Positions 1-64,000 of a stretch of DNA of 64,000 nucleotides are shown here, piece by piece. The stretch's first letter is position 1; each line of letters opens with the position of its first letter. The stretch spans positions 186,001-250,000 of the forward strand of contig NZ_PXZT01000002.1 of the NCBI RefSeq assembly GCF_003008695.1, in the 5' to 3' direction. This DNA is from Trichococcus alkaliphilus (lineage in GTDB: Bacteria; Bacillota; Bacilli; Lactobacillales; Aerococcaceae). A model generated the notes under the pieces. It had not been told where the DNA came from. It ran no database searches and was given only the letters and a program-made list of their open reading frames with translations. The translations under genes were made by a program, and so were the position numbers.

Positions 1-241
1 TGACACGCAAATATTCGATCCCGATCGCCGCCAAAATGACGACGGCTAATGTTGTAAGCGTCGGATTGATGTTGAGGAGCATACCTAAAGCAACTCCGGC
101 CAAGGAAACATGCGACAGCGTATCCGCCATCAAGGATTGCCGGCGCAAAATCAGCAGCAGGCCCAAAATGGGTGCCATGATTGCGATCAATGTTGATGCT
201 TGGAAGGCTCTTTGCATAAATCCATAGAGAAACATCTCCAC
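1..241 (-). CDS. adcB: Zinc ABC transporter permease AdcB/ZnuB-like (partial)
   Basis: Membrane permease of the zinc importer; it would pass Zn(II) delivered by the lipoprotein AdcA and be powered by AdcC. Only the first 80 or so residues are in the window; the rest lies beyond the left edge. The visible part has a hydrophobic segment with [20 protein letters not shown], then [11 protein letters not shown], the N-terminal pattern of ZnuB/AdcB-type ABC-3 permeases. The GTG at 241 is preferred because a GGAGG lies 7 bases upstream; the ATG at 235 is the alternative. It overlaps the end of adcC by about 55 bases in another frame, which suggests tight translational coupling. The family call is firm; the zinc specificity follows from the neighbours. 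Confidence 0.85.
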
Positions 242-894
242 GGCGAATCCTCCTTTCTGACCAACTGAATATGGGTATCCATAAATTCTTTGATATCTTC
301 GTGCTCATGCGTAACCATGATGATTGCTTTGTTGTGGACTTGTGAATTGTGTTTCAGCAAGCGATAGAAACGCTCGCGCGATTCCTTGTCCATTCCGGTT
401 GTCGGCTCATCGAGCACAAACAAGTCCGGATCGGTTGCGAAAATGCGGGCCAAAGCGATGCGTTGTTTTTGCCCACCGGATAGTTCACCGATTTTTTTGT
501 TGCGCATCTCCCACATTCCCACTGATTCCAAAGCTTTTTTTACATGGGTATTATCTTCTTCATCCAATTTTTTGAACCATTTGCCTTTTTGGTATCTGCC
601 CGACTCCACAAACTCAAGTACCCTGCTCGGAAACCCGATATTGAACGACGAAATTTGCTGCGGTGCATAACCGATCGTAAGCTTTTCCCCACGATAGTTC
701 ACCTTCGAAATCGTCGCGCTGCCCTCCCGGGGATTCAACAGGCCCAGGATGCTCTTCAACAAAGTGGATTTCGCCGCGCCATTCTCGCCTGTAAGGATGA
801 CGAATTCCCCTTCGTGCACTTGGAATGTGATATCCTGCAGGACAGGTTCATCATCGTAATAGAACGACAGATGCTGTACATCGATATATTCCAC
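187..894 (-). CDS. adcC: Zinc ABC transporter ATP-binding protein AdcC
   Basis: Cytoplasmic ATPase of the zinc import system. At 235 residues it has normal family length. Walker A is at residues 36-44 (GENGAAKST), the signature LSGGQ at 138-142 and Walker B FVLDEP near 159-164. The last glycine of Walker A is alanine (A41). This is unusual for ABC ATPases in general but, as I recall, also seen in streptococcal AdcC. The C-terminal DSPWRCF stretch is likewise shared with AdcC. The gene sits between the lipoprotein gene (18 bases upstream) and the overlapping permease gene, so it is the middle of an adcA-adcC-adcB operon read leftward. Manganese or mixed specificity cannot be excluded from this subunit alone. 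Confidence 0.92.
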
Positions 895-912
895 TTGAAT
901 TCCCCTCTTCTC

Positions 913-1860
913 TTACTGGATCACTTTTTTCAAAGCTGTCAAATTTTCTTCCATCACACTCAGGTAATCTTTGCCCGCTTCTTGGTCTTCATCGGTTATC
1001 CCTTCAAGCGGACTCAGCACTTCCAGTGTAGCACCTGCTTCTTCGGCAAGCGTTTCTGCGGTTTTCGAAGAGGCGCTGTCCGAGTAATAAACGGTAGTGA
1101 TCTGATTATCGATCATAAATTGCTGCAGTTCAGCCAGTTTGGCAGGATTCGGTTCCGCATCGGATGACACATCGGATACCGCCACTTCAGTCAATTCGTA
1201 GCGGCGGGCGATATAGCCGAAAGCTGCGTGCTGGACGACGAATGTGCGGTTTTCGGCACTCTCAAAGGCAGTCTGATAGGCTGCATCCAGTTCCGCCAAC
1301 TTTTCGTTAAAGGCAGCTGCATTCGCTTCGTAACTCTCTTTGTTGGCTTCATCCGCCTCAAGGACTCCGGCCAAAATGGCGCTCACAAGCTCTTGTGCAT
1401 ACACCGGATCCAACCAGACATGCGGATCGACGTTGTGGGCAGCTTCGCCTTCTTCATCACTGTGCTCTTCTTCGGCAGCCTCTTCCAACTCAAAAAGCGC
1501 GATATCCTCGGCAGCCTCGACGACGATCACATCGCTCGATTCAATGGATTCCAGCACGCTGGGTACCCACGTTTCCATTTCATCGCTGTTGTATACGAAC
1601 ACATCAGCGTCAGCAATGGCCGCGATATCCTGTGGCGTCGGCTCATAGCCATGCGATTCTTGTCCGGCATCCAACAAAACGGAAACTTCGCCATTATCGC
1701 CTACCACATTTTTCGCAAAGTCATACATCGGATAGAAGGTTGTGACAACCTGTATCCCATCTTCAGAAACGGCTGTTTCATCGCTTCCGCTCGTTCCGCA
1801 ACCAACCAGAACAAGGGCTGCTGCAGACAGAATGCCTGTCAGTTTCAATCTATTTATCAT
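913..1860 (-). CDS. adcA: Zinc-binding lipoprotein AdcA/ZnuA-like
   Basis: Surface-anchored solute-binding protein of cluster A-I that captures Zn(II). A lipoprotein signal peptide ends in the lipobox LVGC (Cys21). An acidic, histidine-containing loop at roughly residues 130-145 (EEHSDEEGEAAHN) precedes DPHVWLDP; such a loop is typical of zinc rather than manganese binders. Length is 315 residues, so it lacks the C-terminal ZinT domain that makes streptococcal AdcA about 500 residues. An RBS GGAGG lies 9 bases before the ATG at 1860. First gene of the operon, 18 bases ahead of adcC. A Zur-like palindrome sits just upstream. Confidence 0.92.
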   Translation of the reverse strand: MINRLKLTGILSAAALVLVGCGTSGSDETAVSEDGIQVVTTFYPMYDFAKNVVGDNGEVSVLLDAGQESHGYEPTPQDIAAIADADVFVYNSDEMETWVPSVLESIESSDVIVVEAAEDIALFELEEAAEEEHSDEEGEAAHNVDPHVWLDPVYAQELVSAILAGVLEADEANKESYEANAAAFNEKLAELDAAYQTAFESAENRTFVVQHAAFGYIARRYELTEVAVSDVSSDAEPNPAKLAELQQFMIDNQITTVYYSDSASSKTAETLAEEAGATLEVLSPLEGITDEDQEAGKDYLSVMEENLTALKKVIQ

Positions 1861-1877
1861 AATTTATTATTCCTCCA

Positions 1878-1897
1878 AAACGTAATGATTCCTGTTT
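1878..1897 (-). promoter_or_regulatory. Candidate Zur-type operator upstream of adcA
   Basis: The stretch AAACGTAATGATTCCTGTTT is an imperfect palindrome about a central G. Its left half matches the CGTAAT half-site of the Firmicutes Zur box (CGTAAT-N-ATTACG, recalled); the right half is degenerate. It lies 18-37 bases before the adcA start, where a repressor would block transcription of the zinc operon. No convincing -35/-10 pair was found beside it. Confidence 0.4.
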
Positions 1898-1968
1898 AAG
1901 TCCCGATAGACACTTTATCACAATTGGATGCAACGCGTCAACCATTCCGCTTCCGTTTCACAAGCAAA

Positions 1969-2000
1969 AACCGCGAAACCCTTCAGGGGGTTTCGCGGTT
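1969..2000 (-). terminator. Rho-independent terminator of ispE
   Basis: A 13-bp perfect stem (AACCGCGAAACCC with its complement) and a 6-base loop, followed leftward by a short T run, 8 bases after the ispE stop codon. Confidence 0.85.
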
Positions 2001-2008
2001 TTGATTAA

Positions 2009-2869
2009 TCAATCTTCATTCAGCAGTCGGACCATATAAACTTCTTCGCAGAATCCTCGCAGACTGTTGTAGACTCTTTTGATGCGCGACGTGTTTCTGC
2101 TGAATCCGATGATGGTCGGGCCGCTGCCGCTCATCGTCACGCCATCAAGTCCGTACTTCTCCATCCGGTCCTTCAATTGGCGCAGTTCCGGATGCTTATT
2201 GAAGGTCACTTGTTCCAAAGCATTCCCAACATTCTGACACATCCGCTCGTAATCACCCTCCTCGATGGCTTGCGCTACGATGCGGGAAGTCGGTTTGTGC
2301 TGCAGTTGCTCGACAGCCAACAGCCGGAAAATCGTCTTCGTCGAGACGCTCAGGCGCGGTTTCGCCAAAATCACCCAACAGGATGGCATCGGTCGCAGTT
2401 TGCGGACGATTTCCCCTCGGCCTGATACGAAGGCTGTGCCGCCAACTATGCTGTAGGGAACATCCGAGCCTACTTGGTTGCCTATCGCAATCAACTCCTC
2501 AACAGAAAGCTGCAGATCCCAAATCTTGTTCAGCGCGCGCAAAGCTGCAGCCGCATCCGTGCTGCCGCCGCCCAATCCGGCAGCTACAGGGATTTTCTTG
2601 TCAATTTCGATTTTGATCCCCTTCTTTATCCCACAACGGTCTTTGAGAAGCTTCACTGCTTGATAGACATGATTACGCGTATCCACGGGCAGAAACACTT
2701 TGTTCGTGTAGATTCTGATTTCATCTTTTTCGAGAGGAGTAAACGTAAGATGGTCCGCGAGGTCGACTGAAGCCATCACCATTTCGAGTTCATGATAAAG
2801 GTCATCCCGCTTATACAATACATCTAACGCCAAATTTATTTTTGCCGGTGCACGTTCAATCCATTCCAT
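2009..2869 (-). CDS. ispE: 4-diphosphocytidyl-2-C-methyl-D-erythritol kinase IspE
   Basis: GHMP-family kinase of the MEP isoprenoid pathway, phosphorylating CDP-methylerythritol. All GHMP motifs are present: PAKINLALDV near the N-terminus, the glycine-rich ATP loop PVAAGLGGGSTDAAAAL near residue 95, and GVTMSGSGPT near residue 240. Length 286 is normal. Its place beside veg and rsmA matches the Bacillus subtilis order. Many Lactobacillales make isoprenoids by the mevalonate pathway yet keep an ispE-like gene, so the real substrate in this organism is uncertain. No other MEP gene is in the window. Confidence 0.88.
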   Translation of the reverse strand: MEWIERAPAKINLALDVLYKRDDLYHELEMVMASVDLADHLTFTPLEKDEIRIYTNKVFLPVDTRNHVYQAVKLLKDRCGIKKGIKIEIDKKIPVAAGLGGGSTDAAAALRALNKIWDLQLSVEELIAIGNQVGSDVPYSIVGGTAFVSGRGEIVRKLRPMPSCWVILAKPRLSVSTKTIFRLLAVEQLQHKPTSRIVAQAIEEGDYERMCQNVGNALEQVTFNKHPELRQLKDRMEKYGLDGVTMSGSGPTIIGFSRNTSRIKRVYNSLRGFCEEVYMVRLLNED

Positions 2870-3046
2870 CGCTCCACGCTCCTCTCCACTGTCCTTATAC
2901 TACAATACTAGCGTAAGCGTGCCGTTTTTAAAAGAATTATATGCCAATAACCAAGAATTACTTTCTGAACAGTCATTATCGCCTGAATCGGTGACCGGAA
3001 CCGGTTTGTTCCGCAAACGATTCGGCCTGCAGCATGCGATTTTTCC

Positions 3047-3078
3047 ATAAAAAAAAACAGACATTTCGATGTCTGTTT
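3047..3078 (-). terminator. Rho-independent terminator of veg
   Basis: AAACAGACAT and its complement form a 10-bp stem closing a TTCG tetraloop (3055-3078), followed leftward by nine T on the transcribed-sense strand. It lies 30 bases past the veg stop. Confidence 0.93.
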
Positions 3079-3107
3079 GATTTATTTGGAATAAGTTCTT
3101 ACATAAT

Positions 3108-3365
3108 TTAAGCGTACTGGCATTTTTCTTCATCATAAAATAAGATCTCTACAGCTTCGGTTAAAACATCTGCATAACTGTATGATACACGTTCAAATGC
3201 ATTTTCGTTTTGGTCTAGATCAACCACAAATACAGCATGATACGTTTCCCGTAAAATACCTTTTCGTTCTGTCTTGCGTTTGCGTCCTGCTTGCGCAGTC
3301 AGCATAACTTTCTGCCCTAAGTGACATTCCAGTTGTTCCTTAATCTGACTCAAATTATCCGGCAT
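3108..3365 (-). CDS. veg: Veg protein (biofilm-associated, DUF1021)
   Basis: Small conserved Firmicutes protein, 85 residues, close to the 86 of B. subtilis Veg. Recognisable stretches are GRKRKTERKGILRETY and the core FERVSYSYADVLTE. In B. subtilis Veg promotes biofilm matrix gene expression and its gene is very strongly transcribed; the molecular activity is not well defined. The gene stands alone between rsmA and ispE, with two tandem consensus-like promoters upstream and a strong terminator downstream, which agrees with high independent expression. Confidence 0.95.
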   Translation of the reverse strand: MPDNLSQIKEQLECHLGQKVMLTAQAGRKRKTERKGILRETYHAVFVVDLDQNENAFERVSYSYADVLTEAVEILFYDEEKCQYA

Positions 3366-3388
3366 TCTGTTTCACCTCACTGATTCAC

Positions 3389-3445
3389 AGTATAACACAG
3401 ATAAATTAAATTAACAAGTATATCACAGAGGACGTATGCACGCAA
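3389..3445 (-). promoter_or_regulatory. Two tandem sigma-A promoters of veg
   Basis: Distal promoter: TTGCGT (3440-3445), 17-base spacer, TATACT (3417-3422). Proximal promoter: TTGTTA (3412-3417), 17-base spacer, TATACT (3389-3394). The distal -10 shares one base with the proximal -35. Confidence 0.82.
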
Positions 3446-3524
3446 CTATGAAACGAATAAATTTTTAAAGAAATCTTATCAACTTTTTTTACTTTTTTTT
3501 AGTAAAACTGCTGATTGGAAAATT

Positions 3525-3592
3525 GCACCGCAGATGCATCAACTTCCCTTCGCAATGGGATCCGGAAGGTGATGCATCCGTACCGATGGTGC
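3525..3592. other. Long imperfect hairpin between rsmA and veg
   Basis: GATGCATCAACTTCC (3533-3547) pairs with GGAAGGTGATGCATC (3564-3578) with one mismatch around a 16-base loop. An outer GCACC/GGTGC pair (3525-3529 with 3588-3592) extends it across an internal loop. It lies in the 3' flank of rsmA but has no T run, so it is not a simple terminator. Function unknown. Confidence 0.6.
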
Positions 3593-3629
3593 CTCTGGAC
3601 GCGAAAACATCAGGTTATTTTTTGATGAT

Positions 3630-4529
3630 TTATTGAACGTCCAAATATTTGACCAAAGCATTCGCTAGGGCCGCAAATTGTTCAATGCTCAGGGCTTCTC
3701 CACGTTTTGAAGGCTCAATGCCGGCTTCTTCAAGTCCGGCTGTCAAAGCTGCCTTGATCTCTTCCGTTTTGCCGTAGCGGGATTGCAGATTGTTCCAGAG
3801 CGTTTTTCTGCGTTGATTGAAACCGGCGCGCACCAAATCAAAGAAGAACTTCTCATCGGTAACTTTGACTTTAGGTTCCGCTCTCCGCTGCAGCTTCAGG
3901 ATTGCCGAATCGACATTCGGTTGCGGTACAAAAACAGTTTTCGGAACGATGAAGGCAATCTCGGCTTCGGTATAGTAGTCGATCGCAATCGTCAATGAGC
4001 CGAATGCTTTCGTTCCAGGTTTGGCTGTCATGCGCTGCGCGACTTCTTTTTGCATCATCATCACAAACGTGTCTATCGGCAAATCAGTCTCTATGAAATT
4101 CATGATGATTGGCGTCGTGATATAGTAAGGCAGATTCGCTGCCACCACTAATCGTTCGGCCGGTTCAAAATGCTCTTCGATGACTTGCGGAACATTTGCC
4201 TCCAGAATATCCTGAAAAATGATTTCGATATTATCGTATTCCGCAAGTTCCGTCTTCAGGATCGGTGCCAAACGTCTGTCCACTTCAAACGCCACTACTT
4301 TTTTGGCTTCTCTGGCAAGGCGTTCCGTCAAGGCTCCGATACCGGGCCCGATCTCGATGACATTGGTGTTTTCATCTATGCCGGCTGCATCAACCATCTT
4401 CGTCAATATATTCGGGTCAACCAAAAAGTTTTGGCCCAGGCTTTTCTTCATGGTCAAATGGTATTTTTTTAAGATGGCGTTCGTTCTGCTCGGTGTTGCT
4501 ATATCCTTATGGTATTCTAATCCACTCAT
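3630..4529 (-). CDS. rsmA: 16S rRNA dimethyladenosine transferase RsmA (KsgA)
   Basis: Dimethylates two adjacent adenines (A1518/A1519, E. coli numbering) in helix 45 of 16S rRNA during 30S maturation; loss gives kasugamycin resistance. The sequence shows [15 protein letters not shown], the SAM-binding motif [13 protein letters not shown] near residue 60 and the catalytic [10 protein letters not shown] motif near residue 130. Length 299 is normal. The start overlaps the end of rnmV by 4 bases (ATGA), so the two are translationally coupled. Last gene of the leftward tatD-rnmV-rsmA operon. Confidence 0.97.
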
Positions 4530-5125
4530 TTATTTTCCTCCTCCTGCCGCAAAGCGGTCAGGCTATCCTTTTCATCCAGTTCTCTCAAAATTGCCGTCAT
4601 CGCTGCATCAACATCTTCTTTTTCCAATTGGAACATGCGCAGACGTTTCAACAACTGTTTACCGTTCGTATGGCCGATCCCAAGTGCATCCCCCAGCAAC
4701 TCCCGGTAACGGCCTGAGTCAGCATGTCCGACCAAGTGCCATTCATCCAGGAATTTCCTGTCGATGTCGCTCGTTTCTGCTTGACGTTGCGTGTAGATAT
4801 TCTTCAGCGCTTCCCTGATGATTTCCGGAGAAGCATGCTCGATTCCGAGGCTTCCGCCTTTCGGGGATTGCGCATCATCCTTGCGCAAGAACGCATGCTT
4901 GACGCCGGGGATACGTTCCACGATCGTTGCCCGGATCTTCCCGCCCGGATAATCCGGATCGGTGAAGACGATGACGCCGCGTGTCGCTTGCGCATGGGCA
5001 ATCAGCTGCAAAGTTTCTTCGTTGATTGCCGATCCGTTCGTTTCGATCGTATCAGCCTCCACCGCCAGCTTAATCCGTCTGGTATCGTCTTTTCCCTCAA
5101 CCACTATGATCTCTTCTATTTTCAT
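4526..5125 (-). CDS. rnmV: Ribonuclease M5
   Basis: TOPRIM-domain endonuclease that trims both ends of 5S rRNA precursor bound to ribosomal protein L18. The TOPRIM glutamate motif [11 protein letters not shown] is at the N-terminus, followed by [15 protein letters not shown] carrying the DxD. The C-terminal half ([15 protein letters not shown]) is the M5-specific region. Length 199. It overlaps both tatD upstream (4 bases) and rsmA downstream (4 bases), an arrangement also seen in Bacillus. Confidence 0.96.
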
Positions 5126-5904
5126 CTATCATCCAACCCAAATAACGTATTTGCGTTTTTGGTTGTCTGCAGCGCAATCTGTTCGAATGTCTGGTCGCGC
5201 AGTTCAGCAATCTTTTCGGCTACATAGCGTACATATGCCGGCTCGTTTCGCTTTCCGCGGAAAGGAACGGGAGCCAGATACGGCGCATCGGTTTCGACCA
5301 AGAGTCGCTCGAGTGGAACAGCTTTGGCCACTTCATGGACTTCGGTCGCCTTTTTGAAAGTGACGACGCCGCTTATTGAAATGTGCATGCCCAAATCCAA
5401 AAACTTCTTCATGTAGTCCACGTCACCGCTGAAGCTGTGCATGATGCCGCCTATGTCGCGCACACCCTCTTCCTTCAAAATACGGTACGTGTCTTCGATA
5501 GCATCACGCATATGGATGCTGATCGGCAGTTCCAATTCTTTTGCGATCGCGATTTGCCTTCTGAACACTTTCGCTTGGACGTCATGCGGCGCTGTGTCCC
5601 AATGATAGTCCAGCCCCATCTCGCCCATGGCAACAACTTTTTTTTCTTCAAGCAATGCCATCAGGCTGTCTTCCACTGCCGCAGTATAGGTCGCTGCTTC
5701 TGTAGGGTGCCAGCCGATGATGCTGTAGATTTCGGGATATTTTGCGCTCAATTCGAGCGATTTTTTTATTGTGTCCACATCGAATCCCACGACCGCAAAT
5801 CTTCCGACACCGGCTTCATGGGCCCTTCCGATGGCCGCGTCCGCATCATCCGCAAAAGCGTCCACATTCAAATGCGTGTGTGTATCAAATAATAGTTTAT
5901 CCAT
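5122..5904 (-). CDS. TatD family metal-dependent hydrolase (YabD-like)
   Basis: Predicted TIM-barrel nuclease of the amidohydrolase superfamily; E. coli TatD is a 3'-5' DNase. The metal-binding set is visible: DTHTHLN at residues 8-14, [10 protein letters not shown] near 94, SIHMRDA near 128, the MHSFSG histidine near 157 and [10 protein letters not shown] near 207. Length 260 is normal. It heads the operon with rnmV and rsmA (4-base overlap with rnmV) and follows metG, as in B. subtilis metS-yabD. Biological substrate not established. Confidence 0.93.
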
Positions 5905-5971
5905 AGATTCCTTTCCGGTTCCTGCGGGAAGGCCATTGCCTGCCCTGATTCTTCTGCATCTAAAATGGACA

Positions 5972-6003
5972 AAGGAGTCCAGGACAACTGTCCCAGGCTC
6001 CTT
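5972..6003 (-). terminator. Possible terminator after metG
   Basis: AAGGAG/CTCCTT closes an imperfect hairpin with an inner GGAC/GTCC pair, 16 bases past the metG stop. The T run is short and interrupted, so some readthrough into tatD is plausible. Confidence 0.5.
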
Positions 6004-6018
6004 GAATCACAAAAACCT

Positions 6019-8058
<2,040 letters not shown>

Positions 8059-8182
8059 CTAAGTTGTTTGCGAATGTACGCAACTTACCGTACCATTCTA
8101 CCACAAATGTCAAGGGTTGGGGCGCGAAATTCGAAACAAGCGGCAACCTCCCGCTATTGCCCGCACCACCAGATCCACGCGC

Positions 8183-8214
8183 AAAAAAGCCGAAAGCAAC
8201 GTTCCGCTCCCAGC
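8183..8214 (-). terminator. Rho-independent terminator of the TipAL-like gene
   Basis: GCTGGGAGC and GCTTTCGGC pair over 9 bp with three G-U wobbles, followed leftward by six T, 11 bases past the stop codon of the gene at 8225. Confidence 0.75.
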
Positions 8215-8224
8215 CTTTCCAATG

Positions 8225-8992
8225 TCATTCAGCTTTTTCAGTATAGTTGTGGATCGCGTCCCGCAAAAAGACAGCAGCGCCTTTACCGGATGCTTTGTCG
8301 TAGTATGCCGTGAATCTTTCGTCATCGACGTACATCTGAGCCAGTCCGCGATGCGCTTCCGAGGAGTAGGTCGGCCAAGTATAGCTCAACCACTGTTTAT
8401 GCAACGCAGCAACAGCCAAGGCAGCCTCTCCGCCGGCATCCCCGGTAGCCATCGCTTCCGTCAGCAGCTCTTGCAAGCGCACGGCCAGCTCCTGCATCGC
8501 GTCAAAATCCGCTTCACTCATTCCTGCAAATTTTTTGTTTGATGCAACAATGGTCTTTTCACCGTATTTTCCGCGGATTTCCTGCCCGTAGCGGGATTCA
8601 TTCTCGTCGAGCAGCTCCTTCTTCATTCCTTCAAATTTCTCTTTGTCGCTCATTTTTCTGCCTCCTCTTTTTTCATCCAGCGTAGCATCGACCGTTTTGA
8701 TCAGCAATTCGATTTCTGCCTTTTTCTCCAGCAGCGCCTGTTTATGCGCGACCAACGAACGTTCCGCGTCATACGCCGGATCATCCATCGCTGCTTTGAT
8801 CTCATCAAGCGAAAAGGACAGTTGCTTGAAGATCAGGATCTGCTGCAGCCTGTCCACCTCCGCTTCTCCGTAGATGCGATAGCCGGAGGAACTGGTGCGT
8901 TTGGGCTTCAGCAGGCCGATTTCGTCATAGAACCGCAACGTCCTCGTGCTGATGCCGGCCAGCCGGCTCAATTTTTGGATCGTATATTCCAT
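8225..8992 (-). CDS. MerR family regulator with TipAS drug-sensing domain
   Basis: Transcription activator of the TipAL/Mta/SkgA type, 255 residues. Residues 1-70 are a MerR winged helix (YTIQKLSRLAGISTRTLRFYDEIGLL, GYRIYGEAEVDRLQQI). A coiled-coil dimer helix follows to about residue 105. The C-terminal half (GMKKELLDENESRYGQEIRGKYG onward, ending in FTAYYDKASGKGAAVFLRDAI) is the globin-like TipAS antibiotic-binding domain. In known members ligand binding (thiopeptides for TipA) activates promoters with over-long spacers, including their own. A MerR-type promoter lies directly upstream, so autoregulation is likely. No obvious efflux target is adjacent. Confidence 0.92.
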   Translation of the reverse strand: MEYTIQKLSRLAGISTRTLRFYDEIGLLKPKRTSSSGYRIYGEAEVDRLQQILIFKQLSFSLDEIKAAMDDPAYDAERSLVAHKQALLEKKAEIELLIKTVDATLDEKRGGRKMSDKEKFEGMKKELLDENESRYGQEIRGKYGEKTIVASNKKFAGMSEADFDAMQELAVRLQELLTEAMATGDAGGEAALAVAALHKQWLSYTWPTYSSEAHRGLAQMYVDDERFTAYYDKASGKGAAVFLRDAIHNYTEKAE

Positions 8993-9013
8993 CTAATCCC
9001 CTCCGATGATTTC

Positions 9014-9044
9014 ATCATACACCTTGACGCTGCGTCAAGGTCAA
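9014..9044 (-). promoter_or_regulatory. MerR-type promoter with 19-bp spacer and palindromic operator
   Basis: TTGACC (9039-9044) and TATGAT (9014-9019) are 19 bp apart, the over-long spacing MerR activators correct by DNA distortion. A perfect 10-1-10 palindrome, ACCTTGACGC with its complement (9021-9041), fills the spacer and part of the -35. It drives the regulator gene starting at 8992. Confidence 0.85.
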
Positions 9045-9064
9045 CAAATTTCCTCCGTAAAGAC

Positions 9065-9092
9065 AAAAAAAAGACAGCCCCGGAGGACTGTC
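9065..9092 (-). terminator. Rho-independent terminator of the NlpC/P60 gene
   Basis: GACAGTCC pairs with GGGCTGTC (8 bp, one wobble) and is followed leftward by eight T, 12 bases after the stop codon at 9105. Confidence 0.9.
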
Positions 9093-9104
9093 GTGAATTT
9101 TGGA

Positions 9105-10442
9105 TTATCTTGCAACACGTACAGCAAATGATGCGCCGGAAAGGTTGTAAGAAGAATAAGTAACTGTTTGGCCTGGCGCTGGAGCGTGGATGTATTGTCC
9201 GCCGCCTACATAGATAGCTACGTGATAAGTCGCGCCTCTTGAACCCCAGAAAATCAAATCTCCCGCTTGTGCGGCTGATACAGCAATCTGCGTACCTGAG
9301 TTTTCTTGAGGAACTGTGTAGCCACCGATTTCGATGCCGTATGCCTGTCTGAAGACATAAGACGTGAAGCCTGAGCAGTCAAAACCAGACGGTGTTTTTC
9401 CGCCCCATACATAAGGAACGCCGATGTATTGTGCAGCAATGGAAACAACATCGCCTGTTGGTGCTGATAACGCCGGTGCAGTCACGACTGGTGCGGCCAC
9501 TACAGGTGCGCTGACGACTGGTGCAGCTGCTGCAGGAGCAGTCGCTACTGGCGCACTCTCAACAACTGGTGCAGCGGCAACTGTTTGAGCAGGAGCCGAG
9601 CTAGCAGTTGCTGCTGATTCGGAACTTGCAACTGCGCTTGATGCAATGTCAACAGATGATGCAGCGGTAGAAGACTCTTCTGAACTTGCTTGTGCGACTG
9701 TTGCAGCTACAGTAGCTGAGGCAGCTTCAGCGGCAGCAATGGAAGCAGCCTCTGCGGCAGCTCTTTGATCAGCTTCTTCTTTTTGCGCCAAGAACATTTC
9801 GCGGTCAGATTCAGCTGTTGCTTTTTCAGCAGCCAAAGCGGCAACTGCGCTCTCTTGTTCGATTCGCTTCACTTGCAGATCGCCTTTAAGTTGTTCCAAC
9901 TCCATGGCCATTGCATTGATTTCATTTAAGTTATCTTCAGTTTTATTTTTCTTGTCTTCAACAGCTTTTTGATCTGCAACTTGCTGTTCTACCAATTCTT
10001 TATTAGCGGAAACCATTTTTGATACCACATCGATGCGGGATACTAAATCTGTGAAAGATTCTGATGCTACGATAAAGTTCAAATAGTTTTCGTTTGAACC
10101 GTTCACTTGAACAGATCTTGCTTGCTCATCCAATTGCTCTTCGCGTTGCGCGATGACAACTTGCAATTCGGCAATATCTTCTTGTAAAGCAACAATCTCA
10201 TCTTGTGTCTTTACGCGGTTTGCCAATAGAGTCTCTGCTCTTTGTTCGGCTGCATCAACTTCCGCAGTGATTGAAGAAAGATTTTCTTCTGCAGAGCTTT
10301 GTTTGCTGTCCAATTCAGAAATTTTAGTTTCTTGTTGTTGGATTTTTGTTAAGATTTCATCTGCTTGTGCTGTAAAAGGCGTTACTATACTTGTTGCAAG
10401 GATCGTACCTGCTAATGCGATAGCCACTAATTTCTTCTTCAA
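9105..10442 (-). CDS. Secreted peptidoglycan hydrolase, coiled coil plus NlpC/P60 (PcsB/SagA-like)
   Basis: Exported D,L-endopeptidase-type cell-wall hydrolase. A Sec signal peptide ends near FTAQA-DEI. Residues about 30-230 form a long coiled coil with heptads, as in PcsB, CwlO and SagA. A low-complexity Ala/Ser/Val/Pro linker follows (about 235-325). The C-terminal 115 residues are NlpC/P60 with the catalytic cysteine in FDCSGFTSYVF and the histidine in YHVAIYVGGG. The TTG at 10442 is preferred over the in-frame GTG at 10457 because GGAGG lies 8 bases before the TTG. Such enzymes assist cell separation and are controlled by WalKR/VicKR; WalR-like boxes occur upstream. Confidence 0.92.
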   Translation of the reverse strand: MKKKLVAIALAGTILATSIVTPFTAQADEILTKIQQQETKISELDSKQSSAEENLSSITAEVDAAEQRAETLLANRVKTQDEIVALQEDIAELQVVIAQREEQLDEQARSVQVNGSNENYLNFIVASESFTDLVSRIDVVSKMVSANKELVEQQVADQKAVEDKKNKTEDNLNEINAMAMELEQLKGDLQVKRIEQESAVAALAAEKATAESDREMFLAQKEEADQRAAAEAASIAAAEAASATVAATVAQASSEESSTAASSVDIASSAVASSESAATASSAPAQTVAAAPVVESAPVATAPAAAAPVVSAPVVAAPVVTAPALSAPTGDVVSIAAQYIGVPYVWGGKTPSGFDCSGFTSYVFRQAYGIEIGGYTVPQENSGTQIAVSAAQAGDLIFWGSRGATYHVAIYVGGGQYIHAPAPGQTVTYSSYNLSGASFAVRVAR

Positions 10443-10582
10443 GTCTAATTCCTCCACTTACATTCGATTGTCGTTAGTTATAATTCTTATATATCTTTTA
10501 ACTTTTTATAGTTTTTCTTAAGATTCATCAACATAATGAATCATAACATAGTTTTTTTTCGTTTAACCCGGTTTCGACAAGT

Positions 10583-10610
10583 TGTAGCCTAACTGTAACA
10601 TTTCTGTAAA
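10583..10610 (+). promoter_or_regulatory. Tandem WalR (YycF) boxes
   Basis: Three direct hexamers at an 11-bp period: TGTAGC-N5-TGTAAC-N5-TGTAAA. The WalR consensus (recalled) is TGTWAH-N5-TGTWAH, so the second and third form a perfect site. It sits 141-168 bases upstream of the NlpC/P60 start, but its hexamers read on the opposite strand. Confidence 0.7.
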
Positions 10611-10671
10611 ACGATTCGCTTAATGTGTCCGAATCCGCGCCATCAGCAATATTTCATACACCTCCCGACTT

Positions 10672-10688
10672 TGTAACATTTCTGTAGC
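10672..10688 (+). promoter_or_regulatory. Second WalR-like box
   Basis: TGTAAC-N5-TGTAGC, one mismatch from the WalR consensus. It lies between the NlpC/P60 gene and the tyrS promoter (its end is 22 bases before the tyrS -35), so which gene it serves is open. Confidence 0.5.
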
Positions 10689-10710
10689 ATTACTTTTTTT
10701 GTTGTCATGG

Positions 10711-10740
10711 TTGACATTTAAAGTTTTGCTGCGCTATACT
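10711..10740 (+). promoter_or_regulatory. tyrS promoter
   Basis: Perfect TTGACA (10711-10716), 18-base spacer, TATACT (10735-10740), immediately upstream of the T-box leader. Confidence 0.9.
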
Positions 10741-10746
10741 TACGGC

Positions 10747-11014
10747 AATTAACCAATACAATATAAAGCGATGAAAAAGACAGTAGAATCGGGATTTTGT
10801 CCTATAGAGAGTCAGCGGTTGGTGGAAGCTGATGCAAGCCTGGATTCGAATTACACTTTGGAGCTTTCTTATGCGCATAAGCGGTCGGCATACGATACAT
10901 GTCAGAGTGGCAAAGTCTTTCCGATTTCGGGATGATTCTGCAAGCTGGGTGGTAACACGGTAACTATCGTCCCTGTTCAAACAAGTATTTTCTTGTCTGG
11001 ACAGGGATTTTTTT
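10747..11014 (+). promoter_or_regulatory. Tyrosine T-box riboswitch of tyrS
   Basis: Leader RNA that reads uncharged tRNA-Tyr. Stem I carries the AGAGAG and GGTGGAAGCTGA elements (10806-10832). The probable specifier is TAC (Tyr) at 10852-10854 followed by a purine. The T-box core GGGTGGTAACACGG is at 10947-10960, with the UGGU bulge that pairs with an ACCA tRNA end. The terminator (TCCCTGTTCA with TGGACAGGGA, inner ACAAG/CTTGT, seven T) spans 10970-11014. Low tyrosine would stabilise the antiterminator and raise tyrS expression. Confidence 0.95.
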
Positions 11015-11047
11015 GCATATAAATTTATGAGAAAAGGAATGAAGCAC

Positions 11048-12310
11048 ATGAATATCATCGACGAATTAGAATGGCGCGGCGCCATCAACCAACAAACGGA
11101 TGCAGAAGGTTTACGCAAATTAACAGAGGATGAGCAGATCGGCCTTTATTGCGGCGTCGACCCTACCGGTGACAGCCTGCATATCGGTCATCTGATTCCC
11201 TTCATTGTATTGAAGAGATTCCAACTGGCCGGGCACAGACCCGTAATCCTGATAGGCGGCGCAACCGGCTCGATCGGCGACCCAAGCGGAAAGAGCGAGG
11301 AACGGGTTCTGCAATCGATGGATCAAGTCGTCGAGAATGCGAATGCTTTGACCTCTCAAATGAAGAAACTGTTCCTTTCCGACAGTTCAGCTGACATCCG
11401 GCTCGTCAACAACTATGACTGGACCAAAGATTTGACGCTGTTGGATTTCCTGCGCGACTTCGGCAAGAATTTCAACATCAATACGATGCTGGCCAAAGAT
11501 ATCGTAGCCAGCCGTCTGGATACCGGCATTTCCTTCACGGAATTCACTTACCAAATTTTGCAGTCCATGGACTTCCTGCACCTTTTCCAGAATGAAGGCG
11601 TCAACCTTCAGATCGGCGGCCAGGATCAATGGGGCAACATCACTGCCGGTTTGGACCTGATCCGCAAAAAAGAAGGCGCGGAAGCAAAAGCTTTTGGTTT
11701 GACGATTCCTTTGATGCTGAAGGCGGACGGCACAAAATTCGGCAAGACTGCCGGTGGGGCCGTCTGGTTGGACCCGAAGAAAACAACCCCTTACGAGTTC
11801 TACCAATTCTGGGTGAACCAGGACGACCGCGATGTCATCAAATACTTGAAATACTTCACTTTCCTTTCGAAGGCAGAGATCGATGCGCTGACTGAAAAAG
11901 TGGAAACAGAGCCGCACAAACGCGAAGCCCAAAAAGTTTTGGCATCCGAAATGACGCGCTTCGTCCACAGCGAACAAGCCCTTCAGGACGCTCTAAAGAT
12001 CACCGAAGCCTTGTTCACCGGCGAAGTGAAGGAATTGACTGCCGACGAAATCGCGGAAGGCTTCAAAAATATGCCGACATTCGAAGCCGACCTGAAGGAA
12101 CAGGATTTGGTCACTTGGCTGGTCGATCTCGGCATCGAACCGTCACGCCGTCAATCACGCGAAGACATCCAAAACGGCGCCATCTCCATCAACGGCGACA
12201 AAGTTACGGATCTGGAATTTGTCATCACTGCCGAAAATTCTTTCGAAGGCCGCTTCATCTTAGTACGCCGCGGCAAAAAGAAATATTTCCTGGTTAAATT
12301 GGTGGCTTGA
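11048..12310 (+). CDS. tyrS: Tyrosyl-tRNA synthetase
   Basis: Class I synthetase that charges tRNA-Tyr. The HIGH-like motif is in CGVDPTGDSLHIGHLIPF near residue 40; the KMSKS-equivalent is TKFGKTAGGAVWL near residue 230. The C-terminal S4-like RNA-binding domain includes PSRRQSREDIQNGAISING. The ATG at 11048 is chosen because AAAGGA precedes it by about 9 bases; in-frame ATGs at 11027 and 11039 lack a properly spaced RBS. That gives 420 residues, normal for the bacterial TyrS family. Controlled by the T-box leader. A GNAT gene follows after one base. Confidence 0.98.
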   Translation: MNIIDELEWRGAINQQTDAEGLRKLTEDEQIGLYCGVDPTGDSLHIGHLIPFIVLKRFQLAGHRPVILIGGATGSIGDPSGKSEERVLQSMDQVVENANALTSQMKKLFLSDSSADIRLVNNYDWTKDLTLLDFLRDFGKNFNINTMLAKDIVASRLDTGISFTEFTYQILQSMDFLHLFQNEGVNLQIGGQDQWGNITAGLDLIRKKEGAEAKAFGLTIPLMLKADGTKFGKTAGGAVWLDPKKTTPYEFYQFWVNQDDRDVIKYLKYFTFLSKAEIDALTEKVETEPHKREAQKVLASEMTRFVHSEQALQDALKITEALFTGEVKELTADEIAEGFKNMPTFEADLKEQDLVTWLVDLGIEPSRRQSREDIQNGAISINGDKVTDLEFVITAENSFEGRFILVRRGKKKYFLVKLVA

Positions 12311-12311
12311 C

Positions 12312-12848
12312 ATGACAACCCCACAACTCTTTTCGCGCGAAGCCGCACTCCGGTTGGAACCGGTCGAGAGCATGGAGCAGATCAACGAACTGTCCCGCTT
12401 GGCCGACATCATCTGGCATGAGTACTATCTGCCGATCCTGGGACCAGCACAGGTAACCTATATGTTGGAGAACATCCAATCCAGAGCTAATCTGGAAGAT
12501 GACATCGAAACAGGCAAATTGGATTATTTTCTCATCAAAAGCGAGGGGCAATCCGCCGGTTACTTGGCTATCCAACTACAGGAAGACAAGTTGTTCATCA
12601 GCAAGCTCTACCTGCTGCAGGAAGCCCGCGGACAAGGCTATGCCTATCAGATCATGCAAAAAATGGTCGATCTGGCCATCAAGGAACAGAAAAAAGTCCT
12701 GGAGCTTACCGTCAACAAATACAACGAAGGTTCGATCGCATTCTACGAAAAATACGGCTTTGTGCGCACGGAATCCATCGTCTCCCCCATCGGAGGCGGC
12801 TTCGTGATGGACGACTACGTCTACCAATATCCACTCACATCAAAATAA
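12312..12848 (+). CDS. GNAT family N-acetyltransferase
   Basis: Predicted acetyl-CoA-dependent N-acetyltransferase, 178 residues. The acetyl-CoA motif A is visible at about residues 95-115 (LFISKLYLLQEARGQGYAYQI), followed by LTVNKYNEGSIAFYEKYGFVR, the motif B pattern. The substrate is unknown; the closest-looking relatives acetylate small amines or protein N-termini. It begins one base after the tyrS stop codon, with a GGTGG inside the tyrS end as RBS, so it is co-transcribed under the tyrosine T-box. A strong terminator follows. Confidence 0.88.
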   Translation: MTTPQLFSREAALRLEPVESMEQINELSRLADIIWHEYYLPILGPAQVTYMLENIQSRANLEDDIETGKLDYFLIKSEGQSAGYLAIQLQEDKLFISKLYLLQEARGQGYAYQIMQKMVDLAIKEQKKVLELTVNKYNEGSIAFYEKYGFVRTESIVSPIGGGFVMDDYVYQYPLTSK

Positions 12849-12860
12849 CAAACAACGCAA

Positions 12861-12904
12861 ATAGAGGACAGCTGAACATTTGCTCAGCTGTCCTCTATTT
12901 TTTT
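12861..12904 (+). terminator. Rho-independent terminator of the tyrS operon
   Basis: ATAGAGGACAGCTGA pairs perfectly with its complement (15 bp, 8-base loop) and runs into seven T. Confidence 0.95.
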
Positions 12905-12911
12905 GTGCTTC

Positions 12912-13094
12912 CTAATTCGACCACTCTTTCGGGCTCCACATCCGCCCGTCCAGTTCGCCCTCCATCTGTTCCATCCGTTGATGCTGCTCCTGAAAAAGCT
13001 TTTTCGTTTCCTGAAAAAGCGCTTTTTGCCGATAATCCTTGCTCGCTTCCACTAAGTGGTCCAGTTGTTCCTGTACCCAATTTTCAGTCTCCAT
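12912..13094 (-). CDS. Small hypothetical protein (60 aa)
   Basis: Sixty residues, highly charged and Gln/Glu-rich, predicted to be mostly helical (WVQEQLDHLVEASKDYRQKA). It has no signal peptide, cysteines or membrane segment and matches no family I recognise. The ATG at 13094 is preceded by AGGGG at 5 bases; a longer in-frame start at 13160 would overlap the upstream gene. It lies 26 bases downstream of the NAD(P)H oxidoreductase gene and shares its direction, so it is probably the second gene of that operon. Confidence 0.6.
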   Translation of the reverse strand: METENWVQEQLDHLVEASKDYRQKALFQETKKLFQEQHQRMEQMEGELDGRMWSPKEWSN

Positions 13095-13120
13095 TATTGC
13101 CCCTCGCTTTACATTAACCT

Positions 13121-13825
13121 TTACCCAAGCTGATTGCCTTCCATCTGCGCCAATGTCCACGCCAGATCATCCAAGTGTTCGCGGTTGTCATCCAAAACGG
13201 CGAGCAGATGCTCCACCAGTTGCTGATCCTCTTCGGACAGTCCCGCTTTCCCGAGCGACTGCAGTTGGAGTTTGAACCAGTTTTCTGAAGTCTTGAGACT
13301 GGCGTCATTGTCTTTGGTCAGGTATTGCTGATAAGCGATCAGCAATTCTTTCTGCTTGGTGTCGCTCAGATAATCGAATTTCGAAACGACGAGCGTCGGC
13401 AAGTACACCATGCCGCATTTCATTGCCATCGCCTGATACGGCCGGGTCAGTTCCGAAATCGTGAAGCCTTCCCTGCCCCCCGCCTGATATTCGCGTTCAT
13501 TCACACCAAGAGCCAGAACGAGGCCGAATTCTTTCCCCGACAGCCTGCTTCCGTCAGCTCCGTAGGCGAAACCTTCAGTCAGGACGACATCCTGCCATTG
13601 TTTCAACAAAGCAGGCGAGCTGTACCAATAGAACGGGAATTGGAAGATGATACGGTCATACTGGAGCAATTGCTGTTGCTCGGCCTCCCGATCGATCTGT
13701 CCATCCGGATAAACCGATTCGAGATGGTGCCAAGTCACCCCTTCTGCCGGGAGACTTTCCCACAGAAACCTTTGTGCATTCGAATCAGTCAGCGTCGGGT
13801 GGCTGACTATGATCAATGTTTCCAT
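13121..13825 (-). CDS. NAD(P)H-dependent flavin oxidoreductase (quinone reductase fold)
   Basis: Flavodoxin-fold FMN/FAD oxidoreductase of the MdaB/KefF/YwrO type, expected to reduce quinones or electrophiles by two electrons from NAD(P)H. The N-terminal LIIVSHPTLTDSNAQRF binds the flavin phosphate. Residues about 60-90 hold the family signature QFPFYWYSSPALLKQW followed by D-V-V-L-T-E-G-F-A-Y-G. Length 234 is longer than typical (about 180-200) because of a helical C-terminal tail of roughly 50 residues. No potassium-efflux gene is adjacent, so a KefF-like role is not supported. The 60-aa protein downstream may share its transcript. Confidence 0.88.
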   Translation of the reverse strand: METLIIVSHPTLTDSNAQRFLWESLPAEGVTWHHLESVYPDGQIDREAEQQQLLQYDRIIFQFPFYWYSSPALLKQWQDVVLTEGFAYGADGSRLSGKEFGLVLALGVNEREYQAGGREGFTISELTRPYQAMAMKCGMVYLPTLVVSKFDYLSDTKQKELLIAYQQYLTKDNDASLKTSENWFKLQLQSLGKAGLSEEDQQLVEHLLAVLDDNREHLDDLAWTLAQMEGNQLG

Positions 13826-13920
13826 CCTTTCACCTCATTTTCTCAATAGTTCTTCTTCCGCATCATAACAAGCTGCCGGCCAGAGTTCAAGTTGCACGCT
13901 CACTCATCCCGAAGCCAACG

Positions 13921-13967
13921 AAAAAAACCTTCCTTCGCCATCCGGGTCATCCGGAAACAAAGAAAGG
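13921..13967 (-). terminator. Rho-independent terminator of the Gfo/Idh cluster
   Basis: CCTTTCTTTG pairs with CGAAGGAAGG over 10 bp with two wobbles, an inner CCGG pair caps it, and seven T follow leftward. It lies 10 bases after the stop at 13977. Confidence 0.8.
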
Positions 13968-13976
13968 GATAGTGTT

Positions 13977-15059
13977 TTATAGATTTCCTGTAATGTTCAG
14001 TGCTTGCTCCTGAGCTTTCAGGCATAATTCCTGCGCCTTGAAGATATGTTCCTGCGTCATCGCATTTTCGGTGCGGTTGACGCAGTCCAAAATCATTTCG
14101 CCGAAGAACGGGAATCCGACTTCACCAGTCAAGGAGTAGTGCTCTTCGCCATCTTTCGTCACCAAGAACAAGTGGTCACCCGTCTGTTCCGTCGCCACAT
14201 TAATGTATTTGCGGATTTCGATTGTTCCTTCCGTTCCGGTGATGAATGTTCGGCCGTCACCCCATGTTCCGAGTCCGTCCGGCGTGAACCAATCGACTTT
14301 GAAGATGAAGGTTGCGCCATTGTCACCGACCAACGTGGCATCGCCGTAGTCCTCCAATTCGGGCGTATCCGGGTTGTTGTAGTTTCCGACCTTGCTGTGG
14401 AGCACTTTTGCATCCACATTCCCTGTATAATGGAGGAATTGCTCGATTTGGTGGCTGCCGATGTCGGCCAAAATGCCGCCGTATTGTTCCTTTTTGAAGA
14501 ACCAATCGGGACGTTTCTCTTTATCGAGACGGTGCGGCCCAAAGCCAGTCACTTGGATGACGCGGCCGATCCTGCCTTCTTCGATCAACTGGCCGGCAAA
14601 TACAGCGCCTTCCACATGCAGCCTTTCGCTGAAGTAGACCCAATATTTCTTGCCGGTTTCTGCAACCACTTTTTTGGTTTCTTCCAATTGTTCCAGCGTC
14701 GTGAAGCCAGTCTTATCCGTGAAGTAGTCTTTCCCTGCGCGCATGACCCGGTTCCCCAAGGCACTGCGCAAATTAGGGACCGCAGCAGCGGCGACCAAAT
14801 GGATTTCAGGATCTTCCAGAATCTGTTCCAAAGAATCCGCAACCGTAACATCCGGAAATGACTCCAGATAATTGGCCACTTTTTCAGTATCCGGATCATA
14901 AACGTATTTGATCGTAGCGCCGGCTTCGATCAGTCCATTCGTCATGCCGTTGATGTGTCCGTGGTCCAGTGCCGTTATCCCGACATTGAACGCCCCCGGT
15001 TCCACAACCTTATTGATTTTACCTTTCGGCGCATAATTCATTCCATCTTTATTTCCCAC
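13977..15059 (-). CDS. Gfo/Idh/MocA family oxidoreductase (divergent)
   Basis: Predicted NAD(P)-dependent sugar or cyclitol dehydrogenase, last gene of the AraC cluster. The family body is clear: HLVAAAAVPNLRSALGNRVM, FSERLHVEGAVFAGQLIEEG, and GGILADIGSHQIEQFLHY, which holds the usual DxxxH catalytic region. Two hallmarks are altered. The dinucleotide loop reads GITALDHGHING, not GxGxxG, and the lysine motif is DKT in place of EKP (YFTDKTGF, near residue 115). The GTG at 15059 has AAGGAGG 8 bases upstream and is preferred over the ATG at 15077. Substrate unknown. Confidence 0.82.
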   Translation of the reverse strand: MGNKDGMNYAPKGKINKVVEPGAFNVGITALDHGHINGMTNGLIEAGATIKYVYDPDTEKVANYLESFPDVTVADSLEQILEDPEIHLVAAAAVPNLRSALGNRVMRAGKDYFTDKTGFTTLEQLEETKKVVAETGKKYWVYFSERLHVEGAVFAGQLIEEGRIGRVIQVTGFGPHRLDKEKRPDWFFKKEQYGGILADIGSHQIEQFLHYTGNVDAKVLHSKVGNYNNPDTPELEDYGDATLVGDNGATFIFKVDWFTPDGLGTWGDGRTFITGTEGTIEIRKYINVATEQTGDHLFLVTKDGEEHYSLTGEVGFPFFGEMILDCVNRTENAMTQEHIFKAQELCLKAQEQALNITGNL

Positions 15060-15131
15060 TCTTACGACCTCCTTCATTATTATAGGAAGAAGTCCGAAGA
15101 GAATCCTCTCCGAACTTCTTCATCCGTTTTA

Positions 15132-15995
15132 TCAGAACAGGTTTCCGTAGCCCAATTCCAATAGGTGCTCACGGGATATTTTCAGGCTTTCGAAGGGATC
15201 CACTCCATAAGTGTCGTCCTGTTCCACCAATAGGTAGCGTACGCCTGATGAGATGCTTTCTTCGATGATTTCCTTCAATGGCAGGCTGCCTGTTCCCAAT
15301 TCAGCGAATTGGATGACATCAGTGAAAGCCGTCATGAATGTCGCGTGATCGCCATTATACAGCGCATCGAATGCTTCATCCGGAATAGCCGCGATACGGT
15401 AGTCTTTCAAGTGGATCAATTCCACTTTTCCCTTGTAGTCTTTGATGACTTCCAATGGATTGGCGCCGCCGCGTTGCACCCAGTGGACATCCAATTCAAA
15501 GCCTAATAACGGAGCCTTTTCGCGGATGATGTCCAGCAGGAATTTGCCGTCATATTTGCGGAATTCGATATGGTGGTTATGGTAGTACAAAGTGATGCCG
15601 TCTTCTTTCAGTTTTTGCGTCACTTCGTTGACATCATGGCAGAATTCCAGCACTTTATCCAGGCTGGCCATCGCGTCGAAAGGCAGGATGCCGATGCGCA
15701 ACAAGTCAGTTCCCACGGCTTTGCAATCCGCTACGATTTTGTCATAGTGTGTCGTCAAAGATTCGCCGTCTTTTACTTGCGGCTTCAAAGCAGCGGTCAT
15801 GGACGCCACTTCCATGCCGAAATCCGCTGTCGCTTTTTGGATTTGGGCGATATTCTCTGGCGTTGTCGCCACCTGCGAGATTTCGATCGAGTTGTAGCCG
15901 ATTTCGTGCAATTTCTTCAACGTTTCGTAAGGCCCTACTTCTTCAAAACTTTTTTTGACCGTTGACGCTTGTACACCTATCTTAACTTTCGACAT
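15132..15995 (-). CDS. Sugar phosphate isomerase/epimerase family TIM barrel
   Basis: Xylose-isomerase-like (AP endonuclease 2 superfamily) barrel, 287 residues. Metal-ligand regions are visible: LYYHNHHIEFRK near residue 140, LGFELDVHWVQRGGANP near 170, VELIHLKDYR near 195 and LLVEQDDTYG near 256. Family members isomerise or epimerise sugars, ketosugars or inosose, and some are lyases. It overlaps the upstream dehydrogenase by 14 bases, so the two are coupled and probably act in sequence on an oxidised sugar. The exact reaction cannot be named. Confidence 0.87.
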   Translation of the reverse strand: MSKVKIGVQASTVKKSFEEVGPYETLKKLHEIGYNSIEISQVATTPENIAQIQKATADFGMEVASMTAALKPQVKDGESLTTHYDKIVADCKAVGTDLLRIGILPFDAMASLDKVLEFCHDVNEVTQKLKEDGITLYYHNHHIEFRKYDGKFLLDIIREKAPLLGFELDVHWVQRGGANPLEVIKDYKGKVELIHLKDYRIAAIPDEAFDALYNGDHATFMTAFTDVIQFAELGTGSLPLKEIIEESISSGVRYLLVEQDDTYGVDPFESLKISREHLLELGYGNLF

Positions 15996-17001
15996 TTATG
16001 ATTTCCTCCATTTCGATTGTACGCTTTTCTTTAGACGATAATTTCATTGCATCGATCATCAACATGGCCGGCAAAGCCTCGCGGACCGTCACATAATCAT
16101 CCGTATCCGCTTCGATCGCGTTGTAGAAGCGCTGAATCAAGGCAGAATGGCTTGGACCGTAATAAAATTTCGTCCCTTGCATCGGCGTGTCCTGCAAGTG
16201 CAGTTCTTTTTCGCCGGAACTGTTCGAACGGTACAGACAGTTATCCTTAATCGTGAATTTTTCCTTTTCGGTGATGACCTGCAATTCTACGCTGGAATTC
16301 TCGACGTAGGCATTGGTCGACATGTAAAAGCCACGTGCGCCGTTCTTGAATGTGAAATTCGCGACGGCAGTATCCTCGACTTCGATGTCATAGTCTGTGA
16401 TATTCGACAAACTGGCTTTACAGCGGTCGATTTCCCCGCCCAAGACCTGCATCAGATCAAGCGTATGGATGGCCTGATTGATGATGGATCCTCCGCCGGC
16501 AAATTCCATCTGTCCGCGCCACGGTTTGGTTGTGTAATAGGTTTCAGGCCGATGCCATGCCACCAATCCTTTCACCGCCGTAACAGCCCCCACGTTCTCC
16601 TCTGCGAGTACTCTTTTGAGTTCCAAAAAAGTTTCATTGTAGCGATTTTGGAAACACACGCCGATTTTCTTGCTGCTTTCCTCCGCTAACGCGAGCGTCT
16701 TCAACCCTTCGTCATAATCCAAAGCCAAGGGTTTTTCCTGGAAAACGTGCACGCCTTTTTCAACACAAAGTTTCGTGATCGGATAATGCAGATAGTGCGG
16801 CAAGCAGATATGCACAACATCCAAATCCTCTTTTTCCAACATCGTTTCTACGTCTGTGTAAAAAGGCACATCAGGATATTTTGTCTTCAAGGCTTCATTT
16901 ACGTCGCAGACTGCAACCAATTCACCGTTGTCGCTAGCGTCGATAGCATATTTGTGGACAGGCGATACATCCCCTAATCCAATTATTGCCGCTCTTAACA
17001 T
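15982..17001 (-). CDS. Gfo/Idh/MocA family oxidoreductase
   Basis: NAD(P)-dependent dehydrogenase of sugars or cyclitols, 339 residues. The Rossmann start is LRAAIIGLGDVSPVHKYAI, the EKP motif is VFQEKPLALDYDEG near residue 93, and GGGSIINQAIHTLDLMQVLG (near 170) carries the catalytic-region histidine. Middle gene of the cluster: 19 bases after the upstream paralog and overlapping the isomerase by 14 bases. Only a weak RBS is seen at the ATG. Substrate unknown; three different paralogs in one operon suggest successive or reversible oxidations. Confidence 0.88.
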   Translation of the reverse strand: MLRAAIIGLGDVSPVHKYAIDASDNGELVAVCDVNEALKTKYPDVPFYTDVETMLEKEDLDVVHICLPHYLHYPITKLCVEKGVHVFQEKPLALDYDEGLKTLALAEESSKKIGVCFQNRYNETFLELKRVLAEENVGAVTAVKGLVAWHRPETYYTTKPWRGQMEFAGGGSIINQAIHTLDLMQVLGGEIDRCKASLSNITDYDIEVEDTAVANFTFKNGARGFYMSTNAYVENSSVELQVITEKEKFTIKDNCLYRSNSSGEKELHLQDTPMQGTKFYYGPSHSALIQRFYNAIEADTDDYVTVREALPAMLMIDAMKLSSKEKRTIEMEEIINVES

Positions 17002-17020
17002 CTCTGATCACGTCACTTTC

Positions 17021-18196
17021 TTATTTTCTTTGTTCAAATTTTCCTTCTTCAGCGATGCGTTTGTTCAGCTCTGCCAAATACAGGTCGCCGTCCACATTGT
17101 AGTCCACTTCTTTATCCAACCAAGAGGACAAGTGCATCGCATTCGCTAGAGTAACACCATTGATACCTTCTTCGCCGTTGGCCAATAAAGGCTCCCCTTT
17201 TACGATATGATCGGCAAAATTATTCAACACAGAAATGTGCTGCAGACCTTGTGGAGTAACAAACTCTTCTTCGGTGACCTTAACGTAATCTTCCATATTG
17301 ATCTGTCCCATGAAGAGTCTCATGACATCCTGCATATCCATGTTTTCGGATAGTTCAGCTTCAGGAGCAGTCAATTGTTTCACGATCAGTTTTTTCGAAT
17401 CTTCGACGATGATTTTCCCTTTCGTCCCAAAGATTTCGAAGCGGTCAGTGCCGACAATGTCGTTTGTGCAGGTGATGAATGAACCGGTAGCGCCGTTGCC
17501 GAAGTCCAAAAGTGCATTCACTTCATTTTCCACAACAATGTTACGGCCTGCGCCATATTGCAGTTTCGCGTATACTTTTTCAGGCTTTCCACAGATCCAT
17601 TGCAGCAAGTCCAATTGGTGAGGAGCTTGGTTCACAAGGACACCGCCGCCTTCTCCGCCCCAAGTTGCACGCCATGCGCTTTGGTTGTAATAGCCTTGCG
17701 GTCTCCACCAAGTTGTGATGATCCAAGTTGCGCGCTGCAGATCGCCGATCGCTTTTTCATCCATCAATTGTTTTACTCTGCGGTAAAGCGGATTTGTGCG
17801 TTGGTTGAAGAAGATCGCAAAAGTCGTTTCTGGGTGTTTCTTCGATGTTTCAATCAATCGTTCCACATCTTTCGTATAAACACCTGCCGGCTTTTCGCCC
17901 AATAAGTGGATGCCGCGTTCAAGTGCAGCGATCCCCATCACGCAGTGGTCATAGTGTGGGACTGTCGTTACGATTGCGTTTACAATACCGGATTCCAAAA
18001 GATCCAGGTAGTTGTCGAAGAAAGGCAGTCCAGGAAAATCTTCAGCAATTTTCGCTTTTTTAGCTGGATCGTTGTCGCAGATCGCTGCCAACTCGATGTT
18101 GTCGTTCAGGCGCTCATCGTTGTTCTTGAAGAACCCTGCGTACATGCCGCCTTCTGCACCATATCCAATAATTCCTAATTTCACTTTTTCTGTCAT
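17021..18196 (-). CDS. Gfo/Idh/MocA family oxidoreductase
   Basis: NAD(P)-dependent dehydrogenase, about 391 residues. The dinucleotide motif LGIIGYGAEGGMYAGFF, the EKP motif HLLGEKPAGVYTKD (near residue 100) and EGGGVLVNQAPHQLDLLQW (near 185) are all intact. The start at 18196 is preferred because GGAG lies 10 bases upstream; ATGs at 18205 and 18202 are too close to it. It directly follows the AraC regulator gene (gap 5 bases), so regulator and enzymes share a transcript. It is the longest of the three paralogs. Confidence 0.88.
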   Translation of the reverse strand: MTEKVKLGIIGYGAEGGMYAGFFKNNDERLNDNIELAAICDNDPAKKAKIAEDFPGLPFFDNYLDLLESGIVNAIVTTVPHYDHCVMGIAALERGIHLLGEKPAGVYTKDVERLIETSKKHPETTFAIFFNQRTNPLYRRVKQLMDEKAIGDLQRATWIITTWWRPQGYYNQSAWRATWGGEGGGVLVNQAPHQLDLLQWICGKPEKVYAKLQYGAGRNIVVENEVNALLDFGNGATGSFITCTNDIVGTDRFEIFGTKGKIIVEDSKKLIVKQLTAPEAELSENMDMQDVMRLFMGQINMEDYVKVTEEEFVTPQGLQHISVLNNFADHIVKGEPLLANGEEGINGVTLANAMHLSSWLDKEVDYNVDGDLYLAELNKRIAEEGKFEQRK

Positions 18197-18201
18197 TCTC
18201 A

Positions 18202-19065
18202 TCATTCTCCTTTTTGTATGCTGATTCTATTGTTTTTTCTGTAATTACTGGGTGTACTGCCCATATTATGTTTGAAATATCTGCTAAAATGGGCATCGCT
18301 TTCAAAACCGCATTCGCCGGAAATCATTTTGATCGATTTGGATGGCTCCATCAATAATGCCGTGCATGCTTGGGATAACCGGTATCCCATCGCATAAGCC
18401 ATGATGGTGTTTCCTGTGATTTCTTTGAAAGCATGCGACAAATAGGATTTGCTCAAATTAAGGGCTTGGGCGATATCATCGATATTGAACGAGTCACGGT
18501 AATTCTTGAAAATATATTCCGAAACCTTCTCCGCTATCTGTGTCTTTTCATCGACATAAGCCTGTCCTTTTTCTACGATTTTATCCGTTGAAGAATCTAT
18601 CATCAGAAGCAACTGGACTAAAGCCAGTTTGCGTTTCGCTTCATTTGCATAGGATTGGTCCAACTGCTGCAAATGATTCATTTCCCGGATAGCATTTTCT
18701 AAAAGGAGTTCATCCTTCTTTCGGAAAGTCCGAATGAGGCCATTGCGATTTTCAGTAAAGAACCGCAACAAATAGTCAATGTTCATGTCAGTCAGTAAAG
18801 GGGTAATCCAGTCGGCATCGAAATGGACGATGCTGCGTTCATAGGCATCCTTGTCTCCAATTACGTAGGCACGGTGAACCGTCATCCCATCCATCATCAG
18901 TAAGTCGCCAGGCTGAAGATAATAGATTTTATTACCGACCAGGAACCGACAATTTCCGCCGTGGAACAGGAATATTTCATATTGCGGATGTGTATGGAAA
19001 TCTAGGGCATATGCTTGCCCTTTGACGTGATATCCGATCAACAATTTTTCAATGATACGTGTCAC
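18202..19065 (-). CDS. AraC family transcriptional regulator
   Basis: Sugar-responsive activator, 287 residues. The N-terminal cupin-like sensing domain shows AYALDFHTHPQYEIFLFHGG and YYLQPGDLLMMDGMTVHRA. The C-terminal double helix-turn-helix includes FNIDDIAQALNLSKSYLSHAF and ISGECGFESDAHFSRYFKHN. It is first in the operon with three Gfo/Idh genes and an isomerase and very likely controls them and itself. The start is unclear: the GTG at 19065 has its GGAGG overlapping the codon, and no ATG is well placed. A good promoter lies 23-51 bases upstream. Confidence 0.9.
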   Translation of the reverse strand: MTRIIEKLLIGYHVKGQAYALDFHTHPQYEIFLFHGGNCRFLVGNKIYYLQPGDLLMMDGMTVHRAYVIGDKDAYERSIVHFDADWITPLLTDMNIDYLLRFFTENRNGLIRTFRKKDELLLENAIREMNHLQQLDQSYANEAKRKLALVQLLLMIDSSTDKIVEKGQAYVDEKTQIAEKVSEYIFKNYRDSFNIDDIAQALNLSKSYLSHAFKEITGNTIMAYAMGYRLSQACTALLMEPSKSIKMISGECGFESDAHFSRYFKHNMGSTPSNYRKNNRISIQKGE

Positions 19066-19087
19066 CTCCCTCTCTTTGACACTTCAA

Positions 19088-19116
19088 AGTATAAAATAAC
19101 AGCGGTTACAATTCAA
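19088..19116 (-). promoter_or_regulatory. Promoter of the AraC/Gfo-Idh operon
   Basis: TTGAAT (19111-19116), 17-base spacer, TATACT (19088-19093). Confidence 0.75.
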
Positions 19117-19172
19117 TGTCCTGAAATGCTTACATTTTCCAAATAATTGACCGAGAGTGCTTTTCGTTGTTC

Positions 19173-19208
19173 AAAAAAACAAAGTCGAGAAAAATACTTC
19201 TCGACTTT
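19173..19208 (-). terminator. Rho-independent terminator of the hexuronate operon
   Basis: AAAGTCGAGAA pairs perfectly with its complement (11 bp, 6-base loop) and is followed leftward by GTTTTTTT. It lies about 210 bases past the stop of the GH3 gene, beyond the long hairpin at 19306-19410. Confidence 0.88.
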
Positions 19209-19305
19209 ACTTGGTACAACAGCGTTTTGGGTGATTTGTGAACAAAATGGTACATTAGTTGGGTACCTTCTAAACGCAAATCATCGTATCCTTATAGAAC
19301 GGTTC

Positions 19306-19410
19306 TGAATCCTAGAGTTCTCCGCCTAACGCTGTTAAGGCCCACTCAGCCAAGATCGGGCTGCTTGGTCCTTAACCTCGTTAGTGCTCAAACTCTGAGC
19401 TCAGGATTCA
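19306..19410. other. Long symmetric imperfect hairpin in the 3' region of the hexuronate operon
   Basis: Four blocks pair in register: TGAATCCT (19306) with AGGATTCA (19403), AGAGTT (19314) with AACTCT (19391), CTAACG (19326) with CGTTAG (19379), and GTTAAGG (19334) with CCTTAAC (19370). Symmetric internal loops of 6x6 and 2x2 separate the inner blocks, and an apical CCAAG/CTTGG stem caps it. The 105-base structure starts 12 bases after the GH3 stop codon and precedes the terminator. It matches no RNA family I recognise; a stable 3'-UTR RNA or a small palindromic element is possible. Confidence 0.7.
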
Positions 19411-19421
19411 TCACACACTGA

Positions 19422-21164
19422 TTATAATTTAGCTTGCCATTTGTCGGTCCAGACTAGATCGTTGTGGCCGCCTTTAAATTCGGATTTGCCTTCCAGTTTG
19501 TCGATGACTTGTTTGATTGTTTCTTGGTTGTTGTGGTAGGCATTGATGAATGTTTTCACCATTGTCGCATCATGCAGATGTGTCGTGAAGTTCAATGATA
19601 CGAATGCATGCGGAACTTCCCAAACAAACCAAGGAACTTCGTTTGCCATGGCAGTGCTCCATTGGATGCGGTAGTTGTTTTGAGCGCCGTAGCCGACGAT
19701 ATCAGAAACTTCCAAAGCGAAGTCCACTTCATCACGGTATTTCAAAGTAGCGCCTTTCACGCGGGATCCGCGTTCGTTGACGGTCACTTCATAGCCGCGG
19801 CTTGTCAATTCGTCAATGAACAATTGTTGCGTTGCTGAACCGGCATCATTGATTCCGCCTTTTTCGCCTTCCAAAATGTACAAGCGGATGCGTTTGTGAT
19901 CAACAGGGTTGATTGGCAAGTTATTTTGGGTATCTTTGATCAGAGAGATCCCTTTATCAGCAGCTTCCGCTCTCCATTGCAGATGCTCTGCATTGCCGAT
20001 GACTTTCAAGTCTTCGCGTGTGCGCAACAATGTGCCGTTTGCTTGTTTTTCAGGCAAGTGCAATTTAGCTTTCAAGCCCAAGATACGACGCAAAGCATCA
20101 GTCAAACGTTCTTCAGTGATGACGCCGTTTTGGTAGCCTTTCAACATGAAACCGAAGTCCTCTTCAATGTTGTTGAAGAACAAGAACATATCGCAACCAG
20201 CAGCGATTGCTTTTGGAACATAATCTTCGCGGCGCATAGCCGATGTCATGCCTAGCATGTGCGTTGCATCAGTGATTACAAGGCCGTTGAAGTTCAGTTC
20301 GCCCTTCAATTCATCTTGGATCAATTCTTCAGCTAATGTTGCCGGCATGATGTCTTTGTCTTCTAAAGCAGGGTTCAATTCTTTTTGCAAAGCAGGGACT
20401 GCAATGTGTCCAGCCATGATCATTTCAACACCGCGGTCGATGTGGTTTTGATAAACTTTACCGAAGGAAGCGCGCCATTCTTCAGGACTCAATTCATTGA
20501 TGCCCAACACCAGATGTTGGTCGCGTTCTTCCGTTCCGTCTCCAGGGAAGTGCTTGATGCATTGGATAACGCCGTCTTCCATGTTTTCGCCGTTTTCAGC
20601 AGTCAAGCCATCTAAATACGCATTCGTATATTTGATGACAGTTTCTGCATCCGTACCGTAAGCACGCGTATTGACGATTGTGTTTCTCCAGTTGTAAAGG
20701 ATGTCTACACATGGGTCGAAGTTGACGTTTACGCCCAATGCTTTTTCTTCACGGGCAGAAACCAGCCCGGCATGATAAGAAACTTGTGGGTCGCCTGCAG
20801 CTTCACACTGTGCACCAGAAGCGATGTATGTTCCTTCGCCGCATGCGCCGTTTCCGCCTGCATCGCAGTTGGCAGCTACCAATAAAGGAATTTTGGACAT
20901 GGATTGCAATTCGTTCAACAGATCTTGGATATCTTCTTTTGAATTTCCGTGATAGCGTGCGCCACCGATGTGGAATTTTTCGATGATTTCTTGGTTTGTG
21001 AAGTCATTCCCTGAGAAGGCATCATTTCCGAAGAAGAAAAGGTTCGTGAACAATTGACCTACTTTTTCCTCATCCGTCATACCAGTGATCGTTTCGTTTA
21101 CCCAAGCGACCTGTTTGTCGTTAAGATTGTACGGTTTTGCTTTTAAATCAACTAATTTTGGCAC
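19422..21164 (-). CDS. Glycoside hydrolase family 3 (NagZ-like)
   Basis: Cytoplasmic GH3 enzyme, about 580 residues. The NagZ-type Asp/His dyad region is CIKHFPGDGTEERDQH and the nucleophile region is LVITDATHMLGM. A C-terminal flavodoxin-like domain follows (IRLYILEGEKGG onward). NagZ-type GH3 enzymes remove terminal beta-N-acetylglucosamine. Here the gene closes the hexuronate operon, so release of a sugar from a uronic-acid glycoside is also plausible. GTG at 21164 is chosen because GGAGG lies 7 bases upstream; an ATG at 21203 has no RBS. A paralog lies at 47604-49367. No signal peptide is seen, so the substrate must enter first. Confidence 0.87.
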   Translation of the reverse strand: MPKLVDLKAKPYNLNDKQVAWVNETITGMTDEEKVGQLFTNLFFFGNDAFSGNDFTNQEIIEKFHIGGARYHGNSKEDIQDLLNELQSMSKIPLLVAANCDAGGNGACGEGTYIASGAQCEAAGDPQVSYHAGLVSAREEKALGVNVNFDPCVDILYNWRNTIVNTRAYGTDAETVIKYTNAYLDGLTAENGENMEDGVIQCIKHFPGDGTEERDQHLVLGINELSPEEWRASFGKVYQNHIDRGVEMIMAGHIAVPALQKELNPALEDKDIMPATLAEELIQDELKGELNFNGLVITDATHMLGMTSAMRREDYVPKAIAAGCDMFLFFNNIEEDFGFMLKGYQNGVITEERLTDALRRILGLKAKLHLPEKQANGTLLRTREDLKVIGNAEHLQWRAEAADKGISLIKDTQNNLPINPVDHKRIRLYILEGEKGGINDAGSATQQLFIDELTSRGYEVTVNERGSRVKGATLKYRDEVDFALEVSDIVGYGAQNNYRIQWSTAMANEVPWFVWEVPHAFVSLNFTTHLHDATMVKTFINAYHNNQETIKQVIDKLEGKSEFKGGHNDLVWTDKWQAKL

Positions 21165-21218
21165 TTTTTTTCCTCCTGATAACGTAATGTTTCTAACTTG
21201 CAAATAGTGAAAATGAGA

Positions 21219-22067
21219 TTAATCGAATTGAGCCAATAATGCATGGAATTCCCCAAGCACTTTTTCTTGGTAAGCTCCTGCATATTCTTTGTTCAGGAAT
21301 TTCTCGATCGCTTCATTGCTTAGACGTTCCCAAGAGAATTCTTCTTTTCCGAAGAGGATCGGATAATAGAATACTCCATTCACCGCTGCCGCTTGTTCAT
21401 CTCCTGGTGCGTCGCCGACCATCAAAATTTCGTCAGCTGCATAGCCTTTCGTCAACAGATCAGCGATAGCGTCCGCTTTGCTGCCTACTTCCTGGCCGTA
21501 GACTACGTCAACTTGCGGCATCAGATTGTGTCTGTTCCATTCGCTGTTCAAAGCTTCACTGTTGGCTGAACTCACGATTGCGACATCCGTCAGGCCATGG
21601 ATTTTTGTCAGCCCTTCGAGAACGCCGGGGAATGGCTTGTCTTCGCCAGCCAACTCGGTTTCGATGCCTTCGTTGACTTTCTTGCTCCATACCAAAGCTT
21701 TTTCCAGATCTTCGGAAGAAGCTTTCGCGATCTCCGCTTCAAGTGAGGCATTCGATAATGATGGCGCATTGTTTGCCCAATCGGTCAGTGCCGTAATATC
21801 GCCGATGTCTTCGCCTTTTTCCTGCGCTTCGATCAACGTCAAGACCAATGCTTTGAAGCGATTGATGCCGCGTGTGCTTGAGAACAGGTTGATGCGGTTC
21901 CAGTCAGCCAAGAAAGTTTTGCGATCTTTGATGCCATACTCATCCGCTGCCAAAGGACCGAAGAAACGTTCATGCTTCACGTTCATCGTATCCATTGCGC
22001 AACCGTCCGAATCGACACAGACTAGGAATTTTTTTTGTTTCGTGAATTGTGTTGGGTGTGTAGACAT
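21219..22067 (-). CDS. HAD superfamily hydrolase
   Basis: Predicted phosphatase, 282 residues. HAD motif I is VCVDSDGCAMDTM near residue 20 (the nucleophile is the first Asp), motif II is VAIVSSANSEAL near 165 and motif III/IV is ILMVGDAPGDEQAA near 220. It has an unusually large helical cap (about residues 35-150). The ATG at 22067 has AGGAG upstream; a longer frame reaches 22133 but is not supported. It lies between uxuB and the GH3 gene in the hexuronate operon, so the substrate may be a phosphorylated sugar acid, but nothing in the sequence fixes it. Confidence 0.82.
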   Translation of the reverse strand: MSTHPTQFTKQKKFLVCVDSDGCAMDTMNVKHERFFGPLAADEYGIKDRKTFLADWNRINLFSSTRGINRFKALVLTLIEAQEKGEDIGDITALTDWANNAPSLSNASLEAEIAKASSEDLEKALVWSKKVNEGIETELAGEDKPFPGVLEGLTKIHGLTDVAIVSSANSEALNSEWNRHNLMPQVDVVYGQEVGSKADAIADLLTKGYAADEILMVGDAPGDEQAAAVNGVFYYPILFGKEEFSWERLSNEAIEKFLNKEYAGAYQEKVLGEFHALLAQFD

Positions 22068-22166
22068 ATTTTTCTCTCCTAACTTGATATCAACGTGAAA
22101 AAAAGACAGATAGAGAAGAACTGTGCAACACATTTCGTTCTATCTGCCCTATTCAATTACTTAAAC

Positions 22167-23012
22167 TTATACGCCTGAATACGCGTTGAAGCCGCCATCG
22201 ATCGGCAATACGACGCCGTTCACAAAGCTTGCAGCTTTATCGTCAGCCAAGAACAGCAAGCCGCCGATCAATTCATGCGGTTCGCCGAAACGGCCCATTG
22301 GTGTGCCGTTCAGGATTTTGCCTGTACGAGGAGTCGGTGTGCCATCTTCATTGAACAATAGCGCTTGGTTTTGTTTTGAAACCAAGAAACCAGGAGCGAT
22401 CGCATTGACACGGATGCCTACGTGAGCAAAGTGGACAGCCAACCATTCAGTCAAGTTGGAGATAGCAGCTTTTGCGCCTGAGTAAGCAACGATTTTGGTC
22501 AATGGTGTGAAACCGTTCATGCTTGAGATGTTGATGATGTTAGCGCCTGGACGGCCAACCATGTCTTTAGCAAAAACTTGTGTAGGCAATACTGTACCCA
22601 AGAAGTTCAAGTTGAAGACGAATTCGATGCCGCTTTGTTCCAAGTCGAAGAATGTTTTTGTTCCTTCAGGCAGATCAGTTTCGTGGTACTCGTTGTCAGT
22701 CGTTGCGCGCGCGTTGTTGCCGCCTGCTCCGTTGACCAAGATATCCACTTCGCCTAATTCGGCTACGACAGCTTCTTTAGCTGCTTGCAGACTTGGCAAT
22801 TCCAATACGTTGGCTTTGAATGCTTTAGCGATACCGCCTGCAGCTACGATTTCGTCAGCGTATGCTTGTGCGTTATCCAAGTTTAAGTCCAAAAGAGCTA
22901 CTTTAGCGCCTGCTCTGGCGAATTCTTTCGCGAAATAAGAGCATAAAACGCCGCCTGCACCTGTTACTACTACTACTTTATCGGTAAAATCATGTACGAA
23001 TGGGCTTGTCAT
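22167..23012 (-). CDS. uxuB: D-mannonate oxidoreductase (fructuronate reductase), SDR type
   Basis: Reduces D-fructuronate to D-mannonate with NAD(P)H in glucuronate breakdown. It is a 281-residue short-chain dehydrogenase like B. subtilis UxuB (YjmF), not the long-chain E. coli type. The cofactor motif is VVVTGAGGVLCSYFAKEFA, NAG is in LVNGAGGNNAR, the catalytic Ser is in INISSMNGF and Tyr-x3-Lys in VAYSGAKAAISN. RBS AAGGA precedes the ATG. Its position after uxuA and uxaC supports the substrate; alone the family could also be a gluconate dehydrogenase. Confidence 0.9.
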   Translation of the reverse strand: MTSPFVHDFTDKVVVVTGAGGVLCSYFAKEFARAGAKVALLDLNLDNAQAYADEIVAAGGIAKAFKANVLELPSLQAAKEAVVAELGEVDILVNGAGGNNARATTDNEYHETDLPEGTKTFFDLEQSGIEFVFNLNFLGTVLPTQVFAKDMVGRPGANIINISSMNGFTPLTKIVAYSGAKAAISNLTEWLAVHFAHVGIRVNAIAPGFLVSKQNQALLFNEDGTPTPRTGKILNGTPMGRFGEPHELIGGLLFLADDKAASFVNGVVLPIDGGFNAYSGV

Positions 23013-23044
23013 GGTGATTTTCCTTCTTCCTTATTGTTGTTTTT

Positions 23045-24100
23045 TTATTGTTGTTTTTGAGCTTTCAAGTTTTTCTTCACTGCTTCTTCCAAACCATTCA
23101 GGTAAGTTGCACCTAGCGCACGGTCATACAAACCATAACCTGGTTTGCCAGTTTCTCCCCAGATCATACGGCCATGGTCTGGACGGATTGCACCTTCAAA
23201 GCCGCCTTCAACACATGCTTTTACTACTTCATACATATCAATGGATCCCATTTCGGACAAGTGAGCAGATTCTTGGAATGAACGTCCGCCGACCAATTTC
23301 ACGTTGCGTGCATGCACGAAGTTTACGCGTTTTTTAGCAAGCATATCTTTCAGGATAGCCACTGCATCGTTTTTAGGATCTGAAGCGAATGAACCTACGC
23401 ATAATGTAACGCCGTTATATTCGCTGTCGTACAATTTGATGAAACGGTTCAATGCTTCTCCGCCAGTGATAATACGCGGCAATCCGAAGATGCTGTATGG
23501 AGGATCATCAGGGTGAATAGCCATCTTCACGCCGGCTGCCTCAGCTGTAGGCATGATCGCTTTGATGAAGTATTCTAGGTTTTCCCATAGTTTTTCTTCG
23601 TCAACTTCTTTGTATTCATCCATTAAAGCGTTCAATTCTTCAGAAGTGTAGCTTTCGTCCCAACCTGGAAGAGAAAGCGTACGTGGGTCCATTTTGTTTA
23701 CTTCTTCTTCATCGAAGATCAACGCATTTGAACCATCCGGTAATTCGTATGCCAAGTTGGAACGAGTCCAGTCAAAGATTGGCATAAAGTTGTAACATAC
23801 AACAGGAATTCCTGCTTTGCCTAAGTTACGTAAGGTTTCTTTGTATGCATCGATGTATTGATCACGGTCTGGACGACCCAATTTGATGGATTCGTGAACC
23901 GGAACAGATTCAATAACAGAGATGTATAGGCCTTCAGCTTCAACGTCCGCTTTCAATTTTTCAATTCTTTCCAATGGCCAAGATTGACCAACCGGGATAT
24001 CGTAAACTGCAGTAACGATTCCTTTCATACCAGGGATTTGACGGATATTTTTCAGTGTAACAGGGTCCTCATGACCGTACCATCTGAATGACATTTCCAT
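23045..24100 (-). CDS. uxuA: Mannonate dehydratase
   Basis: Dehydrates D-mannonate to 2-keto-3-deoxygluconate; Mn/Fe-dependent TIM barrel. The N-terminus MSFRWYGHEDPVTLKNIRQIPG, which may start at either of two close ATGs, and the blocks VKMAIHPDDPPYSIFGLPR, VNFVHARNVKL and AIRPDHGRMIWGE are diagnostic and include the metal ligands. Length 351 is typical. The gene lies 32 bases after uxaC and 32 bases before uxuB in a single leftward operon. Confidence 0.96.
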   Translation of the reverse strand: MEMSFRWYGHEDPVTLKNIRQIPGMKGIVTAVYDIPVGQSWPLERIEKLKADVEAEGLYISVIESVPVHESIKLGRPDRDQYIDAYKETLRNLGKAGIPVVCYNFMPIFDWTRSNLAYELPDGSNALIFDEEEVNKMDPRTLSLPGWDESYTSEELNALMDEYKEVDEEKLWENLEYFIKAIMPTAEAAGVKMAIHPDDPPYSIFGLPRIITGGEALNRFIKLYDSEYNGVTLCVGSFASDPKNDAVAILKDMLAKKRVNFVHARNVKLVGGRSFQESAHLSEMGSIDMYEVVKACVEGGFEGAIRPDHGRMIWGETGKPGYGLYDRALGATYLNGLEEAVKKNLKAQKQQ

Positions 24101-24132
24101 TGCAATACACTTCCTCTTCTTTTTTTATTTTT

Positions 24133-25548
24133 TTATTTTTTAAAATCAAAGTATGCTACAGCGTTGTTGTAGCAGATGTTCGTGATCAGCTTTTCAAGTA
24201 ACTTGGCATCATTCGGGATTTCTCCACGTTCCACGAGATCACCGATGAAATCACAAAGGATGCGGCGGAAATACTCATGACGCGTATAGGAGATGAAGCT
24301 TCTTGAATCTGTCAGCATGCCGACAAAATTCATCAACAACCCTGCTTCGGATAAGGATTTCAATTGTTTCAGCATGCCGTACTTGGTGTCGTTGAACCAC
24401 CAACCGGAACCCATCTGGACTTTGCTCTTGATGCCTTTATCGTTCACTTGGAAGTTCGTGATTGCCGTTCCCACTAAGTCGAAATAAGTAGGGTCAAGGT
24501 TATAGGCGATGAATTTAGGCAGTTCATTCGTCAGGTCCATTGCACCAAGAAGATTGTTCAAAGCGTAGGACACGTTCGGTTGATCCTGGATGGAATCGAA
24601 GCCCGCATCCGCGCCTAATTCAGCAAACATGCGCTTGTTGTTGTTGCGGATGGCGCCGAAGTGCAATTGCATCACGAAGTCTTTGGCAGCATAGATTTTG
24701 CCTAGTTCCACCAACAGGCGTGTTTGATATTTTGCATATTCCGCTTCCGAAATGCTGTCTCCTGCGATCGCTTTAGCGTAGATGGCTTCAATCTCTTCAT
24801 CCGTGGCTTCAGCATAGTAGATTTGGGATAAACCGTGGTCGGAAACGTTCGAACCATGATCCGCAAAATATTGGATCCGCTCTTCCATTCCTTCCAGCAA
24901 CTCAGCGAATGTCGCCATTCCCTTGCCTGTCGTTTCTTGCATTTTTCCAATGAAACCAGCAAATTTGGCTGCGTCTTGGATGGCAAAAGCTTCATCCGGA
25001 CGGAAACCAGGAACGACGGCGACATCAAATGTCTCGTCTTCAGCGATTGCTTTATGCCATTCCAACGTATCCGTTGGGTTGTCCGTCGTGCAAATGAAGG
25101 TGACGTTGGAATTTTGGATCAATTTACGCGCTGTCAGCTTTTCTTCTTTCAACACGCGGTTGCATTCCGCATAGATTTCCTTCCAGTTGGCGCTGGTTAG
25201 TGTTTCTTCTATATGGAAATACTTTTTCAATTCCAAGGCTGTCCAGTGGAACAACGGGTTCCCTACTGCATTCTCAGCAGTGTAGGCCCAAGCTTCAAAT
25301 TTTTCTTCAGGAGAAGCATTGCCGGTGATTTTTTCTTCCGGAATTCCCATCGCACGCATCGCGCGCCATTTGTAATGATCTCCGCCCAACCAGAGTTCCG
25401 TGATGTTTTCGAACTCATAGTCTTCAGCGATTTGTTGTGGGACCAAATGGCAGTGGTAATCGAAGATGGGCATGTTTTCCGCATATTCGTGGTAAAGTTT
25501 TTTGGCCGTTTCGGACTGTAACATAAAGTCGTCATGAATAAATGACAT
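24133..25548 (-). CDS. uxaC: Glucuronate isomerase (uronate isomerase)
   Basis: Converts D-glucuronate to D-fructuronate, and galacturonate to tagaturonate; amidohydrolase fold, 471 residues as expected. Motifs are PIFDYHCHLVPQQIA near residue 30, ELWLGGDHYKWRAMR near 52, VMQLHFGAIRNNN near 292 and LTDSRSFISYTRHEYFRRIL near 413. RBS AGGGG lies 10 bases before the ATG. Second gene of the eda-uxaC-uxuA-uxuB operon. The absence of uxaA/uxaB homologs nearby points to glucuronate as the main substrate. Confidence 0.97.
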   Translation of the reverse strand: MSFIHDDFMLQSETAKKLYHEYAENMPIFDYHCHLVPQQIAEDYEFENITELWLGGDHYKWRAMRAMGIPEEKITGNASPEEKFEAWAYTAENAVGNPLFHWTALELKKYFHIEETLTSANWKEIYAECNRVLKEEKLTARKLIQNSNVTFICTTDNPTDTLEWHKAIAEDETFDVAVVPGFRPDEAFAIQDAAKFAGFIGKMQETTGKGMATFAELLEGMEERIQYFADHGSNVSDHGLSQIYYAEATDEEIEAIYAKAIAGDSISEAEYAKYQTRLLVELGKIYAAKDFVMQLHFGAIRNNNKRMFAELGADAGFDSIQDQPNVSYALNNLLGAMDLTNELPKFIAYNLDPTYFDLVGTAITNFQVNDKGIKSKVQMGSGWWFNDTKYGMLKQLKSLSEAGLLMNFVGMLTDSRSFISYTRHEYFRRILCDFIGDLVERGEIPNDAKLLEKLITNICYNNAVAYFDFKK

Positions 25549-25591
25549 GTGAAGAAATCCCCTTCCGAGCTTTATTTTGAAATACTATTGA

Positions 25592-26239
25592 TTATTGCGC
25601 TTTGATTTCTGCCAAGCGATCGGCGAATTCTTTAGCTGCAGCCGCCACACTCGCGTAGCCGCCTTCTTTAAGGTTGCGTGTCAAGGCACTGCCGACACCG
25701 ACCGACCAAGCTCCGTTTGCGATCCATTTGTCCATGTTCTCAATGCTTACGCCACCTGATGGCATCACGTCAACCCAAGGAATAGGACCATGAACGTCTT
25801 TGATGAATCCAGGACCCAATAAACCACCCGGGAAAAGCTTGACTACTTCGCAGCCAGTTTCCAAAGCCATTTGAATTTCTGTAACAGAACCGCATCCAGG
25901 CAAGTAAGGAACCGTGTATAGGTTGCACATTCTTGAAATTTTTTCATTAAAGGAAGGGCTTACGATAAATTTCGCTCCGTTCATGATCGAAATTCTCGCA
26001 GCAACTTCATCCAATACCGTACCTGCACCTACAACCATATCCGTTCCTGCGAATTCATCAGACAGCTTACGCATAACATTTTCAGCACCCGGTGTCGAAA
26101 ATGTCACCTCGATGTTCTTGATGCCTCCTTGATAAGCTGCTTTTGAAATCTCGTAACCTGCCTCTTCGGAAGCTCCGCGCACTACTGCAAACAGGTAATT
26201 CTCTTGTAATTGAGCCAGGGTATCTCTCTTGACGCTCAT
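25592..26239 (-). CDS. eda: KDPG aldolase
   Basis: Class I aldolase that splits 2-keto-3-deoxy-6-phosphogluconate into pyruvate and glyceraldehyde-3-phosphate. Length 215. The catalytic Glu region is NIEVTFSTPGAENVM near residue 45, the Schiff-base lysine is in GAKFIVSPSFNEK near 120, and GCEVVKLFPGGLLGP and DVMPSGGVSIEN follow. First gene of the hexuronate operon, with an IclR-type operator 20-36 bases upstream. Its substrate needs a KDG kinase, and no such gene is in the window. Confidence 0.95.
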   Translation of the reverse strand: MSVKRDTLAQLQENYLFAVVRGASEEAGYEISKAAYQGGIKNIEVTFSTPGAENVMRKLSDEFAGTDMVVGAGTVLDEVAARISIMNGAKFIVSPSFNEKISRMCNLYTVPYLPGCGSVTEIQMALETGCEVVKLFPGGLLGPGFIKDVHGPIPWVDVMPSGGVSIENMDKWIANGAWSVGVGSALTRNLKEGGYASVAAAAKEFADRLAEIKAQ

Positions 26240-26258
26240 TTGTCATCCTCCATTCATG

Positions 26259-26275
26259 GTTTCGCATTGTGGAAC
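26259..26275. promoter_or_regulatory. KdgR-type operator before eda
   Basis: GTTTCGCATTGTGGAAC, a 17-base palindrome-like site matching the two sites at 27388 and 27639. The inferred ideal is GTTTCACA-N-TGTGAAAC. Confidence 0.65.
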
Positions 26276-26418
26276 TCAGTATCATAACTCGAGTTCATTA
26301 TAGAATTTACCATCTTTTATGTCAACGATATTCCATCAGAAATATAAAAATGAATGGCCAATTGTGAAAAAAATGTGGCGTACCCTTGAATGGCTCCATA
26401 AAAAACAAAAGGATATAC

Positions 26419-26462
26419 AAAAAACTCCCCACAAACGCATGTATCATGCGGTTCGTGGGGAG
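26419..26462 (-). terminator. Rho-independent terminator of the IclR gene
   Basis: CTCCCCAC/GTGGGGAG outer stem with an inner CGCATG/CATGCG stem, followed leftward by six T, 33 bases after the stop at 26495. Confidence 0.92.
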
Positions 26463-26494
26463 GCCCTGCTGTATCGGCTTCAGATCTTAAAGGA

Positions 26495-27268
26495 TCAAAA
26501 GTGACCGAGCAACTGCGAAATTTTTGTGGAGTACTCCAAAATTTTTCCTGTGTAGAAGTCTTTATCAACCATATCGGACAATGGCAAGGAGATGCTGATC
26601 GCTCCTGCGGCAACTTCTCTTGCGCTCGAAAACGCTGCAGCGATGCAGACGATGCCCTCTTCAAACTCTTCATCGTCGAGGGCGTAACCATTCCTTCTGA
26701 TTTCATCCAGTTCATTGACGAGTTCTTCATAAGTGGTGATTGTGCGTCCGGTCTTCTGTTCCGGAACGATACTCTCCCAATATTCACGGACGGCAGCATT
26801 TTGACGGGTGCTCAGAAGCGCTTTTCCGACCGCAGTGCAATAAAGCGGCGCTTTTGTACCAATCTTTGATTGCATCCGCACGCCGCGGGACTCACCATAC
26901 TTATCGATATAGAGTACTTCATCATTGTCTTCCACAACCAAATGCACGGTCTGTTTTGTATCATCCGACAACTGACGGATCATGCTTTTGGCCACATTCA
27001 AAAAGTCGATGTTGTGGACACGTTTGTTCCCGAGATGGAACATCTTCAAGGAAATGCGATATTGCTTAGTATAAGGATTGCGGTCGATATAGCCGTTTTC
27101 CATCAGCGAGTTCACCAAGCGATGGGTCGTTGCTTTATGCAGATGGACTTTTTCGCTCAACTCCATCAGGCTGAGACTTGGATAGTCCGCCAAAGTTTCC
27201 AGGATCGATAAGGCCCGATCTATCGATTGCACTTTTGGGCTTGTGTTTGACTCTTCTTTTTGTACCAT
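26495..27268 (-). CDS. IclR family regulator (KdgR-like)
   Basis: Repressor expected to sense a hexuronate intermediate such as KDG(P). The N-terminal winged helix shows VQSIDRALSILETLADYPSLS and LHKATTHRLVNSLMENGYI. The C-terminal IclR effector domain includes APLYCTAVGKALLS and a conserved Asp/Glu-rich stretch before IVCIAAAFSSAREV. The start at 27268 (AAGG 10 bases upstream) places the HTH where family members have it; in-frame ATGs up to 27340 would give up to 281 residues. It lies between the operon and the divergent symporter gene, both carrying the same operator, so it is the likely local regulator. Confidence 0.88.
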   Translation of the reverse strand: MVQKEESNTSPKVQSIDRALSILETLADYPSLSLMELSEKVHLHKATTHRLVNSLMENGYIDRNPYTKQYRISLKMFHLGNKRVHNIDFLNVAKSMIRQLSDDTKQTVHLVVEDNDEVLYIDKYGESRGVRMQSKIGTKAPLYCTAVGKALLSTRQNAAVREYWESIVPEQKTGRTITTYEELVNELDEIRRNGYALDDEEFEEGIVCIAAAFSSAREVAAGAISISLPLSDMVDKDFYTGKILEYSTKISQLLGHF

Positions 27269-27387
27269 TTTTCTGATCATCCTTTTTTCGAATATAGTCT
27301 CAAACCTTACAAAATCTTTGTATACCATTCCATTTTCCATACTTATCTAATCAAAACTCAGCATTTAGATTCATTAAACGGGAAACC

Positions 27388-27404
27388 GTTTCACATTGTG
27401 ATAT
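27388..27404. promoter_or_regulatory. KdgR-type operator upstream of the IclR gene
   Basis: GTTTCACATTGTGATAT. The core TCACA-T-TGTGA is a perfect palindrome. A second inverted repeat, AAACGG-GAAA-CCGTTT, overlaps its left edge (27376-27391). Confidence 0.65.
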
Positions 27405-27588
27405 TATAGCAAATAAAATGCAGCATGATAAGCCCCTGAGTGATATTTCCATAAATATTTATATGTGGGTACAGATCCACACATTCACGACGACAGCTTC
27501 TGTGTCTTCTTATGGAAGCAAACGCTGAGGATTATGTCAGAAATTTGACAATTCCGCCTTCGTATTTGACTATTTCATCTGATCTTCT

Positions 27589-27617
27589 TTGACTTGAATA
27601 CGTTTTCTCACTATACT
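27589..27617 (+). promoter_or_regulatory. Promoter of the GPH symporter gene with embedded cre-like site
   Basis: TTGACT (27589-27594), 17-base spacer, TATACT (27612-27617). A candidate CcpA site TTGAATACGTTTTCT (27594-27608) with one mismatch to the consensus overlaps the -35 and spacer, so glucose repression is plausible. Confidence 0.7.
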
Positions 27618-27638
27618 CTTATCAGATTAAGAAAATCG

Positions 27639-27655
27639 GTTTCATATTGTGATAT
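27639..27655. promoter_or_regulatory. KdgR-type operator downstream of the symporter promoter
   Basis: GTTTCATATTGTGATAT, differing at one base from the site at 27388. It begins about 22 bases past the -10, in the early transcribed region, a position suited to blocking elongation or clearance. Confidence 0.65.
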
Positions 27656-27720
27656 ACTATTCCCGTTATTATTTTCGCTCTTCTGATCAAAAATAATCTT
27701 TTTAGGGAGGAAGTTTAAAA

Positions 27721-29142
27721 ATGGCTCAAAATCAGGTAAGAGGCGCTGTAAAGCGTCCGTTCGGATTCCGTGACCTACTCGGATACTTCATGGGCGACTT
27801 CGGCTGCAACATGAGTTTCACGTTAATTTCCAGCTACATGTTCATTTTCTATACACAGTACATCGGGATTTCATTGGCTCACTATTCCATAATCATTCTG
27901 ATCACAAAGATCTTTGACGGCATCAACGATCCCATCATCGGCGCGTTCGTCGACCGCATGGGCGCAAACAAAAAAGGCGAAAAATTCAAGCAATGGATTC
28001 TCCGCGGCGCACCTTTCTTGGCATTGGCAGCGACTATCATGTTCATCGATGCAGCTGACTGGTCCTATCCTGCTAAGCTGGCCTTGTGTATCGGTGGCTA
28101 TATCTTATGGGATATCACTTATACGGTCGTTAATGTTCCTTACGGCGCCCTGAGCTCTGTTATGAGTTCCAAACCTTCACAACGCGCGGCTTTATCCAAT
28201 GCTCGTTCTTGGGGATACATCATCGCCGGTGTTCCTCTAGGCATCCTGATTCCGTTGTTCGCTTATGAACAAGTCACAAAAAATGGCCAGACAGCAAGTA
28301 TTTTCCGCGGCGAAAGAATGTTCCCGATTGCAATCATTTTGGGTGTTGTTTCCATCGTTGCTTTCGCGCTTCTCTATCTGAATACAGAAGAGCGCATCCA
28401 GCACGTGGAGGTTACAGGCGAAGAAGTGAAATTCAACTATTTTAAGACGTTGCGCGATTTTTTCCGCAACCGCGCTATTCTGGGTATCGCTCTTGCCTCC
28501 ATCGCACAAATCCTGTTCATCATGGGCGGAACCCAATTGCATCAATTGACTTACCAGATGTACTTCGGAGACGGAACCTTGAGTTCTTACTCCATCCTGA
28601 CGCAAGTTATCCCATTATTCGTAGGTACTGCTATCGGTGGTGCATTGGTCGGAAAACTTGGTAAAAAAGAATTGTCGACTTGGCCGTTAGTTGGTTCCAT
28701 CGCTGTATACGCTTTTGTTTACTTTACCGAAATCACAAATCCGATTCTTTGGATCACGTTGCAGATCCTCGCGAACAGCTTCGCCTTCGGTTTGACGATC
28801 TACACTTGGGGTATGGTTGCTGATGCGATCGATTATCAAGAGTGGAAGACCGGCACCCGCAATGAAGGTTCCGTTTACGCTACTTACTCTATGTTGCGTA
28901 AAGTCGCACAAGGTTTCGGCCAATCCTTCATACCTGCAGCCATCGCTATCTTGATACCAACACTGGATGTTAAGGATGCTGTGACTTGGACCGCTGAAAA
29001 TTCATTGGCTATCCGGGATATGGCTGCCCTGTTCCCGTTGATCGGCTACATCCTCATCTTCATCTGCTTCAAGTTCATCTTCAACCTGGACAGAAAAACA
29101 GTTGCTGAGATGCAAGTCGCTCTAGGCCGCGACGAAGAATAA
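27721..29142 (+). CDS. GPH family sugar-cation symporter (hexuronide type)
   Basis: Twelve-helix membrane transporter of the glycoside-pentoside-hexuronide family, 473 residues. Diagnostic stretches are FGFRDLLGYFMGDFGCNM, ITKIFDGINDPIIGAFVDR, and AYGALSS-like VPYGALSSVMSSKPSQRA. It should import glucuronate or a glucuronide with Na+ or H+. Unlike MelB/LacS it lacks a C-terminal EIIA-like domain. Strong RBS AGGGAGG lies before the ATG. Transcribed away from the IclR gene, with its own promoter, a cre-like site and an operator shared with the catabolic genes. The exact sugar is inferred from the neighbours. Confidence 0.9.
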   Translation: MAQNQVRGAVKRPFGFRDLLGYFMGDFGCNMSFTLISSYMFIFYTQYIGISLAHYSIIILITKIFDGINDPIIGAFVDRMGANKKGEKFKQWILRGAPFLALAATIMFIDAADWSYPAKLALCIGGYILWDITYTVVNVPYGALSSVMSSKPSQRAALSNARSWGYIIAGVPLGILIPLFAYEQVTKNGQTASIFRGERMFPIAIILGVVSIVAFALLYLNTEERIQHVEVTGEEVKFNYFKTLRDFFRNRAILGIALASIAQILFIMGGTQLHQLTYQMYFGDGTLSSYSILTQVIPLFVGTAIGGALVGKLGKKELSTWPLVGSIAVYAFVYFTEITNPILWITLQILANSFAFGLTIYTWGMVADAIDYQEWKTGTRNEGSVYATYSMLRKVAQGFGQSFIPAAIAILIPTLDVKDAVTWTAENSLAIRDMAALFPLIGYILIFICFKFIFNLDRKTVAEMQVALGRDEE

Positions 29143-29180
29143 ACCGTCCGCAGCAAACGAATGAACTGACTTCCAGAACA

Positions 29181-29223
29181 AAAAAAATCCCAATCGGATC
29201 ATTACTTCCGGCTGGGATTTTTT
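29181..29223. terminator. Bidirectional terminator between the symporter gene and ilvD
   Basis: AAATCCCA/TGGGATTT with an imperfect inner TCGGA/TCCGG pair. T runs occur on both strands, so it can end both converging transcripts. Confidence 0.88.
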
Positions 29224-29226
29224 GTA

Positions 29227-30924
29227 TTATTCGAATTCTGCAAAAAGTTCTTCCGGTGTCTTCAGAACGCCACCGGTATTGGCTGACGTAACCAAAGCCG
29301 CGTAACGTGCCAACCAGCCTGTCTTCACTTTCGGCATGAAGCGTGTCTGTTTTTTCTTTCTTTCTTCCAGCACTTCATCAGCAACGCTTACGTTGATCGT
29401 ACGGTGCTCCAGATCGATGACGATTTCATCGCCATCTTCAATCAAGCCGATTGGGCCGCCTGAAGCTGCTTCAGGCGAGATGTGTCCGATCGCGATACCG
29501 CGAGTGGCACCGGAGAAACGGCCATCCGTGATCAGGGCAACATCGCGGCCTAAGCCGCGTCCCACGATGGAAGAAGTTGGAGCCAGCATTTCCGGCATTC
29601 CAGGTCCGCCTTTAGGGCCTTCATAGCGGATGACGACAACATGACCTTTTTTGACTGTGCGGTTATCGATTGCTTCCACTGCCTCATCATGGCTGCTGAA
29701 GCAGATCGCTTTTCCGACGAATTTTTTGATGTCGGCATCCACGCCGCCTACTTTGATGACGCCGCCGAAAGGAGCGATATTCCCGTTCAGGATGGACAAG
29801 CCACCGACTGGGGAATAGGCATTCTCGTATTTATGGATGACTTCTTCGTTCTTGATTTCATGGCCCGCGACATTTTCACGGATTGTTTTGCTGGTGACAG
29901 TGATACGGTCCGGATGCAGGTTGCCGTGTTTGATCAATTCATTCATGATCGCCGGCACACCTCCCGCCTCATGCACATCATGCATGGAGTAAACAGATGA
30001 TGGTGCTATTTTTGATAGATACGGAGTTGTTTCCGCAATCTCGTTGATACGGTTCATGTCATAGTCGATTCCGGCTTCTTTCGCCAAAGCCAATGTATGC
30101 AGCACCGTATTCGTCGAGCCGCCCATCGCCATATCCAAAGCGAAAGCATCATCGATCGCATCAGCAGTGATGATGTCAAGCGGTTTGATGTCTTTTTTGA
30201 CCAAGTCCATCAATTTGAAAGCCGCTTCGCGAATCAGTTCTCTTCTCTCGTCGCTGACTGCCAAAGCAGTACCGTTGTACGGCAATGCCAATCCCAATAC
30301 TTCCATCAAACAGTTCATCGAGTTGGCGGTGAACATCCCCGCACAAGAACCGCATGTTGGACAAGCGTTGGCTTCCATATCGAAGAATTCTTCCTCGGTC
30401 ATGTTACCTTCTTTGAAAGTTCCCACCGCTTCAAACATGGATGACAATGTCAGAGCCTGTCCAGTAGCGGAAAGTCCAGCCTTCATCGGGCCGCCCGAGC
30501 AGAAAATCGCCGGAACGTTGGTGCGGACAGCAGCCAACAGCATACCCGGTGTAATTTTATCGCAGTTCGGGATGTAGAAAACACCGTCGAACCAGTGTGC
30601 GTTGATGACCGTTTCAGCGGCATCGGCAATGATTTCGCGTGATGGCAATGAGTAACGCATCCCGATGTGTCCCATCGCGATCCCGTCATCGACACCGATA
30701 GTGTTGAACTCAAAAGGAATCCCGCCGGCTTCACGGATCGCTTCTTTGGCGATATCACCCAATTCTCTCAAATGCACGTGACCAGGCACGATATCTGTAT
30801 AGGAATTGCAGACAGCTATGAACGGTTTGTCCATGTCCCCTTCTTCCCTGATTTGTCCGGTCGCTCGCAACAAGGAACGATGTGGCGCTTTATCTATTCC
30901 TTTTTTGATTATATCACTACGCAT
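29227..30924 (-). CDS. ilvD: Dihydroxy-acid dehydratase
   Basis: Fe-S dehydratase of valine/isoleucine synthesis, making 2-ketoisovalerate and 2-keto-3-methylvalerate. The cluster cysteines are in [12 protein letters not shown] and [14 protein letters not shown]. Other family blocks are [13 protein letters not shown], and [20 protein letters not shown] near the C-terminus. ATG at 30924 (GGGGAGACAGCA upstream) gives 565 residues, the normal length; the frame stays open to 31026 but runs through the attenuator. It stands alone here, without ilvBN, ilvC or leuABCD. Expression is controlled by the attenuator and leader peptide upstream. Confidence 0.97.
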
Positions 30925-30954
30925 TGCTGTCTCCCCTTTTTCCCTTATATTTAT

Positions 30955-31052
30955 AAAAAAGAAGCCCTCATGTAATATAGGGCTCCAGCTTACGTCGAGC
31001 CCTGATTCACAAAGAATAGGACTCAACTAATTGAATAGTTTGAATCCTAGGG
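30955..31052 (-). promoter_or_regulatory. Transcription attenuator of ilvD
   Basis: Three competing pairings are visible. (1) The leader-peptide end CCCTAGGATTCA (31041-31052) can pair with TGAATCAGGG (31000-31009). (2) AGGGCTC/GAGCCCT (30979-31003) is an antiterminator. (3) GGAGCCCT with AGGGCTTC plus six T (30955-30986) is the terminator. Pairings 2 and 3 share GAGCCCT. Ribosome stalling at the Leu/Val/Ile codons would mask 1 and allow 2; release at the stop codon would allow 1 and hence 3. Confidence 0.85.
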
Positions 31053-31124
31053 CATAATAATGACTAATAAAGTGTTTACAGCATGGTAAGCTGTCGTGTT
31101 AAGTGCGTTCATTCTTCTCATCAT
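31047..31124 (-). CDS. ilvD leader peptide (25 aa)
   Basis: A 25-codon reading frame with a strong RBS (AAAGGAG, 7 bases before the ATG) directly after a consensus promoter. Residues 19-23 are Leu-Leu-Val-Ile-Ile, the three branched-chain amino acids whose shortage should induce ilvD. The stop codon lies inside the first pairing segment of the attenuator. This is the classic design of an ilv/leu leader peptide; the peptide itself probably has no other function. Confidence 0.85.
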   Translation of the reverse strand: MMRRMNALNTTAYHAVNTLLVIIMP

Positions 31125-31154
31125 ACTGCAACTCCTTTCATTATCTTTCTTTAA

Positions 31155-31183
31155 ATATTAAATCTAAATTAGAAAAAAGTCAA
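31155..31183 (-). promoter_or_regulatory. ilvD leader promoter
   Basis: TTGACT (31178-31183), 17-base spacer, TAATAT (31155-31160). Transcription would begin about 20-25 bases before the leader-peptide ATG. Confidence 0.82.
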
Positions 31184-31237
31184 TGCTTTTATTTGTCTTT
31201 CATAATTCCATTCGCCTGTCTTCATGCATCCTTACAA

Positions 31238-31882
31238 CTAAAGGACAGGGACAGGCGAGAAGTTTTCCGGAAAGCAGAGGTCAGCACTGTCCGGATCGAT
31301 TGAATCGATGATCAGCTCATTTTCATATGCCAAGCTTTGCTCGCCCTCACCCATGGACATATCATTGAAATGACAAAGAATCCCTTCATACAAAGGCACA
31401 AACGGCAATGCTTCCAAAACATCTGTCGGTCTCATCAGTGCCACGGGCTTGTTGGCTTGCAGCACGTCCCCCTCCACTAATACAGTCGAAATAAAATGGG
31501 AACAAAAATAATAATTTTCCCTGTCCCATACCTTATTGAATAGAGCCGGCAATAGCCCCAGCAGATTATAATGGTATTTTTCTTTGTCCTTCTCGAATGA
31601 AGAGACATAGCCTCTCATCACAGCCGCCTGTTCCTCTGACACGGTCAACTCATAAACCGCGCATTTTGCCCGGCTGTAGAAATCGGATGTCACATCTTCT
31701 TGTATAAACCCACCGATAAAAGGGTTATTGGCTTTTTTGCGGCCGAAACTGAAGGTATCCGCCAGTTCTGCATCAAACGCCAAGGATACGTGGTTATATT
31801 TTTTTCTCGTGAACAGTTTGATGATCCGAGTCAACATCGATCCTGTATCCGTCAATAATAAATAAATCTTCTGATCTGACAT
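31238..31882 (-). CDS. Permuted papain-like (NlpC/P60 superfamily) hypothetical protein
   Basis: 214 residues, cytoplasmic by appearance (no signal peptide). The N-terminal block KYNHVSLAFDAELADTFSFG holds a histidine and the central ENYYFCSHFISTVL a cysteine. This His-before-Cys order is that of circularly permuted papain-fold amidases of the YiiX/YebB kind. Family members are thought to cleave amide or ester bonds, but the substrate is unknown. The last 45 residues are acidic and probably extended. It stands alone between ilvD and the aminotransferase gene. Fold assignment is by motif pattern only. Confidence 0.65.
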   Translation of the reverse strand: MSDQKIYLLLTDTGSMLTRIIKLFTRKKYNHVSLAFDAELADTFSFGRKKANNPFIGGFIQEDVTSDFYSRAKCAVYELTVSEEQAAVMRGYVSSFEKDKEKYHYNLLGLLPALFNKVWDRENYYFCSHFISTVLVEGDVLQANKPVALMRPTDVLEALPFVPLYEGILCHFNDMSMGEGEQSLAYENELIIDSIDPDSADLCFPENFSPVPVL

Positions 31883-32176
31883 CCTTATGCTCCTAAATTG
31901 TTATTACAAAATCTGACTTCCACACCTATCATTCAGGTCACTGACAAGGTAGGCCCTCCCGTTGCTGCAAATGAAAAGTCGTTCTGTTTTTGTACCCATC
32001 CTTTCATTATACCAAAAACATTCTGGCTGAATGCAACTTTTCAGAAAATTATCTTTATCTTCCTTTTTTACTTTCATCGGTACCCATATCCGCCGTTTCC
32101 CCCGTTCCCGACACTAGGATAGTCGAAGATTATTTGATAAGATAGAAGAAAAGTTGATTAGAGGGAGCAAACATAC

Positions 32177-33346
32177 ATGTACCATTGGTCTGAATTATCC
32201 AAAAACTATCCTGCATCCAGCATCCGAAAGATGGCAAAGCTGGCCGCCCAATTTGATGACACGCTGATGCTGACGATGGGCGAACCGAATTTCGAAACTC
32301 CGGAATATATCAAAAAAGCAGCGCAGGATGCCATCGCCGCCAATCATACGCACTACGGTCCGAATGTCGGTGAGCTCGCTTTCCAGCAAGCCGTCGCAAA
32401 AAAATACACGGACCAGACCGGCATCCCCTTCGATCCGAATGAAGTCATGGCGACTTTCGGCGGAACGGAAGGCATTCTGCATGTGATGATGTCAATCCTG
32501 AATCCAGGCGACGAGGTGATCATCGCCGACCCGAGCTATCCGAATTATCTCGGCCAAATCATGCTTTTGGGAGCCAACGTCGTCCCAGTGCCCGTCTACG
32601 AAGAAAATTCGTTCAAGATGCAAGCTTCCGACATCGAGCAGGTCCTGACCGACAAAACGCGCCTGATCATTCTGAATACGCCGAATAATCCGATGGGTTC
32701 GATCCTTGATCCGAGCGATATGGAAGCAATCGTTGCCTTGGCAGACCGCCATCAGATTGCAATTCTGTCGGATGAGGTCTATGAAAGCCTCATTTATGAT
32801 GGAAAGAAACATTTCAGCCTGTTCCAGATACCCGGCGCAAAAGAAAATCATTTCGTGGTGAACAGCTTATCGAAAACCTATGCGATGACGGGCTGGCGGA
32901 TCGGTTATGTCGTCGGCAATACGGAGGCCATCGATCGCATGGCCGAGTTTCGGGAAGGCATCGGGTTCTGTGTCCCTCCTTTCATCCAGGAAGCCGCAAT
33001 CGCTGCAATCACAGGACCGCAGGATGATGTCCGTTATTTTCTGGACCAATATGACCGTCGCCGCCACATCATCGTCGATGGCTTGAACCAGATCCCGGGC
33101 TTCCATTGTCTGAGTACGGAAGGTGCCTTCTATGCCTTTCCGAACATCAAGGCATTCGGCAAGTCCTCCTATGATTTTGCGATGGAAATCTTGACGGAAA
33201 CCCACGTAGCGCTGACGCCGGGCTCCGCTTTCGGGAAAATGGGCGAAGGCTACTTGAGGATCCCTTTCGCCGAATCGGAAGAAGTCCTGCAGGAAGCCGT
33301 TGACCGCATCAAAGCCTATATCATAAAAGCTTATCCACATTTATAG
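32177..33346 (+). CDS. PLP-dependent aminotransferase class I
   Basis: Fold-type I aminotransferase, 389 residues, close to PatA/AspC-like enzymes of Firmicutes. Key stretches are NTPNNPMGSILDPSDM near residue 165, ILSDEVYESLIYDG near 195 and VNSLSKTYAMTGWRIGY near 225, which holds the PLP lysine (SKTYAM), followed by FGKMGEGYLRIPF near the C-terminus. Amino donor and acceptor cannot be told from sequence; aromatic, aspartate or N-acetyl-diaminopimelate substrates are all known in the family. Monocistronic: own RBS and a terminator just past the stop. Confidence 0.88.
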   Translation: MYHWSELSKNYPASSIRKMAKLAAQFDDTLMLTMGEPNFETPEYIKKAAQDAIAANHTHYGPNVGELAFQQAVAKKYTDQTGIPFDPNEVMATFGGTEGILHVMMSILNPGDEVIIADPSYPNYLGQIMLLGANVVPVPVYEENSFKMQASDIEQVLTDKTRLIILNTPNNPMGSILDPSDMEAIVALADRHQIAILSDEVYESLIYDGKKHFSLFQIPGAKENHFVVNSLSKTYAMTGWRIGYVVGNTEAIDRMAEFREGIGFCVPPFIQEAAIAAITGPQDDVRYFLDQYDRRRHIIVDGLNQIPGFHCLSTEGAFYAFPNIKAFGKSSYDFAMEILTETHVALTPGSAFGKMGEGYLRIPFAESEEVLQEAVDRIKAYIIKAYPHL

Positions 33347-33350
33347 GACA

Positions 33351-33382
33351 AAAAAACGACGAGGCAACTCGTCGTTTTTTTT
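33351..33382. terminator. Bidirectional terminator between aminotransferase and pgsA-like genes
   Basis: AACGACGAG/CTCGTCGTT, 9-bp perfect stem with a GCAA loop, and T runs of eight (rightward) and seven (leftward). Confidence 0.93.
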
Positions 33383-33387
33383 GATTG

Positions 33388-33933
33388 CTAAATATCGATT
33401 TTGGCGGATTTATTTTTTTTCCATGCTTGCCAGACATGGTAGGCATACTGGGAGAAGGTGATGACAGCCAATCCTCCGACGAACAGCTGCAGATAGACCA
33501 GTCCCGGCAGGCGGAACAAGGAGAGCAGGATCGTGGCAAAAATCAGGACGGTCGTGGCCTTCCCGAATACATTCGCCGGCACGATGATTTTCGGCTCGAC
33601 ATTCAGTAAAGCCACGCCCAGCACTATCTGTAGGCCATCTTTTATCAATACGATCAGGAAAAACCAGTTTTCGATATACCCGATGTCCATCAAGGTGTAC
33701 AGAACCGAAATCTGCATCACTTTATCCGCAAAAGGGTCAGCCACCTGTCCGAATTTCGTGATGGCATCATATTTCCTGGCGATATAGCCATCGATGATGT
33801 CGGTAAGGCTGGCGACCAGAAAAATGATCATCGCCCAACGGACTGGGTGCGCCGCATCCGAATAGAAGACCATCAAATAAAAAGGGATCAAAAACAGGCG
33901 TATCAGCGTCAGGATGTTCGGTACACGTTTCAT
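33388..33933 (-). CDS. CDP-alcohol phosphatidyltransferase (PgsA-like)
   Basis: Integral membrane enzyme of phospholipid synthesis, 181 residues with about five to six membrane helices. The CDP-alcohol motif is intact: DIIDGYIARKYDAITKFG followed by Q-V-A-D-P-F-A-D-K, matching D-G-x2-A-R-x8-G-x3-D-x3-D. The N-terminus MKRVPNILTLIRLFLIPFYL is typical of PgsA (phosphatidylglycerophosphate synthase). No cinA or recA is adjacent as is common for the main pgsA, so this may be a second copy or a cardiolipin-type enzyme. Confidence 0.85.
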   Translation of the reverse strand: MKRVPNILTLIRLFLIPFYLMVFYSDAAHPVRWAMIIFLVASLTDIIDGYIARKYDAITKFGQVADPFADKVMQISVLYTLMDIGYIENWFFLIVLIKDGLQIVLGVALLNVEPKIIVPANVFGKATTVLIFATILLSLFRLPGLVYLQLFVGGLAVITFSQYAYHVWQAWKKNKSAKIDI

Positions 33934-34024
33934 AAGTTAAGCCTCCCAGCTACCATTGGCGTTCTTCTTACCTATATTTTAATCTATGGCGCGTTCTTTA
34001 GCTATTTTTAGCAGAGTTGAACGC

Positions 34025-34073
34025 AAAAAAAAGTTCAGAAACCCACTAACCGGATGGCAGCAGGTTTCTGAAC
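34025..34073 (-). terminator. Rho-independent terminator of the glutamine amidotransferase-like gene
   Basis: GTTCAGAAACC pairs perfectly with its complement (11 bp) and is followed leftward by eight T, a few bases past the stop at 34079. Confidence 0.92.
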
Positions 34074-34078
34074 GATTT

Positions 34079-34828
34079 TCAATAATGCATCACGTTGTCT
34101 TGATAATGGATGCCTGTCCCCGCCAGGAAGACGATTTCATCAAAGAAATATTGCATTTTCTGGGAAGAGGCCAGCATAAATTCCGGATGCCACTGCACCG
34201 CGAAGATATTTTGGCTTCTTTCTTTTGCTTGGAAGGCTTCAATCAATCCGTCGGAGCTCCAAGCGATGGCCTCAAAAGGCTCCGCCAATTCCTTGACGCC
34301 CTGATGATGGAAAGAGTTGACGAGATGCTTCTCACCTAAAAAGGAACGCAAGAAATTATTCGGGGCAATCGAAATCGAATGGGAAGCATACTGGATGTTC
34401 GTTTTTTGGTCATGTTGGACATCATACTCTTCCAGCTGGCTGATATCCTGATGCAAGCTTCCGCCAAAAGCGACATTGATCAACTGCATCCCGCGGCATA
34501 CTGCAAAAATCGGTTTGCATTGATTGTACGCTTCTCTGGCCAAAGCAATCTCGAAAGCGTCCCTCGCCGGATGCGTGACACCCAACCGGTGCGTCGGCTC
34601 CTCATCATAAAGAATCGGGGATACGTCCTGCCCGCCTGCCAAAATCAATCCGTCCACAGCATTGATGTAATGCTCTGCATCCATCGGATCGCTGATGGGA
34701 ATCACGAGCGGAATCCCTCCTGCTACTTGTACACCATCGATAAACCCTTGCGGTGTGTATGTTTTTTCCATCTGATTGCCGAGTTCAGCACTCAGATGGT
34801 TGCCCCCAATTCCTATAATCGGTTTCAT
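34079..34828 (-). CDS. Gamma-glutamyl-GABA hydrolase family protein (PuuD-like class I GATase)
   Basis: Class I glutamine-amidotransferase-like hydrolase, 249 residues. The N-terminus MKPIIGIGGN is typical of peptidase C26. The nucleophile elbow is FAVCRGMQLINVAFGG near residue 110 (Cys), and the His-x-Glu is VQWHPEFM near 218. PuuD cleaves gamma-glutamyl-GABA in putrescine breakdown, but no other puu gene is near, so a role with another gamma-glutamyl compound is as likely. RBS GGAGG lies 8 bases upstream. A 23-codon reading frame precedes it on the same strand. Confidence 0.88.
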   Translation of the reverse strand: MKPIIGIGGNHLSAELGNQMEKTYTPQGFIDGVQVAGGIPLVIPISDPMDAEHYINAVDGLILAGGQDVSPILYDEEPTHRLGVTHPARDAFEIALAREAYNQCKPIFAVCRGMQLINVAFGGSLHQDISQLEEYDVQHDQKTNIQYASHSISIAPNNFLRSFLGEKHLVNSFHHQGVKELAEPFEAIAWSSDGLIEAFQAKERSQNIFAVQWHPEFMLASSQKMQYFFDEIVFLAGTGIHYQDNVMHY

Positions 34829-35441
34829 CCATTATTCCTCCCGTCACATTATTTTCTAATGAAGTGCGGTCATGATCTGCAGACACTTCCCAAAAAGGCT
34901 GTTCAAATGAGCGCACGACGTACATGCTTAACTTTTCTGCAACACATATGCATGTCCATATAGCCGTCCATCATTCTCATTCCTCCGCCCCTATTATTGC
35001 TATTCGATAAACTTTTTCACCAAATTCACATTTAAAAATAAATTAATGCTATTGTAACGTGCTGTCCCCCCTCTGTCAATGACGAATTGTGGCGTTTTTC
35101 ATTGCAGCATCTCATTTTAATTCTCAATTTTTCATGAATATCCTTGATTTCCCTTGCTTTTTGGATGCTTTTGCTCTAGGATTCAATATAGAAAATAAAA
35201 TTAAAAAAGAATGAGAATACTTCTGCTGGCATAATTTTTAAGGAAAGAGTAGCATTAAAAATGGACAGATTATGCGCAATTGCAAAAAGGGATTGAACTC
35301 GCGTTCGAAACAATTGTACAATTGACAGAAGCAAAAGAAAAAAGCAGTAATACTGAAGCGTATTAAAATACTATCGAAAAGAGCCAGGGCTTGCGATGTG
35401 GTCATCCACATCAAGACAAACACCCTGCCGAGGAGGAAATT
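34829..35441. other. 613-bp intergenic region between the GATase and argH genes
   Basis: AT-rich for the most part. On the minus strand it holds a 23-codon reading frame with a good RBS (34903-34974). On the plus strand no T-box, riboswitch or convincing ArgR box was seen, and -35/-10 candidates before argH (around 35152-35185) are weak. A 34-codon open stretch without an ATG (35262-35366) precedes argH. Confidence 0.5.
34903..34974 (-). CDS. Possible micropeptide upstream of the PuuD-like gene
   Basis: A 23-codon frame starting with two ATGs, with GGAGG 7 bases upstream. The peptide is rich in Met, His and Cys in its first half (MMDGYMDMHMCC) and basic in its second half (RKVKHVRRALI). It ends 75 bases before the hydrolase start. 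It could be a leader peptide, a metal-responsive micropeptide, or chance; no attenuator hairpin is evident between it and the gene. Confidence 0.3.
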   Translation of the reverse strand: MMDGYMDMHMCCRKVKHVRRALI

Positions 35442-36833
35442 ATGGCAATTTGGTCAAATAATTATCACGGTTCCATGAATGAAAAGGCATTTGAATTCAA
35501 TTCATCCATCGATGCAGATGCCCGTCTGGTCTATGCGGATATCGCCGGAAGTATCGCTCACGCAAAAATGTTGGGCAAAACCGAAATCATTCCCCGCGAA
35601 GAAGCGGATGCACTCGTCAATGAACTGGGCAAAATGAATGATGAACTGCAGGATGGCGATCTGACCATCGATTTCTCGGAAGAAGATATCCACAGCTTCT
35701 TGGAAGCGGAATTGACGCGTCGTCTTGGCGCTATCGGCAAAAAGGTCCACACCGGAAGAAGCCGTAATGATCAAGTAGCGACTGCTTTGAAGTTGTATTC
35801 TGTTTCAGCGTTGGAGCATCTTTCCAGCCTCACTGCCAACGTTGCCCTCGCATTGAGCGAAAAAGCCGAACAGCATCTGGAAACGATCATGCCTGGTTAT
35901 ACCCATCTGCAACGTGCACAACCCATCACTTTTGCCCATCACCTGATGGCTTACACGGAGATGTTCCTGAGGGACAAATCCCGTCTGGATGATGCCAAAG
36001 AACGGGTTCTGCATTATATGCCGCTGGGCAGTGCCGCTCTTGCGACAACTACCTTGCCATTGGACCGCGCCTTCACTGCTGAAGCACTTGGATTCAAGGA
36101 TTTTTCCCGGAACAGTTTGGATGGCGTATCCGATCGCGACCATTCCTTGGAAATGCTGGCGGATATGTCGATCATCATGGTCCACATATCCCGTCTGGCT
36201 GAAGAAGTCATCATCTGGTCATCGCAGGAATTCGGCTTTGTGAAAATCCGGGATACATTCTCTTCCGGCTCCAGCATCATGCCGCAGAAGAAAAATCCGG
36301 ACATCGCGGAATTGCTGCGCGGCAAATCCGGCCGTGTCTTCGGCGATTTGATAGGCGTATTGACTTTGATGAAAGGACTGCCGCTCGCATATAACAAAGA
36401 TATGCAGGAAGAGAAGGAATTGTTGTTCGAAGCGATCGATACGGTCACATTCTGTCTGGAAATCCTGCCTGCAATGCTGAACGATATGGACGTGATGGAA
36501 GAAGCCATGCTGACGGCTTCGCAAAAAGGTTATCTGAATGCCACCGACTGCGCCGACTTCCTTGTCGAAAAAGGCATCCCTTTCCGTGACGCTTACCAGA
36601 TCACCGGAAACATCCTGAAAGAGTGCGAAGAACACAACCTGACGCTGGAAAACTTCCCGTTGGAGATGTACAAAAAACACTCTGACGCTTTTGATGAAAC
36701 CATCTACAAGAAGGTTGACCTGAAGGAATGCGTCATCCGCAGAAATGTAGCCGGCGGACCTGCACCGGAACGAGTGAAAGAGCACATCGAGTCAGTCAAA
36801 ACAAAATTAGAAGACTACCAGATCATTTCGTGA
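35442..36833 (+). CDS. argH: Argininosuccinate lyase
   Basis: Cleaves argininosuccinate to arginine and fumarate, the last step of arginine synthesis. Length 463. Signature stretches are HTGRSRNDQVATAL near residue 105, the HLQRAQPITFAHHL block near 160 and the fumarase/aspartase signature GSSIMPQKKNPDIAELLRG near 280, which includes the catalytic serine loop. ATG at 35442 is set by AGGAGG 6 bases upstream; the frame is open to 35391. The usual partner argG is not adjacent: upstream is a 600-bp gap, and downstream is a terminator. Confidence 0.97.
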   Translation: MAIWSNNYHGSMNEKAFEFNSSIDADARLVYADIAGSIAHAKMLGKTEIIPREEADALVNELGKMNDELQDGDLTIDFSEEDIHSFLEAELTRRLGAIGKKVHTGRSRNDQVATALKLYSVSALEHLSSLTANVALALSEKAEQHLETIMPGYTHLQRAQPITFAHHLMAYTEMFLRDKSRLDDAKERVLHYMPLGSAALATTTLPLDRAFTAEALGFKDFSRNSLDGVSDRDHSLEMLADMSIIMVHISRLAEEVIIWSSQEFGFVKIRDTFSSGSSIMPQKKNPDIAELLRGKSGRVFGDLIGVLTLMKGLPLAYNKDMQEEKELLFEAIDTVTFCLEILPAMLNDMDVMEEAMLTASQKGYLNATDCADFLVEKGIPFRDAYQITGNILKECEEHNLTLENFPLEMYKKHSDAFDETIYKKVDLKECVIRRNVAGGPAPERVKEHIESVKTKLEDYQIIS

Positions 36834-36844
36834 TCAATCAGCAA

Positions 36845-36884
36845 CAGAAAGAGGCAGCCTCGAAAATGAGGCTGCCTCTTTCTG
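36845..36884. terminator. Hairpin terminator after argH
   Basis: A perfect 17-bp stem, CAGAAAGAGGCAGCCTC with its complement, and a 6-base loop. It has no long T run on either strand, so termination efficiency is uncertain. Confidence 0.65.
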
Positions 36885-36986
36885 TGGTTTGGCGGTGGAA
36901 TTCCCCGCCAAAAGTGGTTTTGAAGGGGAATCTCTGAGTATAAATTCAATCCCTATACAAAAAACCTTTCTACCAACGTGCTGAGC

Positions 36987-38420
36987 TCACTCGGGGATCC
37001 GTTCGATTTTCATCAGATTGGTTGTGCCGCTTTCTTTAATCGGCGTCCCGGCAGTAATGACGATGGCTTCTCCAGGTTGCGCAAAGCCCTTCTCTTTCGC
37101 CAAGGCGGTTACCTTTTGCAGCATATCATCCACATTTTCCGGCTCTTGGATGACGAAAGCCTGAACTCCCCAGACAAGCGTCAGCCCTTTCTGCACCCTT
37201 TCGCTGTAGGTTGCCGCCAAAATATTCGCTTTCGGCCGGTATTTGGAAATCATGCGGGCCGTATGCCCGGAACTGGTTGCCGCTACGATGGTTTTGATGC
37301 CCAGATTCATGACCGTGCGCGCTGCAGCTTGGCTGATTGCTTCGGTAACGGATGCCTTATCGAACAAAGCCAACGTGGACAGGTTACCGCCATTTGCCTC
37401 TAAAGCTTCTTCCGTCCGTACCGCAATCCGAGCCATCATCGCCACGGTTTCGACGGGGTACTGGCCGACAGCGGACTCGCCGGAAAGCATGACTGCGTCT
37501 GTTCCGTCAAATATCGCATTCGCGACATCGCTCGCTTCTGCCCGTGTCGGCCGCGGATTCCATTGCATGGAGTCCAACATCTGAGTGGCGGTGATGACTT
37601 GTTTTCCGGCCAAATTGCATTTCCGGATCAGATCTTTCTGGACGATTGGTACATCGCCCCCGTTGATTTCCACACCTAAATCGCCGCGCGCAACCATCAA
37701 GCCGCTGCACACCTTGAGTATTTCTTCGGCGTTCTGGACGCCTTCCTGATTTTCGATTTTGGCGATGATCTGCGTGTCCGTCGCATCCATTTCTTCAAGT
37801 ATTTCGATAATTTCCAGGATATCACTGGCCCTGCGGACAAAGCTGGCAGCGATGAAGTCCACCCCGTTCTGGACACCGAAGCGGATATCCGAAGCATCCT
37901 TTTCCGTCAGCCCCGGCATACTGAACTTGGCTTCCGGCACATTGATGCCTTTTGAATTCTTCAGGATGCCATCCACTTGGACTATGGCTATGATTTCTTT
38001 GGTTTCATAATTGATATCCGTGATTTCCAGAACCAACAGTCCGTCATCAATCAGGATATGCATCCCGATCGTCACATCATTGACCAGTTCCGGATAGGTG
38101 ACAGAGAATTTTTCTTTTGTCCCCAGCACAGGTTCCATACTGATGGTTACCGATTCCCCGGAAACCAACGTGACGGCGTCATCCGTCATTTTGTTTGTCC
38201 GGATTTTCTGACCTTGGATATCCATCATGATGCCTATGTTTTTGTTCGCCAACCGTGCAGCTTCCCTGACATTATTCAGACTGACCATATGCGTATCATG
38301 TGCGCCGTGCGAAAAATTCAGCCGCGCCACATTCATGCCGCTGTTCATCATCCTTACCAGCACATCGACGGAATCGCTTGCCGGTCCGATCGTACAGACT
38401 ATCTTCGTCTTTTTCACCAT
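36987..38420 (-). CDS. pyk: Pyruvate kinase
   Basis: Glycolytic enzyme converting PEP and ADP to pyruvate and ATP. Length 477. Signature blocks are KKTKIVCTIGPASDSVD and NVARLNFSHG at the N-terminus, AKIENQEGVQNAEEIL near residue 220, and MVARGDLGVEI plus DAVMLSGESAVGQYP. It lacks the extra C-terminal PEP-utiliser-like domain that many Bacillus and Enterococcus enzymes (about 585 residues) carry, and there is no pfkA gene upstream. This may therefore be a second pyk rather than the main glycolytic gene. Monocistronic. Confidence 0.95.
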   Translation of the reverse strand: MVKKTKIVCTIGPASDSVDVLVRMMNSGMNVARLNFSHGAHDTHMVSLNNVREAARLANKNIGIMMDIQGQKIRTNKMTDDAVTLVSGESVTISMEPVLGTKEKFSVTYPELVNDVTIGMHILIDDGLLVLEITDINYETKEIIAIVQVDGILKNSKGINVPEAKFSMPGLTEKDASDIRFGVQNGVDFIAASFVRRASDILEIIEILEEMDATDTQIIAKIENQEGVQNAEEILKVCSGLMVARGDLGVEINGGDVPIVQKDLIRKCNLAGKQVITATQMLDSMQWNPRPTRAEASDVANAIFDGTDAVMLSGESAVGQYPVETVAMMARIAVRTEEALEANGGNLSTLALFDKASVTEAISQAAARTVMNLGIKTIVAATSSGHTARMISKYRPKANILAATYSERVQKGLTLVWGVQAFVIQEPENVDDMLQKVTALAKEKGFAQPGEAIVITAGTPIKESGTTNLMKIERIPE

Positions 38421-38520
38421 TAGCCCCTCATTTCTGAATTGCCCATCTTCTTAACCTGACATTTACCTGTCTATATTATAGAACAAATGCCCATATTAAG
38501 AAATTATGACGCTGTGGAAA

Positions 38521-38556
38521 GCAAAAACGTGATGCTTTTCGGCACCACGTTTTTGC
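38521..38556 (-). terminator. Hairpin terminator of the EamA gene
   Basis: GCAAAAACGTG pairs perfectly with CACGTTTTTGC, with an inner GC-rich helix. The T residues lie inside the stem end rather than after it, so it is a moderate terminator. Confidence 0.6.
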
Positions 38557-38561
38557 GATAT

Positions 38562-39491
38562 TCAGATATTCGGTTCGGTTTGGAGAGCCTCGCTTGATTT
38601 CACAGGTTTAGATTTCAGCGTCAACAGGAACACGGTTGAAAGAATCGAGGCGATACCGAGCAGATCCGTCCAGTGAAGACTGGTCCCGAGCCAAAAAACA
38701 GAAAGGAACGTCGCAGAAAGCGGCTCGGCTGATGAAAGCAGGCTTCCGACTGTTGCGCCGATGCGATGCACGCCTTCCAGATAGAGGCTGAAGGAAATGA
38801 CCGTACCCAACAGGATGATGACCATCAATGCAACAAATGCTGCAAGATCCCAAGTTCCGATGATCCGCCAAGGCTGGTACACGATTGAAAGCAGAACGCC
38901 TCCGATCAGCATCCCCCATCCCAACGACAGGAGCGTCCCATACGTTTTGATCAGTCGGGCAGGCTGGAGGTTGTAGATGACGACGGACACAGCCGACAAG
39001 AGCCCGTACATCAATGCCTCTTGCGATATGGCCAGGCTGTCAAATCTACCATGCGTGGCCAACAGGAAAATGCCGGCGACCGCAAAGACGATGGCTGCCA
39101 TTTCAGCCGCCCGCGGTAATTTTCTGTTCTTCACGGAAAGGTAAATCATGATCAGGACAGGGGCCAAAAATTGCAGGACTGTAGCCGTTCCCGCATTCGA
39201 ATGGCTGATCGTCGCAAAATAGGTGTATTGGCAAAAGGACAGCCCCAAAGCCGCGAACAGGAACAAATCCCTGCGGTCCCATTTTTCTTTCCAGACCCGA
39301 AAGATGGCATCCTTTTCTTTTTTGTAGCACAGCACCAACAAAATCAAGCCGGCCATCAGCATTCGGACGGCTACCAGCCAGCCGGAGGTCAAATCGCGTT
39401 GTTGCAGCAAAAACTGCCCGCTGGTTCCTGAAATCCCCCACAAGAGAGCCCCTACAACAGTGAATAGCACGCCGGATTTATATTGAGACAT
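38562..39491 (-). CDS. EamA/DMT family transporter
   Basis: Ten-helix drug/metabolite transporter, 309 residues, with the two EamA repeats (about residues 8-140 and 155-290). Recognisable pieces are LFTVVGALLWGISGTSGQF at the start, YFATISHSNAGTATVLQFLAP near residue 90, and AEPLSATFLSVFWLGTSL near 255. Family members export amino acids, nucleosides or other metabolites; the substrate is unknown. ATG at 39491 has GGAGG 6 bases upstream. It stands alone between pyk and the NdpA-like gene. Confidence 0.88.
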   Translation of the reverse strand: MSQYKSGVLFTVVGALLWGISGTSGQFLLQQRDLTSGWLVAVRMLMAGLILLVLCYKKEKDAIFRVWKEKWDRRDLFLFAALGLSFCQYTYFATISHSNAGTATVLQFLAPVLIMIYLSVKNRKLPRAAEMAAIVFAVAGIFLLATHGRFDSLAISQEALMYGLLSAVSVVIYNLQPARLIKTYGTLLSLGWGMLIGGVLLSIVYQPWRIIGTWDLAAFVALMVIILLGTVISFSLYLEGVHRIGATVGSLLSSAEPLSATFLSVFWLGTSLHWTDLLGIASILSTVFLLTLKSKPVKSSEALQTEPNI

Positions 39492-39635
39492 TTCATCCCT
39501 CCATTCCTTTACATTTTTCAAATAACATCATTATATGCGATGGCCGAACAAATAGAAAGCTGATATTTTTGCTTTGTTTGAAAGGCGATTTTGTGGGATA
39601 CTGATAAGCGTGAACGAAAACGGAGGTTGAAAAAA

Positions 39636-40637
39636 TTGATACGCATTAAAGAAGCCATTTTACACATTTTGGACATCAACACGAATGAACCGATTTTCTC
39701 CTATGCCGGACTGGATACGTCAGAGCGCATGATGATCGAATATATCGAAGCGATGGTCGCAAAGGTCGAAGATTCCGACAGCATGAAAGACGGGATTTTG
39801 GAAGAGGACAATCAGATGACTGCCCTGTTCAAGAATTGCCAAAGCGATTTTGTCGAAGGCACGAAAGCCTTGTCGGAAAAATTCTTCAATGTGACCAAAT
39901 TGAATCCCGAAATCCCACCCGCAGATCTGCTGATCGCGCATTTTGAATTGGATGAAGTGCCCTGCCTTGGGGTATTCAAATTAAATTACTCAGACAGCTA
40001 TACGCACTTTGTCTCCTACGAAGGGGACGTTCTGACCAACCAAATCATCTTGAACCGCGCCATCCTGCCTTCGCAAAGGCAAGCCATCCAGGAAGGCCTC
40101 GTGGTGAATCTGGAGCAGATGGTATACCATGTCATCGAGAAAAAACACATGATCGCCGAGTTGGGTGAAAAGGTAAATTACTTCACGGAAATGTTCCTTG
40201 AAGACACGCCGAAACCGAGCCTGAAGGAGAATATCTCGATCATCAAGAAAGCCGTCCAAAAGACAAGCAAAGCCTTCAACGATGAAGAATTCCATGTATT
40301 GGCCGAAACGAAGGAAGCTATCGTCACGAGCATGCAGGAAGATAACCTCATCGATAACGAAAAAATCGCTGAAGCCTTGTTCGGCGATAACTTCGCCAAG
40401 AAGCAGAAATATTTCGAACAGGTCGAGGAATTGGGCTATGTCGATCGCGCCCCTGCGGAAGCGGCAATCGCTGGACCGAAATATTCCAAACAAAAATTCA
40501 GGCTCGATAACGGCATCGAAATCAGCATTCCGTTGGAGCTTTACAAAGACCCTGATGTGGTGGAATTCATCAATAACCCCGACGGCACAACATCCGTCAT
40601 CATCAAAAATATTGAGAAAATCAAAAACTTATTCTAA
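39636..40637 (+). CDS. Nucleoid-associated protein, NdpA/YejK family
   Basis: Cytoplasmic protein of about 333 residues related to the 37-kDa nucleoid-associated family. The N-terminus IRIKEAILHILDINTNEPIF, the middle ADLLIAHFELDEVPCLGVFKL, HFVSYEGDVLTNQIILNRAI and the C-terminal FRLDNGIEISIPLELYKDPD follow the family pattern. YejK binds the E. coli nucleoid; the role in Firmicutes is not known. The TTG at 39636 is taken as start because GGAGG lies 9 bases upstream, while the longer frame from 39591 has no RBS. Confidence 0.78.
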   Translation: MIRIKEAILHILDINTNEPIFSYAGLDTSERMMIEYIEAMVAKVEDSDSMKDGILEEDNQMTALFKNCQSDFVEGTKALSEKFFNVTKLNPEIPPADLLIAHFELDEVPCLGVFKLNYSDSYTHFVSYEGDVLTNQIILNRAILPSQRQAIQEGLVVNLEQMVYHVIEKKHMIAELGEKVNYFTEMFLEDTPKPSLKENISIIKKAVQKTSKAFNDEEFHVLAETKEAIVTSMQEDNLIDNEKIAEALFGDNFAKKQKYFEQVEELGYVDRAPAEAAIAGPKYSKQKFRLDNGIEISIPLELYKDPDVVEFINNPDGTTSVIIKNIEKIKNLF

Positions 40638-40640
40638 TTT

Positions 40641-40680
40641 AAAGAACCGATGGCGCTCAATGCGAGGCCACCGGTTCTTT
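40641..40680. terminator. Hairpin terminator between converging genes
   Basis: AAAGAACCGATGGC pairs with GCCACCGGTTCTTT with one mismatch (14-bp arms, 12-base loop). It is shared by the NdpA-like gene and the ABC exporter operon; T runs are short on both sides. Confidence 0.75.
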
Positions 40681-40682
40681 GT

Positions 40683-41537
40683 TCATTTCGCTTTTCTGGA
40701 GATGTTCAGGATGGACATGCCGTAGAGCAACAGCGCGGTGCCGATCAGGATAAGGATGCTGGTGAAGGGAGTCACTGCCGTTTCCCCGAAGCGGATGGTA
40801 TGCCCCATCATCAGTTTAAAGGCATCCAACCCTTCAACCGGAACCCCTTTGAACGAGATTTTCAAAGGTTCCTCCATCATCACTTGCCTCATCAGGGAAG
40901 CCGAATAGGTCATCGGGAACAGTTTGATGATCGTCTGCACACTATCCGAGAACTGTCCGATCGGCACATAGACCCCGGCAAGGAATCCGATGATGGTGCC
41001 GAGGATCGTGCTGGCGGTCGCAAAAGCGTTCTGGCTTTGGAAGAAGGAAGTCAGGAAATAGACCATCGCACTGCTCGTCAACACGGTGAGCAGGATTAGA
41101 CCGATCATCTTCAGCATGGCCCCCGGAGCCAGCAGCTCCCCGCCGTTCAGGAAGATGTACGCTTCCGCCAACACGAACGTAACCAGACTCATGATGAACC
41201 CCACAACAACCGAACTCAGGATATAACCTGCCGCCAATCTGCTCGAACGTATCGGCGAGACCGTAAAGTCCTTCAATATTTTATTGGCCCGGTCATCGAT
41301 CATGACGGCGAATGCCCCCATCGTTGTCGTCACTCCGGAAACCGAAATGACACCCGACATGATCCAGCTGTCCATGACGTACTGCGCGCCTACTGTATCC
41401 CCCAGAGAGCTCGTCAAATTTTTACCCAAGAAAAAGACATAGAGTCCGATGATGATCAGCACTGCCAACAAGGAGAAGAAAACATTCGCCTTATCCCTGA
41501 AAAATATTTTGATGTTGCGGCCAACAATCGGTATCAT
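40683..41537 (-). CDS. ABC-2 type transporter permease
   Basis: Membrane half of an exporter, 284 residues with six predicted helices. The N-terminus MIPIVGRNIKIFFRDKANVF is typical of ABC-2 permeases (NodJ/DrrB type), as is the DRANKILKDFTVSPIRSSR cytoplasmic loop near residue 80. The gene overlaps the ATPase gene by 4 bases, so the two subunits are co-translated. Substrate unknown: drug, lipid or polymer export are the usual roles for this class. Confidence 0.9.
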   Translation of the reverse strand: MIPIVGRNIKIFFRDKANVFFSLLAVLIIIGLYVFFLGKNLTSSLGDTVGAQYVMDSWIMSGVISVSGVTTTMGAFAVMIDDRANKILKDFTVSPIRSSRLAAGYILSSVVVGFIMSLVTFVLAEAYIFLNGGELLAPGAMLKMIGLILLTVLTSSAMVYFLTSFFQSQNAFATASTILGTIIGFLAGVYVPIGQFSDSVQTIIKLFPMTYSASLMRQVMMEEPLKISFKGVPVEGLDAFKLMMGHTIRFGETAVTPFTSILILIGTALLLYGMSILNISRKAK

Positions 41538-42448
41538 TCCTGCACCTGCTTTCCTGTGATCGCAATAAAGGCATCGTCCATGGAACCAGCCACCACTTCA
41601 AAGTATGTCAGATATGGTTTGCATTGCTCCAGAATGGGCAGTGCATCCATCGTTTTGCCTAATTTCACACGGAAAAGATCTTGTTGCAGCTCATACTTCG
41701 CCTGATGAGCATCCAAAATGCGGATCACTTCGGAAACTGCTTCGGTACGCATCTTCAATACATCAGAGCTGTACCTTTCCCGCAGTGCATCGGGGGTCCC
41801 TTCGGCGATGATTTCACCTTCATCGATGATGACGACATAATCTGCGCTGGCCGCCTCTTCCATGTAATGCGTCGTCAGAAATATCGTCATTCCGTGTTCC
41901 GCTTGCAGTTTCCGGATGGTATCCCAAACATTCTTGCGGGTTTGGGGGTCCAAGCCGGTCGTCGGCTCATCCAAAAAGAGAATCTTTGGCGTGTTGATCA
42001 AGGCCCGCGCGATGTCAGCCCGCCGCTTCTGCCCACCGGATAATTTCCCGTAGGGCCTATCCAAAAATTCCGTCACACCGGCAGCCTGAGTCGCTCGAAG
42101 AAAAGCCGGTTCCCATTCCGATTTGGACAATCCATAAAAACTCCCTCTCACCTCAAGATTTTCCTTGACGGTCAGCAGTTTGTCCAACAAGTTTGTTTGG
42201 AAGACGACTCCAATATTGGAGCGGATCGCAAAGTCATCCTTCCCTATAGTGAATCCATTTATCGTGACTTCGCCACTGTCCGCCTGCAGCAGTGTGCAGA
42301 TGATATCGATCGTCGTTGACTTGCCTGCTCCGTTCGGCCCCAAAAATGCAAAAAGCTGGCCGGCATTCACATGGAAATCGATGTCCTTGACCGCCTGCAC
42401 ATCTCCGAAACGCTTTGATAAGCCTTTTACTTCTATGATTTTTTCCAA
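41534..42448 (-). CDS. ABC transporter ATP-binding protein (DrrA-like)
   Basis: ATPase of an ABC-2 exporter, 304 residues. Walker A is FLGPNGAGKSTTIDI near residue 40, the signature is KLSGGQKRRADIARAL near 137 and Walker B ILFLDEPTTGLDPQTRK near 157. A C-terminal extension of about 80 residues (VLKMRTEAVSEVIRILD onward) resembles the regulatory tail of DrrA-type subunits. It starts with TTG at 42448, preceded by GAGGG at 9-10 bases. A plausible promoter lies at 42515-42542. Confidence 0.92.
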   Translation of the reverse strand: MEKIIEVKGLSKRFGDVQAVKDIDFHVNAGQLFAFLGPNGAGKSTTIDIICTLLQADSGEVTINGFTIGKDDFAIRSNIGVVFQTNLLDKLLTVKENLEVRGSFYGLSKSEWEPAFLRATQAAGVTEFLDRPYGKLSGGQKRRADIARALINTPKILFLDEPTTGLDPQTRKNVWDTIRKLQAEHGMTIFLTTHYMEEAASADYVVIIDEGEIIAEGTPDALRERYSSDVLKMRTEAVSEVIRILDAHQAKYELQQDLFRVKLGKTMDALPILEQCKPYLTYFEVVAGSMDDAFIAITGKQVQE

Positions 42449-42514
42449 CTGAAAACACCCTCTCTGATAGCCAAGCGTTGCACATTAAGAATATGTAATA
42501 TCTTCTTCATGTTC

Positions 42515-42542
42515 AGTGTATCAGAATGGCGAATGGAGACAA
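42515..42542 (-). promoter_or_regulatory. Promoter of the ABC-2 exporter operon
   Basis: TTGTCT (42537-42542), 16-base spacer, TACACT (42515-42520). Confidence 0.5.
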
Positions 42543-42554
42543 AATAATTGTGTG

Positions 42555-42775
42555 CCGGAGTACGGTATTCATTGGTTTTTGCATGTGTGCTCCGGTTAAC
42601 TGCAGTTGCCCGCTCTCCTCCGGCGAACGGAGGCTTCGCCGGAGGTCGGCCAACATTCTGATTCCCTCCTCCGATGAGAAACGCTTGGCAGGAGGTGGGG
42701 CTGAAGGTTACCGGCGTACTCCGGTGGGCTGATCCCCGCCGGAGCTGGCGACAGCTCCAGCTGCTCGCCTCCGGC
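42555..42775. repeat. GC-rich patch of nested inverted repeats
   Basis: About 220 bases dense in CTCCGG/CCGGAG. Elements: CCGGAGTACG at 42555 repeated inverted at 42715-42724; a perfect 11-bp hairpin CCTCCGGCGAA/TTCGCCGGAGG (42617-42645); GGAGCTG/CAGCTCC with a GCGA loop (42741-42758) nested in GCCGGAG/CTCCGGC (42738-42775). No credible gene is present. The base composition differs sharply from the AT-rich flanks, suggesting a REP-like or other inserted palindromic element. Confidence 0.6.
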
Positions 42776-42807
42776 CAGCGGCTACCCACATATTGATGGC
42801 GGACAAC

Positions 42808-42848
42808 AAAAAAGCAGAGGCCATCTCATCTTGAGACAGCCTCTGCTT
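42808..42848 (-). terminator. Rho-independent terminator of the cst operon
   Basis: AAGCAGAGGC/GCCTCTGCTT (10 bp) with an inner TCTCA/TGAGA helix, followed leftward by six T. It lies 144 bases past the cstR stop, beyond the long hairpin at 42880-42976. Confidence 0.9.
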
Positions 42849-42879
42849 ACATTTGTTATGCTCTATCGCAAACGCGTTC

Positions 42880-42976
42880 TGGTCTGCAGGGGGTTGCGCT
42901 TAAGCTGACAAGCGCACATGGTCAAAAAGCGACCACTTTGCGCTTGTCCTCTTAATGCTCCCCCTACCGCAGACCA
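42880..42976. other. Long symmetric imperfect hairpin downstream of cstR
   Basis: Blocks pair in order: TGGTCTGC (42880) with GCAGACCA (42969), GGGGG (42889) with CCCCC (42960), GACAAGCGCA (42907) with TGCGCTTGTC (42939), and GGTC (42920) with GACC (42931) closing a 7-base loop. The 97-base structure begins 15 bases after the cstR stop and precedes the operon terminator. Its placement and build resemble the hairpin at 19306-19410, though the sequence differs. Function unknown. Confidence 0.7.
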
Positions 42977-42991
42977 TCACGCTCTCTTGCT

Positions 42992-43255
42992 CTATCTGCT
43001 CTTAACCAACAGATTGATTGCTTGTTGGACGCTTTCTTCTTTCGAAATGTTGTCTTTTTCCTGGTCGTTCACGCAGGCGACCAGATTTTCGGCAACGATG
43101 ATGCCCATTGCGCGGTCGATGCTGGATCGGACTGCGGACAATTGCGTCACGACGTCGGAACAGTCCTTTCCGTCTTCCATCATGGCAAGGATACCACGCA
43201 TTTGTCCTTCCGCACGCTTAATGCGGTTGATTATATTTTTGTTGTATTGATTCAC
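42992..43255 (-). CDS. cstR: Persulfide-sensing repressor CstR (CsoR family)
   Basis: Small all-helical repressor, 87 residues. The first reactive cysteine is in MEDGKDCSDVV and the second in MGIIVAENLVACV. The CsoR copper-ligand histidine position holds Asn (ENLVACV, not HLxxC), which marks CstR over copper sensors. CstR dimerises through di- or trisulfide bonds when persulfides rise and then leaves DNA. It is last in an operon with rhodaneses and a CoA-disulfide reductase, overlapping the upstream rhodanese by 4 bases. GTG start. Its probable operator lies in the operon promoter at 45564-45579. Confidence 0.88.
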   Translation of the reverse strand: MNQYNKNIINRIKRAEGQMRGILAMMEDGKDCSDVVTQLSAVRSSIDRAMGIIVAENLVACVNDQEKDNISKEESVQQAINLLVKSR

Positions 43256-43548
43256 ACAACCTCACCCCTCCAGGCCGAAATGCCTCCCATTACGTTCGTT
43301 ACTTTGTAGCCTTTTGAAGCAAGATATTGGCAAGCTGCCATTGAGCGAGCACCGCTAAGGCACATAACATAGTAATTTTCATCCTTATCCAATTGATTAA
43401 CAGTGTCTTCTAAACCGCTCAAAGGCATAGAGATGGCACCGTCTACGTGCGCATGTGCAAATTCGTCTGCTTCACGTACGTCCAAGAGTTTGACAGGAGT
43501 TTTTTTCCATAATTGTTCGAATTCCGGCATTGTAATTGATTGATACAT
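43252..43548 (-). CDS. Single-domain rhodanese
   Basis: Sulfurtransferase, 98 residues, one rhodanese domain. The fold start is VKLLDVREADEFAHAHVDGA; the active-site loop is YVMCLSGARSMAA with the persulfide cysteine at about residue 64. RBS AAGGTGG precedes the ATG. It lies one base after the CoA-disulfide reductase gene and overlaps cstR by 4 bases. In related operons such proteins move sulfane sulfur between low-molecular-weight persulfides and acceptors. Confidence 0.92.
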   Translation of the reverse strand: MYQSITMPEFEQLWKKTPVKLLDVREADEFAHAHVDGAISMPLSGLEDTVNQLDKDENYYVMCLSGARSMAACQYLASKGYKVTNVMGGISAWRGEVV

Positions 43549-43549
43549 T

Positions 43550-45205
43550 TTATTTTACCACCTTTTCTGGTCTGACGGTTGCATATAAGCTGAATGCACC
43601 ATCTAAATTTTTGACTGTAAATCCATTTTGTTTCAATACACGTTCTGCTATATAGCTGCGTAAGCCGCTTTGGCAACTGACGATGATCGGTGTTTCTTTC
43701 GATAATTCTCCGATGCGTGCACGCAAGTCGTCAACTGGGATGTTGATGGCGCCATTCAAGGCTCCTAGTCTTGCGATTTCGCCCTCACCGCGGACGTCCA
43801 ACAGTTGATAGCCAGCTTCCTGCATCTTTTCCAATTCATACCATTGGATGGATTCAGAAACGCCTTCGATGATGTTCATGGCTGCGTAGCCCGCCATGTT
43901 GACCGGATCTTTGGCTGATCCGAACGGCGGTGCGTAAGTGAATTCCAATTCCGGCAAATCATGGACCGTCAAATTCCCTTTGATTGCTGTAGCGATGATG
44001 TCGATGCGTTTATCTACGCCATCCGCCCCGATAGCTTGCGCTCCGTAAATTTCACCTGTTTTCGGATGGAAAACCAATTTCAGGACGATCGCTGATGCAT
44101 TCGGATAGTAGCCGGCATGGTTCTTTCCTTGGATATGCACGACTGCATACTCTTTGCCTGACAGCTGCAATTGGCGTTCGTTCAGACCTGTGGAAGCGCC
44201 GGCCAAACCGAATACACGCACGATTGCGGTTCCGATGCTGCCTTTATTTTTTCTGTTCAAGCCGCTGATGACATCAGCTACTTGGCGCCCTTGACGGTTC
44301 GCTGGCGAAGCCAAAGCGATCATGGTGTCTTCACCAGTGATTTGCTGCTTCACGATGATTGCGTCACCGACTGCATAAATATCTTTTTTGCTTGTTTCAT
44401 AGTTTTCATCCACCAGAATACCCCCGCGCATACCTGTTTCGATACCCGCAGCTATCGCTAGGCTGTTCTCAGGTTGGACGCCGACTGACATGATCGTCAA
44501 ATCGCTTTCCAGTGTCACGCCGTTTTCAAGGACTATCGTTTTACCTTCATTTTGGAAAGCCGTAGCCGCAACTCCTGTATACAGCGTCACGCCGTTCGCT
44601 TTCAATTCATCCGCTAAGTAAGCAGCCATTTCTTCATCGAATGGAGGCAAGACATGCGGTGCTTTTTCGACGATTGTCACAGCCAAACCGCGGTGCGCTA
44701 AGCTTTCAGCCATTTCAAGACCGATGAAGCCTGCTCCGATGACGACCGCTTTTTTCGGTTTATGCTCAAGGATGAAACCTGTGACAGCATCCACATCCGG
44801 TACATTGCGCATTGTGAAGATATTTTTGGCTTCGGACAGACCTTCTGCTGGCGGTACGAATGGCTTCGCGCCTGGGGATAAAATGACTTTATCGTAAGCC
44901 AGTTGGTATTCGCCATCTTTAGAACGGACTGTCACTTCTTTTTTATCCGCATCGATTGCAATCGCTTCGCTGAAAGGACGGACATCCAAGTCAAAACGAG
45001 CGCGCAGTTGCTCGGGGGTTTGAACCAACAGATCGCTGCGTTCTTGGATATCACCTGAAACATAGTAAGGCAAGCCACAGTTCGCAAAGGAAACGAAGGG
45101 GCCTTTTTCCAGTACGATGATTTCTGCATCTTCATTCAATCTTCTCAAACGTGTTGCAGCGGACATACCGCCTGCCACTCCACCGATAATAACAATTTTC
45201 ATCAT
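43550..45205 (-). CDS. CoA-disulfide reductase with C-terminal rhodanese domain (CoADR-RHD)
   Basis: FAD flavoprotein, about 552 residues, that reduces CoA disulfide, CoA persulfide or polysulfide with NAD(P)H. The FAD motif is VIIGGVAGGMSAATRLRR at the N-terminus; the redox cysteine is in SFANCGLPYYVSGD near residue 43; the NAD(P) motif is AVVIGAGFIGLEMAESLA near 155. Residues about 455-550 are a rhodanese domain with active cysteine in IIVSCQSGLRSYIA. ATG at 45205 overlaps the upstream rhodanese stop by 4 bases and has GGAGG 6 bases away. The fusion and neighbours mark persulfide detoxification. Confidence 0.93.
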   Translation of the reverse strand: MMKIVIIGGVAGGMSAATRLRRLNEDAEIIVLEKGPFVSFANCGLPYYVSGDIQERSDLLVQTPEQLRARFDLDVRPFSEAIAIDADKKEVTVRSKDGEYQLAYDKVILSPGAKPFVPPAEGLSEAKNIFTMRNVPDVDAVTGFILEHKPKKAVVIGAGFIGLEMAESLAHRGLAVTIVEKAPHVLPPFDEEMAAYLADELKANGVTLYTGVAATAFQNEGKTIVLENGVTLESDLTIMSVGVQPENSLAIAAGIETGMRGGILVDENYETSKKDIYAVGDAIIVKQQITGEDTMIALASPANRQGRQVADVISGLNRKNKGSIGTAIVRVFGLAGASTGLNERQLQLSGKEYAVVHIQGKNHAGYYPNASAIVLKLVFHPKTGEIYGAQAIGADGVDKRIDIIATAIKGNLTVHDLPELEFTYAPPFGSAKDPVNMAGYAAMNIIEGVSESIQWYELEKMQEAGYQLLDVRGEGEIARLGALNGAINIPVDDLRARIGELSKETPIIVSCQSGLRSYIAERVLKQNGFTVKNLDGAFSLYATVRPEKVVK

Positions 45206-45516
45206 AGCTTTCCTCCTCTTGTAGGTCCTGACCATGCGGACATGCCACCTTTGACATTGACTACATCGTAGCCTTTGGATTTTAAGATGGTCGCTGCACG
45301 TTTGCTGCGTCCGCCTGATTGGCAGACCACATACACTTTACCCTTAGGAGTATATGTTTCCGCTTTTCTCAACGGAACATTTTTTGCGCCCGGAATATGT
45401 CCGGCGATGAATTCATTCGGCTCACGGACATCGATTATTTGTGGTTTTTCAGTTAATTTTGCTTCCAGTTCCTTAGTGGAAACGGAAGGCATACTGTTGA
45501 ATAAATTAAATAGCAT
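45202..45516 (-). CDS. Single-domain rhodanese
   Basis: Sulfurtransferase, 104 residues, first gene of the persulfide operon. It has a short hydrophobic N-terminus (LFNLFNSMPSV) and then the rhodanese core QIIDVREPNEFIAGHIPGA; the active-site cysteine is in VYVVCQSGGRSKRAA. ATG at 45516 has AAGGAG 6 bases upstream. With the fusion protein and the 98-residue rhodanese, the operon holds three rhodanese active sites. Confidence 0.93.
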   Translation of the reverse strand: MLFNLFNSMPSVSTKELEAKLTEKPQIIDVREPNEFIAGHIPGAKNVPLRKAETYTPKGKVYVVCQSGGRSKRAATILKSKGYDVVNVKGGMSAWSGPTRGGKL

Positions 45517-45560
45517 ACTTGGCTCCTTTTTCGTAAGTAGTATCAATCGCTTATGGACTT

Positions 45561-45589
45561 ATAATACCCCATAGGGTATATTTTGTAAA
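45561..45589 (-). promoter_or_regulatory. cst operon promoter with CstR operator in the spacer
   Basis: TTTACA (45584-45589), 17-base spacer, TATTAT (45561-45566). The palindrome ATACCC-CATA-GGGTAT (45564-45579) covers the -10 edge and spacer. G-tract palindromes of this type are the known operators of CsoR/CstR repressors. Confidence 0.88.
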
Positions 45590-45660
45590 CCATTTTTATT
45601 CAAAAATTTTTAAAATGTTCAAAAACCCTGATACATAGCCATTTCCGCAGCAATCAATCA

Positions 45661-45704
45661 AAAAAGACCGCAAAAGTTGCGTAGGAACGCAACTCTGCAG
45701 TCTT
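45661..45704 (-). terminator. Rho-independent terminator of the Lrp-aminotransferase operon
   Basis: AAGAC/GTCTT outer stem with inner GTTGCGT/ACGCAAC helix and T run leftward, just past the stop at 45710. Confidence 0.88.
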
Positions 45705-45709
45705 GCTTC

Positions 45710-46891
45710 TTATTGATTGCTTTTATTCTCTGCACGTAGGCGTTCGATAAAGCTTTTTATGTGTTCGAAGGCTTCTTTCAGCTCTTCGATTGAATAAGCG
45801 TAGGAAATACGTATAAAGCCCTCTCCGCTCTCTCCGAAGGCTGTTCCCGGCACAACGGCCACTTTTTCCTCCATGACCAAACGGGTAGCGAACTCTTCCG
45901 AAGTCAAACCGAATTCGGTTATGTTCGGGAAGATATAAAAGGCGCCATAAGGTACAAAACAAGGCAATTCCAAATCTTTTAGGACTTTCATTAGATAACG
46001 GCGGCGTTGATTGTAGCTTTCACGCATCTCGGCAACATTGTCATCGCAGTTCCGCAACGCAACGATACCGGCGTACTGACTCGTTGTCGGTGCGGCCATG
46101 ATGGCGAATTGATGGATTTTGATCATCTGCTCCATAATGATCGGGGGAGCAGTTGCATAGCCCAGACGCCAACCGGTCATCGCATACCCTTTCGAGAAGC
46201 CATTGATGTAAACGGTCCGTTCCTTCATTCCCGGCAAAGCGGCAATGCTGAAGTGATTTCCATTGTAGGAAAGTTCACTATAAATTTCATCAGTGATGAC
46301 GAATAGATCGTTGGCGATGATGACTTCAGCGATCGCTTCCAGGTCCTCTTTGGACATGACGGCCCCAGTCGGATTGTTGGGATAAGAAAGAATCAGCACT
46401 TTTGTTTTCGGAGTGATCGCCGCTTCCAGCTCTTCTTTCGTCAAACGGAATTGGTTCTTCTCCTGCAACGGGATAGCGACGGGGACCCCGTCAGCCAATA
46501 CGATGCACGGAAGATAGGAAACATAGCATGGCTCCGCGTAGACGACCTCATCACCCGGATCCAGCATGGCCCGCAACGCCAAATCGATGGCTTCACTTCC
46601 GCCTACCGTAACGACAGTTTCATCCTCGGGGGAATAGTGCAGATTGTAGCGACGTTCCAAGTATAAGCAGATTTCCTGACGCAGTTCCGCCAAACCGGCA
46701 TTGGCTGTGTAGAAGGTGCGCCCTTTTTGGAGGGTATACATGCCTTCGTCACGCACAATCCAAGGGGTGTCAAAGTCGGGCTCGCCTACACCCAACGAAA
46801 TCACTCCGGGTATCTCATTCGCAATATCAAAAAATCTCCGGATGCCGGAAGGTTTGATTTCGCGCACCTTAGCATTTATCGGATTTCTCAT
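45710..46891 (-). CDS. PLP-dependent aminotransferase (PatA/aromatic-type)
   Basis: Fold-type I aminotransferase, 393 residues. Blocks are ILSYPNNPTGAVMSKEDL near residue 165, FVITDEIYSELSYNG near 195 and INGFSKGYAMTGWRLGYA near 230 with the PLP lysine (SKGYAM). The N-terminal SGIRRFFDIANEIPGVISLG is shared with the PatA/MalY-type group acting on aromatic or N-acetyl-diaminopimelate substrates. Its start overlaps the Lrp/AsnC gene by 4 bases, so enzyme and amino-acid-sensing regulator are co-expressed, as in B. subtilis alaR-alaT (alanine); that pairing makes alanine a candidate too. Confidence 0.88.
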   Translation of the reverse strand: MRNPINAKVREIKPSGIRRFFDIANEIPGVISLGVGEPDFDTPWIVRDEGMYTLQKGRTFYTANAGLAELRQEICLYLERRYNLHYSPEDETVVTVGGSEAIDLALRAMLDPGDEVVYAEPCYVSYLPCIVLADGVPVAIPLQEKNQFRLTKEELEAAITPKTKVLILSYPNNPTGAVMSKEDLEAIAEVIIANDLFVITDEIYSELSYNGNHFSIAALPGMKERTVYINGFSKGYAMTGWRLGYATAPPIIMEQMIKIHQFAIMAAPTTSQYAGIVALRNCDDNVAEMRESYNQRRRYLMKVLKDLELPCFVPYGAFYIFPNITEFGLTSEEFATRLVMEEKVAVVPGTAFGESGEGFIRISYAYSIEELKEAFEHIKSFIERLRAENKSNQ

Positions 46892-47382
46892 GGAGTCAGC
46901 ACCATCCGTTTGTCGTCACCCTCATCCACGAACAACGTGCCGTGGTCTTTATAACGTTTCAATACGAAATGAGTGGTGGTTGATTGTACTTCGTCGATCA
47001 CAGAAAGGCGTTTCGCAACAAACAGAGCAATCTCTTTCATCGGAGCTTTCTTCAGTTGCACCATAAAATCGAACCCGCCGGACATCAGGAATACGGTCTC
47101 CACTTCCGGGAATTGGTAGACTTTTTCCGCGATACGGTCAAATCCGGACCCTCTTTGCGGATTTACGCGCAACTCGATGATGGCAGAAACTTCGTCATCG
47201 CCGGTCTTGTCCCAATTGATCAAAGTATGGTAGCCGCAGATGATTTTGTCCGCTTCCAGTTCTTTCACGGCAACCGCCACTACTTCTGTGTCCACGCCCA
47301 ACATCACCGCAACTTCTTCATCAGTCAGTTTGTTGTTCTTTTCGATAATCTTCAGAATCTTTTCCTTCAATTCGTTTTTCAT
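46888..47382 (-). CDS. Lrp/AsnC family regulator
   Basis: Amino-acid-responsive transcription factor, 164 residues. The N-terminal helix-turn-helix is KILKIIEKNNKLTDEEVAVM followed by L-G-V-D-T-E-V-V. The C-terminal RAM effector domain contains AIIELRVNPQRGSGFDRIAE and VETVFLMSGGFDFMV. ATG at 47382 has GGAGG 7 bases upstream; a longer frame starts at 47418. The gene precedes and overlaps the aminotransferase gene, which is its likely target, with itself. Confidence 0.9.
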   Translation of the reverse strand: MKNELKEKILKIIEKNNKLTDEEVAVMLGVDTEVVAVAVKELEADKIICGYHTLINWDKTGDDEVSAIIELRVNPQRGSGFDRIAEKVYQFPEVETVFLMSGGFDFMVQLKKAPMKEIALFVAKRLSVIDEVQSTTTHFVLKRYKDHGTLFVDEGDDKRMVLTP

Positions 47383-47546
47383 CGTTTTGCCTCCTCTGGC
47401 TGTACGCATTCGGGCCATTTTCAGGCTCTATTATTCATTTTTTGATAAATGAAATTTCTTTCATTTTATCACCCCTGACAGGCACTTGCAAATATGTTTT
47501 CGGGAATGGAGACTGGCAGGACGGCCCATCAGCACTGAAAAAACCG

Positions 47547-47593
47547 CAAAAAAAACTCCACAGGCTCGCGGAGCGCGGACTTGTGAAGTTTTT
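47547..47593 (-). terminator. Rho-independent terminator of the second GH3 gene
   Basis: AAAACTTCACA pairs with TGTGGAGTTTT with one mismatch, caps an inner GC-rich helix (CGCG) and is followed leftward by eight T. Confidence 0.88.
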
Positions 47594-47603
47594 TCCTTAT
47601 CGA

Positions 47604-49367
47604 TTAATAACGCGTATCCAAGAATCCGCAGAATGCATCTACTGGAGAAACGCCAGTGAATTCGGAACGGCCAACCATTTTGTTGACAAGAGCTTGCAGT
47701 GTGAAGTCTTTTGAATCGTATGTGTTGATGTACGTTTGTACTTGCGGCACGTCAGCCAAGTGGTTCGGTGCTTGCACAGATACAAAGATTGTAGGGATCT
47801 CATGGACATAGAATGGAATGTCCGGTGTCCCTTTTGAAGCTGGCCATTGGATGCGTTGATCCGTATTCGGTTGTACCGAAGCTACGTTGATGACCAAATC
47901 GTAAGCCGCAATCAAATCTTTGATCGGACGTTTCTGAGCGTAAACGTTAGCAACTGCAGCGGCTCTTTCTTCTTCCGGTAATTTGTTGATCCGCTCTTCC
48001 GTGGATTCCCAGATGGAGACTTCAAAGCCTTCAGCTTCCAGGATACCTTTCAATGTATCGACAGGACGGACCGCTTCGCCGCCGATCATTGCGCCGAAGC
48101 CGCCTTTGTGGCCCTCAACGTTGACCAACAGGACACGTTTCGTTTTATCCGGTGAGATCGGGAAGATGTTTTGGTTGTTTTTGACCAAAGTGATTGCTTT
48201 GTCGGCAACTTCAACTGCGATAGCTTTGTTTTCCGGCAAGCCGATTTTAGCCATCGCTTCTTCTTTGGATGGCAAGATTTCTGTTTTCGCTTTTTTGTGC
48301 AGACCTAAAGCAGCTTTTGTGCCCAAGATGCGCGTCAAAGCTTCTTCCAAACGCTCGTCCGTGATGACGCCGTTGTTGTATCCATCCAACATCCATTGGA
48401 AATCTTCGTCCGGATCATTGAAGAACAAGAACAAGTCGGAACCTGCAGCGATAGCTGTCGGCAGCATATCTTGACGTTTCATGGCGGAAGTCATCGCAAC
48501 CATGTGGCTGGCATCGGTTACGACCAAGCCGTTGAAGCCCATCTTGTCGCGCAGTAAGTCCGTCAGGATGTATTTGTTCAAAGTAGCCGGCATAATCTGT
48601 TCTTGAACGGTAGCAGCCGGATTGAAGTATTTCACGTATTCAGGCAAGGAGATGTGCCCTGCCATGATGGAAGGCAAGCCGGCATCGAACAAAGTGCCGT
48701 ACACTTTACCGAAAGTAGCATCCCATTCTTCAGTGGAATATGGGTTCACGCTGAACGACAAATGTTGGTCGCGCTCATCGATTCCGTCGCCAGGGAAGTG
48801 TTTTGCCGCAGGCGCAATGCCGCTTTCCTGGATACCCTTCATGTATGCCAATGACAACGCAATCGTTTTGTCCACATCGCCGCTCCATGTGCGCGTCGCA
48901 ATGATCGGGTTACGCCAGTTGCGATTGATGTCCACGATAGGGGCGAAACTCCAGTTGCAGCCGATAGCAGCAGCTTCGACACCGGAAACGCGGCCCATTT
49001 CATATGCATACTTCGTGTCATTTGTAGCAGCGATTTTCACTTCAACACCGACATAGGTGCCGTCTTTACATGCGCCATTGCCGCCTGCTTCTGTGTTGGC
49101 AGCGATCAACAAAGGAATTTTGCTGTTTTCCTGCAAAATTTTATTTTGCTCATATACTTCTTCGGCCATACCCGGATTGTAGCGGACTCCGCCGATGTGA
49201 TAGTTATTCAGTACGCCAGTCAAATATTCCTCCGTGCGCTCTGACCCCATGTTAATAAACAGTTGACCGATTTTTTCTTCGATCGTCATGTCTGCGATTG
49301 TATCTTTGACCCATTTGATTCCCTCGGTATCCAAGTTATAAGGTTTTGCTGTTAATTCGACTCTCAT
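47604..49367 (-). CDS. Glycoside hydrolase family 3 (NagZ-like), second copy
   Basis: Cytoplasmic GH3 enzyme of about 587 residues, clearly paralogous to the enzyme at 19422-21164 along its length. The dyad region is AKHFPGDGIDERDQH, the nucleophile region LVVTDASHMVAM, and both share the N-terminal LTAKPYNL start. Predicted beta-N-acetylglucosaminidase, possibly acting on muropeptides or imported N-acetylglucosaminides. ATG at 49367 has GAGGGG about 7 bases upstream; the frame remains open to 49538 through the promoter region. Monocistronic, with its own terminator. Confidence 0.87.
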   Translation of the reverse strand: MRVELTAKPYNLDTEGIKWVKDTIADMTIEEKIGQLFINMGSERTEEYLTGVLNNYHIGGVRYNPGMAEEVYEQNKILQENSKIPLLIAANTEAGGNGACKDGTYVGVEVKIAATNDTKYAYEMGRVSGVEAAAIGCNWSFAPIVDINRNWRNPIIATRTWSGDVDKTIALSLAYMKGIQESGIAPAAKHFPGDGIDERDQHLSFSVNPYSTEEWDATFGKVYGTLFDAGLPSIMAGHISLPEYVKYFNPAATVQEQIMPATLNKYILTDLLRDKMGFNGLVVTDASHMVAMTSAMKRQDMLPTAIAAGSDLFLFFNDPDEDFQWMLDGYNNGVITDERLEEALTRILGTKAALGLHKKAKTEILPSKEEAMAKIGLPENKAIAVEVADKAITLVKNNQNIFPISPDKTKRVLLVNVEGHKGGFGAMIGGEAVRPVDTLKGILEAEGFEVSIWESTEERINKLPEEERAAAVANVYAQKRPIKDLIAAYDLVINVASVQPNTDQRIQWPASKGTPDIPFYVHEIPTIFVSVQAPNHLADVPQVQTYINTYDSKDFTLQALVNKMVGRSEFTGVSPVDAFCGFLDTRY

Positions 49368-49738
49368 GATTTGACCCCTCTCAAAATAGTTCTGGAACAG
49401 ACCTAAGCTACAGCGGGTTGGCGTTAGCACCGTCTTTCCTACAAGAACAAGTATAGGCATTTTATCTAAAAAAATGAAGGCACTTACACCCCCTTTTTGA
49501 AAGGTTCGGATTCTGTTCAAAATTGAAGCCTTGGACAAAAACGGTGAATACCAAGCCCTATACTGTATAGAAAACCGCTTTATGAAGCCATTTTAATCGA
49601 TCAAAAGCGAATTTAAAAAATCCCAACCGACAAAAACAAATCCTGATTCGTTTGTCATTTTTTTGTCACAGTATCCCGCAAACAAAAAAATGGAGCGCTC
49701 CCAAGGAAGGCTCCATTTTCATTTTTTATGATTAAAAC
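49368..49738. other. 371-bp intergenic region
   Basis: Holds the presumed promoter of the GH3 gene (TATACT at 49450-49455 with a weak TTCATT -35) on the right-hand side of its start, and the terminator of the cytochrome-b5-like gene at 49684-49719. An inverted pair CTTGG/CCAAG lies around 49530-49556. Nothing else was recognised. Confidence 0.5.
49684..49719 (-). terminator. Rho-independent terminator of the flavocytochrome operon
   Basis: AAAATGGAGC pairs perfectly with GCTCCATTTT (10 bp, 13-base loop), followed leftward by further T. Confidence 0.88.
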
Positions 49739-50113
49739 TCATTCGACAAGTTCGCCGACGATTGGCAGACCTTCAAGGACCTTTAGTCCGTGAGGCGACT
49801 GATTAGTGATTTCTTCCGTCAGTTCATTGCCAGCCGTCAAACCTAATTTGTGTTCTCCATCTTTCCATGCTTCCACGTTTGTGACGTCATAGACTACCCC
49901 ATCGACAGCAACATAAGCCGGCTGGCCGTCCTTGCCGTTGTATTGGCTGAGTTCTTCGAGCGTGAAGGTTCGCATTTCTTCAGCTGAACTGCTGACCGAG
50001 ACGACTTCGGAACTCGTCGTTGCGCTATCTTCGACAGAGGCAGGCGCACACGCGACCAATAACAGGCCTGCTACCCCTGCTTGCAGCATCAGGCTCAATT
50101 TTATTTTCGACAT
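49739..50113 (-). CDS. Cytochrome-b5-like lipoprotein
   Basis: Exported lipoprotein of 124 residues: signal peptide ending in the lipobox LLVAC, a Ser/Glu/Val-rich spacer, then a cytochrome b5 fold domain from about residue 48 (FTLEELSQYNGKDGQPAYV, VDGVVYDVTNVEAW, KDGEHKLGLTAGNELTEEI, SPHGLKVL). Conserved histidines are in GEHKLG and SPHG; these bacterial domains may bind haem or steroid-like ligands. ATG at 50113 has GGAGG 8 bases upstream. It follows the flavocytochrome gene by 17 bases, so it may be that protein's electron acceptor outside the membrane. Confidence 0.85.
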   Translation of the reverse strand: MSKIKLSLMLQAGVAGLLLVACAPASVEDSATTSSEVVSVSSSAEEMRTFTLEELSQYNGKDGQPAYVAVDGVVYDVTNVEAWKDGEHKLGLTAGNELTEEITNQSPHGLKVLEGLPIVGELVE

Positions 50114-50130
50114 CTTCGGTTCCTCCTTCA

Positions 50131-51465
50131 TCATAAACCAAATGTTTCATAATGGATGCGGTCTTTGGACACGCCTTTTTTAAGCAAAACTGCTTCGACG
50201 GCGTTCATGAATGGCGGTGGACCGCACAACAGATACTCAGCAGCCTCGTATCGGATTTCTTGATCCTGGAGAATCTTATCAATTTTCCCTTCATCGAGAA
50301 AGCCGCTCTCATTGGCATAGAATGGCACCAAACGGAAATCAGGGAGCCTGTCCTTCAATGATTGAAGCTTATCGACAAAAGCAAATTCATCCCGATTTTT
50401 CAGACTCCAGACCAGCACCATTCTGTTCGGGAACTGTAGGTGCGCACTGTTTTCCAATATCCCCAACATCGGTGTGATCCCGATGCCTCCCGCAAACATG
50501 ACCATGCTCACAGCTTTATCGTGCATGCCTTCCTGGACATGCCACATACCGCCATGAGGGCCTTCAAGCGATGCTTTGACTCCCGGCTGCAATGTTTGGA
50601 ACCGGTGCGTGTAATCCCCGGAATCCTTGATGGCCAGTGCGACTTCATCCCGATCCTGCGGGGCACTGATCAGCGAGAAAGGATGCTCTTCAGATGAATA
50701 CTGTGGGTCATACAGGCGCAGAAAGACAAACTGCCCGGCTTGGTACGGGAATAGTTTGCCGTTGTCAGGCTTCAGATGGACTTCCAAGACATTGCCCTTT
50801 TCCGGTTTTGTGGCAGTGACTGTGTATAGATTTTTTTTTAGTCTGACCGGCTTAAGGAATTTGTGGTTGATGTACAAGCTAAACGCCAAAGCGAAATAGC
50901 CTCCGAAAATGGCGGCGGCGAGGTAGTCGCCCTGCACGATCACGGTCATGGTCAAGACATGGATAGCCAAAAAAGTGGCGGCTAGGATGTTGAAATTATG
51001 GACGAATTTCATCTTCTCGTAGTTGGCGATAGGATATTTTTTGAGGGTTGTTTTGGCTGTTTTGACGATTTTTTTTCGCCCAAACCAGTTCGTTAGGATG
51101 AGAGCGGAAAGGACAGCGATGGTCAAAAAGAAGATGATGGCCAAGTCCCCGAAGATGGTCGAGTAGCGGTATACCCAGCCCCAGAGAACCGTTACCCATA
51201 ATTTATGGGTGACTCCGATCGACAAGGCGACGACGGCCATGATGGCATGGAATCGATTCAGCTTGTCCAAGCTGAAGTATTGTTCGATGAACCTCGGACG
51301 GGATGCGATGATGACTCCCGTCAAAAGCCAAGTATAGGACACAATCCCCAGAAAAGGCGGGCCTGCGGAAAGGAAGCTCCTGTTCCTGAGTGCGACTGCG
51401 GCGATAAGTACAGGGAGAAGGATATAAGCGGCAACAATCAGCATGCGCATCAGTTTTCTGTTCAT
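50131..51465 (-). CDS. Ferric-reductase-like membrane flavocytochrome
   Basis: 444 residues. The N-terminal half has about six membrane helices of the ferric reductase transmembrane type, with histidines that could hold haem (NRFHAIMAVVALSIGVTHK, FVHNFNILAATFLAIHVL). The C-terminal half is a ferredoxin-reductase module: FAD motif EEHPFSLISAPQD near residue 265, NAD(P) loop MFAGGIGITPMLGIL near 325 and terminal YLLCGPPPFMNAVE. It would carry electrons from NAD(P)H through FAD and haem across the membrane. ATG at 51465 has AGAGG 8 bases upstream. First gene of a two-gene operon with the lipoprotein. Confidence 0.88.
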   Translation of the reverse strand: MNRKLMRMLIVAAYILLPVLIAAVALRNRSFLSAGPPFLGIVSYTWLLTGVIIASRPRFIEQYFSLDKLNRFHAIMAVVALSIGVTHKLWVTVLWGWVYRYSTIFGDLAIIFFLTIAVLSALILTNWFGRKKIVKTAKTTLKKYPIANYEKMKFVHNFNILAATFLAIHVLTMTVIVQGDYLAAAIFGGYFALAFSLYINHKFLKPVRLKKNLYTVTATKPEKGNVLEVHLKPDNGKLFPYQAGQFVFLRLYDPQYSSEEHPFSLISAPQDRDEVALAIKDSGDYTHRFQTLQPGVKASLEGPHGGMWHVQEGMHDKAVSMVMFAGGIGITPMLGILENSAHLQFPNRMVLVWSLKNRDEFAFVDKLQSLKDRLPDFRLVPFYANESGFLDEGKIDKILQDQEIRYEAAEYLLCGPPPFMNAVEAVLLKKGVSKDRIHYETFGL

Positions 51466-51682
51466 TACTGAGACCTCTTTTCTTCTGCTGGTTTCGGATG
51501 ACAGATGCAAGCAGCGTTTCCTTTGGGCAAGGAACGCATCTCTTGTGTCCATTTTATAACGTTACGCAAACGGATACAAACCAGAAGCCTCGAGCGATAA
51601 AATGCAAAAGCGATCAGAAGATACTTCTGAGGCCAAAAGCTGTGATACAATGAAAAAAATACTCCAAACAAGGAATGATGAT

Positions 51683-52210
51683 ATGGATCATACAAAAAAA
51701 GAACTGACCTGCAACCAGACACGGAACGTGCGCACTGCGTTCGTGTCTTACAGCGAATTGAACGATAAAGATACCCTGTTCGGCGGCGAAATCATGTCGC
51801 ACTTCGACTCAGCCTGCGGCAGGGCCGTGTTCAATTTCGTCAAGCGGCCTTCCTTCACTGCGACTGTCGATTTGGTCGCTTTCATCCAACCCGTACGGAT
51901 AAATGAGGCCATCTACGTGGAGGCTTATGTTTCCGGCTGCGGGAACACATCCGTGGAGGCTTTCGCCAAACTGACCGCCACGGATGTCCGCTCTGGCGAA
52001 AGCCGCATCTGTGCCTACGCCTTCCTGACTTTCGTCATCACCGACAGCTCTGACCCGGACTTTGCGATGCCGATTATCCAGCCCGAGTCGGAGGAAGAGA
52101 AGCTAATCTGCTCCGGGTACGAGGAGCGCAGAATCAACAATCTGGTCAAACGCAACCAGAACAGCAAACTCCTTTCCGGTCTTTCCACCAAACAGATTTG
52201 GGATGCCTGA
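51683..52210 (+). CDS. Acyl-CoA thioesterase (hotdog fold, YkhA-like)
   Basis: Single hotdog-domain acyl-CoA hydrolase of the YkhA/BACH type, 175 residues. Key segments are VSYSELNDKDTLFGGEIMSHFDS, in which the Asp is catalytic in relatives, and PVRINEAIYVEAYVSGCGNTS. The C-terminal RINNLVKRNQNSKLLSGLS is basic. It hydrolyses acyl-CoA to free CoA; chain length cannot be told. ATG at 51683 has AAGGA 8 bases upstream, and the frame is open back to 51602. Divergent from the flavocytochrome operon. Confidence 0.87.
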   Translation: MDHTKKELTCNQTRNVRTAFVSYSELNDKDTLFGGEIMSHFDSACGRAVFNFVKRPSFTATVDLVAFIQPVRINEAIYVEAYVSGCGNTSVEAFAKLTATDVRSGESRICAYAFLTFVITDSSDPDFAMPIIQPESEEEKLICSGYEERRINNLVKRNQNSKLLSGLSTKQIWDA

Positions 52211-52212
52211 CA

Positions 52213-52252
52213 AAGAAGAGCCGTAATGCCTGCTGGCGTTTCGGCTCTTCTT
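52213..52252. terminator. Hairpin terminator between thioesterase and PHP phosphatase genes
   Basis: AAGAAGAGCCG pairs perfectly with CGGCTCTTCTT (11 bp). It lies between converging genes; T runs are short. Confidence 0.75.
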
Positions 52253-52260
52253 TCATCGTT

Positions 52261-53085
52261 CTACAATTCGTGGAAAATCGGCTGCATCCCTTCGAAGGTG
52301 CAGTACTGCTCATATCCCAACGCCTTCAGTTCCAACTTGGTGTCTTTGATATACGCCCCAAGGTGATGCTTTTCATGGCTGTCGCTGCCGATCGTCACAA
52401 TCCTGCCACCCAAGTCCTTGTAGAGCCTCAAAATGGCTCTTGATGGCGTCAGATCCTTCAGGCCATATCTGTGGGAGGACGTGTTCACTTCGATTCCTTT
52501 GCCGTCCTGGATGACCTTCTTGAGAATTTCGGTGATGATCTCCTCTACCGCTTCGAATGGGTAATCCCCTTTCATGTCATAGCGCTTGATCAGATCAAGA
52601 TGACCCAGCACACTGTAGTCTTTGTAGCGGGAGATGACATCCAGGATTTCTTGATAGTAACTATCATTGTATTCTTTTTGGGTTTTCCCGTTCTGGAAGT
52701 CCTGAGTCCAAAACTCTTTGTCTCCGACCTGATGGCAGGAAAGGATCACAAAATCCAGTTCAAAGCGATCGTACAACTTTTGGAAAACTTCGATGGTATG
52801 GGTTTGCATCCCGAATTCCAAGCCTGTCCGGATGGCGATGTTTTCCGCATACTTTTCCTTCAAGCGGCCTAACTCTTCAAAATAAGCCGGATAATCGACG
52901 TTCAGGATCTTTCCGATTTTTTCCTCTTCCGACAAGTTTTCCGGATCGACCTTGATTCCGTAGTCGACGTGGTCCGTGAAGCAGATTTCCGCCATCCCCA
53001 ATCTGATGGCATCCTTTACGACGTCTTCCATCGGGTAGACGGAATCGTCGCTGTAATACGTATGGACATGATAATCGCAGAACAT
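52261..53085 (-). CDS. PHP-domain histidinol-phosphatase family protein
   Basis: 274-residue metal-dependent phosphoesterase of the HisJ/HisK family. Metal ligands are in CDYHVHTYYSDDS at the N-terminus, CFTDHVDYG near 40, EFGMQTHTI near 100, ILSCHQVGD near 120, VLGHLDLIKRY near 175 and VTIGSDSHEKHHLG near 230. Histidinol-phosphatases of this type complete histidine synthesis in Bacillus, but no his gene is nearby, so another phosphate ester is possible. ATG at 53085 has GGAGG 7 bases upstream. Confidence 0.88.
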   Translation of the reverse strand: MFCDYHVHTYYSDDSVYPMEDVVKDAIRLGMAEICFTDHVDYGIKVDPENLSEEEKIGKILNVDYPAYFEELGRLKEKYAENIAIRTGLEFGMQTHTIEVFQKLYDRFELDFVILSCHQVGDKEFWTQDFQNGKTQKEYNDSYYQEILDVISRYKDYSVLGHLDLIKRYDMKGDYPFEAVEEIITEILKKVIQDGKGIEVNTSSHRYGLKDLTPSRAILRLYKDLGGRIVTIGSDSHEKHHLGAYIKDTKLELKALGYEQYCTFEGMQPIFHEL

Positions 53086-53158
53086 TATAGCCCTCCTTTT
53101 TCCCGTCGATAAACTCGGTCTATCGACTGTGTATACATCCATTTTAACATCCGCCGCA

Positions 53159-53203
53159 CAAAAAACTTCAAGCGAACCGATAAAGGTTTGCTTGAAGTTT
53201 TTT
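53159..53203 (-). terminator. Rho-independent terminator of the citrate operon
   Basis: AAACTTCAAGC pairs perfectly with its complement (11 bp) with an inner AACC/GGTT helix and a T run leftward, 13 bases past the oadA stop. It marks the end of the oadH-to-oadA operon. Confidence 0.92.
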
Positions 53204-53216
53204 GATCACTCTAAGA

Positions 53217-54611
53217 TTATTGTACGTCGATGGAAACATCGATTGTCTGTACTGGAACATCGTAGAATCTGTCTTCTCTGCGTCCAAGGAAGTCTTTTGC
53301 TTGTTGCGGGAACAAAGCGTACATCAAGACATCTTCTGTGGATTTAGCGTATTGGCTGATCTCTTTTTCAAATTTAGGCATTTGCGGCAAGATAAGATCG
53401 GCAGGTCTCACAGTTGTGATGCCTTCGTTGCCGATGATTTTTTTCGTGATTTCTGCAGAAATCGCTACTGGCGGTTTGCCGTATTGACCTCTTACATATT
53501 CCTTGATTTCGTTAGGCACAAGTTTGTAGCGCTCGCCTGAGATGACGTTCATCAAGGCTTGCGTACCGACCATTTGCGATAACGGTGTAACCAATGGAGG
53601 ATAGCCTAAGTCCGCTCGCACTTTCGGAACTTCTGCCAATACATCGTCGTATTTGTCCTGCAGGCCTTGTTCAGTCAGTTGGCTCAACAAGTTGGAAAGC
53701 ATGCCTCCTGGTACTTGATACAGCAATGTTTTCGGCTCGACGTCCTTCACTTTAGGGTTCAGGATGCCATCGTTGCGGAAACGATCCCGGATTGGTGCAA
53801 AGTGATCGGCGATTTCTGCCAGTTTATTCATATCAAGACCCGTGTTGTAACCCAGACCTTCCAACGCGATTGCGACGGATTCCGTAGCTGGTTGGCTTGT
53901 GCCGCCAGCAAACGGGGAGATGGCTGTGTCGATGATATCAGCACCGGCTTCAACAGCCTTCAGGTACGTCATTTCAGCGATGCCGCTTGTCGCATGTGTG
54001 TGGACTTCCAAAGGCAAATCAACTGCAGCTTTGATTTTGCTTACCAATTCAAAAGCGACGGCTGGCGTCAAAACGCCGGCCATGTCCTTGATGCAGATGG
54101 AATCTGCGCCCATTTTAGCCATTTCCTTCGTCAAGCCGACGAAATAGTCGACTGTGTGGAATTCGCTGGTTGTATAAGAGATGGCAGTCTGGCAATGGCC
54201 GCCAGCCTTTTTGGTGATATCGATGGCTGTCTTCAGGTTGCGCAGGTCATTCAATGCATCAAAGACACGCACAACATCGATTCCGTTTTCGATCGATTTT
54301 TCGACAAATGCGCTGACGACATCATCGGAATAGTGTTTGTATCCCAATAAGTTCTGGCCACGCAAAAGCATCTGCAATTTTGCATTTTTGACTTCTTTAC
54401 GGATCGTGCGCAGACGTTCCCAAGGATCCTCGTTCAAATAACGGATACAAGAATCAAAAGTGGCGCCTCCCCACATTTCGATGGAGTGGTAGCCGGCTTC
54501 ATCCATGGTTTTGATGATCGGCAACATATCTGATAGTGGCATACGTGTTGCAATCAAACTTTGTTGACCATCACGCAAGACCGTTTCCATAAAACGGATT
54601 TCTTTAGTCAT
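53217..54611 (-). CDS. oadA: Oxaloacetate decarboxylase alpha subunit (carboxyltransferase)
   Basis: Transfers the carboxyl group of oxaloacetate to biotin, giving pyruvate. About 464 residues: a DRE-TIM carboxyltransferase barrel (ETVLRDGQQSLIATRM, MEMWGGATFDSCIRYL, the metal histidines in LEVHTHATSG) and the conserved C-terminal PYC_OADA segment. It lacks the biotinyl domain that ends E. coli- and Klebsiella-type OadA; a separate carrier (OadD) is encoded at 60218. ATG at 54611 is preferred to GTG at 54623, which abuts the RBS. It overlaps citX by 8 bases. Last gene of the operon. Confidence 0.95.
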   Translation of the reverse strand: MTKEIRFMETVLRDGQQSLIATRMPLSDMLPIIKTMDEAGYHSIEMWGGATFDSCIRYLNEDPWERLRTIRKEVKNAKLQMLLRGQNLLGYKHYSDDVVSAFVEKSIENGIDVVRVFDALNDLRNLKTAIDITKKAGGHCQTAISYTTSEFHTVDYFVGLTKEMAKMGADSICIKDMAGVLTPAVAFELVSKIKAAVDLPLEVHTHATSGIAEMTYLKAVEAGADIIDTAISPFAGGTSQPATESVAIALEGLGYNTGLDMNKLAEIADHFAPIRDRFRNDGILNPKVKDVEPKTLLYQVPGGMLSNLLSQLTEQGLQDKYDDVLAEVPKVRADLGYPPLVTPLSQMVGTQALMNVISGERYKLVPNEIKEYVRGQYGKPPVAISAEITKKIIGNEGITTVRPADLILPQMPKFEKEISQYAKSTEDVLMYALFPQQAKDFLGRREDRFYDVPVQTIDVSIDVQ

Positions 54612-55161
54612 GTAATTGGTCACTTCCTTCTTGTATTATTTTAGAAATGGCATCTTGCATTTCTTCAATGGTGTGGCGACGGCTACGTCCGCAATCTTTT
54701 GCATCACGATTGCAGATGAAACAGCGTCTCGTATTCAGGCCCAATTCGGTACGGCTGATGCTCTTCAGATCATTGCCTTCCATCCAAAGAACATCCAGGT
54801 CAAACAATCGGCCGAAAGGATGCGTTTCTTCGATCATCACCATTTTTTCTTTCAGTTGTGCTGGCGTCAATGGCGAAAGGAAATAATATTCCGCCCCTGT
54901 CTTCAGGTTCCGGTAGAGGGAAGCTTGCGGCAGGTGGTTGCCCAGCACTTCTTCTATGCGTTCCAGAACCTCAGTAAAGACAGCTTCCAACTGCTGATTG
55001 TTTTTTATAGGACCCGGAATATTCATGAGTGCCATCAAGAGGCTGTCCTCTTTCTGGCTGCTCAATAATTCCCGTTGGATGGCGACACGTTTTTCACGCA
55101 CCGCCAACATTTCTGCTAAAGTAACGCGTTCTCCTTCAGTAAAAAGGGCTGTATTAGACAT
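54604..55161 (-). CDS. citX: Apo-citrate lyase phosphoribosyl-dephospho-CoA transferase
   Basis: Attaches the phosphoribosyl-dephospho-CoA prosthetic group to a serine of CitD. Length 185. Family blocks are VTLAEMLAVREKRVAIQREL at the N-terminus, THPFGRLFDLDVLWMEG near residue 112, and RRCFICNRDAKDCGRSRRHT near 140, whose cysteine/arginine cluster is diagnostic. It overlaps citF upstream by 8 bases and oadA downstream by 8 bases. Confidence 0.95.
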   Translation of the reverse strand: MSNTALFTEGERVTLAEMLAVREKRVAIQRELLSSQKEDSLLMALMNIPGPIKNNQQLEAVFTEVLERIEEVLGNHLPQASLYRNLKTGAEYYFLSPLTPAQLKEKMVMIEETHPFGRLFDLDVLWMEGNDLKSISRTELGLNTRRCFICNRDAKDCGRSRRHTIEEMQDAISKIIQEGSDQLHD

Positions 55162-56686
55162 TTTTTACCACATCGATTATCGTGCCATCACGGTATTCGA
55201 TTAAAGCAACTACTTTGTTTCCGTATTCAATAGGTTCTGGTGCTCCTACTACAGAATATGCAATGTCTTTTAATTGTTCAATTGTAAATTGAGGAACATC
55301 AAGATTACTGAAGTGTTCAATTAAATCTTTACGTTCAGGATTGATAGCAATACCAACTTCGGTAACAACTACATCTACACTAGCACCTGGTGTAACGACA
55401 GTATTTACTGTATCAACAATTGTTGGGATACGTCCACGAATAAGTGGTGAAATAACCAAACTCATTTTACATGCTGCACTTGTATCTGAGTGTCCGCCTG
55501 AAGCGCCACGAATAACACCATCAGAACCTGTTATAACATTCACGTTAAAGTCGGTATCGATTTCTAGCGCAGATAAAATAGCTGTATCCAATTGATTGAT
55601 GACAGCGCCTTTGCTTAATGGAGAAGCATACATGTTTGCATCAATTTCATAATGGTTAACATTATTTCCTAAAGAAACAGCAGACGGATGGTCAAAATCT
55701 TGCACGTCGATGATTTTTCCAACAAGTCCTTCTTCAAGCAATTCTACCATTGCGTTAGTAATACCACCTAAAGCAAAGCTAGCTTTGATACCATCTTCAA
55801 TCATAGAATCTTTCAAGAAGCGCGTTACAGCAAGAGATGCTCCACCGGTACCTGTTTGGAAAGAGAAACCTTGTTTATAATAAGGAGAATTAATGATTAC
55901 TTTAGAAGCATATTCTGCAATCAATAGTTCTTTAGGGTTTTTAGTGAACCGTGTTGCCCCTTTAGCAATTCCTTCAGGATCGCCAATTGCATCAACGACA
56001 ACAACATAATCAACATCTGTTTGAGGAATACTGATTGGTGTGTTTGGATAAGGCATCAATGAGTCAGTAATAGCGACAACTTTATCAGCATACTTTGCAT
56101 CTACCATAGCGTAGCCTAAAGATCCGCACGTTGTTTTTCCTGATGTTCCATTCACATTACCATATTCATCAGAACTTGGAGCGCCTAAGAAAGCAACATC
56201 GATATGGATATCTCCACGGACGATTGCTCTGGCACGTCCACCATGAGAGCGAATCACAACAGGGTTTTCCATGATACCTTGGGAAATAGCTGCCCCAACT
56301 TTATCACGTAATCCGCTTGATGTAATGTTTGTCACAACACCTGATTTAATATGTCCAATTAATGGTTCATGAATATTTGCAATGGAGCTTGGTGCGATAG
56401 AAATGTTTTTGAAACCCATTTTAGCAATTTGATCCATAACCATGTTCATTACGAAGTCGCCTTCGCGGAAATGATGGTGAAAAGAAATTGTCATGCCGTC
56501 TTTAAGTCCTGTTTTTTCAATCGCTTCACGAATGCTGCCTAACATCTTTTTGTCGTTAGGCTTTACAGGATGAAGTTTACGAGTAGACTCTTCGTAATCA
56601 GCGATGTTTGCTAATTCCCCGTCATAAACACCGTATTGTTGAGCAAATACTTCAGGAATGTCTTTTCCAACTTTATTGATGGCCAT
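55154..56686 (-). CDS. citF: Citrate lyase alpha subunit (citrate:ACP transferase)
   Basis: Exchanges the acetyl group on CitD for citrate, forming citryl-ACP. Length 510, normal. It has blocks such as GMTISFHHHFREGDFVMNMV near residue 80, VVIRSHGGRARAIVRG near 145, and FSFQTGTGGASLAVTRFLKD near 275. Strong RBS GAGGAGG lies upstream, 2 bases after the citE stop. Its DNA is visibly more AT-rich than citX or oadA: 24 of 60 G/C at 55921-55980 and 20 of 60 at 56401-56460, against 26 of 60 in citX at 54841-54900. Confidence 0.97.
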   Translation of the reverse strand: MAINKVGKDIPEVFAQQYGVYDGELANIADYEESTRKLHPVKPNDKKMLGSIREAIEKTGLKDGMTISFHHHFREGDFVMNMVMDQIAKMGFKNISIAPSSIANIHEPLIGHIKSGVVTNITSSGLRDKVGAAISQGIMENPVVIRSHGGRARAIVRGDIHIDVAFLGAPSSDEYGNVNGTSGKTTCGSLGYAMVDAKYADKVVAITDSLMPYPNTPISIPQTDVDYVVVVDAIGDPEGIAKGATRFTKNPKELLIAEYASKVIINSPYYKQGFSFQTGTGGASLAVTRFLKDSMIEDGIKASFALGGITNAMVELLEEGLVGKIIDVQDFDHPSAVSLGNNVNHYEIDANMYASPLSKGAVINQLDTAILSALEIDTDFNVNVITGSDGVIRGASGGHSDTSAACKMSLVISPLIRGRIPTIVDTVNTVVTPGASVDVVVTEVGIAINPERKDLIEHFSNLDVPQFTIEQLKDIAYSVVGAPEPIEYGNKVVALIEYRDGTIIDVVKNV

Positions 56687-56688
56687 TA

Positions 56689-57576
56689 TTAAATTTCCTC
56701 CTCGTTAATCAGTTTAGCCGCTTTGGCCAATGCAATAACGCGTTGTGCACGTTCAACAATTGGTTTGTCAACCATCTTACCCTTCAATGAGATAACGCCT
56801 GAACCTTTTTCTTCTGCTTCTCTGATTGCCCAGATAACTTCTTTTGCATTTTGAATTTCTTTTTCTGTTGGTGCGTAAATCTTGTTCACGATTGGGATTT
56901 GACGAGGATTAATAACAGATTTACCATCAAAACCAAGTTGTTTAACAAGTTCAACTTCTCTGGAGAAGCCCTGTACATTTTCAACGTCAGAGTAAACTGT
57001 ATCAATAGCAGCAATTCCAGCTGCACGAGCAGCATGAAGAATGTAGCTTCTTGCGAAGAATAATTCTTGTCCGTCAGGGTAGCGTTTTGTTTTCATGTTT
57101 GTTACGTAGTCTTCTGCGCCTAATGCAATCCCGATTAAACGAGTAGATGCTTTTGCGATTTCACGAGCATTCAATGTACCTTCAGCAGATTCGATGGCTG
57201 CCATCATTTTAGTTGTTCCGATTTCGATTCCATATTTTGTTTCGACTTCAGTGATTACTTCATCTACATCAATGATATCTTGAGCAGTTTCTGTTTTTGG
57301 GAGTCTGATAACATTTACGCCAGCCAAAACTACAGCTTCAATGTCTAGTTTTCCAACAGTGTCTAAACTATTGATACGTACAACTGTTTCTGATTTGCTG
57401 TAATCAAATGTTTTCAATGCAAAATGCACCAATGTGCGGGCTGAATCTTTTTCTTTCAGAGAAACAGCGTCCTCCAAGTCAAACATGATTGAATCAGCAC
57501 CATACAGGGGTGCATCCCTAAGCATTGCAGCATTTGCGCCAGGGACAAACATCATCGTTCTTCTTAAACGTTCCAT
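56689..57576 (-). CDS. citE: Citrate lyase beta subunit (citryl-ACP lyase)
   Basis: Splits citryl-ACP into oxaloacetate and acetyl-ACP; HpcH/HpaI-type barrel, 295 residues. Motifs are [12 protein letters not shown] and [17 protein letters not shown] at the N-terminus, VRINSLDT near 72, and [17 protein letters not shown] near 125, which holds the metal-binding Glu. RBS AAGGAG lies 7-8 bases upstream inside the citD end; it overlaps citD by 13 bases. Base composition is AT-rich, like citF. Confidence 0.97.
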
Positions 57577-57872
57577 GTGTCCATCTCCTTCCAGTTGTAG
57601 TCGTCGTTTTCAGCAGCACGATGAATGGCTGTTACTGTACGCGCTTCGATCGTGCAATCCAATGCACCTTTGTCAACGGCGGATACTTTCGCGCTTGTGA
57701 TGCCCAGATTTTTAAGTGTTGCGATGATGACTTCCTCGATACGATCGCCATATTGTTTTTCCACGCTTGAATCCAGTGTCACTGCAACTTCATTGTTATC
57801 ACTAGGTTCAACGACGATCATGATGTCACTTGATTCAGTCGTTCCAGCTACTGCATATTTTTTAATTTCCAC
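57564..57872 (-). CDS. citD: Citrate lyase gamma subunit (acyl carrier protein)
   Basis: Acyl carrier protein that bears the phosphoribosyl-dephospho-CoA arm. The N-terminal [14 protein letters not shown] contains the serine modified in CitD proteins, and [19 protein letters not shown] plus [17 protein letters not shown] are typical. The GTG at 57872 is chosen because AGGGG lies 8 bases upstream and it gives 102 residues, close to the family norm; other GTG codons lie just upstream. It overlaps citC by 11 bases and citE by 13. Confidence 0.94.
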
Positions 57873-58890
57873 TTTTTTCACCCCTAAATTTGTCTTTTCC
57901 ATAATTTTCTGCCAAATAAATATAAGTTGTTGGTGGTACAAGTTTTTTAATTGTTTGAAAATCATCTTCTTTCAATGCTTTTCGTACACGTGTAGCACTG
58001 ATGACCTGTCCATCCAGTTCGATCCGGGGAACGACTGTCAGGGCAAGCGTATCAGAAAAAATCTCACGCATACTCTCGTTATATACCTCTGTAACGGGGG
58101 ATAATGGTTCTTCCCCTACAAAGCGCGTTTTGATCTGGAGAGCAGGCGCGATCCTCTCCTTGAACAAGGTTGCATCCAGCGTTGCCTGTACGCGGGCTAT
58201 GCTTTCTACTGCCTGATCCTTCAGAAAATAGGATGGGAAAGTAGCGGATGACACTTGATAATCCCTTGTCGGGAGAATGACCACATTGGGAAGGTGCTGT
58301 GTGCCCGCCTTGACAAGCTTTGATCGCTCTTCCGTCGAAAATTCGGAGCGATCGTCGGACAGGACAAAAAGATAGAGAACATCAACTTGAGCAGCAGCCG
58401 TTTCGACTAAGTACAAATGACCTTTAGTGAACGGATTCGCATTCATTACGATGGCTCCCGCATGATCGGCATCCCTCTTGTGGCTCTCTAGCAAGGCCAA
58501 GTAGTCCGAAAAATCGGGAGAGCCTTGTTCCATAAAGAGAATCGTGTTTGTGCGGATGATCTCTTTAAAGCCAAGGGACGCAAAGGAAATCGCCACGCAG
58601 GGTTTCGTGTACAAAAAGAAGTGGATAATGCCCTCATCGTGAAGCTTGGAAGATAAAGCCATCACGATTTTTGTCAATAAATTTTCGCTTTGATACTCAG
58701 GATCGACAGCGACCAGTTTGATGATGTTTTGATAAGTCGATCCGGTAGCGACTAATTTGTTTCGGTCATAGAGGCCTACTGTATAGTCGACTTGCTCGTC
58801 CGGGACAAGTCCGCCTAAGAACAATAAGTCCTCCCAAGCTTTTTTGTCCGCTGGAACACGCGTTATCCAGATTCTTTTCAGTTCATACAT
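57862..58890 (-). CDS. citC: [Citrate (pro-3S)-lyase] ligase
   Basis: Activates citrate lyase by acetylating the thiol of its prosthetic group, using acetate and ATP. Length 342. Residues about 1-125 form a GNAT-like domain ([20 protein letters not shown]), and residues 140-340 a nucleotidyltransferase domain with the HxGH-like [36 protein letters not shown]-type [15 protein letters not shown] near the C-terminus is the second adenylyl motif. It starts 24 bases after the small membrane-peptide gene. Confidence 0.95.
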
Positions 58891-58914
58891 AGGTGTGCCT
58901 TCTTTGTTTTATTT

Positions 58915-59043
58915 TTAGGCTGGAAAACGTTTGATCAGTACAATCGATACAACATACAGGAGGAATAGCACCAGGAAGATGCCGCCCATACCGAAAATCA
59001 TCAATTCAAATGCAATTTTTAAAGCTTCTGGATCATATACCAT
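58915..59043 (-). CDS. Single-helix membrane peptide (42 aa), OadG N-terminus-like
   Basis: Forty-two codons, too short for routine gene calling but with a strong RBS (AAAGGAG) and good spacing. The product has an acidic, amphipathic start (MVYDPEALKIAFELM), one membrane helix (GMGGIFLVLFLLYVVSIVLI) and a basic end (KRFPA). The pattern G-M-G-x-x-F followed by a leucine-rich helix matches the N-terminal anchor of OadG gamma subunits. It lies between oadB and citC, where E. faecalis also has a small gene. Likely the membrane part of the oxaloacetate decarboxylase pump. Confidence 0.75.
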   Translation of the reverse strand: MVYDPEALKIAFELMIFGMGGIFLVLFLLYVVSIVLIKRFPA

Positions 59044-59069
59044 AATAATTCTCCTTTCAATGAACCTTC

Positions 59070-60191
59070 TTAACTAAAGAAGGCAAGTACTAAACCACCA
59101 GCGATAACAGATGCAATTTGTCCGGATACGTTAGCACCGACAGCATACATTAAAATAAAGTTTTGAGGATCTTCATCCGTAGCCATTTTTTGGATTACAC
59201 GGCTTGACATCGGGAATGCGGAAATACCGGCTCCACCGATCATTGGATTGATTTTTTCGGTTCTGAACAAGTTCAGCAGTTTTGCGAACAATACGCCGCC
59301 GATTGTGTCCATGATGAAGGCAACCAAACCGAAAGCGATGATCATCAATGTTTGGAAATTCAAGAACAACTCAGCCTGCATTTTGACGGAAATCGTAAGT
59401 CCCAACAGGATACTGATGATGTTTACCAATTCGTTTTGGGCAGTCAAGGAAAGTCTGTCCAATACGCCACATTCGCGCAACAAGTTACCGAACATCAGGA
59501 AACCTACCAACGGAAGGGAAATTGGTGCGATAAAACCGGCAACGATCGTGATGATGATCGGGAAAAGAATTTTTGTCAATTTGGATACGCCTTCCGCTTT
59601 GTAAGTCATGCGGATGCGACGTTCTGCTTTAGTAGTGACAGCTTTGATCGCGATCGGTTGGATGATCGGAACAAGCGCCATGTAGGAATAAGCGGCAACC
59701 GTGATCGGTCCTAGTAGATTAGGCGCCAATTGGTTGGATACGAAGATGGCTGTCGGGCCATCAGCGGCACCGATGATACCGATTGAAGCGGCTTCTCTGA
59801 TATCGAATCCGAAGAAGATAGCGACTACGATTGTAAAGAAGATACCGAATTGAGCGGCAGCTCCGAATAATAACATGAATGGGTTTTGCAACAGCGGACC
59901 GAAATCGATCATGGCACCGATACCGATGAAAATCAGCAACGGGAACAGCTCTGTGCTGATACCTGCTTCGAAGAGAACATCCAAAACGCCCTCTGATTCA
60001 GATCCGTTGACCATTTGGGTCAGAACGCCAGTGCCTGGGAAGTTGACCAAGATGGTACCAAGTCCCATAGGCACTAATAATGTAGGTTCGTACTCTTTCT
60101 TTATTCCTAAATAAATCAGGGTAGCCCCGATAAGCATCATCACGATTTGGCCCATCGTAATGGATGTAATTCCTGCTAATAATGTCTCCAT
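59070..60191 (-). CDS. oadB: Oxaloacetate decarboxylase beta subunit (Na+ pump)
   Basis: Polytopic membrane subunit that decarboxylates carboxybiotin and exports Na+. Length 373 with about nine helices. Diagnostic parts are MIDFGPLLQNPFMLLFGAAAQFG near residue 90, GIIGAADGPTAIFVSNQLAP near 135 with the catalytic Asp, and the C-terminal GAGISAFPMSSRVIQKMATDEDP. RBS AGGAGG lies upstream. Together with OadA, OadD and the small subunits it would couple oxaloacetate decarboxylation to a sodium gradient. Confidence 0.96.
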   Translation of the reverse strand: METLLAGITSITMGQIVMMLIGATLIYLGIKKEYEPTLLVPMGLGTILVNFPGTGVLTQMVNGSESEGVLDVLFEAGISTELFPLLIFIGIGAMIDFGPLLQNPFMLLFGAAAQFGIFFTIVVAIFFGFDIREAASIGIIGAADGPTAIFVSNQLAPNLLGPITVAAYSYMALVPIIQPIAIKAVTTKAERRIRMTYKAEGVSKLTKILFPIIITIVAGFIAPISLPLVGFLMFGNLLRECGVLDRLSLTAQNELVNIISILLGLTISVKMQAELFLNFQTLMIIAFGLVAFIMDTIGGVLFAKLLNLFRTEKINPMIGGAGISAFPMSSRVIQKMATDEDPQNFILMYAVGANVSGQIASVIAGGLVLAFFS

Positions 60192-60217
60192 TTATTCACT
60201 TCCTCCTAATAAAATAA

Positions 60218-60607
60218 TTATGCGATGGTGATTAATGCATCGCCGGCATTTACGACTTGACCTTGGTTCACATGGATTCCAGCTACTTTACCAGCATGGT
60301 TTGCCACAACTTCATTTTCCATCTTCATTGCTTCAAGGATCATCAATGGTTGGTTTTCTTTTACTTCATCGCCGATGTTCACTAACAGTCTAAGGATAGT
60401 TCCTGGCATTGGGGATGTCATTGCATCTCCTGAAGCTGCTGAAACTGGCGCTGCAGCTGGTGCTGGTGCTGCTTGTTCTGCTGGTGCTGCTACTGGAGCT
60501 GCTGGTGCTGCTACTGGTGCTTGAACCGGTTGTTGTACGCCGCCGATTTCTTCCATTTCTACTAAGTATTCCTTACCATCGATTGCAATCTTGAATTTTC
60601 TTAACAT
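60218..60607 (-). CDS. oadD: Biotin carrier subunit OadD
   Basis: Biotin carboxyl carrier protein, 129 residues. A short N-terminal domain (FKIAIDGKEYLVEMEEIGG) is followed by an Ala/Pro/Val-rich flexible linker (about residues 26-60) and a biotinyl domain with the biotinylated lysine in LEAMKMENEV near residue 95. It replaces the biotinyl domain missing from OadA. RBS AAGGAGG lies upstream. It stands between oadH and oadB as in the E. faecalis locus. Confidence 0.95.
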   Translation of the reverse strand: MLRKFKIAIDGKEYLVEMEEIGGVQQPVQAPVAAPAAPVAAPAEQAAPAPAAAPVSAASGDAMTSPMPGTILRLLVNIGDEVKENQPLMILEAMKMENEVVANHAGKVAGIHVNQGQVVNAGDALITIA

Positions 60608-60623
60608 TTATAATTCCTCCTTA

Positions 60624-60950
60624 TTATTTAACCTGACTTATTTTTTTTACGACAAATTTACTTTCAGGCATAGTGCCTGCCGCAATACTTGCGGAAATCA
60701 GCGAAACAAGATGAGCCTCGGGATTACGCTTCATAATATTCTTTACCACAAACTGCGATTTAGGATGATCTCCTGCAGCGATTGCTGTCGCGATGACACT
60801 GACTAATTCATATTCATTCGGATCAGTGGGTATAAAAGCTGGAATTTCAATCAGGTCATTCACGGGTGCACTTGCAGAAACAGTTGCTGGCGGTACTGGC
60901 TTAGGCGCTATTGTGTCCTTTTTCCCAAAGAAACCTTTGAAAAAAATCAT
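60624..60950 (-). CDS. oadH: OadH-like accessory subunit with tandem OadG-tail motif
   Basis: Hydrophilic 108-residue protein, first gene of the citrate operon. After a short Phe-rich start and a Pro/Ala/Val linker it has two repeats: residues 49-72 (LVSVIATAIAAGDHPKSQF) and 81-104 (LVSLISASIAAGTMPESKF). They share 15 of 24 positions. The unit resembles the C-terminal tail of OadG/MmdD sodium-pump subunits, which help assemble the complex. By position it corresponds to oadH of E. faecalis. RBS AAAGGA lies upstream. Exact function unknown. Confidence 0.78.
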   Translation of the reverse strand: MIFFKGFFGKKDTIAPKPVPPATVSASAPVNDLIEIPAFIPTDPNEYELVSVIATAIAAGDHPKSQFVVKNIMKRNPEAHLVSLISASIAAGTMPESKFVVKKISQVK

Positions 60951-60981
60951 TTTCTCACGTCCTTTCTATGGATTTAATCCC

Positions 60982-60987
60982 ATTATA
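60982..60987 (-). promoter_or_regulatory. -10 element of the oadH-oadA operon
   Basis: A perfect TATAAT 32 bases before the oadH start. The -35 at 17 bp (CTGTTT) is poor, as expected for a promoter needing an activator such as CitO. Confidence 0.55.
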
Positions 60988-61064
60988 GAAATTTCTCTCA
61001 TTAAAAACAGGTCATTAAGCCTCTTTTATTGTTTTTTTTATGTTCTCAAAAACGGCCAAACACT

Positions 61065-61090
61065 AAAAACGTTGTCATATCAACGTTTTT
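61065..61090. promoter_or_regulatory. Candidate CitO operator
   Basis: AAAAACGTTG and its exact complement separated by TCATAT, in the divergent region between oadH and citH. A partial further copy (AAAAACGGCC, 61048-61057) lies beside it. CitO of E. faecalis activates both divergent promoters from AT-rich sites in the same region. Confidence 0.5.
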
Positions 61091-61130
61091 GAACATTTAA
61101 GACTTTTTTAATATTTGGTTAAGCCGCATT

Positions 61131-61147
61131 TAAGAAAGCGTTTCAAT
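61131..61147. promoter_or_regulatory. Candidate cre (CcpA) site
   Basis: The core GAAAGCGTTTC (61134-61144) is a perfect palindrome of the cre type, although the outer positions deviate. It lies between the two divergent cit promoters; the E. faecalis cit locus is CcpA-repressed through cre sites in this region. Confidence 0.5.
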
Positions 61148-61183
61148 TAGCATGTGTTTTTTGTGTTTTTTTTAAGTAACGGC

Positions 61184-61212
61184 TTTCAATTAACTTGCAA
61201 AGTAACTATTAT
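61184..61212 (+). promoter_or_regulatory. Possible citH promoter
   Basis: TTTCAA (61184-61189), 17-base spacer, TATTAT (61207-61212), with a leader of about 130 bases before citH. Confidence 0.45.
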
Positions 61213-61349
61213 TGCTCTTAGAGAGACAGCCCAATCAACTTTGGGATTTTTAAATTAGAAGAAATGTGAATCTATTCACTTCCTAGTTTGACTATCAAAG
61301 GAATCGGGCACTCTCAAAAAACTTTTTTATAGTCGGAAGGAGAAAAAAA

Positions 61350-62693
61350 ATGTTACTTACAGTATTGTCTTATGGAATGATCGCGATCTTCATGTACGTG
61401 ATCATGAAAAAGAAATTATCACCGTTCACCGCATTAGTAATCATCCCACTTGTTTTTACGCTTATCGCTTTGGCAACGGGTGTTACCTCTGGAAATATCG
61501 GGGAATTTGTTTTGGAAGGGGTAACCACAACTTCTAAAACTGGTATCATGTTATTGTTCGCTATTCTTTACTTCTCTATCATGTTGGATACTGGTCTATT
61601 CGACCCTATCACCAAAAAAATGATCCACTTCGCTAAAGGCGATCCGATGAAAGTCTTGATGGCAACTGCTGTCGTTGCTGCCACTGTTTCCTTGAATGGT
61701 GACGGTACTACAACAACTTTGATCTGCTGTTCAGCTTTTATTCCTATCTATAAGAAATTAAATATGAACCTGATGAACCTTGCTGTCTTGGTTATCCTGC
61801 AAAACACAATCATGAACTTGCTTCCATGGGGCGGTCCTACTGCTCGTGCGATGGCTGTTCTGGAAGTTGATGCAAGCATCCTTTCTTACCTTGCTCCTGG
61901 TATGGTATTGGCTTTACTTTATGTCACTTTCTGGGTTGCTCCACACATGGGCCGCAAAGAACGCGCTCGTCTAGGCGTTAAAGTCCTGACTGATGAAGAA
62001 ATCGAAGAAATGACTACTGTTACTGACCCTGAAACACAAGAAATCCGTCGCCCACAAAACTTCGTATTCAACGCAATCCTTACAGTGGGCTTGATTGGTT
62101 GGTTGGTTGCTGGGTCATTCATCGAAGCTATCTCAATGCCACCTTTGATGTTGTTCTTGGTTGGTACGTGTATCGCTTTGATGGTTAACTACCCTGCTCT
62201 TAAAGATCAATCTTCCCGTATCGGTGCAAACGGCGGCGACGCTGTTCAAGTAGTAATCTTAGTATTCGCAGCTGGCGTATTCATGGGCTTGTTCCAAGGT
62301 TCCGGAATGGCTACTGCTTTGGCAGAAAGCTTCGCAACAATCATTCCTAAACAATTGGCAGGTTTCTGGGGAATCATCATCGCCCTTATCTCTGCACCAG
62401 GTACTTTCTTCATCTCCAATGATGGCTTCTACTTCGGTGTTTTGCCTGTATTGGCTGAAGCTGGTCGTTCTTACGGATTCACAAACATGCAAATGGCTTT
62501 GGCTTCCCTTATGGGTCAAGCGTTCCACTTACTTAGCCCATTGGTAGCATTCATCTACCTGTTGCTTCGTTTGACTGGTTTGGACATGGGCGCTTGGCAG
62601 AAAGAATCTGCGAAATATGCGCTAGGAATTTTCGTAATCTTCCTAGTGACAATCGTATTGTTCGGCCAAATGCCGCTTTACATCCCACAATAA
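61350..62693 (+). CDS. citH: Citrate-divalent metal symporter CitH (CitMHS family)
   Basis: Twelve-helix-class membrane transporter, 447 residues, importing citrate complexed with Mg2+, Ca2+ or similar with protons. The N-terminus LLTVLSYGMIAIFMYVIMKK, VSLNGDGTTTTLICCSAFIP near 110, NLLPWGGPTARAMAVLE near 152 and ISNDGFYFGVLPVLAEAG near 355 are CitMHS-type. RBS GGAAGGAG lies upstream. First gene of the rightward citH-citO-citG group, divergent from the lyase/Oad operon; a terminator follows before citO. Confidence 0.95.
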   Translation: MLLTVLSYGMIAIFMYVIMKKKLSPFTALVIIPLVFTLIALATGVTSGNIGEFVLEGVTTTSKTGIMLLFAILYFSIMLDTGLFDPITKKMIHFAKGDPMKVLMATAVVAATVSLNGDGTTTTLICCSAFIPIYKKLNMNLMNLAVLVILQNTIMNLLPWGGPTARAMAVLEVDASILSYLAPGMVLALLYVTFWVAPHMGRKERARLGVKVLTDEEIEEMTTVTDPETQEIRRPQNFVFNAILTVGLIGWLVAGSFIEAISMPPLMLFLVGTCIALMVNYPALKDQSSRIGANGGDAVQVVILVFAAGVFMGLFQGSGMATALAESFATIIPKQLAGFWGIIIALISAPGTFFISNDGFYFGVLPVLAEAGRSYGFTNMQMALASLMGQAFHLLSPLVAFIYLLLRLTGLDMGAWQKESAKYALGIFVIFLVTIVLFGQMPLYIPQ

Positions 62694-62721
62694 AAAAACG
62701 TATAATCCTTATAAGGAATGG

Positions 62722-62750
62722 AAAGCCGGGCGACTCTGCTCGGCTTTTTA
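62722..62750 (+). terminator. Terminator between citH and citO
   Basis: AAAGCCGGGC pairs with GCTCGGCTTT with one mismatch, followed by T residues. Partial readthrough would let citO be co-expressed with citH. Confidence 0.8.
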
Positions 62751-62823
62751 GTATAAAAGAAATCGCTCTCATTTAGAACTAACCAACAGTTAACCAAAAA
62801 ATAATAGGATGAAGGGGAAAAAG

Positions 62824-63534
62824 ATGAGCACTATAATCAAAGCAGTCAGCAAAAATTTGGACCTTAGCCAAAACAAGCCACTTAAAGACCTGATTTACGA
62901 GGCTTTCCGCAAGACCGTCATTTTAGGCGAAATCCCAGCTGGAGAACGCATCAACGAAAAAGAGTTCTCCGAAAACATGAACATCAGCCGCACACCCATC
63001 CGCTACGCTCTGAAAAAGTTGACCGAAGAAGATTTAGTGAAACACGTCCCTGGAGTCGGCGTCGTCGTAAAAGGCATCAGCATCAAAGATGCGTACGAAA
63101 TTTACGATATCCGCAAAGCGCTGGATACCCTCGCTACAACAACAGCCATGAAGCTGATGACAGCCGAGGATTTCAAAGTGATGCGACTGCATTTGGAATA
63201 CTGCGAAATGCTGAATCAGGAAGATAAAGTTGATGAATTGCAGCAGAAATTTTTTGAATTCAATGATTTCATATACGAAAAAAGCCAGATGCAACGCTTG
63301 AAGTCCATCGTTTTGAAGCTATCGGAATACTTGATGTACTTCAGGGACATTTCGATCAGTTCGAAGGAACGGCGTGATTTTGCATTGGCGGAACACTGGT
63401 TGATCTACCGCGGGATGAAGACACAGGATGCTCTCCAGATCCAACTCATCACCCACGAACATTTGGATCGTTCGCTGAATTTTATCGTCAAAGAAATGGA
63501 GAAACGTAAAATTGACTTTGAAACCAATGAATGA
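62824..63534 (+). CDS. citO: GntR/FCD family citrate-responsive activator CitO
   Basis: 236-residue regulator. The N-terminal winged helix shows LIYEAFRKTVILGEIPAGER and FSENMNISRTPIRYALKKL. The C-terminal FCD all-helical sensing domain (AYEIYDIRKALDTLATTTAM onward) binds small organic acids, with metal in relatives. In E. faecalis CitO binds citrate and activates both divergent cit operons. ATG at 62824 has GGGG 6 bases upstream; an ATG at 62809 is less likely. Its stop overlaps the start region of citG. Confidence 0.92.
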   Translation: MSTIIKAVSKNLDLSQNKPLKDLIYEAFRKTVILGEIPAGERINEKEFSENMNISRTPIRYALKKLTEEDLVKHVPGVGVVVKGISIKDAYEIYDIRKALDTLATTTAMKLMTAEDFKVMRLHLEYCEMLNQEDKVDELQQKFFEFNDFIYEKSQMQRLKSIVLKLSEYLMYFRDISISSKERRDFALAEHWLIYRGMKTQDALQIQLITHEHLDRSLNFIVKEMEKRKIDFETNE

Positions 63535-64000
63535 GCTACTTGTCGAAATTGCCGGGCAAGCCGAGAAAGCTCTCCTTTATGAGGTAGCATTGACACCAAA
63601 ACCCGGTCTGGTGGACCGCAACAACAGCGGTGCCCACTCCGACATGGATTTCTTTACTTTCTTGGACAGCATCGTCAGCCTGAGCCCTTACCTTTATCAA
63701 TATGTAAAATTAGGGATGGAACATGAAGGAACCGCAAAAGAGCTATTCCATAAAGTCCGCTCAATGGGCGTCCATGCCGAAAAAGCGATGCTGGCTGCCA
63801 CCAAAAACATCAATACGCACAAAGGCGCGAACTTCTCTTTCGCTGTACTGTTGGGAGCGACCGGTGCTTGCATCGGTCGGGGTCTGCAGCCTCCTTTCAC
63901 ACAAAATGATACGCAAGAAGTACTCTCCTATGCCCAAGAAATGAGCCATGGATTGGTGACGGATGATTTTGCTGATCTCGCTGCCAAAACCTCCTTGACG
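63512..64000 (+). CDS. citG: Triphosphoribosyl-dephospho-CoA synthase (partial)
   Basis: Makes the precursor of the citrate lyase prosthetic group from ATP and dephospho-CoA. The first 163 codons are present; the rest is beyond the right edge. Family stretches are EVALTPKPGLVDRNNSGAHS near residue 25, DMDFFTFLDSIVSL, and NTHKGANFSFAVLLGATGA, which holds the conserved H-K-G and nucleotide-binding region. The TTG at 63512 has GGAG 10 bases upstream; an ATG at 63527 is in the same frame and also possible. It overlaps the citO end. Confidence 0.93.
   Translation, partial: MTLKPMNELLVEIAGQAEKALLYEVALTPKPGLVDRNNSGAHSDMDFFTFLDSIVSLSPYLYQYVKLGMEHEGTAKELFHKVRSMGVHAEKAMLAATKNINTHKGANFSFAVLLGATGACIGRGLQPPFTQNDTQEVLSYAQEMSHGLVTDDFADLAAKTSLT

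What the first reader, a model, noticed from the sequence alone, without database searches (positions are those of the whole stretch)
30955..31183. ilvD is controlled by a ribosome-mediated attenuator with an Leu-Leu-Val-Ile-Ile leader peptide
A consensus promoter, a strong RBS, a 25-codon leader frame with LLVII near its end, and three mutually exclusive pairings ending in a terminator with six T sit in order before ilvD. The logic closes: stalling at the control codons hides CCCTAGGATTCA, freeing the antiterminator. Firmicutes usually control ilv/leu genes by T-boxes and CodY, so a classical three-amino-acid attenuator on a stand-alone ilvD is notable. Lactococcus has a comparable leu-ilv leader by memory.
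Basis: partly seen in the sequence, partly recalled or inferred. Interest (0 to 1): 0.75.

Follow-up and report, generated by a model that had tools for sequence, protein, structure and literature searches.

The report
Leader-peptide switches for branched-chain genes
The stretch before this gene for making branched-chain amino acids looks like an RNA on/off switch read by a stalling ribosome, and the same five-part switch, with its codons matched to the gene it guards, sits before other branched-chain amino-acid genes in this bacterium and many relatives.

Summary
In detail: promoter-like site, SD, 25-codon leader ending TLLVIIMP, competing helices and terminator precede ilvD in a Trichococcus genome. 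As a kind it is known: ilvD leader-peptide attenuators are published for Staphylococcus aureus and Listeria. Comparison shows five RNA segments A-E forming four mutually exclusive helices: A:B, B:C, C:D (antiterminator), D:E (terminator). A lies just after the control codons: a ribosome stalled on early control codons leaves A free (A:B, C:D, readthrough); a ribosome at the stop codon covers A (B:C, D:E, termination). Masking A, not the A-B loop, lowers predicted antitermination.

The larger result: a covariance model finds four such leaders in this genome, before ilvD, ilvB-ilvH-ilvC-ilvA, ilvE and leuA (control run Leu-only). 153 of 395 sampled genomes of the order have a model match; fetched ones precede ilv/leu genes, binding proteins, BASS transporters and RidA. 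Control codons fit the gene: Leu at leuA, mostly Ile at BASS, Ile-, Leu- or Val-only at binding proteins, one His case. New variant of a known kind. Against: Listeria start/RBS mutants lowered ilvD, which this switch does not predict.

The parts
31155..31183 (-). promoter-like site, TTGACT - 17 nt - TAATAT
   Evidence: 9 of 12; both hexamers kept in 8 of 8 closest loci
31132..31138 (-). Shine-Dalgarno AAAGGAG of the leader peptide
31047..31124 (-). leader ORF MMRRMNALNTTAYHAVNTLLVIIMP + TAG
   Evidence: homologues
31056..31070 (-). control codons TTA TTA GTC ATT ATT (Leu Leu Val Ile Ile)
   Evidence: same bases in 8 of 8 closest loci
31037..31048 (-). segment A (AGGATTCAAACT), overlaps the stop codon; pairs with B
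31014..31027 (-). segment B (GTTGAGTCCTATTC); pairs with A or with C
30994..31008 (-). segment C (GAATCAGGGCTCGAC); pairs with B or, by AGGGCTC, with D
30977..30986 (-). segment D (GGAGCCCTAT); antiterminator with C, terminator with E
30961..30971 (-). segment E (ATGAGGGCTTC), 3' arm of the terminator
30955..30960 (-). six T of the terminator
29227..30924 (-). ilvD, dihydroxy-acid dehydratase; the next long ORF downstream is convergent (27721-29142 +), so it looks monocistronic

Best explanation
It is a member of a class of ribosome-mediated transcription attenuators with a shared five-segment RNA (A-E). Shown by sequence comparison: leader ORF, control codons, four mutually exclusive helices and terminator. 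Inferred: the dynamics. When Leu, Val or Ile runs short the ribosome stalls on the control codons, 22 to 10 nt before A, leaving A free (only in part at the last Ile codon); A pairs with B, which frees C; C pairs with D (antiterminator) and RNA polymerase reads into ilvD. When all are plentiful the ribosome reaches the stop codon and covers A; B then pairs with C, D pairs with E, and transcription stops at the six T. In this genome the same switch stands before ilvD, ilvB-ilvH-ilvC-ilvA, ilvE and leuA, so it forms a regulon whose amino-acid specificity is set by the control codons.
For: Folding of the window: the full untranslated leader has A:B (10 pairs) and C:D (7 pairs) in its lowest-energy fold and no D:E; without A it folds as B:C + D:E. 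Covariation in 74 diverse leaders: 97.0, 90.5, 89.3 and 86.5% of cells paired for A:B, B:C, D:E, C:D; best slid control 66.6, 57.2, 59.4, 53.9%; covariation score reached by 0 of 500 shuffles in each. A:B and C:D were not in model R1 that found most of these, and hold in the 52 non-ilvD rows (97.4 and 87.1%). RNAalifold picked B:C + D:E by itself on the ilvD set. Geometry: last control codon begins 13 to 4 nt before A, stop codon begins -7 to +20 from A, stop-codon ribosome reaches the end of A's core in 165 of 165. Partition function on RNA to the end of D: D paired upstream 0.581 with A free, 0.339 with A masked, 0.552 with a 6-nt A-B loop mask, 0.582 with B masked; A-mask below loop-mask in 139 of 160; window 0.85, 0.36, 0.85, 0.85. 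Four leaders in the own genome by R1, which held only ilvD leaders; genes named. Specificity: Leu share at leuA 0.907 vs 0.385 overall, Ile share at BASS 0.819 vs 0.442, 0 of 20000 permutations each. Published S. aureus mutants selected to grow without valine (PMC5794164) map at one offset only on S. schweitzeri: a Leu-to-stop change in the control run and two point changes in B's AGUCCU; the paper reads them as relieving repression, as this switch predicts.
Against: No experiment in Trichococcus. In Listeria, start-codon and RBS mutants of Rli60 lowered ilvD transcription (PMC5864092, section 8), whereas this switch predicts readthrough without a ribosome (L. cossartiae L030, no ribosome 0.69, stalled 0.70, at stop 0.10). 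In the 66 ilvD leaders alone the A:B count of doubly changed cells (11) was reached by 122 of 300 shuffles. The folding test does not discriminate for leuA leaders (stall above stop in 9 of 15), the own ilvE leader (0.45 vs 0.51) or the His leader L219 (0.56 vs 0.54), and goes the other way by more than 0.1 in 12 of 155; L033 (Enterococcus) is opposite too. The own ilvB leader has no clear SD. Equilibrium folding ignores kinetics and pausing; the +12 ribosome edge is assumed. Many of the 165 leaders are close relatives, so counts are not independent events.
Confidence: 0.75

Rival explanations
1. Classical four-segment attenuator: segment 1 (CCCTAGGATTCA) pairs with TGAATCAGGG, a stalled ribosome hides segment 1, freeing AGGGCTC for the antiterminator.
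For: The pairing is present in the window and its 8 closest loci, weaker in L016; fits the Listeria start/RBS mutants, where no translation means less ilvD (PMC5864092).
Against: No equivalent seen in the other genera's segments; weaker than B:C (-9.7 vs -16.6 kcal/mol); stalls on Leu/Leu/Val do not reach it (coordinates); RNAalifold does not return it; a premature stop in the S. aureus leader was selected as a suppressor (PMC5794164).
Confidence: 0.12
2. Leader-peptide attenuation is real, but polymerase pausing and coupling set the folding order, so that the untranslated leader terminates (superattenuation) despite A:B and C:D.
For: Listeria Rli60 start and RBS mutants (PMC5864092); A:B is a hairpin that could act as a pause site (fold; pausing is inference).
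Against: A:B is compatible only with the antiterminator side of the conserved chain; the S. aureus premature-stop suppressor.
Confidence: 0.25
3. A tRNA-sensing T-box or a metabolite riboswitch rather than a translated leader.
For: T-boxes are common in this genome (26 matches at E <= 0.001, 14 over the cut-off).
Against: No Rfam match over the gathering score at the leader; best sub-threshold match is rli60 (20.7 bits); none in 9 sister regions; SD, ORF and codon match to gene.
Confidence: 0.02

Closest known systems
S. aureus ilvD leucine-rich attenuator (Kaiser et al. 2018, PMC5794164; section 9 and passages read)
   Same: Same gene, SD-ORF with an Ile/Leu run, terminator; the Staphylococcus loci align with the window.
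   Different: The paper's antiterminator pairs GAAUGG with the terminator's U tail and leaves the terminator stem intact; the conserved helices here give C:D instead. One operon only.
Listeria Rli60 (Brenner et al. 2018, PMC5864092, section 8 and passages read; Rfam RF02414)
   Same: Leader peptide before ilvD with terminator and antiterminator; Listeria loci align here.
   Different: Four segments drawn by PASIFIC; the window scores 20.7 bits against a cut-off of 60.
His-leader attenuators of Firmicutes (PMC2965389 section 10 and passages; PMC9413887 passages)
   Same: His-codon leader before hisZ; L219 has HHH before a hisZ-like gene and hisG and matches the A-E model.
   Different: One His case only was found here; whether the published ones share A-E was not tested.
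E. coli/Salmonella his, ilv and leu attenuators (recalled)
   Same: Chain of alternative helices read by a ribosome at control or stop codons.
   Different: No Rfam leader of Proteobacteria matched the window.

Membership tests
Ribosome-mediated (leader-peptide) transcription attenuator | short ORF with SD and a run of codons for the pathway's product | tested here: met
   (155 of 165 vs 1.8 in shuffles)
Ribosome-mediated (leader-peptide) transcription attenuator | intrinsic terminator and a mutually exclusive antiterminator | tested here: met
Ribosome-mediated (leader-peptide) transcription attenuator | leader is translated and expression responds to starvation for the coded amino acid | not testable with these tools
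   needs reporter or RNA-seq
Five-segment (A-E) class described here | four mutually exclusive helices A:B, B:C, C:D, D:E with covariation | tested here: met
   A:B is the weakest on doubly changed cells within ilvD leaders
Five-segment (A-E) class described here | last control codon begins 4-13 nt before A and the stop codon lets the ribosome cover A | tested here: met
Rfam RF02414 rli60 | score over the gathering cut-off | tested here: not met
   20.7 bits vs 60
T-box (RF00230) | match of the T-box model over its cut-off at the leader | tested here: not met
   the one T-box in the window is at 10762-10977; none of 26 matches at the four leaders

The most novel reading that the evidence does not exclude
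A modular riboregulator class of Bacilli: one fixed five-segment RNA chassis into which Ile-only, Leu-only, Val-only, mixed or even His codons are slotted, giving Lactobacillales a T-box-like, gene-by-gene amino-acid regulon (biosynthesis, binding proteins and other transporters, RidA), with inverted parity so that a ribosome at the stop codon is the OFF signal. The codons would also predict the substrate of unassigned transporters.
Probability: 0.45. Interest if true: 0.8.

Novelty: new variant of a known kind. Interest (0 to 1): 0.62.

Why it matters
Leader-peptide attenuators of Firmicutes appear in the papers I saw as separate cases. Here one RNA architecture recurs before many genes of a pathway, up to six leaders in one genome (G004), with the sensed amino acid readable from the leader. 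That gives a testable alternative model for the S. aureus and Listeria ilvD leaders, a covariance model with which to annotate the class, and substrate predictions for paralogous transporters (in genome G244 three binding-protein paralogues carry Ile-, Leu- and Val-coded leaders).

Tried and rejected
A segment upstream of A that would restore superattenuation was looked for by eye only; nothing convincing. T-box and Rfam leaders rejected. More His members: family and order of G301 hold 2 genomes and gave the one known hit over E 0.01; a His-leader pattern over 368 genomes matched G301 and G349; the G349 string reads on as an open frame and was not looked at further. Phylum sample: 3 of 398 genomes, two of them known Lactobacillales and one (G818, L272) judged not a leader.

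The 165 leaders are: 66 ilvD (window + 65 of the 80 loci), 3 own sister leaders, 59 of 60 R1 hits fetched, 27 of 36 R2 hits fetched, and 10 of the loci. Dropped: judged false by eye L221, L223-L228, L234, L268, L272, L276 (E 3e-5 to 4e-3, so an E-value near 1e-4 is not safe alone); L170 and L233 (no A:B by my rule); L264, L266, L267 (not resolved). Not analysed: model-found loci L096-L125, L186-L215, L253-L260, L273. The 15 ilvD loci left out are Streptococcus (7), Loigolactobacillus (3), Bacillaceae-type (4) and Floricoccus (1). A regular expression first missed nine Staphylococcus loci in alignment A1; they were added back. In one search ten of 165 leaders, the window among them, were skipped by the terminator finder; for D was set by pattern in the nine Trichococcus-type ilvD leaders.

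CodY is present; CodY boxes were not tested. R2 was built with the four own leaders in it, so its scores for them are by construction; R1 was not.

Full report
Observation. The organism is a Trichococcus: the eight closest ilvD loci have 93-99% protein identity and seven are titled Trichococcus, one Sedimentibacter sp.. ilvD is certain (TIGR00110); the next long ORF downstream is convergent.

Conservation around ilvD. In the 600 nt before ilvD, an SD-preceded short ORF with a run of four I/L/V codons was listed for most Trichococcus, Staphylococcus, Mammaliicoccus, Listeria, Enterococcus, Vagococcus and Sporolactobacillus loci (L018, L019, L059 and L063 fail that rule but align), and nothing like it for the Streptococcus (7), Loigolactobacillus (3), Floricoccus (1) and Bacillaceae-type (4) loci. 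In 66 sequences (window + 65 of 80 loci) five blocks could be anchored: A (AGGACU), B (AAGUCCUAUU), C (AAUGGGACUU), D (GUCCCAAU), E (AUUGGGAC + U run). In Trichococcus C, D and E shift together (AGGGC/GCCCU/AGGGC where Staphylococcus has GGGAC/GUCCC/GGGAC), a three-way change that keeps C:D and D:E. In one search A:B keeps 64-66 of 66 in its six core pairs and C:D 61-66 of 66 in its five; doubly changed cells are 11 for A:B (shuffle mean 7.8, reached by 122 of 300), 39 for B:C (18.0, 0 of 300), 42 for C:D (15.1, 0 of 300) and 144 for D:E (39.7, 0 of 300). RNAalifold on the 57-row alignment A1 returned B:C and D:E without being told.

A class, not a case. A covariance model from A1 (R1; pairs B:C and D:E only, ilvD leaders only) found four leaders in the window's own genome: ilvD (62.5 bits); C11:3987-4104 before ilvB-ilvH-ilvC-ilvA (58.5 bits, E 9.5e-9; leader MKTMNPLNIIIVLMI, no clear SD); C21:157223-157328 before ilvE (36.7 bits, E 5.7e-4...DALVILKVI); C13:7496-7629 before leuA (36.0 bits, E 7.7e-4...SYNGLLL, a Leu-only run) (genes named by NCBIfam). 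None of the 26 T-box matches lies at these four places. With R2 (A:B + D:E, most control codons left out) 41 of 76 genomes of the family have a match at E <= 0.005, and all 13 genomes of this genus have three or four (the own leaders are in R2). In the order 123 of 295 sampled genomes match R1 at E <= 0.01 and 153 of 395 match R2 at E <= 5e-4; in the class 45 of 398 at E <= 0.01; in the phylum sample 3 of 398 at E <= 0.002, one of them not convincing. Most matches were not looked at one by one; of 60 R1 hits fetched 59 and of 36 R2 hits fetched 27 passed my A:B rule and eye. Genome G004 has six leaders (L126-L129, L222, L232).

Covariation on a broad set. On 74 diverse leaders (A2) A:B has 97.0% of cells paired with 13 cells changed on both sides, B:C 90.5% and 53, C:D 86.5% and 32, D:E 89.3% and 181. 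In each, 0 of 500 shuffles reached the covariation score or the doubly-changed cells, and sliding the partner lowered pairing to 67% or less. For the number of pairs with a change on both sides the shuffles did as well in 186 (A:B), 51 (B:C), 7 (C:D) and 29 (D:E) of 500, because the GG:CC core hardly varies. B:C and D:E were in R1, so their counts among R1 hits lean that way; A:B and C:D were not.

Specificity. Genes after the leaders were named by BLAST to this genome's proteins and by Pfam/NCBIfam. Codons in A-31..A-4: 15 leuA leaders Leu 57, Ile 4, Val 2; 12 BASS-type (SBF) transporters Ile 49, Leu 7, Val 5; 11 ilvB Ile 31, Val 21, Leu 17; 7 ilvE Ile 21, Val 11, Leu 5; 2 RidA-type Ile 7 only. 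Of 19 Peripla_BP_6 binding proteins (BCAA type by best NCBIfam model for the three searched, below its cut-off) 8 have Ile-only runs (L129, L133, L135, L165, L167, L185, L245, L247), 3 Leu-only (L136, L222, L275), 2 Val-only (L137, L249; L246, another such protein, is Val-only too), the rest mixed. Genome G244 has Ile- (L135), Leu- (L136) and Val-coded (L137) leaders before three such paralogues. Other targets: BrnQ (L169), oligopeptide transport (L143, L144, L237, L269), M20 peptidases (L168, L263), CstA (L184), PTS_EIIC_2 proteins (L147, L148, L262, L274), thiolase (L232). Permutation over loci: Leu share at leuA 0.907 vs 0.385, Ile share at BASS 0.819 vs 0.442 (0 of 20000 each), Val share at ilvB 0.311 vs 0.173 (p 0.006). 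One leader outside the order (L219, E 2.8e-5) encodes ...FYIHHHMTRV before a hisZ-like gene (TIGR00443, 151.8 bits, below its cut-off) and hisG (TIGR00070, over it); by eye on the letters it has AGGGUUUG/CAAGCCCU (A:B), CAAGCCCU/AGGGCUUG (B:C) and UUGUGUAG/CUGUACAG (C:D). It is a single case.

Mechanism. In the window the control codons begin 22 to 10 nt before A; over 165 leaders the last one begins 13 to 4 nt before A (most often 9), and the stop codon begins -7 to +20 from A. With a ribosome edge at A-site base 1 + 12 (recalled) a stall on the early control codons leaves A free, and a ribosome at the stop reaches the end of A's core in 165 of 165. Because A:B is compatible with C:D and B:C with D:E, this gives readthrough on starvation and termination in plenty. 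The window's own folds show both states: the whole leader folds with A:B and C:D and without D:E, the part without A folds as B:C + D:E. In partition-function folding of RNA up to the end of D, masking A's six bases lowered upstream pairing of D from 0.581 to 0.339, loop masks of equal size to 0.552, and masking B left it at 0.582 (160 leaders; A-mask below loop-mask in 139 of 160, above it by more than 0.1 in 9). With prefixes removed instead, stall exceeds stop in 136 of 155. The test is weak or contrary for leuA leaders (9 of 15), the own ilvE leader, L219 and L033.

Published data. Kaiser et al. (PMC5794164; section 9 whole, other passages) selected S. aureus mutants that grow without valine; on S. 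schweitzeri L025 only one offset fits the reported letters, placing the stop change in the second Leu codon of the control run (codon 19), the two point changes in B's AGUCCU, and the 27-bp deletion over 21 of 23 terminator-hairpin bases. The paper reads them as relieving repression, as the A-E switch predicts; its own antiterminator drawing is different. Brenner et al. (PMC5864092; section 8 whole, other passages) showed that Listeria Rli60 start and RBS mutants lower ilvD in one medium, which this switch does not predict; I count it as the main evidence against the no-ribosome state. PMC2965389 (section 10 whole, other passages) and PMC9413887 (passages) report His leaders in Firmicutes; PMC6123439 (passages) names S. 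aureus and L. monocytogenes as tested and L. lactis, C. glutamicum and Streptococcus as predicted. The listings of searches (capped at 15-20 rows; open-licence papers only) showed no paper on a multi-locus class of this kind; the rest of the literature was not searched.

Verdict. Real, well supported as an attenuator, not new as a kind at ilvD; new, as far as these searches go, in the shared five-segment architecture, the set of four in Trichococcus, and the codon-matched spread over BCAA genes and transporters in Lactobacillales.

Noticed in passing
window 10762-10977 +: T-box leader (107 bits) upstream of an ORF at 11027-12310 that reads like tyrosyl-tRNA synthetase (name by eye, not searched).
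   Followed up: no
window 31238-31882 -: 214-aa ORF just upstream of the ilvD promoter; by eye its last codons stay beside the leader in several of the closest loci but not in L014 (T. ilyis) and L016 (T. palustris).
   Followed up: no
L135, L136, L137 (genome G244): Three Peripla_BP_6 binding-protein paralogues preceded by Ile-, Leu- and Val-coded leaders, a direct substrate prediction.
   Followed up: partly
L142, L158, L145, L146, L244: Ile-coded leaders before a BASS/PanS-like transporter and/or a glycerol-dehydrogenase-like Fe-ADH; suggests an unassigned isoleucine-linked (perhaps keto-acid) pathway.
   Followed up: partly
L161, L162: Ile-only leaders before RidA-type Rid-family hydrolases.
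   Followed up: partly
L219:301-428: His-coded leader with the same A-E segments before a hisZ-like gene and hisG in a genome outside Lactobacillales.
   Followed up: partly
L247, L248 (genome G664, 1.5 kb apart): Two neighbouring binding-protein paralogues each with its own leader, one IIIII and one VVVIVI.
   Followed up: partly
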